A DNA stretch of 39,763 nucleotides from Porphyromonadaceae bacterium (GTDB lineage Bacteria; Bacteroidota; Bacteroidia; Bacteroidales; Porphyromonadaceae), in contig JAUMYQ010000013.1 in the NCBI GenBank assembly GCA_030528555.1, positions 1-39,763 of the forward strand, written 5' to 3'. Under the pieces are notes generated by a model. That model had not been told where the DNA came from. It ran no database searches and was given only the letters and a program-made list of their open reading frames with translations. Shown here piece after piece: positions 1 through 39,763 of this stretch. Positions within the stretch are counted from its first letter, which is position 1, and every line of letters begins with the position of its first letter. The translations under genes and the position numbers were made by a program.

Positions 1-4
1 TTCC

Positions 5-75
5 AAAATGTTCCCGAAGTTTTTTTCAAAAGTTCGGGAACATTTTTCGAGTGTTCCCGAGCATTTTTTAGAAGA
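5..75. repeat. TTCCCGAA repeat array with terminator-like hairpin (left edge)
   Basis: Three copies of the core GTTCCCGAA/G lie at 10-18 (forward), 33-41 (inverted) and 53-61 (forward), separated by T- or A-rich spacers with a centre-to-centre period of about 20-23 bp. The first two copies form a hairpin: the stem AAAATGTTCCCGAA (5-18) pairs with 33-46, the spacer adds a TTTT/AAAA extension, and a T-run follows. This would work as a terminator in either direction. The same element recurs at 30633-30707. The array may begin before the window edge. Confidence 0.75.
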
Positions 76-220
76 ACTTAAGGGTAGTTTTTAGGTCCTT
101 TGATTGGGTTTGTGGATATGGATGGAGTCTCAAATAGATTATAATGGTTTTTTGCTGGCTAGCATGTCTTTGCACTGGAACTTATATTCTTTTATGTAGG
201 GAAATAGTTAAGTTTGTTTC

Positions 221-844
221 ATGGACTATCTAGCACAGATTACGGAGATACATTCTTCTCCAGAGCTTATCAAGAAGCTTTACGAGTATAGCATCCTCAA
301 GATATATCCTTCAGGAAGTTGTATTCTCAATGAACATGCGCACATTCGCTCAATACCTATCGTGATTCGAGGTGTTATGAAGGTAATTCGTTCGGAGGAA
401 GATGGTCGAGAGATCTTACTCTACTATATCGAGGCGGGTGAGAGTTGCATTATGTCCGTGTTAGGAGGGCTACATAACCAGCGAAGTAAGGTAAGAGTGG
501 AGGTTGAGGAAGAAGCAGAGATCCTTTTCTTACCTCTAGAGCGTGTTTCCGAGTTCATGCGAGAGTATCCTGAATGGCTGAGTTATATTTTTCGCTCCTA
601 CCACAAGCGATTTGAGGAATTGCTCAAGATGATTAATGCTATCGCCTTTCGACGAATAGATGAACGTCTGCTCGATCTTTTAATGAAGAAGCAGCAACTT
701 GCCCAATCTTCTACACTCCATATCACACACGAGCAGCTCGCTGTGGAGTTGGGGACTGCTCGTACAGTCGTTTCACGTCTTCTTAAACAACTCGAAGAGG
801 CTGGTAGGCTTTCTTTGGGACGTAATCGTATCACGCTTATGTGA
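221..844 (+). CDS. Crp/Fnr family transcriptional regulator
   Basis: This 207-residue protein has the usual Crp/Fnr size and layout: an N-terminal cyclic-nucleotide-binding-like beta barrel (about 20-115), a linking helix (about 120-150) and a C-terminal winged helix. The helix-turn-helix is clear near residues 169-198 (EQLAVELGTARTVVSRLLKQ). There is no N-terminal Cys cluster, so an Fnr-type Fe-S sensor is unlikely. Only two cysteines occur, C34 and C76, the latter in GESCIMS. The next three genes handle sulfane sulfur, so it probably regulates them. Its stop codon lies inside a candidate operator, GTGACaaaaGTAAC, placed ahead of the permease gene. The start is ATG, with no obvious Shine-Dalgarno. 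The family call is firm; the ligand and regulon are inference. A thiol-based persulfide or redox switch through C34/C76 is one possibility. Confidence 0.9.
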   Translation: MDYLAQITEIHSSPELIKKLYEYSILKIYPSGSCILNEHAHIRSIPIVIRGVMKVIRSEEDGREILLYYIEAGESCIMSVLGGLHNQRSKVRVEVEEEAEILFLPLERVSEFMREYPEWLSYIFRSYHKRFEELLKMINAIAFRRIDERLLDLLMKKQQLAQSSTLHITHEQLAVELGTARTVVSRLLKQLEEAGRLSLGRNRITLM

Positions 845-884
845 CAAAAGTAACGATATAGCCAGGTAGGTTTGACGAACTTTG
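841..884 (+). promoter_or_regulatory. Candidate Crp/Fnr operator plus -7 box for the permease gene
   Basis: The imperfect dyad GTGACaaaaGTAAC (841-854) precedes a Bacteroidota-like -7 box, GAACTTTG (877-884, consensus TAnnTTTG). The operator centre to the end of the -7 box is about 37 bp, which puts the dyad near -41 to -44, a class II activator position. The same pair with identical 40-bp offset occurs at 1739-1782. The element overlaps the regulator's stop codon. Because the -7 box follows the TTG at 872, that TTG is unlikely to be the start of the next gene. Confidence 0.6.
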
Positions 885-916
885 CTCGAAAGGTCTATCC
901 GATAACTGCTATTTAT

Positions 917-1711
917 ATGTATACTTTAGGTCTCTTGGCATCCGTCCTCATTGGTATCTCTCTTGGGCTGATCGGTGGTGGTGGGAGCATACTTACCGTT
1001 CCCGTACTTGTCTATTTGTTAGGCGTAGATCCCGTACTCTCAACAGGCTACTCCCTCTTCATAGTCGGGATTACGAGTGCTGTGGGTAGTATACCCTATT
1101 TTCGTGCTTCGCTCGTACATCTTCCTACGGTACTTAGCTTTGGCTTTCCTTCCATTGTATCTGTCTTCCTTACTCGGGCATATCTTCTGCCGGCCATCCC
1201 AGAAACTATCTTGATATCAAGGAATCTTATGCTTGACAGGGGAACGATGCTCATGTTGCTTTTTGCCCTTTTGATGCTAGTTGCTTCGATAGGGATGATT
1301 ACTCCTAACAGATCTCGAGCTGAAAGTATTCGGATAAGCCGATTTGCTTATCCTCTTGTGATTTTTGAAGGGCTTCTGGTGGGGATGCTTACAGGGCTTG
1401 TGGGAGCAGGGGGAGGCTTTCTGATAATTCCTGCATTGGTAATTTTGGGTAAGCTTCCCATTAAGGAAGCTATTGGGACCTCATTGTTAATAATTGCTGC
1501 CAAGTCGCTCTTGGGGCTTGTTGGGGAGAATGGTCTTATGGACTGGAATTGGAAGCTATTGTTTGGGGTGATAGGTTTAGCCATCGGTGGGCTCTTAATT
1601 GGAGTGAAGCTCTCTCAGAGTGTTGATGGAGCAAAACTCAAGCCTGCTTTTGGTTGGTTCGTTTTACTCATGGGGATCTATATGATTATCAAGGAGACAC
1701 TGCTGAGTTAG
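917..1711 (+). CDS. TauE/SafE family sulfite/sulfur-compound permease
   Basis: This is a polytopic membrane protein of about 264 residues with the internal duplication typical of TauE/SafE (DUF81). Two glycine-rich repeats are seen: GLIGGGGSILTVPVLVY near the N-terminus and GLVGAGGGFLIIPALV in the second half. Seven or eight hydrophobic segments are visible. The family transports sulfite, sulfonates or other sulfur anions across the inner membrane; the substrate here cannot be read from sequence. I chose ATG at 917. An upstream in-frame TTG (872) would add residues that overlap the promoter and look non-membrane. The gene lies between a Crp/Fnr regulator and a persulfide dioxygenase/rhodanese fusion, so export of sulfite or thiosulfate made by those enzymes is the likely job. 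It probably has its own promoter (841-884). Confidence 0.87.
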   Translation: MYTLGLLASVLIGISLGLIGGGGSILTVPVLVYLLGVDPVLSTGYSLFIVGITSAVGSIPYFRASLVHLPTVLSFGFPSIVSVFLTRAYLLPAIPETILISRNLMLDRGTMLMLLFALLMLVASIGMITPNRSRAESIRISRFAYPLVIFEGLLVGMLTGLVGAGGGFLIIPALVILGKLPIKEAIGTSLLIIAAKSLLGLVGENGLMDWNWKLLFGVIGLAIGGLLIGVKLSQSVDGAKLKPAFGWFVLLMGIYMIIKETLLS

Positions 1712-1738
1712 TCTATTAGAGAGACAGAACCAGTTTGT

Positions 1739-1782
1739 GTGACAAAAGTAGCTGTAGGATAGGGAAGCCTTAACGACCTTTG
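1739..1782 (+). promoter_or_regulatory. Second copy of the operator/-7 arrangement
   Basis: GTGACaaaaGTAGC (1739-1752) followed by TAACGACCTTTG, with TTTG at 1779-1782, repeats the 841-884 element. The first TGTGACAAAAGTA is identical, the spacing is identical, and both end in ACGA(A/C)CTTTG. The intervening sequence is not conserved, so this looks like selected sites and not a recent duplication. It would drive the MBL-rhodanese gene and the rhodanese behind it. Confidence 0.6.
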
Positions 1783-1825
1783 TGGTATAACAATGAGGTT
1801 TAACTACTAATATTATTCAACAACA

Positions 1826-3241
1826 ATGAAAGTAGAACAGATCTACACTGGTTGCCTTGCTCAAGGAGCCTATTATATCACCTCTAAGGGTGAAGCTGCA
1901 ATAATAGATCCATTGCGCGAGACGAAGCCCTACTTAGAGCGTCTCGAACGGGATGGAGTACGTCTCAAGTATATTTTCGAAACGCATTTTCATGCCGATT
2001 TCGTGAGTGGTCATTTAGACTTAAGTCGTGCAACAGGTGCACCTATCGTCTATGGCCCTACTGCAAAGCCTGGCTTTGATGCTATGATAGCAGAGGACGG
2101 TGAGGATTTTTATTTAGGAGACATTGTCATACGGGTGTTGCATACCCCTGGCCATACTATGGAGAGTAGCTGCTACCTTCTCATTGATGGGCAGGGCAAA
2201 GAGCAGGCATTATTTAGTGGAGACACCCTTTTCCTAGGGGATGTGGGACGTCCAGATTTAGCCCAAAAGGCCGCTGGTCTTACACAAGAGGAGCTCGCAG
2301 GTTTACTCTATGACAGTCTTTATGGTAAAATCTTGCCTTTACCTGATGATGTGACGATATATCCAGGGCATGGTGCTGGCTCTGCTTGCGGTAAGAATAT
2401 GATGCGTGAGACGGTGGATAACCTTGGTAATCAGCGTAAAGTCAATTATGCTCTTAATCAGCCTAGCCGTGAGGCCTTCATTGCCTCCGTCATTGAGGGG
2501 CTATTGCCTCCACCTGTTTATTTCGGGGATAATGTTGCTATGAATAAGCAGGGCTATGAGAACTTTGAGAATGTGCTCGATGCGGGGTTAAGTCCGCTTT
2601 CTCCTGAACGTCTGGAGGCTCTAGTTAAAGTTTCGGGAGCTCTCATCCTCGATACTCGCTCTCCAGAAGAGTTTGCTAAAGGATTTATCCCTGGAGCTAT
2701 TAACATTGGCCTTGATGGTGACTTTGCTCCTTGGGTTGGTACTTTGATTGTCGATGTACGCCAACCTATAGTATTGGTGGCTGAGGCAGGTAGAGAGGAG
2801 GAGGCTATTACGCGACTTAGCCGTGTCGGTTTCGATCGAGTACTTGGTTATTTGGATGGAGGTTTTTCATCTTGGGAGATATTAGATAAACCAACGGATC
2901 GGATTGAGCGTATCTCAGCTAAAGCTCTTGCGAAGAAACTGAAGGAAGAAGAATACAAGATTATTGATGTGCGTAAGGAGAGCGAATATACCTCTTCTCA
3001 TATAGAAGGAGCTTATGGTTTTCCCTTAGCTTACATCAACGATTGGATAGGGGAGTTGCCTCGAGAGGGCCATTTCTTTTTACACTGTGCAGGAGGCTAC
3101 CGCAGTATGATAGCTTCTAGCATCTTGCGTTCACGAGGCTATCATAACTTCACTGATGTAGAGGGTGGTTTTGGAGCGATTAGTCAAACAGATATTCCTA
3201 AGACAGATTTTGTATGTACAAGCAAAGTCTTAAGAAAGTAA
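1826..3241 (+). CDS. Metallo-beta-lactamase/double-rhodanese fusion (persulfide dioxygenase-sulfurtransferase type)
   Basis: This 471-residue protein has three domains. The N-terminal metallo-beta-lactamase domain (about 1-230) carries THFHADFVSGH (H54, H56, D58), the HTPGHT motif with H110, and SGDTLFLGDVGRPD with D133. This is the ETHE1/persulfide-dioxygenase pattern with a mononuclear iron site. Two rhodanese domains follow. The first (about 262-352) has DTRSPEEF but no Cys where the active-site loop should be (LVAEAGR), so it is probably non-catalytic. The second (about 363-455) has the active loop CAGGYRS with C421. The layout matches CstB-type enzymes, which oxidise persulfide and pass sulfur to sulfite to give thiosulfate. 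The neighbouring permease and rhodanese fit one sulfide-detoxification pathway. The ATG at 1826 is about 44 bp after the -7 box. Domain assignment is strong; the exact reaction is inferred from the family. Confidence 0.9.
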   Translation: MKVEQIYTGCLAQGAYYITSKGEAAIIDPLRETKPYLERLERDGVRLKYIFETHFHADFVSGHLDLSRATGAPIVYGPTAKPGFDAMIAEDGEDFYLGDIVIRVLHTPGHTMESSCYLLIDGQGKEQALFSGDTLFLGDVGRPDLAQKAAGLTQEELAGLLYDSLYGKILPLPDDVTIYPGHGAGSACGKNMMRETVDNLGNQRKVNYALNQPSREAFIASVIEGLLPPPVYFGDNVAMNKQGYENFENVLDAGLSPLSPERLEALVKVSGALILDTRSPEEFAKGFIPGAINIGLDGDFAPWVGTLIVDVRQPIVLVAEAGREEEAITRLSRVGFDRVLGYLDGGFSSWEILDKPTDRIERISAKALAKKLKEEEYKIIDVRKESEYTSSHIEGAYGFPLAYINDWIGELPREGHFFLHCAGGYRSMIASSILRSRGYHNFTDVEGGFGAISQTDIPKTDFVCTSKVLRK

Positions 3242-3276
3242 TAGCACTTGTGTCATTCATATCAATAGTATTCATT

Positions 3277-3600
3277 ATGTTCGGATTCTTAAAGAACCTT
3301 TTTTCTCAAGTAGATGAGACTGAAGTACTTCAAGCGCTTGGTGGAAAACCCTTTCTCGTGGATGTGCGTACTCCTGATGAATTTGCATCTGGGAGTGTAC
3401 AAGGCGCGATTAACATCCCATTGGATGAACTTCCTGAACGTATCTCAGAGTTTTCAGGTAAGGAAAGTGTTGTAGTATTCTGCCGTAGCGGTAACCGCAG
3501 TGCGCAAGCGAAAGTCATATTGGATCGCAGTGGGGTGCCTAATGTTTGCAATGGAGGCACTTGGGAGCAGGTAGCAGCTTTAAAAAAAGCCTCTAAGTAA
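3277..3600 (+). CDS. Single-domain rhodanese-like sulfurtransferase
   Basis: From ATG 3277 this is a 107-residue rhodanese domain: PFLVDVRTPDEF, GAINIPLDELPERI and the active loop CRSGNRSAQA with catalytic Cys. It would carry sulfane sulfur as a Cys persulfide. The reading frame is open back to ATG 3214, which would overlap the previous gene by 28 bp and add a hydrophobic N-terminus (KKVIALVSFISIVFIMFGFL). With that start the protein would be membrane-anchored or exported. I prefer 3277 because it gives a normal single-domain length and a 35-bp gap, but the hydrophobic extension is suggestive and unresolved. It probably shares a transcript with the upstream fusion gene. Confidence 0.85.
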   Translation: MFGFLKNLFSQVDETEVLQALGGKPFLVDVRTPDEFASGSVQGAINIPLDELPERISEFSGKESVVVFCRSGNRSAQAKVILDRSGVPNVCNGGTWEQVAALKKASK

Positions 3601-3794
3601 AGAGGTTCTGGCGTATCATTGATCCAGAGACATGAGAGAGACAAGAAGTATCTTCTTAGAGTACTTTATCTTTCGTGATATCCTAAATGTTAGGTTTCTG
3701 TTCATATTTGGTGCGCGAGGTGTCGTTAGAGTATCCGTATATACGGATATCAACATCCGTTCTTTAAAGAAAGAGACGCAACGATTTTGTATGA
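3601..3794. terminator. Convergent intergenic region with two palindromes
   Basis: The 194-bp gap between the convergent rhodanese and lipoprotein genes holds a perfect 18-bp palindrome, TATCCGTATATACGGATA (3732-3749), and a 12-bp one, TTCTTTAAAGAA (3760-3771). They could act as a bidirectional terminator or protein-binding sites; neither has a long T-run. No open frame here looks like a gene. Confidence 0.4.
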
Positions 3795-4262
3795 TTAGTT
3801 CATGATGCGCAGCTCGCGCGTGCCTGCTGAGTAGTAAGTTTGGTAGGGGCGAAGGGGACGTTTGGCTGGTCCTGCAACCGGCGCGCCATAGCTGAGCAAG
3901 ACATCGAAGACACTGTGGCAAGCCGGACAAACCGCCCGTTCGTCCACAATCTCTACCTGCTTTACCCCGCTAAGCTCATTGGGGCAAGCCAAATCGTAGG
4001 CATAGAATGCCTCTTCGGTCAGGGAGCGTACGACGAGGAGGCCGCCATAGCCGAGAGCATCGGTTAGCCTGATGGGCTGGGTGAGCCGCACCATTCCGCC
4101 GGGCGTGAGGAGCTCTCGGTGAATATGCAGGGAGATTGAGGCCGACACTGGGGCAAGATTGGGTAGCGGGGCGTGGCTTTCGTCACAGCCAGATAGCACT
4201 AGGGTGCAGAGCAGTAGGGCACTGCTCCACACCCTAGTGAGTCTTTTGGGGCGAATAGGCAT
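3795..4262 (-). CDS. Lipoprotein with degenerate Rieske-like Cys motifs
   Basis: The N-terminus is a lipoprotein signal (RVWSSALLLCTLVLSGC, lipobox LSGC, lipidated Cys at 26), so the 155-residue product should sit in the outer or inner membrane facing the periplasm. The C-terminal half resembles a Rieske-type fold. Box 1 is LACPNE (C93), box 2 is VCPACHSVFD (C112, C115, H116), and a GAPVAGPAKRPLRPY stretch resembles the downstream glycine/proline loop. True Rieske boxes read CxH and CxxH. Here the box 1 His is absent (CPN), and box 2 offers Cys-x-x-Cys-His. The site may bind zinc or a different cluster, or no metal. It starts 3 bp after the SRPBCC stop, so the two are surely co-transcribed. 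The physiological role is unknown. Confidence 0.75.
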   Translation of the reverse strand: MPIRPKRLTRVWSSALLLCTLVLSGCDESHAPLPNLAPVSASISLHIHRELLTPGGMVRLTQPIRLTDALGYGGLLVVRSLTEEAFYAYDLACPNELSGVKQVEIVDERAVCPACHSVFDVLLSYGAPVAGPAKRPLRPYQTYYSAGTRELRIMN

Positions 4263-4265
4263 AGC

Positions 4266-4688
4266 CTAGTAGGGAAGCTGGGCAAGCATATCGGCCATAC
4301 GCTCTATGCCTTCCTCGAGTTTGCTCCCGAGCATCTTGCGCATGATGAAGTTGAGTTCGGTGCGCAGAGTAAGCCTTAGGCGCGTATCGCTGGGCGCGGG
4401 CTCGAGAAGCTGTATCCAAAGCGTCAGAGGAATGGGCGAGCTTTGCGCCTCGAGCTTAATGGTTTTGTCCGGTTCGCGCTCGACGACCTTGAGCTCAAGC
4501 CGCCCTGCTCCGGAGATAACGAAGGCACAAGTGTCCCGATCGACGGCCTCGATCTGGATTTTGCTCGCCTCTGGATGGGCCGATAGGGCATCGCCAATGC
4601 GTGAGAGGCCACTCAGATCGCTCAGCTTGTCATAGACGCTCTGCCGGGGCGCGCCTATCTGCTTGATGTTACTAACGTAGTCTGCCAT
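4266..4688 (-). CDS. SRPBCC (START-like) superfamily protein
   Basis: This 140-residue protein fits the SRPBCC/polyketide-cyclase-like fold. An N-terminal strand (SNIKQIGAPRQSVYDKLSDL) is followed by a short helix, alternating strands in the middle, and a long C-terminal amphipathic helix (LEEGIERMADMLAQLPY). Such proteins bind hydrophobic ligands in a deep pocket; no catalytic motif is visible. The gene lies 34 bp downstream of pyrE and 3 bp upstream of the lipoprotein gene, as part of a seven-gene minus-strand run. A small SRPBCC gene beside pyrE is, as I recall, common in Bacteroidota. The function is not known. Confidence 0.75.
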   Translation of the reverse strand: MADYVSNIKQIGAPRQSVYDKLSDLSGLSRIGDALSAHPEASKIQIEAVDRDTCAFVISGAGRLELKVVEREPDKTIKLEAQSSPIPLTLWIQLLEPAPSDTRLRLTLRTELNFIMRKMLGSKLEEGIERMADMLAQLPY

Positions 4689-4722
4689 AGATATTGGGCT
4701 GTCTTTTTAGTTCATCTGGCGG

Positions 4723-5358
4723 TTACTTACCCGTCCAGGTGGCGGGGCTTTTGCGCCACTCCACTAGCACGGCCTCCTCCTGGGGCGTGATGTAGCCGGT
4801 AGAGACGGCCTCCTCTAGGACTGCATTGTAGTGGCTTAGGGTGATGAGGCGCACGCCTGCTGCCTCAAAGTTGCGTACCGCATCGGGGAAACCATGCGTA
4901 TAGATGGCCACCATACCTAGGACTTCCGCCCCATGCTTGCGTACCGCCTCGACCGCTTTGAGGCTGCTGCCGCCGGTAGAGATGAGGTCTTCTACGATAA
5001 CCACCTTACTGCCGGGAGCCAAATCACCCTCGATGAGGTTCTCCATGCCGTGGTCTTTTGGTGCCGAACGGATATAGGAGAAGGGGAGCGAGAGCGCATC
5101 GGCCACCAATGCACCCTGGGCAATTGCGCCGGTGGCAACGCCAGCGATGGCTTCGGCCTCTGGCCATTCTTCGCTAATGACCCTAGCGAGCTCGAGCTTG
5201 ATGAGGCTACGCAGCTGCGGATAGCTTAGCGTCTTGCGGTTGTCACAGTAGATGGGCGACTTCCATCCGCTAGCCCAAGTGAATGGATTGGCGGGCTGAA
5301 GCTTCACGGCAGCTACCTCGATGAGCTTCTTGGCGATAAGTTTTTCTACTTTTTGCAT
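4723..5358 (-). CDS. pyrE: Orotate phosphoribosyltransferase
   Basis: PyrE joins orotate and PRPP to give orotidine 5'-phosphate, the fifth step of UMP synthesis. The 211-residue length is normal. The PRPP-binding loop VVIVEDLISTGGSSL is clear, and the N-terminal NPFTWASGWKSPIYCDNRK with YPQLR is the family's orotate-side signature. The flexible-loop KDHG is present. ATG start; 29 bp separate it from the upstream nitrilase-family gene. The operon mixes de novo pyrimidine (pyrE) and purine (purD) genes with unrelated ones, suggesting growth-linked co-expression. Confidence 0.96.
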   Translation of the reverse strand: MQKVEKLIAKKLIEVAAVKLQPANPFTWASGWKSPIYCDNRKTLSYPQLRSLIKLELARVISEEWPEAEAIAGVATGAIAQGALVADALSLPFSYIRSAPKDHGMENLIEGDLAPGSKVVIVEDLISTGGSSLKAVEAVRKHGAEVLGMVAIYTHGFPDAVRNFEAAGVRLITLSHYNAVLEEAVSTGYITPQEEAVLVEWRKSPATWTGK

Positions 5359-5387
5359 CGTGCTGATAGTTTGATTAGTTGGTTCGT

Positions 5388-6182
5388 TTATAGGTGAAGG
5401 GTGAAGCTGTCTGCGTCACGCCATACGGGAAATTTGGCTCTAAGCTCCGCCAAAGGCTCTGCCTCGAGCGGCGCGATGACGACCTCGGCTACGTCCTCTG
5501 TGCACGCGGCGATAACCTCGCCACGCGGACTCAAGGCCACGCTGTCGCCAGAGTAAGAGAGCCGAGCCGGGTCGGTGCCTATGCGATTGACCCCAACGAC
5601 GTAGGCGAGGTTTTCCATAGCCCTAGCTTTTAGCAGGGTCGTCCAGACCTGGCGCCGAGCTTTTGGCCAATTGGCTACGCAAATGATGAGGTCGTACTCG
5701 CAGTCCACGCACCGGCACCAGACCGGAAAGCGTAGATCGTAGCACACAATAGGTAGGATGCGCCAGCCCTTGAGCTCAAAGACTTTGCGCTCACTGCTGG
5801 ACGAAATCATCTCCGGCTCCCCACCGAGTGAGAATAAGTGCCGCTTGTCTTGCCACTGAGCCGTACCGTCTGGGGCAAAAAGGAAGAAGCGATTGCTCGC
5901 CCCGCCCTCAGTTTTGGCCAGATAGCTACCACAGATAGCCACATCGTGCCGCTGGGCGAGGGCTTTTAGGCGGACGAATACCTCGCCCGAGCCCCACGAG
6001 TCGGCAAAAGCTGTGGCCTCGCGGGCAAAACCTGTGGTTATGGTCTCCGGAAAGACCACCAGATCGGCCTGCCGGGCGTAGCGCGCCACCAAGTCCTCTA
6101 CGACCTTTAGGTTCTCCAGAGGGCTACAAGGGACGATGTCACACTGGGCGAGGGCTACTCTGAGCCTAGGCTTTGAGGTCAT
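5388..6182 (-). CDS. Carbon-nitrogen hydrolase, omega-amidase (YafV/Nit2) type
   Basis: From ATG 6182 this is 264 residues of the nitrilase superfamily. The catalytic triad is visible: Glu in VVFPETITTG, Lys in WQDKRHLFSLGGE and Cys in PIVCYDLRFPVW. The DLRFP(V)W context and length match omega-amidases, which hydrolyse alpha-ketoglutaramate or ketosuccinamate left by glutamine/asparagine transaminases. That would be a metabolite-repair role. The frame is open for 40 residues further upstream but that part has no family similarity. The 6182 start overlaps the end of the acyltransferase gene by 17 bp, typical of tight operons. The substrate is inferred. Confidence 0.88.
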   Translation of the reverse strand: MTSKPRLRVALAQCDIVPCSPLENLKVVEDLVARYARQADLVVFPETITTGFAREATAFADSWGSGEVFVRLKALAQRHDVAICGSYLAKTEGGASNRFFLFAPDGTAQWQDKRHLFSLGGEPEMISSSSERKVFELKGWRILPIVCYDLRFPVWCRCVDCEYDLIICVANWPKARRQVWTTLLKARAMENLAYVVGVNRIGTDPARLSYSGDSVALSPRGEVIAACTEDVAEVVIAPLEAEPLAELRAKFPVWRDADSFTLHL

Positions 6183-6717
6183 AAAACTGGTGTGGATGGC
6201 GCGCTTGTCCGCTGAAATACTTACTTCGTATATAGGCGAGGTCTCCCTCGAGGTCGCCGGTTGGGTAAAAGACCTCGAAGATACCGATGATGCGCTTAGC
6301 ATAGTCGATGACAGCGAGCTCTATGGGTATGCCAGCAGCTAGGGCTATATGATAGAAACCACTATGCCACCTTTCCCGAAGCTTACGTGTGCCCTCGGGT
6401 GTGATGGCTATATGCAGCCGTTTCATGCCGCGGATATACTCGGCGAGCCTATCCACGGTATTGTCTTTCTTACTACGATCGACCGGAATGCCCCCCATGG
6501 CACGCAAAAAAGGGGCAAAGGGGAAGACAAACCAATCCTTCTTCATCAGGAAGGCAGAGCCGCTGCCTACGGACCAATAGTAGAGCTTGCCGAGAAAAAA
6601 GTCCATGTTGCTCGTATGCGGAGCTACACAAATGATGCTTTTCTCTGGACGAGATGCGGGAAGGGGTAGGCTTCGCCAGCCAAGCCGGCGAAGCACCCAT
6701 GCCGAAAACTTCTTCAA
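6166..6717 (-). CDS. 1-acyl-sn-glycerol-3-phosphate acyltransferase family protein
   Basis: This 183-residue protein carries the PlsC-type acyltransferase motifs. HTSNMDF is the HxxxxD block, GGIPVDR follows, and ITPEGTR is the third block. Such enzymes acylate lysophosphatidate or a related lipid acceptor at the inner membrane face. It is shorter than typical PlsC, matching the compact Bacteroidota variants. The start is TTG at 6717, 15 bp after the purD stop. The first in-frame ATG falls inside the catalytic HTSNMD block, so TTG must be used if the protein is made. It lies in the dpp4-purD operon and overlaps the downstream omega-amidase gene. Confidence 0.85.
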   Translation of the reverse strand: MKKFSAWVLRRLGWRSLPLPASRPEKSIICVAPHTSNMDFFLGKLYYWSVGSGSAFLMKKDWFVFPFAPFLRAMGGIPVDRSKKDNTVDRLAEYIRGMKRLHIAITPEGTRKLRERWHSGFYHIALAAGIPIELAVIDYAKRIIGIFEVFYPTGDLEGDLAYIRSKYFSGQARHPHQFYDLKA

Positions 6718-6732
6718 AATATATAGGTGAGA

Positions 6733-8019
6733 TTACTTAGAGATGGCGAGCAAATCCGCCCCGATGTCTCGGCGTAGCGTCTTGCCCTCGAAAGAAATAC
6801 TATCGGCCAAGGCATAGCACGCCTGCAAAGCCGAGCGAACGTCCGCCCCATAGCAGCTACAAGTGAGGACTCGGCCGCCCGAAGTCACTAGCCGATCAGC
6901 CTCAAGGCTAGTGCCTGCATGAAAAATGATGCGGTCTTCATCGCCCTGAGGTAGGCTGATCTCGAAGCCCTTGGCGTAGCTCTCGGGGTAACCCTTAGAG
7001 ACAAGAACCACCGTACAGGCGGCACGCTCGTCTATCTCGAGCCGATAGTCAGCCAGAGCACGCCCGGCCATTCGCCTGAGCAGCTCTACGAAGTCGCCCG
7101 AAAGGCGTAGCATGACGCTCTCGGTCTCTGGGTCGCCCATGCGACAGTTATACTCAATCACGTAAGGCTCTCCAGCGACATTCATCAGACCAATAAAGAT
7201 AAAGCCCCGATAGTCTATCCCCTCGGCCTGCAAGCCCTGCATCGTTGGGCGGATGATGCGCTCCTCAACCTTGGTCATGAAGGCCTCATCGGCAAAACAG
7301 ACGGGCGAGACCGAGCCCATACCGCCGGTGTTTAGCCCCGTATCGCCCTCACCGATGCGCTTATAGTCCTTGGCTACCGGTAGGATGCGATAGTCTTTGC
7401 CGTCCGAAGCAACAAAGACGGAGCACTCAATCCCAGAGAGAAACTCCTCAATAACGACACACTCGCTGGCCGAACCGAACTTGCCCGAGAGCATCTCAGC
7501 TAGCTCTCTCTTGGCCTCGGCGAGGCTCTCGGCAATGATAACGCCCTTGCCGGCAGCCAATCCGTCCGCCTTGAGTACGTAAGGGGCGCGTAGCGTTTGG
7601 AGGAAATCTACGGCCGCCTCGAGCTCTCCAGAGCGGAAGCTTCGGTAGGCGGCAGTAGGGATATTGTGCCGCTGCATGAAGGCTTTGCTGAAGTCCTTAC
7701 TACCCTCTAGCCTTGCGCCTGAGGCATCGGGGCCTACGATGGGTAGACTTTTGAGGTCGTCCGTGCGGCGGAAGTAGTCCACGATGCCTAGCACGAGTGG
7801 GTCTTCTGGCCCTACGACAAGGAGACCAATCTGCTCTCGGCGCACAATAGCGGCGACAGAGTCAAAGTCCGTGGCCTTCACATCGGGCAGACATACCCCC
7901 ACGGAAGCCATGCCGGGGTTGCCCGGAGCGATGAAAAGCTTATCACACTGCGCACTCTGTGCTATACGATGGGCTAGAGCGTGTTCTCTGCCGCCCGAGC
8001 CTAATAGTAGGATATTCAT
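6733..8019 (-). CDS. purD: Phosphoribosylamine--glycine ligase (GAR synthetase)
   Basis: PurD ligates glycine to phosphoribosylamine with ATP, the second step of purine synthesis. The 428-residue length is standard. Visible hallmarks are the N-terminal MNILLLGSGGREHALAHRI, PGNPGM, the ATP-grasp lysine region YVLKADGLAAGKGVII, TGGMGSVSP, and the metal/ATP site YNCRMGDPETE. Its ATG overlaps the dpp4 stop by one nucleotide (TAATG), so its translation is probably coupled to that of the secreted peptidase. This is an odd pairing of a housekeeping enzyme and an exported enzyme. Confidence 0.97.
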   Translation of the reverse strand: MNILLLGSGGREHALAHRIAQSAQCDKLFIAPGNPGMASVGVCLPDVKATDFDSVAAIVRREQIGLLVVGPEDPLVLGIVDYFRRTDDLKSLPIVGPDASGARLEGSKDFSKAFMQRHNIPTAAYRSFRSGELEAAVDFLQTLRAPYVLKADGLAAGKGVIIAESLAEAKRELAEMLSGKFGSASECVVIEEFLSGIECSVFVASDGKDYRILPVAKDYKRIGEGDTGLNTGGMGSVSPVCFADEAFMTKVEERIIRPTMQGLQAEGIDYRGFIFIGLMNVAGEPYVIEYNCRMGDPETESVMLRLSGDFVELLRRMAGRALADYRLEIDERAACTVVLVSKGYPESYAKGFEISLPQGDEDRIIFHAGTSLEADRLVTSGGRVLTCSCYGADVRSALQACYALADSISFEGKTLRRDIGADLLAISK

Positions 8020-10184
8020 TATAAGTGATCTTGAAAATAGCGTGAAATGACAAAGTTGAGATGCTCACGGTCTGCCCCGATGACGTTGTGCGGGTGCTCT
8101 GGATAGACCATATAGTCTGGGTGAGTGCCAGCTTTGACGGCCGCCTGGACGAAAAGCAGGCTATGCTGCCAGATAACCACCGGGTCAATAGTGCCATGGA
8201 TGACCAGCAGTCTGCCCCGGAGGTCTCCAGCTCTCTCGATTAGGTTGGCCTGTTTGTAGCCCTCAGGGTTATCTTCTGGGGTATCCATGTACCGCTCGCC
8301 ATACATAATCTCGTAGCGTGCCCAGTCCATCACCGGACCTCCTGCCACACCGACCTTGAATGTTTCGGGATAAGTAAGCATCAAATTGGTCGTCATGAAG
8401 CCACCGTAGCTCCATCCATATACACCTATTCGGGAGTCATCTACCCATGGTTGGCTCTTGAGGTAGGCCACGCCACGCATTTGGTCGGCCATCTCGTGCT
8501 GACCCAGCCGGCGATGTATCACTTGCTCGAAGGCTGATCCGCGATAAGCTGAGCCACGACCGTCAACCGTGAAGATGATATAGCCCAAATTGGCCATATA
8601 AAGCTCCCAACCGCGCGCGGCTGCTCGGTGCCTATTCTGGACAAGTTGGGCATGAGGGCCGTTGTAAACGTATATAATGGTAGGATACTTCTTCTCGGGA
8701 GAGAAGTCGTGTGGCTTGATGAGGCGGTAGTGTAGGGGCGTGCGGTCGTCCGCCGCTAGGATGGTGCCCAGCTCTATCTGGGGCATAGCATGCTCCAAAT
8801 CAGGATTGCTCGCCGCACAAATGAGGCGACCGCCCCGGCCAGAGGTGGCGATGAGCTCCTGCCGGCCAGCCGTCTCGGTGGACGAATAGCTATCTAGGAG
8901 GTAGCGCGCATCGGCCGAGAGCCTAGCCTGATGGAAGCCCGCGGCCTTGGTGAGCCGTGTGCGCCTGCCACTCTTGAGGTCGAGACGATAGGCCTGCCGC
9001 TCCAGAGGGCTAGCCTCGGTAGACATATAGTATAGCTCTCTGTCGCTCTGGCTCGTACCTAGTAGGTCGGTGACCTCCCACGCTCCGCGGGTTAGCTGCC
9101 GGATGAGCTGGCCAGAAGTGCTGTAGAGATAGAGATGATTGTAGCCGTCTCGGCGAGATTGCCAGATGAATTTGGTCGGATCGCTGGCGAGAAAGCGCAT
9201 ACCATGCAGCGGTTCGGTATAAATGTCGTTGCGCTCGGAGAAAAGCGTGCGCAGCACTTGCCCGGTCTGTGGGGAGTAGGCCCGCAGATGGCACTTCGTT
9301 TGTGCCCTATTGACCTCGGCGATATAGAGCTCACGGCCGTCTGGGCTCCAGCTGACATTAGTCAGATATTTGTCTTTGGGTAGCCCTGTGGCCAAATAAG
9401 TCGTCTCGCCGGTCTCCAAATCGTAGACTCCTAGCGTGACTTCGTGGCTCGGTGTGCCAGCCATGGGGTAGTATTGGTCTTCTTTGTAGGGACGGCGCGC
9501 ATCGACATGCAGGATGGGGTAGGGCGTGACCATACTCTGATCCATACGATAGAAGGCCAGCTTCGACCCATCGGGGCTCCAAAAGAGGCCACCGTCTATG
9601 CCAAACTCGTTCTGATGGACGCTCTGTCCGTAGATAATGCTAGGAGAGCCGTCGGAAGTAACTAGCCGATCAGCCTCGCGACTCCTCAGGCTATGCACCA
9701 CGAGGTTATTGTCCCGAACTAAAGCCACGTACCTATTCGTGGGACTTAGGCGCGTGGCAGCATCATTTGTCTTAGCAGACCAGCTGGCTACGATAGTCTT
9801 CGCCTTGGGTTCGATGAGATAATTGGTCTCTCCTAGGCGGAGGCTTAGCAGGGGCGTGCTGGAGTTAATTACCGCAAAGCGAGGAAATTTGGTCGCTTCC
9901 TCTAGGCCTTTGGCCTCGGGGAGCAGGGCTCGTAGATCCGTCAGTGTAAGGAGGGGGTGCTCTGAGCCCTGAGCATTTTGGATAATGAGGGCATCTTCTC
10001 GCTGATAGATGAGGTCATTGCCCAGCCATTGGAGGGACGATAGGAGTTGAGGAGCTAGATAATCTTTGGTTCCGGCGGTATATTGTGCCAAAGTCAGCGT
10101 GCGCCGTGCTTGTGCCGTGGCCGTCCCACCGGGGAATGAGAGTAGCGCAGAGAGTGCCAAACAGTAGAGGTGTTTGCAGTTCAT
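8019..10184 (-). CDS. dpp4: Dipeptidyl peptidase IV (S9 family prolyl dipeptidyl peptidase)
   Basis: This 721-residue serine peptidase has a signal peptide (LYCLALSALLSFPGGTATAQA), an N-terminal beta-propeller (about 40-460) and a C-terminal alpha/beta-hydrolase domain. The catalytic triad is visible as S592 in YGWSYGGFMT, D667 in HGTIDPVV and H699 in YPEHPHN. The segment VHQNEFGID (190-198) holds the acidic N-terminus-anchoring site. The length and many stretches resemble the P. gingivalis DPPIV as I remember it (one residue offset in the triad). It cleaves X-Pro (and X-Ala) dipeptides from proteins such as collagen fragments. It is exported to periplasm or outer membrane and feeds an amino-acid-based metabolism. 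It is first in the minus-strand operon, with a promoter near 10288. Confidence 0.95.
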   Translation of the reverse strand: MNCKHLYCLALSALLSFPGGTATAQARRTLTLAQYTAGTKDYLAPQLLSSLQWLGNDLIYQREDALIIQNAQGSEHPLLTLTDLRALLPEAKGLEEATKFPRFAVINSSTPLLSLRLGETNYLIEPKAKTIVASWSAKTNDAATRLSPTNRYVALVRDNNLVVHSLRSREADRLVTSDGSPSIIYGQSVHQNEFGIDGGLFWSPDGSKLAFYRMDQSMVTPYPILHVDARRPYKEDQYYPMAGTPSHEVTLGVYDLETGETTYLATGLPKDKYLTNVSWSPDGRELYIAEVNRAQTKCHLRAYSPQTGQVLRTLFSERNDIYTEPLHGMRFLASDPTKFIWQSRRDGYNHLYLYSTSGQLIRQLTRGAWEVTDLLGTSQSDRELYYMSTEASPLERQAYRLDLKSGRRTRLTKAAGFHQARLSADARYLLDSYSSTETAGRQELIATSGRGGRLICAASNPDLEHAMPQIELGTILAADDRTPLHYRLIKPHDFSPEKKYPTIIYVYNGPHAQLVQNRHRAAARGWELYMANLGYIIFTVDGRGSAYRGSAFEQVIHRRLGQHEMADQMRGVAYLKSQPWVDDSRIGVYGWSYGGFMTTNLMLTYPETFKVGVAGGPVMDWARYEIMYGERYMDTPEDNPEGYKQANLIERAGDLRGRLLVIHGTIDPVVIWQHSLLFVQAAVKAGTHPDYMVYPEHPHNVIGADREHLNFVISRYFQDHL

Positions 10185-10577
10185 AACAATTCAAATGCTA
10201 GCTTAGTACAGGAAATAGGTTAGTTCATGTATACATGAATTAATTTATGGAATGCGGTTTTTTTGAGTATACCGCGAAAGCTTTGAGCAAAGGTAATTTT
10301 TTTGGCTTATATCTTTTGTTGTCATGATATAAAGTTTAGGATAATTGTCGGATGAGAGATCTTGGTACTTGCAAATCGTTGTGTGTTGGCAATCTTTGTC
10401 TAGGACATGATACAAATAATGCATGTTGTGATTTGACTTGAGCAGAGAGAATTTGCTTAGATGTTCGACCTATTCCGTAATTGGTTGGTGCTCTTTTGTC
10501 TTATTGTTTTCTTTCTTTCATAAGGTTCGCTATTAGAGTAGTATCTTTGGAGGATAAAGGTTTGGTAAAATTGGCAA
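10185..10577. promoter_or_regulatory. Divergent promoter region of dpp4 and the TPM gene
   Basis: This 393-bp AT-rich region contains no gene. A minus-strand -7 box TACCTTTG (10288-10295) would start dpp4 with a leader of roughly 95 nt. A plus-strand -7 box TATCTTTG (10542-10549) lies 28 bp before the ATG of the TPM gene. Within the dpp4 leader, a perfect 16-bp palindrome TTCATGTATACATGAA (10224-10239) could be an operator or an RNA hairpin. Nothing recognisable was seen in 10310-10530. Confidence 0.6.
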
Positions 10578-11879
10578 ATGAAGGAAATATTAAAAAGAAT
10601 ATCGATACAATTGTTGAAGGTTGTTGTTTGGGTGTCATTGGGAATGATGCTCGTTCAGGCTCAGAATTACGGCGTGCAGGATGTGCCCAACGTAGTGCTT
10701 ACCGACAGCCTCCGTCTGACCTCAGACCCCGGCTCTATTCTGCCCGAGGGGGCTAGGCGAGCGCTCGATGAGCGGCTCGTATCGCTGCGCCGTGCCTATG
10801 GTGTGGAGGCCTCAGTGGTGCTCCTGCCCTCGATCGGTGGTAGGGATATTGATAGCTTTGCCAATGAACTCTTCCGCAGCTGGGGCATTGGCCACAAGAA
10901 AGACCACACCGGCCTGCTCATCTTGCTAGTCCTAGAGGATAGAAAGCTACGCATCGAGGTCGGCTACGGCCTAGAGGGCGTGCTCACCGATGCACACTGT
11001 GCCCAGATACAGAGGCGCGTGATGGTGCCACAGCTTAGGCGTGGCGACTATGCCGCGGCCTTGCTCCGGGGCGTTGAGGCTATTGATGAGACCCTAAAGG
11101 CCGGCTACGATCGCCCGGTGAGGGCGGCAGGAGCGCGCGAGGGGATAGACCCCATTGCCCTAGTTGTCTGCTACCTCGTCTTTGTCGCCCTAGCCTTTGC
11201 GTGGTTTACGCTAGAGCAGCAGCGGCAGATAGAGCGGGCTGCCGGCCCACATGCGGCACGGCTTTTGCTGCCAGAGATAGAGCGTTCGTTCGGTCGAGCC
11301 CTCTGGATCTTCCTTATTCTCTGTGCTCCGCTCGCCATCATCCTATATATATATAGGTATAGGGCTAGACGAAGCCTCCAAACACTCGCGGCTCGCTGCG
11401 CCCATTGTACCGCCTCGCCGGTGCGGCAGCTAGCCCCCGCCGAGCGGATGCGCTACCTAAGCTCGGGCGATGTGGCCGAGGAACGCCTCGGTAGTGCCTA
11501 CCACCGCGTCTATCTCTGCCCCGGCTGTCAGGCGGCCGATGTAGTCTCGGATATTAACTCCGATAGCCCTGCCACCCCATGCCCCGGCTGTGGCTACCGT
11601 ACGCTGGTAGCGCAGCGACCCTATCGTGTGGGGCATTCGCTCGTTCGCCTAGAGCGCGTCTGCCTACACTGCGGCCACCGTGACCACAAAGACGGTAGGC
11701 TGCAGGACGAATCGTCCGCCACGGGGGACCTCATCACCGGGGCAATCCTAGCCGGACTGTGGGGCTCGGCGCGCTCCCGGGGCGGCAGCTTTGGCTCGGG
11801 CTGGGGCTCTGGTGAGCTGGGCGGTGGTAGCTTTGGCGGCGGATCGTCCGGCGGCGGCGGGGCAACCTCAGACTGGTAA
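10578..11879 (+). CDS. TPM (YgcG-like) domain membrane protein with zinc-ribbon region
   Basis: This 433-residue protein begins with a signal or anchor segment (VVVWVSLGMMLVQAQ). A TPM domain follows (about 45-175) with its typical cues: RRALDERLVSLRRAYGVEASVVLLPS, RSWGIGHKKDHTGLLILLVLEDRKLRIEVGYGLEG and LRRGDYAAAL. Two transmembrane helices come next (near 195-212 and 237-258). A Cys-rich part has four CxxC pairs (CAHC, CPGC, CPGC, CLHC) that probably bind zinc. It ends in a Gly/Ser tail finishing GGGGATSDW. The Gly-rich tail is usual for this family and may interact with membranes or surfaces. Some TPM domains dephosphorylate or support photosystem repair in plants; the bacterial role is unclear. 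This gene lies in the most GC-rich part of the window. Confidence 0.85.
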   Translation: MKEILKRISIQLLKVVVWVSLGMMLVQAQNYGVQDVPNVVLTDSLRLTSDPGSILPEGARRALDERLVSLRRAYGVEASVVLLPSIGGRDIDSFANELFRSWGIGHKKDHTGLLILLVLEDRKLRIEVGYGLEGVLTDAHCAQIQRRVMVPQLRRGDYAAALLRGVEAIDETLKAGYDRPVRAAGAREGIDPIALVVCYLVFVALAFAWFTLEQQRQIERAAGPHAARLLLPEIERSFGRALWIFLILCAPLAIILYIYRYRARRSLQTLAARCAHCTASPVRQLAPAERMRYLSSGDVAEERLGSAYHRVYLCPGCQAADVVSDINSDSPATPCPGCGYRTLVAQRPYRVGHSLVRLERVCLHCGHRDHKDGRLQDESSATGDLITGAILAGLWGSARSRGGSFGSGWGSGELGGGSFGGGSSGGGGATSDW

Positions 11880-11905
11880 GGCTACGAAAGACTAGACAAA
11901 ACGTT

Positions 11906-12739
11906 ATGATAGTATATCCCAATGCCAAGATCAATCTTGGCCTAAACATCGTAGGGCGTAGGGCGGCGGACGGATACCACCTGCTCGAGACCCTATTCTA
12001 CCCCGTGCCGCTGGCCGATGTGCTGGAGGTTTGTCCCCAAGAGGGCGGCACGGCGGACCGACTGACCGTATATGGCAACGACACGCTGGCGGACGAAGCA
12101 GACAATTTGGTACTACGTGCCGCGCGCGCACTTAGGACGCTCTTCCCAATCCCGCCGCTGGATGTCTACCTCAGCAAGCAGATTCCCTCCGGAGCTGGTA
12201 TGGGTGGAGGCTCGGCCGATGCCTCTTTTATGCTAAAAGCCCTACGCGATGAGCTCGCCCTGCCGCTCGATGACGACAAACTGCGGGAGCTTGCCCTCAC
12301 GCTGGGGGCAGATTGCCCCTTCTTCATAGGCAATAAGCCCGCCATCGGTAGGGGTATTGGGGAGGAACTGACCCCGCATCCGCTCGATTTGTCGGGCTTT
12401 ACCCTCGTTCTGGCTAAGCCCCAGCTGCACATCAGCACGGCAGAGGCCTTCCGCGGCCTAGGCCAGATTGGGCGGTGGGAGCTACCGCTCCAGGAAGTGC
12501 TGCGGCTCGATATGGCAGATTGGCCTAGGTATCTGCACAACGACTTTGAACGAAGTCTCTTCCCGCGCTATGCCGAGCTGCCTAGGCTCAAGGCTCTTCT
12601 CTACGAACTAGGGGCAGTCTATGCCAGTATGACGGGCTCGGGCTCGGTGATCTATGGACTTTTTGCCCCAAACCACCTGCCCGATCTCTCGCCCATCGAG
12701 GCCTTACCCGACACTCAGCTATGGCAAATAGGCCTATGA
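11906..12739 (+). CDS. ispE: 4-diphosphocytidyl-2-C-methyl-D-erythritol kinase
   Basis: IspE phosphorylates CDP-methylerythritol in the MEP isoprenoid pathway. The 277-residue GHMP kinase has the N-terminal YPNAKINLGLNIVGRR, DGYHLLETLFYPV, the ATP loop PSGAGMGGGSADAS (around 93-106) and the C-terminal MTGSGSVIYGLF. It starts 26 bp after the TPM gene. Its end overlaps the YgiQ-like gene by 19 bp in another frame, so the two are likely translated from one message. Confidence 0.96.
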   Translation: MIVYPNAKINLGLNIVGRRAADGYHLLETLFYPVPLADVLEVCPQEGGTADRLTVYGNDTLADEADNLVLRAARALRTLFPIPPLDVYLSKQIPSGAGMGGGSADASFMLKALRDELALPLDDDKLRELALTLGADCPFFIGNKPAIGRGIGEELTPHPLDLSGFTLVLAKPQLHISTAEAFRGLGQIGRWELPLQEVLRLDMADWPRYLHNDFERSLFPRYAELPRLKALLYELGAVYASMTGSGSVIYGLFAPNHLPDLSPIEALPDTQLWQIGL

Positions 12740-14574
12740 AGCCACAGAACAGCCCGCAGTGGCTACCCACGACCAAGAAAGAGGTAGAGCAGTATGGGTG
12801 GGAGGAGCTGGACGTTATCCTCTTCACCGGGGACGCTTATGTCGATCACCCCTCATTTGGCAACGCAGTGGTGGGGCGCTTTCTCCAATCTCTAGGGCTT
12901 CGGGTGGCCATCGTGCCCCAGCCGAACTGGCGAGATGACCTGCGTGACTTCAAAAAACTAGGTAGGCCGCGCCTCTTTTTCGCCGTCTCGGCCGGCGTAA
13001 TGGACTCGATGGTGAACAAATACACGGCACGCAAAAGGCTGCGCAAGGAGGATGCTTACACCCCAGACGGCCGCAATGATATGCGCCCAGAGTATCCAAC
13101 TATCGTGTATGCCGAGTGTATTCGGCAGTTTTATCCCGATGTGCCCATCGTTTTTGGCGGCATCGAGGCCAGTCTTAGGCGGCTGACTCACTACGACTAC
13201 TGGAGCGATCGCCTCAAACCAAGTATCTTGGCCGAGACTAAGGCCGATCTGCTCATCTATGGCATGGGCGAGCAACCCCTCAGAGCCCTAGTGGAACGGC
13301 TGCAAAAGGGCGAAGATTTTTACGCCATCCGCGATATTCCTCAGACGGCCTATCTAGCCGATCGGAGCGGATTTGCCGCCCGGGAGGACGACCTCGTCCT
13401 ATTTGGCCACGAAGAGTGCCTTAGGGATAAGCGCAAACAGGCGGCCAACTTCAAGCACATTGAGCAGCAAAGCAACATGATGAGGGCTCAGCGTATACTC
13501 CAAGCTGTGGACAAATGGGTCGTAGTGGTTAACCCGCCCTTCTCACCGATGACCAGCCGCGAGATAGACGAGAGCTTCGATCTGCCCTATACGCGCCTGC
13601 CGCATCCCAAATATCGGGGTAAGAGATTGCCGGCTTATGAGATGATTAAGTTCTCCGTCAATATGCATCGTGGCTGCTTTGGCGGCTGTGCTTTCTGTAC
13701 GATCAGTGCTCATCAGGGCAAATTCGTAGCCAGCCGGAGCGAAGAGTCTATCCTGCGTGAGGTGGACGCTATTACGAAGATGGAAGACTTCAAGGGCTAT
13801 CTGAGCGATGTGGGCGGCCCCTCGGCCAATATGTACGCCATGCAGGGGTATAACCAAGAGATCTGCGCCTCGTGCCGCCGGCCAAGTTGTATCCATCCGA
13901 AGGTCTGCCCTAACCTAAACGCAGACCACGGACCGCTCAATAGACTATTGCGGCGCATCGATGAGCACCCCCGCATCAAGAAAAGCTTCATATCTAGCGG
14001 GGTGCGCTATGACCTACTTCTGGCCGACTATAAGGACGCGAAGCTCAAAACTGCCGCCCTGACCTACGCCAAAGACCTCGTGGCGCACCACGTTTCGGGG
14101 CGGCTTAAGGTAGCTCCGGAGCATACGAGCGACCGCGTGCTAGATCTTATGCGCAAACCGTCCTTTGGTCTTTTCTACGACTTCAAGCGCCTTTTTGACC
14201 GAGTCAATAGAGAAACCGGGCAGAGACAGCAGCTCATTCCCTATTTCATCAGTGGCCATCCGGGCTGCACAGAGGAGGATATGGCCGAGCTAGCGGCAGA
14301 AACGAAGAAACTAGGCTTCAAACTGGAGCAAATCCAAGACTTTACGCCCACACCGATGACTCTGGCCACCGAGATCTACTATACTGGTCTGCATCCCTAT
14401 ACCCTAGAGCCGGTCTATACGGCTATTACCGAGGGGCAGAAGAGCGCGCAGCATCAGTTCTTCTTCTGGTACCAGAGCGACAAAAGGGCGGGCATCATCA
14501 AGACACTGCGCCGCCTAGGCCGGCCAGATCTGGAGCGCGAGCTCTTTGGCTCTAGGCGCGTGGGCAAGAAATAA
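12721..14574 (+). CDS. ygiQ: YgiQ family radical SAM protein
   Basis: The 617-residue length and sequence fit the YgiQ family. The N-terminal region (WLPTTKKEVEQYGWEELDVI) is followed by the UPF0313 cobalamin-like domain with VFGGIEASLRRLTHYDYW. The radical SAM domain has the CxxxCxxC cluster motif at C319, C323 and C326 (HRGCFGGCAFCTIS), and the C-terminal part carries the tail LIPYFISGHPGC. A 4Fe-4S cluster and S-adenosylmethionine are expected. The substrate is unknown for the family. The ATG lies inside ispE. Extra Cys-rich segment CASCRRPSCIHPKVCPN (about 381-397) could bind a second cluster or zinc. Confidence 0.92.
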   Translation: MANRPMKPQNSPQWLPTTKKEVEQYGWEELDVILFTGDAYVDHPSFGNAVVGRFLQSLGLRVAIVPQPNWRDDLRDFKKLGRPRLFFAVSAGVMDSMVNKYTARKRLRKEDAYTPDGRNDMRPEYPTIVYAECIRQFYPDVPIVFGGIEASLRRLTHYDYWSDRLKPSILAETKADLLIYGMGEQPLRALVERLQKGEDFYAIRDIPQTAYLADRSGFAAREDDLVLFGHEECLRDKRKQAANFKHIEQQSNMMRAQRILQAVDKWVVVVNPPFSPMTSREIDESFDLPYTRLPHPKYRGKRLPAYEMIKFSVNMHRGCFGGCAFCTISAHQGKFVASRSEESILREVDAITKMEDFKGYLSDVGGPSANMYAMQGYNQEICASCRRPSCIHPKVCPNLNADHGPLNRLLRRIDEHPRIKKSFISSGVRYDLLLADYKDAKLKTAALTYAKDLVAHHVSGRLKVAPEHTSDRVLDLMRKPSFGLFYDFKRLFDRVNRETGQRQQLIPYFISGHPGCTEEDMAELAAETKKLGFKLEQIQDFTPTPMTLATEIYYTGLHPYTLEPVYTAITEGQKSAQHQFFFWYQSDKRAGIIKTLRRLGRPDLERELFGSRRVGKK

Positions 14575-14596
14575 TGTAGTACTAAGAGACAAAAAC

Positions 14597-15277
14597 ATGA
14601 CGATGAAACCTATCTACGGCTACCTGCTTGGGCTCTGCCTGCTAGGCACTATTGTCCCAAAAGCCCTAGCCGGGGAGCCCGCCTATCGGGGCTCGCTCTA
14701 CTATGAGCAGCGCGCCAGCCTCTTCCGCAGCCTACCGACCACTAAGGGGGCGACCATCTTTCTGGGCAACAGCATTACCGATGGCAGCGAGTGGGGCGAG
14801 CTATTTCCCGGCAAACGGATACTCAACCGAGGCATATCGGGCGATGTAACGCGCGGAGTCCTAGCGCGGCTTGACGAGATCGTGCGGCACGAGCCGGCCA
14901 AAGTCTTCCTGCTCATCGGCATCAATGACCTAGCCGGGGGCCGAGCAGCCGACCAAGTTTGCCGAGACATCTTCCTCATCGTGCGACAGATCCGCCAGCA
15001 GTCTCCCCAGACGAAGGTGTACGTTCAGAGCATTCTGCCCGTACACTCCGGCTATAAGAAGTTCGCCTCCATCTCGGACAAGGGGACGCTGATCAAAGAA
15101 ATCAACAAAGTTTTGGCCAGCCACGCCACCAGAGAGCACTATACGTATATAGATTTGCATACGCAGATGGCCGACGGAGCGGGAGAGCTGCGGGAGGAGT
15201 TTACCAACGATGGCCTACATCTCATGGGCGCGGCCTATACTCATTGGGCGCGGCTCATAGCCAAATATCTAGATTAG
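14597..15277 (+). CDS. Exported SGNH/GDSL hydrolase
   Basis: This protein of about 226 residues has a signal peptide (YGYLLGLCLLGTIVPKALAG) and the SGNH blocks: block I FLGNSITDG with nucleophile S59, block II RGISGD with Gly, block III IGINDLAGG with Asn, and block V DGLHL with D205 and H208. It should deacylate an ester, for instance O-acetyl groups on glycans such as sialic acid. ATG 14597 was chosen over the upstream frame extension because it directly precedes the signal peptide; ATG 14603 is equally plausible. The next gene is an exported GH92 mannosidase, so a host-glycan substrate is likely. No specificity motif is readable. Confidence 0.87.
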   Translation: MTMKPIYGYLLGLCLLGTIVPKALAGEPAYRGSLYYEQRASLFRSLPTTKGATIFLGNSITDGSEWGELFPGKRILNRGISGDVTRGVLARLDEIVRHEPAKVFLLIGINDLAGGRAADQVCRDIFLIVRQIRQQSPQTKVYVQSILPVHSGYKKFASISDKGTLIKEINKVLASHATREHYTYIDLHTQMADGAGELREEFTNDGLHLMGAAYTHWARLIAKYLD

Positions 15278-15292
15278 TCCTAGCGCGTGCGT

Positions 15293-17590
15293 ATGAAGTG
15301 GAGCATTAAGTGTGCCCTCACGGTAGCCCTCGTGGGCTGCACGCTAGGGCAGAGTAGGGGACAAGCCGGCGGCTTCTCCCCGGTGGATAGGGTCAATGTA
15401 CTCGTTGGCACCCAGAGTAGCTTCGAGCTCAGTAGTGGTAATACCTATCCGGTGATATCGCGCCCATGGGGGATGAATAGCTGGACACCCCAAACGGGTA
15501 AGATGGGTGACGGCTGGCAGTACGTCTATACGGCCAATAAGATTAGAGGTATCAAGCAAACCCACCAGCCAAGCCCATGGATCAATGACTACGGGCAGCT
15601 CTCTTTGATGCCCGTCGTGGGCAAGAAGCCTAAGATGGATGAGGATGAGCGTGCCTCGTGGTTTAGTCATAAGGCCGAGCTGGCACGCCCCTATATATAT
15701 AAGGTATATCTGGCCGACTACGACACGGAGGTCTCTCTTGCCCCCACGGAGCGGGCAGCCGTCCTACAGATCGACTACTCGGCTAGCTCTGAGCCCCAAG
15801 AGCGCTGGCTCGTCATCGACCTCTTTGACGGCGATAGCGAGATAAAGCAGCTGGACGACTACCGGCTCGAGGGGTACACGACGAAGAATAGCGGGGGCGT
15901 GCCCAGCAATTTTCGCTGCTACTTTTACCTAGAGTTTGATAGCCCAATAGAGGAGTTCAATACTGAGCTTATTATAAACAAAAGCTCTGACCCGAACGAT
16001 GTAGTCTTTGGTCGGCGGGGGCAGACGGCTGCCGTTCGGCTTCGGAGCCCGGAGCGCAGGCAAAGTGTGCGTATCGCTTCGTCCTTCGTGAGCCGAGAGC
16101 AAGCCCGGGAGAACTATCGGCGTGAGGTATCGGGGAAGACTCTTGACGAGATCGCAGCCCAGGGGCGCGCCGAGTGGAATAGGCTCATGAGCCGCATTGA
16201 GGTGGACGATGCGCCGGAGCGTACCACCACTTTCTACTCTTGCCTCTACCGCTCGATGCTCTTTCCGAGGCGTTTTTACGAGATTAACCCCAAGGGAGAT
16301 ACCATCCACTATAGCCCTTATAACGGAAAAGTCTTGCCCGGATACATGTACACCGATACCGGATTTTGGGATACGTTCCGCTCGCTCTTCCCACTCGTCA
16401 ACCTAATCTTCTCAGACGAGGGGGCAAAGATGCAAGAAGGACTAATGAATGCATATCGAGAGAGCGGCTTCCTGCCCGAGTGGGCTAGCCCCGGGCATAG
16501 GGATTGTATGGTAGGAAACAACTCAGCCTCGGTTGCCGCTGATGCTTTTCTCAAAGGTTTGGGCCGAGTAGACCCGAAGGAACTCGTCAAAGCCCTACTC
16601 AAGGGGGCAAACGCTGCCCACCCGAGCGTCAAGTCGACTGGACGGCTGGGCTATGAGCACTACAACCGCCTCGGCTACGTGCCCTGCGATGTGGGCATCC
16701 ACGAGAGCGCGGCACGGACGCTAGAGTATGCCTATGCCGACTGGTGTATCTATCAAGTGCTCCGACGGACTAATGCCTCCGAGGAGCTCCAGAAGACTTA
16801 TCGGGAGAGAGCACTGAACTATCGTCACCTTTTTGATAAAGAAACCGGCTGGATGCGTGGACGTAAGGCCGATGGAGACTATCAAACGCCCTTCAATCCC
16901 TACAAGTGGGGCGATGTTTTTACCGAGGGAAATGCGCTGCACTACTCTTGGTCTGTCTTCCACGATGTAGCCGGCCTTATCAAACTCATGGGTGGAGATG
17001 AGCCCTTCGTGGCGCGGCTCGACACGATTTTTGCCCTGCCACCCATCTTCGACGATAGCTATTATGGCTTCCCAATCCACGAGATTAGGGAGATGCAAAT
17101 AATGAATATGGGTAACTATGCCCACGGCAATCAGCCGATACAGCACATGATCTACCTATATAACTATGCTGGTCGGCCAGATCGAGCACAGTATTGGGTG
17201 CGTCAGGTTATGAATAGGCTCTACTCAGCTAGTCCCGATGGCTACTGCGGTGACGAGGATAATGGACAAACGTCCGCTTGGTACGTCTTCTCCGCCCTAG
17301 GCTTCTACCCCGTAACGCCAGCGAGTGACCAATATGCCCTAGGCGTACCCTACTTCCGCAGTGTCAAGCTACACTTACCCCATGGTAAGACTACGACCAT
17401 CACGGTAGATAGACCTGAGCAAACTTATATCCAAAGTGTCGCGCGAGGCGGGCTGCCTTACCCGCTAACCTACCTTCGGTACCCCGATTTGCTATCAGGA
17501 GGGCACTACCACTTCCGCCTCGGCGAGCGGCCTAGTCTATGGGGGCGGGGGAGAGAGGCGCGCCCTTATTCATTATCTAGAGAATTCTAA
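15293..17590 (+). CDS. GH92 family alpha-mannosidase, probable lipoprotein
   Basis: This protein of about 765 residues matches glycoside hydrolase family 92, calcium-dependent exo-alpha-mannosidases that trim high-mannose N-glycans. Seen are NVLVGT near the N-terminus, NTYPVISRPWGMNSWTPQTG, GIKQTHQPSPWINDYG, the acid region TEGNALHYSW (Glu near 545), and GDEDNGQTSAWYVFSALGFYPV (about 653-674) with the catalytic-base and calcium area. In most members this motif reads GNEDCGQMS, so the D and N substitutions are mild oddities. The N-terminus has a candidate lipobox LVGC (Cys16 from ATG 15293), suggesting surface or periplasmic anchoring. A GTG six bases upstream is an alternative start. It follows the SGNH hydrolase by 15 bp and ends at a hairpin. 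Confidence 0.93.
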   Translation: MKWSIKCALTVALVGCTLGQSRGQAGGFSPVDRVNVLVGTQSSFELSSGNTYPVISRPWGMNSWTPQTGKMGDGWQYVYTANKIRGIKQTHQPSPWINDYGQLSLMPVVGKKPKMDEDERASWFSHKAELARPYIYKVYLADYDTEVSLAPTERAAVLQIDYSASSEPQERWLVIDLFDGDSEIKQLDDYRLEGYTTKNSGGVPSNFRCYFYLEFDSPIEEFNTELIINKSSDPNDVVFGRRGQTAAVRLRSPERRQSVRIASSFVSREQARENYRREVSGKTLDEIAAQGRAEWNRLMSRIEVDDAPERTTTFYSCLYRSMLFPRRFYEINPKGDTIHYSPYNGKVLPGYMYTDTGFWDTFRSLFPLVNLIFSDEGAKMQEGLMNAYRESGFLPEWASPGHRDCMVGNNSASVAADAFLKGLGRVDPKELVKALLKGANAAHPSVKSTGRLGYEHYNRLGYVPCDVGIHESAARTLEYAYADWCIYQVLRRTNASEELQKTYRERALNYRHLFDKETGWMRGRKADGDYQTPFNPYKWGDVFTEGNALHYSWSVFHDVAGLIKLMGGDEPFVARLDTIFALPPIFDDSYYGFPIHEIREMQIMNMGNYAHGNQPIQHMIYLYNYAGRPDRAQYWVRQVMNRLYSASPDGYCGDEDNGQTSAWYVFSALGFYPVTPASDQYALGVPYFRSVKLHLPHGKTTTITVDRPEQTYIQSVARGGLPYPLTYLRYPDLLSGGHYHFRLGERPSLWGRGREARPYSLSREF

Positions 17591-17640
17591 GTGCTATGCT
17601 TTTTTTAGTGTTAGTGGAATGTGTCATATTAACTCGGAGC

Positions 17641-17692
17641 AACTCAAGCGTAAATAGAGATTTGGCTTTCTGATAATCTCTATAATTGAGTT
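17641..17692 (+). terminator. Nested hairpin after the GH92 gene
   Basis: An outer stem AACTCAA (17641-17647)/TTGAGTT (17686-17692) encloses an inner 8-bp stem TAGAGATT (17655-17662)/AATCTCTA (17675-17682). It begins 50 bp after the GH92 stop and is the likely end of that transcript, although no T-run follows. Confidence 0.45.
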
Positions 17693-18122
17693 AAGGATTT
17701 ATAAGTGAATGCTATGAGTGATGATATATCAGAGAGGTGATTAACGAGAAGATTGTTGAGATACTATCCTTAGTTCAGCTGAGGGAGATTGAGCACATTC
17801 ATTGAGATTGTTTAATGAGTTTTTCTCTTTTAATGTAATGTGTTTTAATGGATTCATGAGGAGATTTATGGCTGAGTAAGCCTCTTTGATTTCCTCTCTC
17901 TGGGCTTTTCCTCTCAAAGCTTACCCAGAAATATAACTTATCCTGAAGAAAACCTTTTTGATGTCCTTACTAAATAAGCGACACTGTCATATGAACATCT
18001 TAGCATTTCTTGCTATTCCCAAAAATATCCGTAATGGCGAGAACAACGTAGAGAGATAGGATAAAACGGAAAGAGAGTAATTTTCTATTAATTTAATCCC
18101 TCGATAACAAATGCTAAATCCG
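17693..18122. other. Gene-free AT-rich stretch
   Basis: No convincing gene occurs here. All frames are broken by frequent stops and I found no recognisable protein remnant. A local hairpin (TCTGGG at 17899-17904 with CCCAGA at 17924-17929) overlaps an alternative pairing (TAAGC with GCTTA on either side). It may be decayed sequence between the GC-richer block and tRNA-Ala. Confidence 0.5.
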
Positions 18123-18196
18123 TGGAGTATAGCGGACTCGAACCGCTCACCTCAACACTGCCAGTGTTGCGCTCTAGCCAGATGAGCTAATACCCC
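18123..18196 (-). tRNA. tRNA-Ala (anticodon GGC)
   Basis: The reverse strand folds as a full cloverleaf: acceptor GGGGTAT/ATACTCC, D-stem GCTC/GAGC, anticodon stem CAACA/TGTTG with loop CTGGCAG, and T-arm AGCGG-TTCGAGT-CCGCT. The anticodon is GGC. CCA is not encoded. A minus-strand -7 box TACCTTTG at 18211-18218 lies 15 bp upstream. Confidence 0.95.
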
Positions 18197-18210
18197 ATTG
18201 TTTGCTGCGA

Positions 18211-18248
18211 CAAAGGTAAGATTTATTTTTGAACGATTGCTATCTTTG
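18211..18248. promoter_or_regulatory. Divergent promoters for tRNA-Ala and the DUF4286-like gene
   Basis: A minus-strand -7 box (TACCTTTG, 18211-18218) faces tRNA-Ala. A plus-strand -7 box (TATCTTTG, 18241-18248) lies 33 bp before ATG 18282. Both match TAnnTTTG exactly, so the two start regions are nearly back to back. Confidence 0.6.
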
Positions 18249-18281
18249 TATGGATTTTGTTTTAATTCTCCTAGGATAAGA

Positions 18282-18620
18282 ATGGAAATTCTCTATAACA
18301 CAACGTTTTCTCTGCCTAGAGAACTTGAAGAAAAGTTCGTCTCTTATATGCAAGAGCGTTATATCCCAGCCATTCTTCAGGCTGGAGTACTCTATCGTCC
18401 CCTCCTATCTCGCATTGTTAATCGGGCGGATGAGTCGGGGGATGTGAGCTATGCTTTGCAGTTCATAGCCCCTTCTCGAGAGGATCTCGGGGCCTACCTT
18501 TCGGGTCGAGGGCGGGTTTGTCTGGAGGATTTGCTAGGAGCTTTCGGCTCCGCAGTCATGGGTTTCGTGACCATGATGGAGCTCGTACCACTGGCCACTC
18601 TGGCGCATTTGCCCAATTAG
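18282..18620 (+). CDS. DUF4286-like family protein
   Basis: From ATG 18282 the product is 112 residues: [24 protein letters not shown] at the start, then [12 protein letters not shown] and a C-terminal hydrophobic part ending [12 protein letters not shown]. This resembles DUF4286, a short ferredoxin-like-fold family of Bacteroidota often found just before ruvC. The open frame extends upstream to a TTG at 18198, but that would overlap the promoter boxes and starts next to the tRNA. The gap to ruvC is 4 bp, so they are co-expressed. Function unknown. Confidence 0.8.
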
Positions 18621-18624
18621 TCCT

Positions 18625-19212
18625 ATGGCGGTGGTCGAACGCATCCTCATGGGCATTGACCCTGGGACACTCGTTATGGGCTACGGCTTTATACGTGTCG
18701 AGGGGCAGCGCGCGGAGCTTATCGCCATGGGGGTAATTCATCTGGACAAATTGGAGAACCATTATATGCGTCTCAAACGCATCTTTGACCGAGTATCGGG
18801 GCTTATCGAGGAGTTTCGCCCAGACGAACTAGCAATCGAGGCTCCCTTCTATGGTAAAAACGTCCAGAGTATGCTCAAGCTAGGCCGGGCTCAGGGCGTA
18901 GCCATTGCGGCAGCTTTGCGCTACGACATACCTATTACTGAGTATGTGCCTATGAGAATCAAGCAGGCCATTACTGGTAATGGTGGCGCATCTAAGGAGC
19001 AAGTGGCTGGAATGCTCCAGCGTTACCTCAAGATACCTCAGGCCTCGATGCCCAAAGAGCTGGACGCAACAGACGGATTGGCGGCAGCACTGTGCCACCA
19101 CTTCCTGACGGCTCGCCCAAGTAACCAAGCTCCTTTGGAGGCAGCTAAGAGCTGGTCGGACTTCGTGCTTCAGAATCCGGCAAGAATACACAGGATGAAG
19201 GGTAAGGGCTGA
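18625..19212 (+). CDS. ruvC: Holliday junction resolvase RuvC
   Basis: RuvC cuts Holliday junctions symmetrically with the RuvAB branch-migration complex. The 195-residue protein has the four acidic catalytic residues in place: D12 (MGIDPGT), E72 ([11 protein letters not shown]), D147 and D150 ([14 protein letters not shown]). [12 protein letters not shown] and the [18 protein letters not shown]-binding loop are typical. ruvB lies at 32.2 kb in this window; ruvA is not here. Confidence 0.97.
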
Positions 19213-19274
19213 GGCATGAACAAATCGAATCCTATACCTAAGTTATATAACATAAGATTAGACAATACATAACT

Positions 19275-19712
19275 ATGAATATCATTTGGGCGATCGTAGC
19301 CCTATCCGCCCTAGGAATCGTGGCGGTTATACTTGGACTTCTCTCCGGCAAAAGAGACGAAGCTGTGGACGATAGTGACGACTGCACTACTCCTTCTGAT
19401 GTAGGCGGCTGCTGTGGCATGCACTTGACCTGTGAGCGAGACAGCCTCCTGCCGGCTGTTAGCCCCAAGATCGTCTATTATGATGACGAAGAGCTCGACT
19501 GCTATCGGGGTATTGCTTCTAGTGATTATGGAGCAGAGATGGTAGATGAGTTTCGAGATATCCTTATCACTCTTGGAGAGAGTGAGGTCGCTGGTTGGGT
19601 GCGCAGCCTGCAGCTTCGGGGTATTGAGGTGCCGGAGGAGCTCAAGCCTGAGATCTTTTTGGTTGTCCAGGAGCTTCGAGATTATCACATGGAGCATGGT
19701 CCTGAGTATTAG
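19275..19712 (+). CDS. Small membrane protein with Cys-rich CCG motif, function unknown
   Basis: This 145-residue protein starts with one transmembrane helix (IIWAIVALSALGIVAVILGLL), then a cytoplasmic or periplasmic Cys cluster, C37, C46, C47, H50, C53 and C76 (GGCCGMHLTCERDSLL). An acidic part (YYDDEELDCYRG) and a C-terminal helical region (GWVRSLQLRGIEVPEEL) follow. I recall this as a conserved Bacteroidota family, sometimes mislabelled phospholipase; no enzyme motif is visible. The Cys/His cluster could bind a metal, which is notable because the next gene (11 bp on) is a metal-type ABC permease. The role is unknown. Confidence 0.75.
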   Translation: MNIIWAIVALSALGIVAVILGLLSGKRDEAVDDSDDCTTPSDVGGCCGMHLTCERDSLLPAVSPKIVYYDDEELDCYRGIASSDYGAEMVDEFRDILITLGESEVAGWVRSLQLRGIEVPEELKPEIFLVVQELRDYHMEHGPEY

Positions 19713-19723
19713 GGGCTAAACTG

Positions 19724-20545
19724 ATGATGACGGTGCCAGAAATATTTGAGTATCAATTCTTCCAGAATGCACTTCTGGCCTCGGTGCTTACGGCACTGGT
19801 GTGTGGTATCTTGGGGGCTTATATAGTGGTTCGGCGTATAGTTTTTGTCAGCGGAGGCATTACGCACGCCTCTTTTGCCGGTCTCGGACTGGGCGTTTTT
19901 CTCGGACAGAATCCCATCATCATGGCGGGAGCTACGGCGATTCTGGCTGCACTAGGGTTGGGAAGACTCAGCCGTGATAGGCTGATGCGAGAAGATTCGG
20001 CCATCGCTGGCATTTGGGCATTAGGTATGGCCATAGGCATACTATTCCTTTCGCTTACTCCGGGCTACGCCTCGGGACTATCGTCCTATCTTTTTGGCAA
20101 TATTTTGCTGGTCGGGCAGCTAGACCTGTATGCTTTAGCAGGTTTCTCTACTATACTTATTGCTCTCTTCCTCCTTTACCACCGGCCGATAGTCTACTCG
20201 ATGTTTGATGCCGACTTCGCTATTACGCGTGGGTTGCCAGCTCACTTTTGGAATGCTCTGCTGCTGATTATGGTAGCCATAGGGCTCGTTTTGAGTATTC
20301 GGCTAGTGGGTATTATGCTATTGATGTCGCTGCTTACGGTGCCGCAGACTATCATGATGTTCTTCACGGCAGACTTTCGGCGCATCATCCTAGGCTCTAC
20401 CGCTATAGGTCTCGTGGCTAATGTCGTGGGGCTACTACTGAGTTACTATGTCATCAGTATTCCCTCGGGGGTATCTATCGTACTGGTTCTCTTCGTTCTG
20501 CTCGCTTTTGCCCACGGTATGCGGTGGCTGAGAGGGCACGTTTAG
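19724..20545 (+). CDS. Metal ABC transporter permease (ZnuB/MntB-like)
   Basis: This 273-residue integral membrane protein has about eight hydrophobic segments. It carries the ABC-3 family pattern: an N-terminal AYIVVRRIVFVSGGITHASFAGLGLG and a C-terminal LVGIMLLMSLLTVPQ with GLLLSYYVISIPSGVSIVL. The family imports zinc, manganese or iron with an ATPase and a substrate-binding protein. Neither partner is encoded nearby, so the ATPase must come from elsewhere or the gene works differently. ATG 19724 and 19727 are both possible. It sits between the Cys-rich small membrane protein and porW. Confidence 0.9.
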   Translation: MMTVPEIFEYQFFQNALLASVLTALVCGILGAYIVVRRIVFVSGGITHASFAGLGLGVFLGQNPIIMAGATAILAALGLGRLSRDRLMREDSAIAGIWALGMAIGILFLSLTPGYASGLSSYLFGNILLVGQLDLYALAGFSTILIALFLLYHRPIVYSMFDADFAITRGLPAHFWNALLLIMVAIGLVLSIRLVGIMLLMSLLTVPQTIMMFFTADFRRIILGSTAIGLVANVVGLLLSYYVISIPSGVSIVLVLFVLLAFAHGMRWLRGHV

Positions 20546-20568
20546 GACATCAATAATGGCGGCTTGCT

Positions 20569-23500
20569 ATGGGTAAAAAGAATATAAGTTCCGTAGTTAA
20601 TAGGGCTTACTTCGGTGCATTCCTCATAAGCTGCCTATTCGGTGGGGGAGGTTGCTCGGTACGGCAGAACAATGCGCCTACTCGAATGTACCACAATCTG
20701 ACGACTCGTTATAATGTTTATTACAATGGTAGTAGACAATTTACTGAGGCTTATACTCAATTTCTCGAGGGTCAGACCGAGAGCTATATCGAGCCTATAG
20801 CCTTTGATCCTATTGCATATCATCTAGCAGGGCAGTCTCGGAGTGAAAACACTTCGTTGGGTTTCTTCGACCAGCCGCTCAAAAAGGCCGACAAGGCCAT
20901 CAAAGAGCATAGTCTGAGGGTTAAACCCGCCCGAAAGGCTGGCTGGCACAAAGACCTAAAGCAGCGTGCCGAGCAGGCCAAGACGGAGTATAACAGCGTT
21001 CTGTATAAGGCTTGGTTGCTACGAGGGCAATCTCAGCTCTACAATGGTCAGCTGCAAGAGGCTCTATCGACCTTTGATTATACCTCACGGCTCTATAGCA
21101 CTCAGGAGGACGTGCGGGTGACGGCTCTACTTTGGCAGGTCAAATGTCTCTGTCTGTCCAATCGTCCAGCCGAGGCGAAGGAGCTTTTTGCCCAGATAGA
21201 TAGTATTCGCTGGCAGAACAGTCCGCAGTACATGGGCGTGCGGGCAGAGTATCATTTAGCTATGGGGCAAGTGTCCGAGGCTATAGATTGGCTCAGTCGC
21301 TATACGCCCAAGGTCAAACCGCGGCAGCAGCGTATGCGTCTTTATTATCTCCTTGGACAACTCTGCCAAACTGAGGGGAGATCGGCCAAAGCCTATGGAG
21401 CTTTTAAGCAGGTGCTGAGCTATTTTCCGCCGCCAGCCCTAGAGTTTGCAGCAAGATTGCGCTGTGCGGAGCTTTCGCCGAGCGGAAAAACTGCTACACG
21501 CAGTACGCTCCAGCGGATGACTAGCCGTCAGCGCTATCGGGATTATCTAGATCAGATCTACTACGCGTTGGGCAAAAATTATCTATCAGCTCGCGATACT
21601 ACGTCAGCACTGAGGTCTTTTGCCCTAGCAGTTGATAGCAGTCGACATCAAGGGCTGGATTTTGCCTTGGCTCAGATGGCTCAGGGAGACATTTATTTGG
21701 TACGTAAAAAATACCCTCAGGCCGCCGATAAGTACAAAGCAGCCCTAGGTGCTTTGTCCAAAGAAGATAGTCGATATTCAGCTCTTGTCGCACTATCGGC
21801 CGGCTTAGAGCGGCTTCGTCCCTCGGCCGAGGAAGCCTTTCGGGGCGATAGCCTATTGCGTTTGGCTCGTAGCCCAGAGCCTTACCGCCTGCAAGTCATA
21901 GATAGTACGATACTCGCCCTAAAGAAACGTGATGCCGAGGAGGCCAAACAGAGGCAAAGAGACTCCATTGCTCAGGCCAATCGGGAGCTCTCGATGCGCC
22001 TCCCAAGCTCGCTCGTGGGTAATGAACCCAGGTCTCCTCAGCTCAATTCAGCCTTCGGAGATGATAATCGCTTTTATTTCTATAACCCAAAACTTCTTCG
22101 TCTTGGATCTCAAGCCTTTGAGCGTCAGTGGGGACGGAGACCTCTTACTGACCTCTGGCGGCTCTCCAAGCGGCCAAATCTAGGGGAGTTGCCCGCTGAT
22201 ACGACTCAAGACTTAGGCTCATCAGGCCTAGGAGGAGGTCAGGTAAAGCCTCATGAAGAGCAAGAAGCCGAAGCTGATAATCCTGCTTATACTCGGGCTT
22301 TTTATCTGGCTCAGCTACCTTTATCGCTCGAAGCGCAGGCCGAGACGGACTCTTTGGTAACTCAGGCTATGCTCGAGATGGGGCAGATACTGACTCTCGA
22401 CCTAGATCTCTTGTCCGATGCCGTTTATATTTATGAGCAACTTCTACTACGCAGTCCCAGCAATAAGATCAGAGAGGAAGCTCTATTTAACCTTTATATC
22501 CTCGCTTTGCGCCGCTCTCAGAGGGAGGACGCTGAGCAGTTACGCCGGCAATATCTAGCTTCTTTTGCGTCTACAGAGCGTGGGCGTGAGCTAGCTCACG
22601 GGGACTATGAAGCTCGTTTGCGCTCGAGAGATAAGGCTGTAGCTCAGGCCTATGAGGCGGCCTATGCCGCCTATTGGGGCGGACGGCTGGAGCAGCTACA
22701 ACAGCACCATCGAGAGATTGAGAGATTAGCGCCGGGAGGGGAGCACGACTGGCGGACAAAATTCCTGCTGGCGATGAGCTATGCCATGCGTGGGGATAGA
22801 CAGAGCTTCGTTCAAGAACTCCAGAGGATAGCCAAAGGCTCTGCCCCAGAGGACATAAGTAGCCTTGCCGGAGAGATACTCTCTGGCTTGGAGATGGGTA
22901 AGCCGATATTTGCTGGCCAACCTCGGCCTCTAGACTGGGGAAATCTTCGTCCAGAGCATGGGGGGCAGGCCGGCACTGATATAAGCTACGAAACCGCTAA
23001 GAGAGGTGGTCGTCTTAATTATATATTGCTGACCGATAGCACGACTCGCGCAAGCGAGCTGCTCTATCATCTCTCCCACTATAACTATAGTCAGCATACT
23101 CAGGAAACGATTTCCGTTAGCCCCATATCTCTTGGTGATGAATTGCAGGCTCTTGTGCTCGGAGCCTTTGGATCTATTGCCGAGGCCATGGTCTATCGGG
23201 AGGGATGGGAGCGGTATTGTTTCTCTAACTCTGGGCTAGCAAAGTTTTTGCTTATCCCTATTGGAGAGCAAAACATCCAGTTAATAGTGAGTCGCGAGGC
23301 CTTACTTTTGTATGTGCGACAGATGCGTGTCTTGGAGCTTGGAGGCTTGTATTCGTCCAAACTGCAGGCTCGAGCTGAGCAGCTGCTGGATGCTTCGTCA
23401 CAGTCCACTACAATCTCTACTTCGGCTAAGCATCAGAAAGCTGTTCCAGTAGTCCTTGACTTCGACATTGACCGAAAGATGGATCAATCGGCTGGAGAGA

Positions 23501-23814
23501 CCTCGGCAATAAATCCTACAGATAGTCTAAATATAGAGACGGATATTCCAATGCCACTGGACAAACTCCTCGGAGAGCCTAGCCTAAGCTATGAAGAAGT
23601 CCAAGCCAGTGCGCGAGTAGAGGAGAAGAAAAAGCGAGCAGCCCTAAAGGAAAGCGAGCAAGCGCGCCGTGCCGAGCTCAAAGAGCGCGAACGAATGCAG
23701 CGAGAAGTCCAGCGTGAGAGGGATAAGCTTCGCCGCGAGCGGGAGAAAGAGCGTGAACGACTTCGCAGAGAGAAGGAACGTCTACGGAAAGAAGCTGCCA
23801 GAAAGAAAAAATAG
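20569..23814 (+). CDS. porW: Type IX secretion system lipoprotein PorW/SprE (TPR protein)
   Basis: This large 1081-residue protein has a lipoprotein signal with Cys29 (FGGGGC) and then TRMYHNLTTRYNVYYNGSRQF, close to the diagnostic start of SprE/PorW. These are outer-membrane-associated lipoproteins needed by the type IX secretion system. A long helical TPR region follows (about 130-800; for example AWLLRGQSQLYNGQLQEALSTF-type repeats). A hydrophilic C-terminal coiled coil very rich in Arg, Glu and Lys spans about 1020-1081. Its presence implies T9SS-dependent secretion of surface proteases or gliding factors in this organism. No other T9SS gene is in the window. It is translated from ATG 20569 and runs in the ruvC-pth direction. 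Confidence 0.88.
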   Translation: MGKKNISSVVNRAYFGAFLISCLFGGGGCSVRQNNAPTRMYHNLTTRYNVYYNGSRQFTEAYTQFLEGQTESYIEPIAFDPIAYHLAGQSRSENTSLGFFDQPLKKADKAIKEHSLRVKPARKAGWHKDLKQRAEQAKTEYNSVLYKAWLLRGQSQLYNGQLQEALSTFDYTSRLYSTQEDVRVTALLWQVKCLCLSNRPAEAKELFAQIDSIRWQNSPQYMGVRAEYHLAMGQVSEAIDWLSRYTPKVKPRQQRMRLYYLLGQLCQTEGRSAKAYGAFKQVLSYFPPPALEFAARLRCAELSPSGKTATRSTLQRMTSRQRYRDYLDQIYYALGKNYLSARDTTSALRSFALAVDSSRHQGLDFALAQMAQGDIYLVRKKYPQAADKYKAALGALSKEDSRYSALVALSAGLERLRPSAEEAFRGDSLLRLARSPEPYRLQVIDSTILALKKRDAEEAKQRQRDSIAQANRELSMRLPSSLVGNEPRSPQLNSAFGDDNRFYFYNPKLLRLGSQAFERQWGRRPLTDLWRLSKRPNLGELPADTTQDLGSSGLGGGQVKPHEEQEAEADNPAYTRAFYLAQLPLSLEAQAETDSLVTQAMLEMGQILTLDLDLLSDAVYIYEQLLLRSPSNKIREEALFNLYILALRRSQREDAEQLRRQYLASFASTERGRELAHGDYEARLRSRDKAVAQAYEAAYAAYWGGRLEQLQQHHREIERLAPGGEHDWRTKFLLAMSYAMRGDRQSFVQELQRIAKGSAPEDISSLAGEILSGLEMGKPIFAGQPRPLDWGNLRPEHGGQAGTDISYETAKRGGRLNYILLTDSTTRASELLYHLSHYNYSQHTQETISVSPISLGDELQALVLGAFGSIAEAMVYREGWERYCFSNSGLAKFLLIPIGEQNIQLIVSREALLLYVRQMRVLELGGLYSSKLQARAEQLLDASSQSTTISTSAKHQKAVPVVLDFDIDRKMDQSAGETSAINPTDSLNIETDIPMPLDKLLGEPSLSYEEVQASARVEEKKKRAALKESEQARRAELKERERMQREVQRERDKLRREREKERERLRREKERLRKEAARKKK

Positions 23815-23825
23815 GACTTGTTGTG

Positions 23826-24683
23826 ATGCCTCTATTGCTAGCTCTGTGGGAGCCGAACGATGGTGTGCCTTGTGCCGATGTATTAGCGGAGAAGCTTCAA
23901 GGGCTAGGACTCTCTTGGTATCGGTATGGCTCATCTCGGCTTGTGTGGGGAGAGCTTGCTGGGCAAATCATGGACAAAGAGCGTATTTTACGCATTGCGC
24001 TTCCCTTGGTGCGACACTATGGTTGTGCTGTTTATTTGACCAATATCCCCTCCTCTTCTATCCGCTATGCTTTCTGTGACCTAGATGGAACGCTCCTAAG
24101 AGCCGAGCTTCTGACGCTTCTAGCCGAGGGAATGCCCTATGAGTTGGAGATGGTAGAGGAAGTTGTCCGCTCGATGTCTGGAGAGATAGATTTTGCTACG
24201 AGCTTCATGGGGCGCACTCGTCTACTTCGGGGAGTGCCAGTGGCCAGATTGATAGATGTAATCTCCTCCGTAGACCTTGCTCCTGGGCTTGAGGCTTTGC
24301 TTACTCAGTGGGAATTGGAGGGAGTAGGTTGTGAGCTTGTCACGGGTAATTATCAAATCTTTGCTGAGTGGATGGTACGGAGATTAGGGCTAGGCGGCTA
24401 TATTGCTACGGATGTAGAGACTAAGGGGGGCGAGCTTACTGGAGAATTGCTGGGTAAGATCGTGGATGCGGAGGCTAAGGCTAGGTTTCTTCGAGAGCGG
24501 GTAGCGGCTCTTTGTCTAGGGGCCTCTGTTGCGCTCGCTATAGGAGATGGTGCTAATGACCTAGCTATGCTTACTACCGCAGGGCATGCTTTGCTCTACT
24601 GCTCTACCTCAGGTATGGGAGAGCCGCTATCACTTTATGAGATTTACCGAGACATTAATGCTCTTAGGGGAGTAAGGATTTGA
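23826..24683 (+). CDS. SerB-like HAD phosphatase
   Basis: From ATG 23826 this is 285 residues. An N-terminal extension (about 1-78) may be a degenerate ACT-like regulatory region. It is followed by a HAD phosphatase core: motif I YAFCDLDGTLL (D85, D87), cap SGEIDFATSF, then motif III/IV LAIGDGANDLAML (D241, D245). The layout parallels phosphoserine phosphatase SerB. Two differences stand out: motif I is DLDGT and not DMDST, and the motif II loop reads VTGNYQIFAEW where SerB has SGGF. A different small phosphate ester is therefore possible. It begins 11 bp after porW and lies 30 bp before pth. Confidence 0.8.
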   Translation: MPLLLALWEPNDGVPCADVLAEKLQGLGLSWYRYGSSRLVWGELAGQIMDKERILRIALPLVRHYGCAVYLTNIPSSSIRYAFCDLDGTLLRAELLTLLAEGMPYELEMVEEVVRSMSGEIDFATSFMGRTRLLRGVPVARLIDVISSVDLAPGLEALLTQWELEGVGCELVTGNYQIFAEWMVRRLGLGGYIATDVETKGGELTGELLGKIVDAEAKARFLRERVAALCLGASVALAIGDGANDLAMLTTAGHALLYCSTSGMGEPLSLYEIYRDINALRGVRI

Positions 24684-24713
24684 AATAAGCAACGAACAAA
24701 ACAAGTAGACAAT

Positions 24714-25274
24714 ATGAAATATCTAATCGTTGGCCTAGGCAATATTGGCTCAGAATATGAGGGTACGAGGCATAATATCGGTTTTGATGTTGTGGATAGC
24801 TTAGCCAAAGAGCTGGGTGGGCGCTTTGAGGTGAAGCGCTATGGCTCAGTTACTCGAGTAAGAGCCAAGAGCGCAGAGTTGATTTTACTCAAGCCATCGA
24901 CCTATATGAACCTAAGCGGTGAGGCTGTGCGCTACTGGATGGAGGAGGAAAAGATACCTCTGGAGCAGGTCTTGGTTGTAGTTGACGACCTCGCTCTGCC
25001 ACTTGGGACGCTGCGACTCAAGCCCAAGGGTAGCGATGCTGGGCATAATGGGCTTAAGAATATTGCTTCCCTGCTGAAGACCGAGGTCTATGCTCGTCTT
25101 CGCTTTGGTATAGGTAATGACTTCCCGAGAGGAGGACAGGTCGACTTTGTCTTAGGTCGATTCTCTTGTGAAGAGGTGGCTCAGTTGCCCAATCTCCTTA
25201 CTAAGGCTGGCGAAATAATTAAGAGCTTTGCCCTGCAAGGCATAACTCGAACGATGAATCAATTTAACTCTTAG
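24714..25274 (+). CDS. pth: Peptidyl-tRNA hydrolase
   Basis: Pth releases peptidyl-tRNA that drops off the ribosome. The 186-residue protein has [20 protein letters not shown] with catalytic H20, [34 protein letters not shown] and HNGLKNI, with normal length. It is the last gene of the plus-strand run and ends 42 bp before a bidirectional hairpin shared with the convergent rnz gene. Confidence 0.97.
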
Positions 25275-25316
25275 GTTGTATCTGCGAGGAGATTAACGCC
25301 AGGAATAAACCAATAA

Positions 25317-25362
25317 ACAACGAGCGTACTATCCATATGGTATTATATAGTACGCTCGTTGT
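25317..25362. terminator. Bidirectional terminator hairpin between pth and rnz
   Basis: The 16-bp perfect arms ACAACGAGCGTACTAT (25317-25332) and its complement (25347-25362) enclose a 14-nt loop. It lies in the 108-bp gap between convergent genes and should end both transcripts, though the T-run is weak. Confidence 0.75.
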
Positions 25363-25382
25363 AATTTAGTTTGAAGCCTAGT

Positions 25383-26294
25383 TTAGAGTTTGATGCATAA
25401 GCCCTCATAGGCGGCTATGGTCTCTGGGAAAGAGGCTTGAGCCTCCTCTAGTAGCTCGTCATACCCATGGTAGCGAGCTGAATAATGTCCGATAAGTAGC
25501 TTTTTTGCTCTTGAAAGAATGGCCATCTGGGCAGCCTCTCGGGCTGTACTATGGCCTGTTTGCCTTGCTCGTGCCTTAAGTGCTTGGGTAAAGGTCGCCT
25601 CATGATAGAGTAGACTGACCCCCTCGAAGAGGGAGGCATTCTCTGGCATGAATTTGGTGTCGGAGCAATAGGCGTAGCTTCGGGGCTTTTGTCCAGGCTT
25701 AGTCAGTCGATAGTTAGGGATAAGCTCCCCTTCTTCGTTGATAAAATCCTCACCAGCAATAATCTTGGGGTAGTGCGTCCGAGGTACGCCATAGAAGTCA
25801 GCCGAGGCTTTGTCTAGATGGCGTATTGTTGTTTTCTCCTGAAATAGATAGCCTTGAGTGGGGACGCGGTGCTTGAGCGGTAGACTTGTGATGGTAACAG
25901 ACTTGTCGTCCCAGACTACTTGCTTGACTTCAGTGTCAAACACATGAATAATAACCTCGTAAGGCATCCCGGTGCAAAATTGATGGAGTATTGGTCTGAG
26001 GAAGGCTTCTAGCCCGACTGGGCCAATGATGTGGAGGTCACCAGTTCTCCCCAGCATGCCGAGAGAGGAGAGAAGTCCAGGTAATCCAAAGCAATGGTCA
26101 CCATGCAGGTGTGATATGAAGATGGCTACGAGCTTACTGAAGCTCAGATGCTGTTGGCGCATTTGCCTCTGAGCCCCTTCTCCGCAGTCAATCATGTAGA
26201 GCTTGCCGCGGATATTGACTACCTGAGAGGTGGGCAAATGTCGGCTCGTAGGCAAAGAAGAGCCGCAACCTAGGATATGTACATTAAATTCCAT
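25383..26294 (-). CDS. rnz: Ribonuclease Z (tRNA 3'-processing endonuclease)
   Basis: RNase Z trims the 3' trailer of tRNA precursors lacking encoded CCA, as the tRNA-Ala here does. The 303-residue metallo-beta-lactamase protein has the HxHxDH zinc motif ISHLHGDHCFGLPG (H62, H64, D66, H67), an early LGCGSSLPT, CGEGAQRQM and the C-terminal IGHYSARY. The ATG is at 26294. The upstream leader has a mini-ORF and alternative hairpins overlapping the start codon (see 26284-26325). Confidence 0.96.
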   Translation of the reverse strand: MEFNVHILGCGSSLPTSRHLPTSQVVNIRGKLYMIDCGEGAQRQMRQQHLSFSKLVAIFISHLHGDHCFGLPGLLSSLGMLGRTGDLHIIGPVGLEAFLRPILHQFCTGMPYEVIIHVFDTEVKQVVWDDKSVTITSLPLKHRVPTQGYLFQEKTTIRHLDKASADFYGVPRTHYPKIIAGEDFINEEGELIPNYRLTKPGQKPRSYAYCSDTKFMPENASLFEGVSLLYHEATFTQALKARARQTGHSTAREAAQMAILSRAKKLLIGHYSARYHGYDELLEEAQASFPETIAAYEGLCIKL

Positions 26295-26325
26295 AGAGGG
26301 AGTGATACGATTCCATGTATGGAAT
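26284..26325 (-). promoter_or_regulatory. Leader mini-ORF and hairpin at the rnz start
   Basis: On the minus strand a ten-codon ORF (26316 to stop at 26286-26284, MESYHSLYGI) overlaps the rnz start codon out of frame. The inverted pair ATTCCAT (26325-26319, minus) and ATGGAAT (26316-26310) forms a hairpin at the mini-ORF start. The same ATTCCAT could instead pair with the rnz start-codon ATGGAAT (26294-26288). This is a hypothesis from sequence alone. Confidence 0.25.
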
Positions 26326-26390
26326 TATCTGATACAATGAAGGGAAGTCATTTAGTTTCATTGATGAAATTAGTCGTTGTTTCGCAGAGC

Positions 26391-26840
26391 TTATCGTCTA
26401 GCTTTGAAGAAAGATTGCATCAACGCCCGAGCCTCTTCGGTACAAACATCACTGGTAATGCTGCACGAGCGAGGTAGGATGAGTGGCGAGAAGGTACGAT
26501 AGCCAAACTTCTCCTCTCCTGCCCCATAGATGACTCGCTGTAGCCTTGACCAACGAATAGCCCCTGCACACATGGGGCAGGGCTCGATGGTTACATAGAG
26601 CCTACAGCCTACGAGATATTTGCTGCCAAGGGCTTGGCAAGCTGCTCCAATGGCTAGGATTTCGGCATGGGCGGTGGGGTCTTTTAGCTGTTCGACTAGG
26701 TTATGAGCTTGGGCTAATAGCTTACCATCTTGGGCTACAATAATTGCTCCAATTGGGACTTCCCCGAGGGCGTGCGCCTCGGCTGCCTGTTTTAGAGCTA
26801 GCCGCATGTAGTATTTATCGATGCTGTGGGCGTAGGTCAT
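26391..26840 (-). CDS. tadA: tRNA-specific adenosine deaminase
   Basis: TadA converts A34 to inosine in tRNA-Arg(ACG). The 149-residue cytidine-deaminase-fold protein has the zinc and catalytic residues AHAEILAIG (H58, E60) and EPCPMCAGAI (C88, C91), plus the N-terminal YYMRLALKQAAEA. It starts 14 bp after the small RHH-like gene and is followed 96 bp on by rnz, another tRNA maturation gene. Confidence 0.95.
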   Translation of the reverse strand: MTYAHSIDKYYMRLALKQAAEAHALGEVPIGAIIVAQDGKLLAQAHNLVEQLKDPTAHAEILAIGAACQALGSKYLVGCRLYVTIEPCPMCAGAIRWSRLQRVIYGAGEEKFGYRTFSPLILPRSCSITSDVCTEEARALMQSFFKARR

Positions 26841-26853
26841 GGAGCTGATGAGC

Positions 26854-27063
26854 TTAGCGCATCTCTTCCTCGGGAAATAAATAGGGGGAGTCCCCTTCTA
26901 TTCTACTAATAATCTCGATCATCATGAGCTCTCGTAACCACTCCGATCTATTGGCAATGCCATACTCTCGGCAGTATAACTCAAGGGCTTTAAGTTCTCT
27001 TTCGTTGAGTTTGAGGGTAAGCTTATGAGGGCGAGGGGCGTTGCCTTTGCTTTTTCGGATCAT
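26854..27063 (-). CDS. Small ribbon-helix-helix-like protein
   Basis: This 69-residue basic protein has the pattern of a ribbon-helix-helix DNA binder. A short N-terminal beta strand (HKLTLKLNERE) is followed by helix (LKALELYCREYGI), a turn and a second helix (NRSEWLRELMMIEIISRIE). It closely follows the YihY gene (3-bp gap) and precedes tadA (13-bp gap), so it is within a real operon. The good RHH-like periodicity argues for a true gene. A partner toxin is not adjacent, so it is probably a stand-alone regulator. Targets unknown. Confidence 0.7.
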   Translation of the reverse strand: MIRKSKGNAPRPHKLTLKLNERELKALELYCREYGIANRSEWLRELMMIEIISRIEGDSPYLFPEEEMR

Positions 27064-27066
27064 TGT

Positions 27067-28440
27067 TTAGGAGGCAAGGATAAGATCTTTGAGATGAAGG
27101 TGTCGCTGTGCGAGCAATCCGTGCTCACGGCTGGAGAGTACGGCCTCCCACTCGGAGCGAAAGCGTTCAGCCCTATCAATGCGAAAATCTTCCATGCCGT
27201 ACCTGTCCAGCTTATCAAGCATATAGCCAATCGTTAGCCTCTCTGTGTCTAGTGCTGGCTGATAGTAGCTCTCACTGAGGTTGCAGACCTTTGTAATTAG
27301 CCCAACTTCACAGAGCCTGGAGAGAGACGATGTAGCTAGGCGGAGGGGGATGCAACAAGCTTGGCTAATCGTTTCAGCATTGTGGGCTGACTTGTCCTCC
27401 TGGCCAAACCGTTGGACGATGCGACTCATGATGATGATGTAGACAAAGTCTTGATACCTTCGAGACACTTGCTTGCTCGCTTCTCCAAAAACGAAGCTTG
27501 GTAGGTTTTGGATAGAGTAGCATAGCTGAGCTCCCAAAAGTACAATGACCCAAGAAAACTGTACCCAGAGGAGCATCAGAGGGAAGACGGCAAAGCTACC
27601 ATAGATGGCATTGTAGCGAGAGATCCAGAGCACCCCGCTAATGTAGAGCATCTGGAAGACTTGAAACGCTATACCCGCTATCCCACCAGAGATGAGGGCT
27701 GGATAAAAGCGTACCCGTATGTTGGGTAATACCATGTAGAGCCCTGTGAAGATGGCGATAGAGATGATGAAAGGGATAATCTGTATTAAGGCCTCGAGCA
27801 TAGGAGCAAGGACAGTCGTGCCATCTATATCGATCATATTTCCTAGGGAGCTACGTAGTAAAGTTATTAGCCCCGAGGCGGTCATCATCATTGGTAACAA
27901 GATGAACGATCCGAGGTAGTCAAAGATACGCCTACGCCATGAGCGAGCGTTCTGAGCCTGCCAAATGAAGTTAAATGTGTCTTCGATAGATGCCATAAGC
28001 ATCAGTACCGTATAGAGCAGAATCCCCAAACCAAGCCCTAAGAATAGCTCTCCTTGTACTTGTTGTAGATAGTTTTCAACATAGATAAAGGCTTGATCAA
28101 TCTCTCTACTTTGAGCTGGAAAGAGGTCAAGTAGGGTATCATGTACCAAAGATTGTAGGCCAAATCCCTTGGCTATTCCCACAATGACTGCTAGCATGGG
28201 TACGATGGAGAGCATTGTGCTATAGGTCAGTGAGGCGGCACGACTATATAGGTCTTCGAAGATGAAGGCCTTGGCTGTCATATAGACGACTTGTAACGTA
28301 GAGGAGATGAAGCGAAATGGTTGGCGCAGATCGCTCGGGCTAATGCGCCACATGTCGGTACGTAAAAAACGCAGTCCCCTTAGTATGTAGTATTTATAGA
28401 CTCTTATTTGTCTCTTTTGCTTGCTTGTAGATGTTTTCAA
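27067..28440 (-). CDS. YihY/BrkB (UPF0761) family inner-membrane protein
   Basis: This is a 457-residue protein with the YihY/virulence-factor BrkB domain. Cues are AASLTYSTMLSIVPMLAVIVG, NFIWQAQNARSWRRRIFDYL, NIRVRFYPALISGGIAGI and GSFAVFPLMLLWVQFSWVIVLLGAQLCYS. About six transmembrane segments are visible. A C-terminal soluble part (about 330-457) resembles a winged-helix region (ISQACCIPLRLATSSLSRLCEVGLI). The old RNase BN label for this family is wrong. The first codon is TTG at 28440; ATG 28353 (MWRISPS) is the alternative. It lies 51 bp downstream of nadE on the same strand. Function unknown. Confidence 0.85.
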   Translation of the reverse strand: MKTSTSKQKRQIRVYKYYILRGLRFLRTDMWRISPSDLRQPFRFISSTLQVVYMTAKAFIFEDLYSRAASLTYSTMLSIVPMLAVIVGIAKGFGLQSLVHDTLLDLFPAQSREIDQAFIYVENYLQQVQGELFLGLGLGILLYTVLMLMASIEDTFNFIWQAQNARSWRRRIFDYLGSFILLPMMMTASGLITLLRSSLGNMIDIDGTTVLAPMLEALIQIIPFIISIAIFTGLYMVLPNIRVRFYPALISGGIAGIAFQVFQMLYISGVLWISRYNAIYGSFAVFPLMLLWVQFSWVIVLLGAQLCYSIQNLPSFVFGEASKQVSRRYQDFVYIIIMSRIVQRFGQEDKSAHNAETISQACCIPLRLATSSLSRLCEVGLITKVCNLSESYYQPALDTERLTIGYMLDKLDRYGMEDFRIDRAERFRSEWEAVLSSREHGLLAQRHLHLKDLILAS

Positions 28441-28491
28441 TGTTGTTGAGTTTATGATGGAGAGCTAGAGGGCTCATCTTAAGATAGAGGT

Positions 28492-30426
28492 TTATATAGG
28501 TAGTCTATCGACTTCGGCGAGCCAAGCTTTAGCGATGGCATCGCTGGGCATGCGCCAGTCTCCTCGAGGTGATAGGCTGATACGGCTGACTTTCGGACCG
28601 TCTGGCATACAATTGCGTTTGAACTGCTGTGAGAAGAAGCGGTGATAGAAGATACTCATCCAGTGCTTGAGCTGCTCGAGTGTGTACACTCCGTTGAATG
28701 CCACCGAGGCGAGGTAGTGTATTTTACTGGGGGAATACCCATAGGCGAGGAAGTTGTACATTACGAAGTCGTGTACTTCGTAGGGGCCTAAGATATCCTC
28801 CGTCTTTTGCTCTATGTCTCCATCCGTACTACCCGTTAGTTCGGGGCTAATGGGTGTGTCAAGAATTGAGATGAGGGTGGGGGATACGGAGGTGCCGAAG
28901 TAGTTGGTCTCGGCCAAATAACGGACAATGTGCTGGATAGATGTCTTCGGCAGGCCAGCATTGATGGAGTACATAGACATGTGATCACCGTTGAACGTGC
29001 ACCAGCCTAGGGCAAGTTCCGAGAGGTCGCCTGTGCCGATGACGAGGGCATTGTGCTTGTTGGCCAGATCCATCAAGATTTGTGTACGCTCTCTGGCTTG
29101 GCTATTTTCATACGTCACATCCTGCAAGCTAGGGTCGTGGCCGATGTCGGCGAAGTGCTGGAGGCAGGCTGCTGTGATATCTATCTCTAGTGCAGTAATC
29201 TTTAGGGCTTGCATCAGCTTTAGGGCGTTGCTTTTGGTGCGCTTGCTGGTACCCATCCCAGGCATCGTGACTCCGATAATACCTGTGCGAGGAAGCCCCA
29301 TGAAGTCGAAAGTAGCTACTGTAGAGAGTAGGGCGAGCGTAGAGTCTAGCCCCCCAGATATGCCGAGTACTACCTGTCTTGCTCCCACGTGGCGGAGGCG
29401 CTGGCTCAGGGCACATATCTGGATGTCTAGCACTTCAGCGCATCTTACCTCCCGTTGGTCGGCTGGGAGGAATGGGTTCTGCTCGATGTGCCGGTTGATT
29501 TCTTGTGATTCTTCGGCACTGCGAAGCTCGAAAGGGATCTCGGTTAGCAGGCCACGTTGGGTATGCGCCGAGACCGAAGCCTTGAAGCTACTGTTGGTCA
29601 ATCGCTCACTCTGTATACGATCTATATCTATATCATTGATAAGCAGCCGCTCTTCGTAGACGAAGCGGGGCATCTCTTGCATGATGCGCCCAATCTCTGC
29701 CACGAAGGCCTTGCCAGTATAGACCAGGTCGGTGCTGCTCTCTCCATAGCCACATGAGCAGTAGACATAACCACAGAGGCTTTGGCTGGAGAGCCCACTG
29801 ATGAGGGAGCGGAGATAGGCATGCTTGCCGATGCTCTCGTTGCTTGCTGATAGATTAAAGATAATGTGGGCCCCATTGAGAGCAAGACGTGTACCTGGGG
29901 TGTAGGGTGTCCACATATCCTCACAGATCTCTATTCCAATGGCAACGTGCCCTGAGCGAAAGAGGAGGTTATGTCCGATAGGCACCTCATAGTCCCCGAT
30001 ATTAGCGAGGGTGAACTGGAGATCTTTTGCAGGGGAAAACCAGCGCGCCTCTTGAAACTCCCGATAGTTGGGCAGATAAGTTTTGGGAATGGCTCCTAGT
30101 ATCCGTCCGGACTGGAACGCTACGGCAGCATTGAAGAGTTTCTCTTCAACACGCATGGGCATGCCTACTAGTACTAGCACCTTAGTATCTTTGGTGCGCT
30201 CAACCAGACTGATGAGGTTCCGTTCCGCTTCTTCAATGAGGAAGGGCTGCAAGAATAGATCGCCACAAGTATAGCCTGTGATACATAGCTCGGGGAAGGT
30301 TAGGATTTCTACCCCAGAAGTCTCTGCCTCTCGAATTAGGCACTCAATACGCTCCACGTTGTAAGCACAATCCGCAACTTTTACAAACGGTACACCTGCA
30401 GCTACCTTGACAAACCCATGCTTCAT
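28492..30426 (-). CDS. nadE: Glutamine-dependent NAD+ synthetase
   Basis: NadE amidates nicotinic acid adenine dinucleotide to NAD+. The 644-residue two-domain form is seen. The N-terminal nitrilase-type glutaminase has E46 (TFPELCITGY), K115 (IPKTYLPNYREF) and C168 (GIEICEDMW). The C-terminal NAD synthase has the P-loop LGISGGLDSTLALL (SGGLDS 357-362) and DLSELALGWCTFNGDHMS. The ATG 30426 lies about 40 bp below a minus-strand -7 box TAAATTTG (30466-30473). It leads the minus-strand run nadE, YihY, RHH, tadA, rnz. Confidence 0.96.
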   Translation of the reverse strand: MKHGFVKVAAGVPFVKVADCAYNVERIECLIREAETSGVEILTFPELCITGYTCGDLFLQPFLIEEAERNLISLVERTKDTKVLVLVGMPMRVEEKLFNAAVAFQSGRILGAIPKTYLPNYREFQEARWFSPAKDLQFTLANIGDYEVPIGHNLLFRSGHVAIGIEICEDMWTPYTPGTRLALNGAHIIFNLSASNESIGKHAYLRSLISGLSSQSLCGYVYCSCGYGESSTDLVYTGKAFVAEIGRIMQEMPRFVYEERLLINDIDIDRIQSERLTNSSFKASVSAHTQRGLLTEIPFELRSAEESQEINRHIEQNPFLPADQREVRCAEVLDIQICALSQRLRHVGARQVVLGISGGLDSTLALLSTVATFDFMGLPRTGIIGVTMPGMGTSKRTKSNALKLMQALKITALEIDITAACLQHFADIGHDPSLQDVTYENSQARERTQILMDLANKHNALVIGTGDLSELALGWCTFNGDHMSMYSINAGLPKTSIQHIVRYLAETNYFGTSVSPTLISILDTPISPELTGSTDGDIEQKTEDILGPYEVHDFVMYNFLAYGYSPSKIHYLASVAFNGVYTLEQLKHWMSIFYHRFFSQQFKRNCMPDGPKVSRISLSPRGDWRMPSDAIAKAWLAEVDRLPI

Positions 30427-30465
30427 ATCTCCGCGATACTCAATAGATATTTAAACGAAATGTCA

Positions 30466-30473
30466 CAAATTTA
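30466..30473 (-). promoter_or_regulatory. -7 box of the nadE promoter
   Basis: The minus strand reads TAAATTTG, matching TAnnTTTG, about 40 bp upstream of the nadE ATG. No clear -33 element was identified. Confidence 0.45.
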
Positions 30474-30627
30474 CTATAAAAATCTTACTCTGAGGTCTCC
30501 ATGTTCAAGGTCTATCCCCTCGTAGCAAAGGTCTTGTATGCAGATTAACTCGTTTGGATGTGCAGCCTTCAAAGAGGATATAATTTATTTGTCTAGAAAT
30601 AGTTAGAAGTATACCCCATTTTTGCAT

Positions 30628-30715
30628 AAAATGTTCCCGAACTTTTTTCTCGGAGTTCCCGATCTTTTTCCAAAAAGTTCGGGAAGTTTTTTTCAAAAGT
30701 TCCCGAAGATTTTTT
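30628..30715. repeat. TTCCCGAA repeat array, second copy
   Basis: Four cores lie at 30633-30641 (GTTCCCGAA), 30655-30663 (GTTCCCGAT), 30678-30686 (TTCGGGAAG, inverted) and 30699-30707 (GTTCCCGAA), with centres 21-23 bp apart and T/A-rich spacers. It shares the 19-mer AAGTTTTTTTCAAAAGTTC with the array at 5-75, but the cores flanking that 19-mer are in opposite orientation. The third and fourth cores pair into a hairpin followed by a T-run. A minus-strand open frame through it (residues like FWKKIGNSEKKVREHF) is a by-product of the repeat. Confidence 0.75.
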
Positions 30716-30866
30716 GACCTAATCGGGATGTTGTATTAGTTCTCTCAAGAACAGATGATTATGTAGTTCTCGTGGGGCTGAAAAACTTTGCTGTGATTGC
30801 GCCAGTCTTTAGGTATGTTTGTCAGATGATCCTAGCCTAGGGGTTGTATATTTAGATGTGTAGTAT

Positions 30867-30874
30867 TACCTTTG
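30867..30874 (+). promoter_or_regulatory. -7 box of tRNA-Gly
   Basis: TACCTTTG matches TAnnTTTG exactly and lies about 60 bp before the mature 5' end of tRNA-Gly. The rest of 30716-30866 shows no gene or clear element. Confidence 0.45.
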
Positions 30875-30933
30875 CGTTGCAGATCTAAGGGGAATGGGAG
30901 GCTGATGGCTGCTTATTGATACCCTCAGCAATT

Positions 30934-31009
30934 GCGGAAGTAGCTCAGTTGGTAGAGCATAACCTTGCCAAGGTTAGGGTCGCGGGTTCGAGTCCCGTCT
31001 TCCGCTCCA
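30934..31009 (+). tRNA. tRNA-Gly (anticodon GCC)
   Basis: A full cloverleaf is read directly: acceptor GCGGAAG/CTTCCGC, D-arm GCTCAGTTGGTAGAGC, anticodon loop TTGCCAA with anticodon GCC, T-loop TTCGAGT, and an encoded CCA (31007-31009). Confidence 0.97.
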
Positions 31010-31027
31010 TATTATGATACAAATCGC

Positions 31028-31068
31028 TCTCCACTTGGCTAGTTTAGGCACAAGTGGAGATTTTTTTT
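31028..31068 (+). terminator. Intrinsic terminator of tRNA-Gly
   Basis: A 10-bp perfect stem TCTCCACTTG (31028-31037)/CAAGTGGAGA (31051-31060) with a 13-nt loop is followed by eight Ts (31061-31068). This is a textbook terminator. It ends one base before the next gene's ATG at 31070, so that gene either starts on read-through RNA or has a promoter inside the tRNA region. Confidence 0.85.
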
Positions 31069-31069
31069 G

Positions 31070-32122
31070 ATGTCTATGCTCAGAATTTCGATTATTCGGC
31101 TGTTGCGTCTCTTCCTCTTGGCTGTGCCCCTTATCAGCATCCTGGGAGCATTTGGCCAATATAGCCCAGATGTCCTCGGTGAAGGCTACGAGGCACGCTA
31201 CCTCGATCTTGATAGGCGCGCGCGCGCCACGCTCATTCGTCGCATACCAAGCCATGAGGCATCCCGAGCCGTGCTGTATATCCACGGCTACAACGACTAC
31301 TTCTTCCAGACAACGCTCGCCGATAGCATAGATAGCTGGAGTTATCGCTTCTATGCCCTTGACCTTAGGGGATATGGCCGTTCGCTACGTTCTGGAGATA
31401 GGCTCTTTGAGTGCAAAGATCTACGCGTGTATCAGGAGGAAATATCCCGGGCTATTGCTCAGATGAGGAAGGAGGGCTGTCAGGATATTTACCTTATGGC
31501 GCACTCTTCTGGCTGTCTCGTTTCCTCACTCTACCTGCATGATACAAATAATGAAGCCGGCATCAGAGGTTTGATACTCAATAGCCCATTTATCGACTAC
31601 AACTCGACAAAATTTAATGAGAGGGTGCTGTTGCCACTCGTGACCTCGATGGCTTGGCTATTCCCAGAGGTGGTTATCATCTCGCCTAGTTCTGGGGGCG
31701 AGGTTGATGTCTATGCGCAGAGCCTACTGGCTAGCTATCAAGGGCTGTGGCATTTCAATCAGGATTGGAAACGCCCCGAAGGCTATCCTATCCGAGCCTC
31801 GTGGCTTAGGGCAATTAAACGAGGACATCGGCGAGTACAGGCTGGATTAAACATAGACATCCCCATCCTGCTGCTTAGTAGTACGCGTAGTATTTTGTCA
31901 GACAAACAGTGGCGTGCCGAGTATGCAGAGGCAGATTTGGTACTCGATGTGCAGGATATGTGGCGGTGGGGTAGCCATCTAGGCCGAGAGGTGGAGTTCG
32001 TCAAGATCCCTCGGGGGATGCACGATCTCGTGCTCTCCAAAGATCCCGAAGCTAGGCGCCTAACCTATAAGGCTATGAACAGCTGGCTGCAGCGCACTGA
32101 GGTTAGAGCTAAGGTAGAGTAG
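31070..32122 (+). CDS. Exported alpha/beta hydrolase (serine aminopeptidase/monoglyceride-lipase-like)
   Basis: This is a protein of about 350 residues with a signal sequence or N-terminal anchor (IIRLLRLFLLAVPLISILGAFG). The alpha/beta-hydrolase core has the oxyanion region VLYIHGYNDYFFQ, ALDLRGYGRS, nucleophile S146 in MAHSSGC and a C-terminal His in PRGMHDLVLS. The usual G-x-S-x-G elbow reads A-H-S-S-G. Hydrolase_4 proteins of this kind cleave lipids or short peptides; the substrate is not readable. ATG 31070 and 31076 are both possible. The TTG at 31067 lies in the terminator T-tract and is rejected. It stands 38 bp before ruvB. Confidence 0.85.
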   Translation: MSMLRISIIRLLRLFLLAVPLISILGAFGQYSPDVLGEGYEARYLDLDRRARATLIRRIPSHEASRAVLYIHGYNDYFFQTTLADSIDSWSYRFYALDLRGYGRSLRSGDRLFECKDLRVYQEEISRAIAQMRKEGCQDIYLMAHSSGCLVSSLYLHDTNNEAGIRGLILNSPFIDYNSTKFNERVLLPLVTSMAWLFPEVVIISPSSGGEVDVYAQSLLASYQGLWHFNQDWKRPEGYPIRASWLRAIKRGHRRVQAGLNIDIPILLLSSTRSILSDKQWRAEYAEADLVLDVQDMWRWGSHLGREVEFVKIPRGMHDLVLSKDPEARRLTYKAMNSWLQRTEVRAKVE

Positions 32123-32160
32123 AGGAGGATGAATATCCAGAATGTAAAAGGTCTTAGATT

Positions 32161-33174
32161 ATGAATGACTTCGATATTAGGAAAAATACTGTGGAGCAAG
32201 AGCTTGATCAAGCTCTCCGACCACTCTCTTTTGATAGCTTTAGTGGTCAAGATAAGGCGGTTGGCAACCTGAAAATCTTTGTCGAGGCTAGTCGTATGCG
32301 TCAAGATGCCCTCGACCATGTCCTCCTCTATGGCCCTCCTGGATTAGGAAAGACAACCCTATCTCATATTATTGCTCATGAGCTGGGGGTGGATATCAAG
32401 ATTACTTCAGGCCCCGTTCTAGATAAGCCTGGCGACTTGGCTGGGTTACTCACCTCGCTTGAGCCGAATGATGTCCTCTTCATTGATGAGATCCACCGCC
32501 TCAGCCCAGTGGTCGAAGAGTATCTTTACTCGGCTATGGAGGACTATCGTATAGATATCATGCTGGATAAAGGTCCTAGTGCACGGTCTATACAGATAGA
32601 TCTCAATCCTTTTACCCTTGTTGGGGCAACAACTCGTAGTGGCCTACTCACAGCCCCACTGAGAGCCCGATTTGGCATCAACCTCCACCTGGAGTATTAT
32701 AGCAAAGAGACCTTGGCGAGTATTTTGCTCCGATCGGCGAGTATCCTTGGTTGTCCCTGCTCTGAGGAGGCCGCTCTCGAGATTTCAGGTCGCAGCCGTG
32801 GCACCCCTCGTATTGCTAATGCTTTGCTACGTCGGGTTAGAGACTTCGCTCAAGTTAAGGGCAATGGGGCGATAGATCGGTCTATCGCTTGCTATGCGCT
32901 TGAGGCTCTCAATATAGATAAGTATGGGCTTGATTATATAGATAATAAGCTCCTCGAGACAGTTATTGACAAGTTTGGTGGTGGTCCCGTGGGATTAACG
33001 ACTATTGCCACGGCTTTGGGTGAAGACCCAGGCACAATTGAGGAGGTTTATGAGCCGTTTCTCATTCAAGAGGGCTTCCTCAAGCGTACCCCTCGAGGGC
33101 GCGAAGCTACCGAGCGGGCTTATATTCATCTTGGGCGGACGCTACGTCCTGGGATGAGCGATTTGTTTGACTAA
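32161..33174 (+). CDS. ruvB: Holliday junction branch-migration ATPase RuvB
   Basis: RuvB is the hexameric motor of branch migration with RuvA. The 337-residue protein has [16 protein letters not shown], Walker [11 protein letters not shown] (57-66), Walker [10 protein letters not shown] (106-114), the sensor [19 protein letters not shown] and the C-terminal winged helix with [20 protein letters not shown] start. It runs into the flippase gene 20 bp on. Confidence 0.97.
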
Positions 33175-33193
33175 ATCAGGGTGAGGGTTTATC

Positions 33194-34684
33194 ATGACAA
33201 ATCCGCTAAGAGGTCTGCTTAAAGACACCGCTATTTATGGTCTGAGTACCGTACTAGGCAAGTTTCTCAATTGGATGCTTACTTTTCTTTACGTTCGCAT
33301 CCTCATTCCTGAGACCTTCGGGACGATGACTAACCTCTACGCGTGGGTGGCTCTCTTGTTGATCGTCTTGACGATGGGGATGGAGACCAGTTTCTTTCGC
33401 TTTGTCAATAAGCATAGCGAACCCATGAGCGTCTATGCGACGGCTCTACGTACGCTGGGAGGGAGCTCTTTGATTTTCGTTCTTTTGGGCTTAATTTTTA
33501 CTCCCACCTTGTGCCAATACCTGCATATCGAGGGGCAAGAGTATCAGCTTTGGATATTACTGCTCATCATAGCTCTAGACACTTTCTGCACAATTCCTCT
33601 GGCATATTTGAGGTATGCTCAGAGGCCGTGGCGATTTCTTATGGTTAGGATGAGTTTTATTGGCCTGACCATCCTCCTAACCCTAGCTGTATTTTGGGGA
33701 TTATCAGCTCTAGGAGTAGAGAGTTGGGCAGCGATAGCTCGGGAGTATGCTCTTGGATTTATTCTAGGTATTAACCTTATCGGCAATATCGTTCAGCTTC
33801 TACTCCTCATTCCTACACTACCCAAAGGAGAGGGGCGAATGGATTGGGGGCTTTTGGGCCAAATGCTACGCTACTCCTGGCCTCTGCTCTTGCTGGGGCT
33901 TGTGGGTAGTTTCAACAATCAGGCGGACAAGATCCTCTTCCCTATGCTCTTCGATGATGTGGCCGAGGGACGTCATCAGCTTGGTATCTACAGTGCTTGC
34001 TATAAAATAGCTGTTGTAATGGTACTCTTCACGCAGGCCTTTCGCTACGCTTATGATCCCTTTGTTTTCGCCCAAACTAAGAATAATCCCGAGAAGTCAA
34101 GGGAGATTTACGCCCTCTCTATGCGCTATTATGTCCTTTTTACACTCTTCATTTTTCTGATTGTGGAGTCTTTTATTGATATTTTTAGGTTACTCATCGC
34201 TCCTGCCTATTATGATGGATTGGTGGTCGTGCCATGGATTATGGGAGGGCAGTTGATGTTTGGGGTCTATTTTAATTTATCTATTTGGTACAAATTGACA
34301 GATAAAACCTACTGGGGGGCAATCCTTTCTGTTGTGGGCTGCTCTATTAGTGTTCTAATCATCGTCTTTGGAGCGAGAACCTACGGGTTTATGGCCTGTG
34401 CTTGGGCTAGTGTGGTGTCCAATGCTGCTATTATGTTCCTTTCCTATAGCTTGGGACAGAGGTATTTCCCAATAGACTATCGTCTTGCTCGACTCTCTGG
34501 TTATGTGCTGCTAGCTGGAGCCCTTTGGGCCGCTGAGTGGCTAGTCGGTGAGGCTTTGGCTATCTCGGGCTGGAGATCTTGGGGCTTCAATACCTTAATG
34601 TGTGGTATCTTCGTTCTCGTGGTTTACTTCCTGGAGGTACGCCCTTTACTCTTATGGAGGAGAGGAACTATATCCAATGCTTAG
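33194..34684 (+). CDS. Polysaccharide/oligosaccharide flippase (MOP superfamily)
   Basis: This is a 496-residue polytopic membrane protein with about 14 hydrophobic segments and the Wzx/MurJ-like N-terminus LLKDTAIYGLSTVLGKFLNWMLTFLYVRILIPETFG. FNNQADKILFPMLF in the middle is typical of this superfamily's second half. It should move lipid-linked saccharides across the inner membrane for O-antigen, capsule or related surface glycans. It follows ruvB, an arrangement I recall as common in Bacteroidota. Exact substrate unknown. Confidence 0.87.
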   Translation: MTNPLRGLLKDTAIYGLSTVLGKFLNWMLTFLYVRILIPETFGTMTNLYAWVALLLIVLTMGMETSFFRFVNKHSEPMSVYATALRTLGGSSLIFVLLGLIFTPTLCQYLHIEGQEYQLWILLLIIALDTFCTIPLAYLRYAQRPWRFLMVRMSFIGLTILLTLAVFWGLSALGVESWAAIAREYALGFILGINLIGNIVQLLLLIPTLPKGEGRMDWGLLGQMLRYSWPLLLLGLVGSFNNQADKILFPMLFDDVAEGRHQLGIYSACYKIAVVMVLFTQAFRYAYDPFVFAQTKNNPEKSREIYALSMRYYVLFTLFIFLIVESFIDIFRLLIAPAYYDGLVVVPWIMGGQLMFGVYFNLSIWYKLTDKTYWGAILSVVGCSISVLIIVFGARTYGFMACAWASVVSNAAIMFLSYSLGQRYFPIDYRLARLSGYVLLAGALWAAEWLVGEALAISGWRSWGFNTLMCGIFVLVVYFLEVRPLLLWRRGTISNA

Positions 34685-34699
34685 TTGTTACAGAGTAGA

Positions 34700-35935
34700 A
34701 TGAGAGATTTTATTATAACGGAAACGAAGTCTGAGGAGGCGGTGCTGGTGGGTCTCATCACTCGCTCTCAGACAGAGGAGCAGATGCGAGAGTATTTAGA
34801 CGAGTTGGACTTCCTAAGCGAGACCGCTGGCGTATGTCCTATCAAGCGGTTCGTGCAGCGATTGGATAACGCTCATCCTGTGACCTTCGTTGGGAAGGGA
34901 AAGCTAGAGGAGATACGTCTCTTTGTTGAAGAAAACGAGGTGGGCGTAGTGATTTTTGATGACGAGCTTAGCCCGAAGCAGTTGCGCAACATCGAGGCCA
35001 CTCTCAAAGTCAAGATTTTGGATCGTACGAGCCTTATCCTAGATATATTTGCCTCTCGGGCTCAGACGGCCTATGCTAAGACACAAGTGGAGCTGGCACA
35101 GTATAAATATATGCTCCCTCGTCTGACTCGCCTCTGGACGCACCTTGAACGTCAGCGTGGGGGAGTGGGGATGAGGGGCCCAGGTGAGACCCAGCTAGAG
35201 ACAGATAAACGTATCATTCAAGAGCGGATTTCTCACCTGAAGGATGAGCTTAAGCTGATTGATCGTCAGATGTCTCTTCAGCGTAAAAATAGAGGAAAGA
35301 TGGTACGGGTAGCCCTTGTTGGCTATACAAATGTGGGTAAAAGTACCCTGATGAACGTGCTGTCTAAGAGCGAAGTCTTTGCTGAGAATAAGCTTTTTGC
35401 TACGTTGGATACCACTGTTCGTAAAGTAATTATTCATAATCTCCCTTTTCTTCTGAGTGATACTGTGGGCTTTATCCGTAAACTTCCAACAGAGCTGGTC
35501 GAGAGTTTTAAAAGTACTCTGGATGAAGTGAGGGAAGCCGACCTGCTGCTTCACTTGGTGGATGTGTCTCATCCTAACTTTGCCGAGCAAATTGAGGTAG
35601 TAGATGCCACTCTGCGAGAGGTTCTGAGGCAAGAAGAACGCCCTATTCACATCATATTTAACAAGGTCGATGCCTTTACTTGGGATGAGAAGCACGAGGA
35701 CGATCTCAGTCCTCGAACCAAGCGTAATGTGTCCATGAAGGAGCTACAGCAGACTTGGATGAATAAACTGGGGGATAGGTGTAGTTTTATCTCCGCCAAG
35801 ACTGGCGAAGGAATGGATACGCTCAAGGCGACTCTCTATGAGGCTGTCAAGGAGATACATGTGACGCGCTTTCCTTACAACGATTTCCTATTTCAAGATT
35901 ACACTCAGAGTGGGGAGGAGGATTTGGATGATTAG
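34700..35935 (+). CDS. hflX: GTPase HflX
   Basis: HflX is a ribosome-splitting GTPase induced under stress. From ATG 34700 it is 411 residues. The N-terminal HflX domain (for example VTFVGKGKLEEI and DDELSPKQLRNIE, then QTAYAKTQVELAQYKYMLPRL) is followed by RGGVGMRGPGETQLETD. The G domain has GYTNVGKS (208-215), DTVGFIRKLP and FNKVD. The open frame starts at a TTG 15 bp earlier, but the ATG fits family N-termini. A 15-bp gap separates it from the flippase gene. Confidence 0.96.
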   Translation: MRDFIITETKSEEAVLVGLITRSQTEEQMREYLDELDFLSETAGVCPIKRFVQRLDNAHPVTFVGKGKLEEIRLFVEENEVGVVIFDDELSPKQLRNIEATLKVKILDRTSLILDIFASRAQTAYAKTQVELAQYKYMLPRLTRLWTHLERQRGGVGMRGPGETQLETDKRIIQERISHLKDELKLIDRQMSLQRKNRGKMVRVALVGYTNVGKSTLMNVLSKSEVFAENKLFATLDTTVRKVIIHNLPFLLSDTVGFIRKLPTELVESFKSTLDEVREADLLLHLVDVSHPNFAEQIEVVDATLREVLRQEERPIHIIFNKVDAFTWDEKHEDDLSPRTKRNVSMKELQQTWMNKLGDRCSFISAKTGEGMDTLKATLYEAVKEIHVTRFPYNDFLFQDYTQSGEEDLDD

Positions 35936-35953
35936 TCACAATATAAAGCCCAG

Positions 35954-37024
35954 ATGTCAGCGACTTCAGTAAAATCCATATATGGGGTGGAGTACGCTCC
36001 GAGCCGTCGTGCCGTGTTGGTTGTCAATCTTGGCTCTCCACGCTCCCCAGAGGTGGTAGATGTCCGAGCATATCTGACGGAATTCTTGATGGATGAGCAC
36101 GTTATCAGCATTGCTTATCCCTTGAGAGCGCTCCTAGTTAAGGGGATCATTGCTCCTAGACGAGCTCCCTATTCGGCAAAGAACTACCGTACTATCTGGG
36201 ATGAAATTACGAGGACCTTCCCTCTTGTGGCTCATACAGCGCGTATTGCCGAGGGGCTAGCTCATCAAACGTCTATGCCAGTAGCTATGGCTATGAGGTA
36301 TGGCGATCCCAGTACCGCCTCAGCTCTTGAAGCTCTCACCCAGATTCGAGGGCTCGAGGAGGTGGTCGTGCTGCCCTTATATCCGCACTATACCCGGAGC
36401 AGTTTCTACACAGCAGTGGAGCATGTCTATAGTGAGGCTAAGAGGCTTGGGGTATTTTACTCCCTAAGCTGTGTACGCCCTTACTACGACTACCCTCTTT
36501 ATCGGGCCGCACTTGCCGATAGCGTACGTCCTTATCTAGGGCAGGACTTCGATAAGCTCATCGTTTCTCTTCATGGTATCCCCCTATCGCATCTGGCCAG
36601 GTCCTGTGTTCACAGCAATGGAAAGACGAATTATTGCTACGATCGTCCAGCCGAGCATCAGAGCGGTGGGGCCGAGCCCTGCTATCGCTACCACTGTGAG
36701 AGTACAGCTCGTTTTCTAGCTGAAGATCTTGGCTTAAGTGAGGATAGAGTAGAGCTCGTGTATCAGTCTCGCCTGGGCTGGCATCCGTGGCTTAAGCCTT
36801 ATATGAAGGAGCGGATACAGAGCTTACCTAGTGAGGGAGCGAAGAGGGTATTGGTTGTTTGCCCTGGCTTTGTTTGCGACTGTCTGGAGACTTATTACGA
36901 GATAGATCAAGAGTATCACGAGGAATTTCTGGCCGCAGGCGGTACTACCTTTACTTATATCCCTTGTTTGAATAGCTCTTCTTCCTGTATTGACTTGTTT
37001 AGCAGTATTATTTCTGAGGTGTAG
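35954..37024 (+). CDS. hemH: Ferrochelatase
   Basis: HemH inserts iron into protoporphyrin (or coproporphyrin) in heme synthesis. The 356-residue protein has VLVVNLGSPRSPEVVDVRAYLTEFL-type start, YPHYTRSSF, the catalytic-His SLHGIPLSHL, and the C-terminal VVCPGFVCDCLETYYEI. A short hydrophilic start (MSATSVKSIYGVEY) precedes the core. It lies 18 bp after hflX and before a 168-bp gap with a new promoter. Whether the organism has the whole heme pathway cannot be told here. Confidence 0.95.
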   Translation: MSATSVKSIYGVEYAPSRRAVLVVNLGSPRSPEVVDVRAYLTEFLMDEHVISIAYPLRALLVKGIIAPRRAPYSAKNYRTIWDEITRTFPLVAHTARIAEGLAHQTSMPVAMAMRYGDPSTASALEALTQIRGLEEVVVLPLYPHYTRSSFYTAVEHVYSEAKRLGVFYSLSCVRPYYDYPLYRAALADSVRPYLGQDFDKLIVSLHGIPLSHLARSCVHSNGKTNYCYDRPAEHQSGGAEPCYRYHCESTARFLAEDLGLSEDRVELVYQSRLGWHPWLKPYMKERIQSLPSEGAKRVLVVCPGFVCDCLETYYEIDQEYHEEFLAAGGTTFTYIPCLNSSSSCIDLFSSIISEV

Positions 37025-37102
37025 CTAGGTAGAGAGGTAGTTTTGTTTAGAGAGAAACAACCATTGCTTTTTGTGGGATTAGTTTAGAAAAGTGTTTTAA
37101 CC

Positions 37103-37110
37103 TATCTTTG
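37103..37110 (+). promoter_or_regulatory. -7 box of the C69 dipeptidase promoter
   Basis: TATCTTTG is an exact TAnnTTTG match, about 82 bp before ATG 37192, in the 167-bp gap after hemH. The rest of the gap shows no obvious element. Confidence 0.5.
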
Positions 37111-37191
37111 AATTGGATTTAACTCTATGAGCCTATTTGTTGATAGGTTCGATGGGAAGATGTTGTTTTACACATTAAATGATTGGAAACT

Positions 37192-38856
37192 ATGAAGAAG
37201 ACATTTTGGCTTTCATTGTTAGTTGTGCTTGTATTTGTTGGTAGCCTTACGCCTTCAAAAGCCTGCTCTGATCTGATTGTTGGCAAGGGAGCATCGACTG
37301 ATGGTTCTGTGATTATTAGCTATTCTGCAGACTCTCATACGCTTTATGGTGAGTTATATCATTGGCCTGCCAGACAGTGGGCTGCAGGCTCGATGAGAGA
37401 GGTTCGTGAGTGGGACACAAACAAACCCCTTGGTTTTATTCCTGAGGTAGGCTATACCTACAATGTCGTGGGTAACATGAACGAACATCAGGTAGCCATC
37501 ACTGAAAGCACGTGGGGAGGACGTAAGGAGTTACATGATCCCAAGGGAGTGATGGATTATGGTAGTCTAATTTACGTAGCTTTACAACGGAGCAAGAGTG
37601 CTAGGGAGGCAATCAAGGTAATGACTTCTTTGGTGCGTGATTATGGTTATTATAGCAGTGGAGAGAGCTTTACCATTGCCGATAAAAATGAGGTATGGGT
37701 CATGGAGATGATCGGTAAGGGTCCTGATAAGAAAGGAGCAGTGTGGGTAGCTATTCGAATCCCAGACAATGCTATCTCGGCACACGCCAACCAGGCTCGT
37801 ATTCACAAGATACCTTTTGGAGATAAGGAGAATTGTATGTACGAGCCTGACGTAGTGAAGTTAGCTCGTGAGAGGGGATACTTTAAGGGGAAGGATAAGG
37901 ACTTTGACTTTCAGCAAGCTTATAATCCATATACCTTTAGTGGGCTGAGAGCTTGTGAGGCACGTGTGTGGAGCTTTTTTCGCGAGTTCAATAAGGAGTG
38001 TCAAAAGTATGAAAGCCTAGTGCGTGGTGATGTGAATGCAGAACCCATGCCTCTTTATGTTATCCCTGATAGAAAGGTTTCGGTAGCAGATGTGCGTAAA
38101 GCTATGCGTAATCACTACGAGGGAACTTCGCTCTCCATGACGGAAGATGTGGGAGCCGGTCCATATAGAAGTCCTTACCGTTGGCGTCCAATGACTTTCG
38201 AGGTTGATGGGCTAGAGTATATCAACGAGCGAGCCGTAGCAACCCAGCAGACGGGTTTTGTTCTCGTGGCTCAGCTACGTTCCTGGTTGCCAGATCCTAT
38301 TGGTGGGGTACTGTGGTTCGGGGTTGATGATGCTAATACGGCTGTGATGACACCTATGTATGCGAGTATTACCAGTGTACCTGAATGCTATCGACAGGGT
38401 AATGGCGATATGATGACTTTCTCATGGACCTCGGCCTTTTGGATACATAATTGGGTGGCGAATATGGCTTACAATAGATATGAGCCAATGATTAGAGATA
38501 TTCGTCCTGTACAGCAGAGTTTGGAGGAGAGATTTGATGCTAAGCAAAAGGAGGTTGATGCCGAGGCTCTTCGTTTTTATAGAGAAGATCCCAATAAGGC
38601 AATAGCGTACCTCAATGCTTATTGCTCGGAGGTTGCTAACGGTGCAACGGCTCGTTGGAGGCAGTTAGGTGAGTACCTTATAGTTAAATATATGGATGGT
38701 AACGAGAAGAAAGAGAAGGATGGTCGTTTCCTTGAGAATGGTTACGGTCTCTCTGAGATGCCTAATTTCCCTGGCTATAGTAAGGAGTACTATGAGGCGA
38801 TTGCTCGTACTCAGGGTGAACGTTTGCAAGTCAAGGGAGATAAGGAGGTTCACTAG
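37192..38856 (+). CDS. C69 family dipeptidase
   Basis: From ATG 37192 this is 554 residues. It starts with a signal-like segment (FWLSLLVVLVFVGSLTPSKA) and then C25, which begins CSDLIVGKGASTDGSVIISY. In C69 peptidases this Cys becomes the N-terminal nucleophile after processing. Other family cues are NEHQVAITESTWGG, MDYGSLIYVALQRSKSAREAI and the acidic region MEMIGKGPDKKGAVWVA. It should release dipeptides from peptides in the periplasm, supporting amino-acid fermentation together with dpp4. The gene has its own promoter and ends at a 64-bp perfect palindrome. TTG 37183 is a poorer alternative start. Confidence 0.93.
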   Translation: MKKTFWLSLLVVLVFVGSLTPSKACSDLIVGKGASTDGSVIISYSADSHTLYGELYHWPARQWAAGSMREVREWDTNKPLGFIPEVGYTYNVVGNMNEHQVAITESTWGGRKELHDPKGVMDYGSLIYVALQRSKSAREAIKVMTSLVRDYGYYSSGESFTIADKNEVWVMEMIGKGPDKKGAVWVAIRIPDNAISAHANQARIHKIPFGDKENCMYEPDVVKLARERGYFKGKDKDFDFQQAYNPYTFSGLRACEARVWSFFREFNKECQKYESLVRGDVNAEPMPLYVIPDRKVSVADVRKAMRNHYEGTSLSMTEDVGAGPYRSPYRWRPMTFEVDGLEYINERAVATQQTGFVLVAQLRSWLPDPIGGVLWFGVDDANTAVMTPMYASITSVPECYRQGNGDMMTFSWTSAFWIHNWVANMAYNRYEPMIRDIRPVQQSLEERFDAKQKEVDAEALRFYREDPNKAIAYLNAYCSEVANGATARWRQLGEYLIVKYMDGNEKKEKDGRFLENGYGLSEMPNFPGYSKEYYEAIARTQGERLQVKGDKEVH

Positions 38857-38869
38857 GAACTATTATACT

Positions 38870-38933
38870 GAAGCCGAAGCAGCTCAACTCGGATGCCTTA
38901 TATAAGGCATCCGAGTTGAGCTGCTTCGGCTTC
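38870..38933 (+). terminator. Perfect 64-bp palindrome after the C69 gene
   Basis: Each arm is 32 bp (arm start GAAGCCGAAGCAGCTCAACT, centre TTATATAA). Every base pairs with its partner, with no spacer. It starts 13 bp after the stop codon and lacks a T-run. It could end transcription through a very strong hairpin or form a cruciform. No similar long palindrome was seen elsewhere in the window. Confidence 0.8.
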
Positions 38934-39163
38934 CTCTATGTTGCAGATCCTCTAATTTGTTCATCTTGAATAAGCTTAAGAGTGCCTCCTTGGTATAAAA
39001 TATTCTTAGGCTTTTTTCAAGAGCCTCCAAAGGACTTTTAAGGCACTAAGGAAAACATAATTGGGCTGGAGTGGAATCTGTGACAAAATCATAACAAATT
39101 TACTGCGCTTACCCCTATGCACTTCCCAGGGTAACCGGATCAAAATAGGCTTATCTTTGAGGT
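38934..39163. other. Gene-free region with nested hairpin
   Basis: No gene is seen. Residues 38982-39046 can fold as nested pairings: outer GTGCCT (38982-38987)/AGGCAC (39041-39046), a middle CTTGG/CCAAAGG and inner AGGCT (39008-39012)/AGCCT (39022-39026). It could be a transcription end or part of the decayed insertion sequence's left flank. A -7-like TATCTTTG occurs at 39152-39159. Confidence 0.35.
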
Positions 39164-39605
39164 ATGGATATATAAGATTATTTTTCTAAGGTAGAAGCTC
39201 TAAGAGTCGTGGGGCGTTGCAAGCCCAAGTTAAGCGATATTCTTGTTATTGCTTTATTAGCCAGTTATTTGTGTGAAGGCGAGGATTATGAGTCCATGCA
39301 TAAACTTTGCTTAGAGCGTGGATAATCGCTTCGTCCATTCGCTGGGTTAACTAGGTTGTTCGAGCGTAGACACTTTCTAAGTTTAAGGGAAGTAGTTGAT
39401 TAGCAACTTGAAAGGTAAACATATCGCCGTTGATGGCAAACGTCCAAGAGGCTCCAAGAATAAAAGTGGTAGTACGCATAGTTTCTTAGTTTGGGTTGAT
39501 GAATTAGGTTTAGGCCTTGATCAAGAGACTGTTGCCGAGAAATGCAATGAACTACAAGTTATTCTTACGGAAAAGGTTATTCAAATCTGCATTGGATATA
39601 TATAG
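39164..39605 (+). pseudogene. Broken ISAs1/H-repeat type transposase
   Basis: Reading from ATG 39164 gives MDI, an in-frame stop, then DYFSKVEALRVVGRCKPKLS, DILVIALLASYLCEGEDYES and MHKLCLERG before another stop. This is the N-terminal DDE-associated domain of ISAs1-family transposases. A further fragment (about 39396-39605) has HIAVDGKRPRGSKNKSGS, the DGK-RGS motif of the catalytic domain, then VDELGLGLDQETVAEKCNE, and soon stops. The C-terminal two-thirds of the transposase (with the remaining acidic catalytic residues) is missing. So this is a relic, not an active element. It lies 90 bp from tRNA-Arg. Confidence 0.8.
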
Positions 39606-39676
39606 GCAACCTCAAAAAGTTGCTAAAGATTTGATGCGGTTGCCCTGTGAAGGTTTGAGGAGTGATGAGAAAGTTC

Positions 39677-39684
39677 TATCTTTG
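39677..39684 (+). promoter_or_regulatory. -7 box of tRNA-Arg
   Basis: TATCTTTG matches TAnnTTTG and lies 12 bp before the tRNA 5' end, the usual position for a tRNA promoter. Confidence 0.6.
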
Positions 39685-39696
39685 TGAGGAAATCAA

Positions 39697-39763
39697 GGCT
39701 GGGTAGCTTAGTTGAATAGAGCGTCAGATTCCGGTTCTGAAGGTCGTGGGTTTGAGTCCCACC
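39697..39763 (+). tRNA. tRNA-Arg (anticodon CCG), truncated by window edge
   Basis: Acceptor start GGCTGGG, D-arm GCTTAGTTGAATAGAGC, anticodon stem TCAGA/TCTGA with loop TTCCGGT (anticodon CCG), and T-arm GTGGG-TTTGAGT-CCCAC are read. The 3' acceptor half lies beyond the window. Confidence 0.9.

Follow-up and report, generated by a model that had tools for sequence, protein, structure and literature searches.

A Crp/Fnr-type regulator gene in a Porphyromonadaceae bacterium lies directly upstream of two sulfur genes, each preceded by a copy of the same short repeat. Does the regulator control these genes, and is the repeat its operator? We addressed this in the 39,763-nucleotide stretch of DNA that carries the locus (hereafter the window), for which a preliminary description had proposed a dedicated regulon, and in related genomes. 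The regulator gene (221–844; forward strand, as for the other genes and sites of the locus) encodes 207 residues with cNMP_binding and HTH_Crp_2 domains. Further downstream are a TauE/SafE family permease gene (tauE, 917–1711; PF01925, 134 bits), a gene for a protein with MBL-fold and rhodanese domains (1826–3241; Lactamase_B and Rhodanese) and a single-domain rhodanese gene (3214–3600; PF00581). The ATG start of tauE was chosen by comparison with relatives, and an alternative TTG start, at 872, is open as well. The MBL-rhodanese protein is a candidate persulfide dioxygenase-rhodanese, a name that is provisional because the protein reaches none of the cut-offs set for the NCBIfam equivalogs listed. 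No terminator was found between the regulator and tauE in the window. Just after the contig start and upstream of the regulator gene, at 5–69, interlocked inverted repeats, GTTCCCGA and TCGGGAAC, with runs of T form a terminator-like element.

The repeat TGTGACAAAAGTA occurs at 840–852 and 1738–1750, identical to the base, and TTTG follows at 881–884 and 1779–1782, 40 bp past the G of GTGAC in both copies. The box regions finish ACGAACTTTG and ACGACCTTTG, with dissimilar DNA intervening in the two copies. Within this arrangement, the dyad GTGACAAAAGTA(A/G)C occupies 841–854 and 1739–1752, with ANNTTTG at offset 37 in each case. Operator 1 (840–854) holds the dyad GTGAC-AAAA-GTAAC and overlaps the stop codon of the regulator (TGA, 842–844), and operator 2 (1738–1752) holds GTGAC-AAAA-GTAGC. 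The −7 box of the tauE promoter, GAACTTTG (877–884), is the consensus TAnnTTTG without its first T; that of the MBL-rhodanese promoter, GACCTTTG (1775–1782), was read directly and compared with the sites of relatives. Direct reading thereby reproduced the repeat, the 40-bp spacing and the box endings of the preliminary description, and the spacing to TAnnTTTG stood as well; the first base of that box did not, G replacing T in both window copies. GTNACAAAAGTNRC has two occurrences in the source genome (1.78 Mb, 85.6% complete), both at the locus, and its reversed control has one. The composite GTRACNNAAGTNRC-N23-ANNTTTG was found twice in the window versus never in 200 dinucleotide shuffles of it. 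The bare 14-mer, allowed up to two mismatches, is no more frequent in the window than chance predicts, with 3 occurrences against an expectation of 3.3: the signal is carried by the exact motif and its spacing, and the bare motif is the weak point.

If the repeat belongs to the regulator, the two should travel together. We searched 38 genomes of the family, the source genome included, and found a close orthologue of the regulator (71–86% identical) in 12 more, giving 13 of 38; two further matches represent other proteins (54% and 33%). All 13 loci keep the gene order regulator, tauE, MBL-rhodanese, with GTNAC-N4-GTNRC at the regulator end and a second site before the MBL gene. One of these 26 sites is mismatched, by a single base: site 2 of locus L011 (that of genome G006), GTGATTAAAGTAGC. 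The full composite has 24 sites, the two missing ones being site 1 of G014 (GTTAC) and site 2 of G006. All 24 lie at the locus, in the same 13 genomes that have a regulator orthologue of at least 71% identity; the other 25 genomes lack it, and the reversed control gave no hit in the 38. Among the outcomes that would speak against it, the preliminary description had named a motif common before unrelated genes and a motif absent from orthologous promoters. The family shows neither, with every site at the locus and both sites in each of the 13 loci. It is hardly credible, on this evidence, that the repeat is a shared constitutive promoter element, or that copy 1 is kept for its stop codon. Copy 1 does overlap the stop, and the −7 box lies within the conserved block, but copy 2 is away from any stop codon, and the composite is missing from the 25 family genomes that lack the regulator and use the same type of −7 box.

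Which Crp/Fnr protein is this? Genome G006, which we take to be P. gingivalis ATCC 33277, encodes a protein, taken as PgRsp, that is 71% identical to the window regulator. It has three HTH_Crp_2 genes, the same number as the Crp/Fnr proteins named for P. gingivalis (HcpR, PgRsp and CrpPg, three in all) in the available part of PMC12040651. As described in the accessible portion of the work of Smiga and Olczak (2019, PMC6955866), PgRsp has 207 residues, is a member of the Crp/Fnr superfamily outside the known families and binds heme; Cys76, Met78 and His85 were mutated, and single alanine changes left the spectrum unaltered. The window regulator, of equal length and with Cys76, Met78 and His85 in place, is a PgRsp-family member and the orthologue of P. 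gingivalis PgRsp. These three residues are invariant in 81 of 81 sequences, the conservation of Cys76 being partly ascertained, as one scan pattern included it. Other identities fared less well. We rejected CrpPg (PG0396), its structure 2GAU lying outside the matches at 1e-10, and the CRP equivalog NCBIfam PRK11753 was not reached (59.4 bits against a cut-off of 266). FNR uses four cysteines for its 4Fe-4S cluster; in the 81 sequences, a single column has cysteine in more than four, and the FNR-type set of four was not found. At the position aligned with CRP Glu181, the window has Thr, and the 81 sequences have Val (59), Ala (18), Thr (3) or Glu (1). A close plasmid copy of the regulator was not found; 75 plasmid records hold relatives, all below 60% identity.

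The published targets of PgRsp differ from those seen here. In electrophoretic mobility shift assays it bound the promoters of hmu, bcp and pgrsp, according to the accessible portion of PMC6955866, whereas the window sites precede tauE and the MBL-rhodanese gene. In G006, the exact composite occurs once, at tauE, so the published targets are without it; 8 kb of G006 that include the pgrsp promoter hold no further site at up to one mismatch. PgRsp may act indirectly on the heme uptake and protease genes for which effects have been reported. A word search of that portion of PMC6955866 for consensus, rhodanese and TauE found none of the three, and the literature searched, partly on other questions, held no published PgRsp operator or sulfur role and nothing tying either the protein or the operator to sulfur genes. 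The operator sequence itself brought up a single paper, on a nematode, and PMC13014561, which was listed with a mention of TauE, yielded no relevant passage.

To follow the arrangement beyond the family, we scanned named genomes and, of the 412 relatives found, kept the best 80 loci (67–86% identical, 766 kb), which span Porphyromonas, Tannerella, Pedobacter, Sphingobacterium, Flavobacterium, Chryseobacterium, Chitinophagaceae and others. In these best 80 of 412, all 137 operators are co-directional with the regulator (reversed control 0), and ANNTTTG stands at offset 37 in 121 of the 137 and at other offsets between 10 and 59 in 5. At least one composite is present in 73 of the 80 loci and at least two in 44; 7 lack it. 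A site lies at the regulator end in 71 of the 80, in 64 of them overlapping the stop exactly, at the last coding base. The consensus of 135 sites is CTTrTGTrACnAAAGTARCTGTAc followed by a fixed AnnTTTGy box, with A in 98%, the three T in 100%, 99% and 90%, and G in 94%. In 79% of these sites, C or G takes the place of the first T of TAnnTTTG, and operator position 12 is G in 76%.

Several loci of this set stand apart in other respects. L037, L038, L041, L042, L063, L068 and L077 (Flavobacterium, Pedobacter and Paenimyroides) have an extra operator that precedes the regulator match by about 120–135 bp, a hint of autoregulation at some loci of these genera. L052, L054, L059 and L060, with equal coordinates and identical sites, come from records named Pedobacter, Chitinophagaceae, Filimonas and Bacteroidetes; their identity may reflect recent transfer or contamination. 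Paired regulator loci within one record set occur in Pedobacter cryotolerans, P. ureilyticus, P. nanyangensis and the MAG SZAS-27 (L063/L087, L037/L061, L070/L077 and L031/L056).

The rigid spacing allows the promoters to be placed. The sigma-A box of F. psychrophilum occupies −12 to −5, as given in the available part of PMC9723704; carried over to the window, this predicts transcription starts at about 889 and 1787. With the box there, the dyad centre would fall at −41.5, a class II activator position. The class II placement of the preliminary description is thus predicted from a start site inferred in this way, and the offset behind it is fixed in 121 of 137 operators. The predicted centre is that of E. 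coli CRP class II promoters, where the dyad lies at −41.5 and the protein is an activator; the window differs in having a Bacteroidota −7 box and a protein well below the CRP cut-off. The conserved TGTA behind the operator would fall at about −34 to −31, the same region as the −33 element of Bacteroidota.

This geometry bears on the sign of regulation. Many Crp/Fnr proteins both activate and repress. Expression in the pgrsp mutant shifts in both directions, by the accessible account in PMC6955866, which fits a regulator that binds the two sites and represses or de-represses. We consider this unlikely, since the fixed centre, predicted at −41.5, and the −7 box without its first T at most sites fit an activator, and a repressor would have no need of rigid spacing.

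The genes around the sites suggest a physiological setting for the regulator. Relatives' loci also hold a Pyr_redox_2 oxidoreductase adjoining tauE (SQR-like by context), cytochrome bd, OsmC, a 1-Cys peroxiredoxin, thioredoxin, a rhodanese-thioredoxin and a sulfur transporter. These neighbours do not have their own site in every case; some sit behind one in a shared run of genes. Across Bacteroidota, the module adjoins other sulfide and persulfide genes, and the gene content points to sulfide, persulfide and sulfite handling, with the signal itself inferred. In L053 (G007:C31:94313-95724) and L051 (6044–7443) the MBL-rhodanese gene was matched in two pieces and is either broken or misassembled, and in a Porphyromonas MAG (L022, 8522–8732) the sulfur genes are closely followed by a cobalamin riboswitch.

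The operators, their rigid spacing, their one-to-one match with regulator presence across the family and the gene content are all read from the DNA. They make it very probable that a PgRsp-family protein activates this sulfur-detoxification cluster in the class II manner through two operators. A dimer of the 207-residue protein (221–844) would bind two operators of the form TGTRAC-nAAA-GTARC centred at −41.5 and would act as a class II activator at two promoters whose −7 box is poor (C/G-AnnTTTG). Activation would switch on sulfur detoxification through the TauE/SafE exporter, the MBL-rhodanese and the second rhodanese. The signal may be sulfur-derived, either a persulfide on the invariant Cys76 or sulfide or redox state at the heme reported for PgRsp. 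The dedicated regulon proposed at the outset, comprising the TauE/SafE permease and the MBL-rhodanese, finds support in the comparison among close orthologues, on which binding and a preference for activation over repression are presumed.

Known systems share parts of this design. The HcpR2 regulon of anaerobes including Bacteroides uses a GTNAC-N4-GTNAC-type dyad bound by a Crp/Fnr regulator, with a symmetric GTAACnnnnGTTAC before hcp and Pro at the CRP Glu181 position, as set out in the available part of Rodionov et al. (2005, PMC1274295). The dyad class is common to both. Unlike in HcpR2, the window sites are GTGACAAAAGTAAC and GTGACAAAAGTAGC and precede tauE and the MBL-rhodanese gene rather than hcp; the window protein has Thr at the Glu181 position and the family Thr, Val or Ala, in place of Pro. 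PgRsp-family sites in general have a right half that is mostly GTAGC, a centre nAAA and sulfur targets, as opposed to the symmetric HcpR2 site. The remark in the preliminary description that the operator had not been described needs two corrections: the dyad class is known from HcpR2 and its GTAACnnnnGTTAC, and the regulator family has been studied as PgRsp, without such an operator in the accessible portion of PMC6955866. What is new is the specific form of the operator, within a dyad class already known. BigR/SqrR, CstR and FisR resemble the role proposed for the window regulator in controlling persulfide dioxygenase, rhodanese and TauE-like genes; they belong to the ArsR, CsoR and sigma-54 activator families, not to Crp/Fnr.

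One further family genome, G009, which with the 13 makes up the 14 of 38 that carry tauE and MBL genes, suggests that the regulator can be exchanged. Its tauE (53%) and MBL (59%) genes occur without a close PgRsp orthologue. Their promoters carry GTAACCTTTGTTAC and GTAACCTATGTTAC with the same 40-base spacing and a perfect TAnnTTTG, the sole two such composites in that genome; at L129 (G009:C22:17880-18819) symmetric GTAACnnnnGTTAC operators precede both genes. Another regulator can therefore fill the role. A distant Crp/Fnr protein of G009 (33%) has the recognition helix RVVVSRLLK, like most of the PgRsp family, and a regulator swap inside the Crp/Fnr superfamily is likely. The architecture persists in G009 while operator symmetry and regulator differ. 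Might a different Crp/Fnr protein, HcpR- or CrpPg-like, then bind the two window sites as well? Such a binder could draw on the dyad class shared with HcpR2, on the related site that G009 uses without PgRsp and on the three HTH_Crp_2 matches of the source genome, one of them below cut-off. We regard it as quite improbable, because the family composite tracks the regulator in 13 of 13 genomes and is missing in 25 others, and the HcpR motifs of P. gingivalis, in the portion of the literature available, are of another type.

We then asked how far assignment of the operator to the PgRsp-family regulator reaches, using 247 Bacteroidota genomes drawn evenly across the phylum and a regulator profile with a threshold of 1e-60. 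The exact composite occurs in 26 of the 247 (36 sites; reversed control 4), the regulator in 33 and both in 10, which leaves 16 of the 26 composite-bearing genomes without the regulator at 1e-60. Strict specificity of the composite across the phylum is accordingly not supported. Several composites in regulator-less genomes, GTAACATAAGTTAC among them, resemble those expected of other Crp/Fnr proteins. At 32 regulator loci of this sample (the window's left out; 5–6 kb each), GTNAC-N4-GTNRC lies within 300 bases of the regulator end in 16 and is absent from that distance in the other 16; in 13, a site whose box stands at offset 37 lies within 1200 bases. Six of the 32 have tauE in the 5–6 kb stretch, and all six have GTNAC-N4-GTNRC with a box 37 bases on before tauE. 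Distant regulators (44–59%) often have a site exactly at the stop with a freer centre (GTAACAATTGTCAC, GTAACATTTGTAAC). L148–L151 and similar loci (61–67%) have neither tauE nearby nor a site. The AAA-centred operator and strict co-occurrence are limited to close orthologues; the architecture is wider, but not found everywhere. The phylum sample narrows the reach of the claim and leaves class II activation by the PgRsp-family protein highly probable for the window itself.

The junction between regulator and tauE has a second feature in relatives. Using sites that have TT(T/C) at offset 40 and for which 110 bases were available, duplicates merged, we compared 62 regulator–tauE junctions with 66 other operator sites; a few of the latter are displaced tauE sites, and one of these, L055:6110, does fold. 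Bases 18–72 after the operator start had a mean folding z-score of −2.31 at the junctions (40 below −1.5) versus 0.03 at the others (4 below −1.5). The cost of opening the start region differed between read-through and promoter-derived mRNA by a median of 5.6 kcal/mol at 61 junctions, against a median of 0.95 kcal/mol for 63 of the other sites (Mann-Whitney p 8e-10); 1 of the 62 and 3 of the 66 had dropped out under the rules of this test. When 3′ arms were swapped between dissimilar loci, the own arm of the 54 junctions outperformed a mean of 87% of swaps, and in 33 of the 54 it outperformed at least 95%; at the 66 other sites the mean was 45%, and 4 of the 66 reached that level. Clustering at 55% identity gave 11 junction clusters with a mean z of −1.94 (Wilcoxon p 0.0015). 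The swap and cluster tests omit 8 of the 62 junctions (six with another next gene, and L071 and L091), chosen after the z-scores had been seen. The six loci where the next gene is not tauE have a mean z of +0.27, and we rejected the hairpin as a trait of every regulator end. Nor is it cleanly explained as insulation needed only where the regulator is not autoregulated: L068 and L077, which have an upstream operator, also have the hairpin. An ungapped alignment of the window with 54 relatives gave no consensus structure in RNAalifold, and stem registers vary among clades, so the argument for a hairpin draws on single-sequence z-scores, opening energies and arm swaps. The window has no convincing hairpin, with a z of +1.0, no better than shuffles, and opening costs of 4.8 versus 3.5 kcal/mol. 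Rfam gave no match at the locus in the window and no hairpin family in six relatives.

A precedent exists in gene e (lysozyme) of phage T4, where the promoter lies between the arms of a stem-loop; the start region is hidden in the long mRNA, and the short one is made without the 5′ arm (PMC3014915, in the part available). In Flavobacterium, start-region structure tunes translation, as the available part of PMC6847099 reports. The junctions of relatives are predicted to share with gene e a promoter between stem-loop arms; they differ in lying on a bacterial chromosome, between a regulator and a permease gene. Here, the 5′ arm would sit between the operator and the −7 box and would be present only in read-through mRNA, where it would mask the start region of tauE; transcripts begun at the activated promoter would lack it. 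We lean towards the view that in many Bacteroidota the tauE promoter is nested in such a stem-loop, its arms co-varying while operator and −7 box stay fixed, and that the permease is double-locked by a Crp/Fnr activator and by an RNA hairpin that, as in T4 gene e, depends on transcript origin.

For the PgRsp family, known until now from a mutant phenotype and heme binding and with no operator, these results provide a precise predicted DNA site and a small dedicated regulon. They give the family a probable physiological field, the handling of sulfide, persulfide and sulfite, which is testable in many genera, and offer a well-defined candidate for an activator-type promoter in Bacteroidota. The junctions of relatives, in several families, would add a chromosomal candidate for a promoter inside a translation-blocking hairpin.
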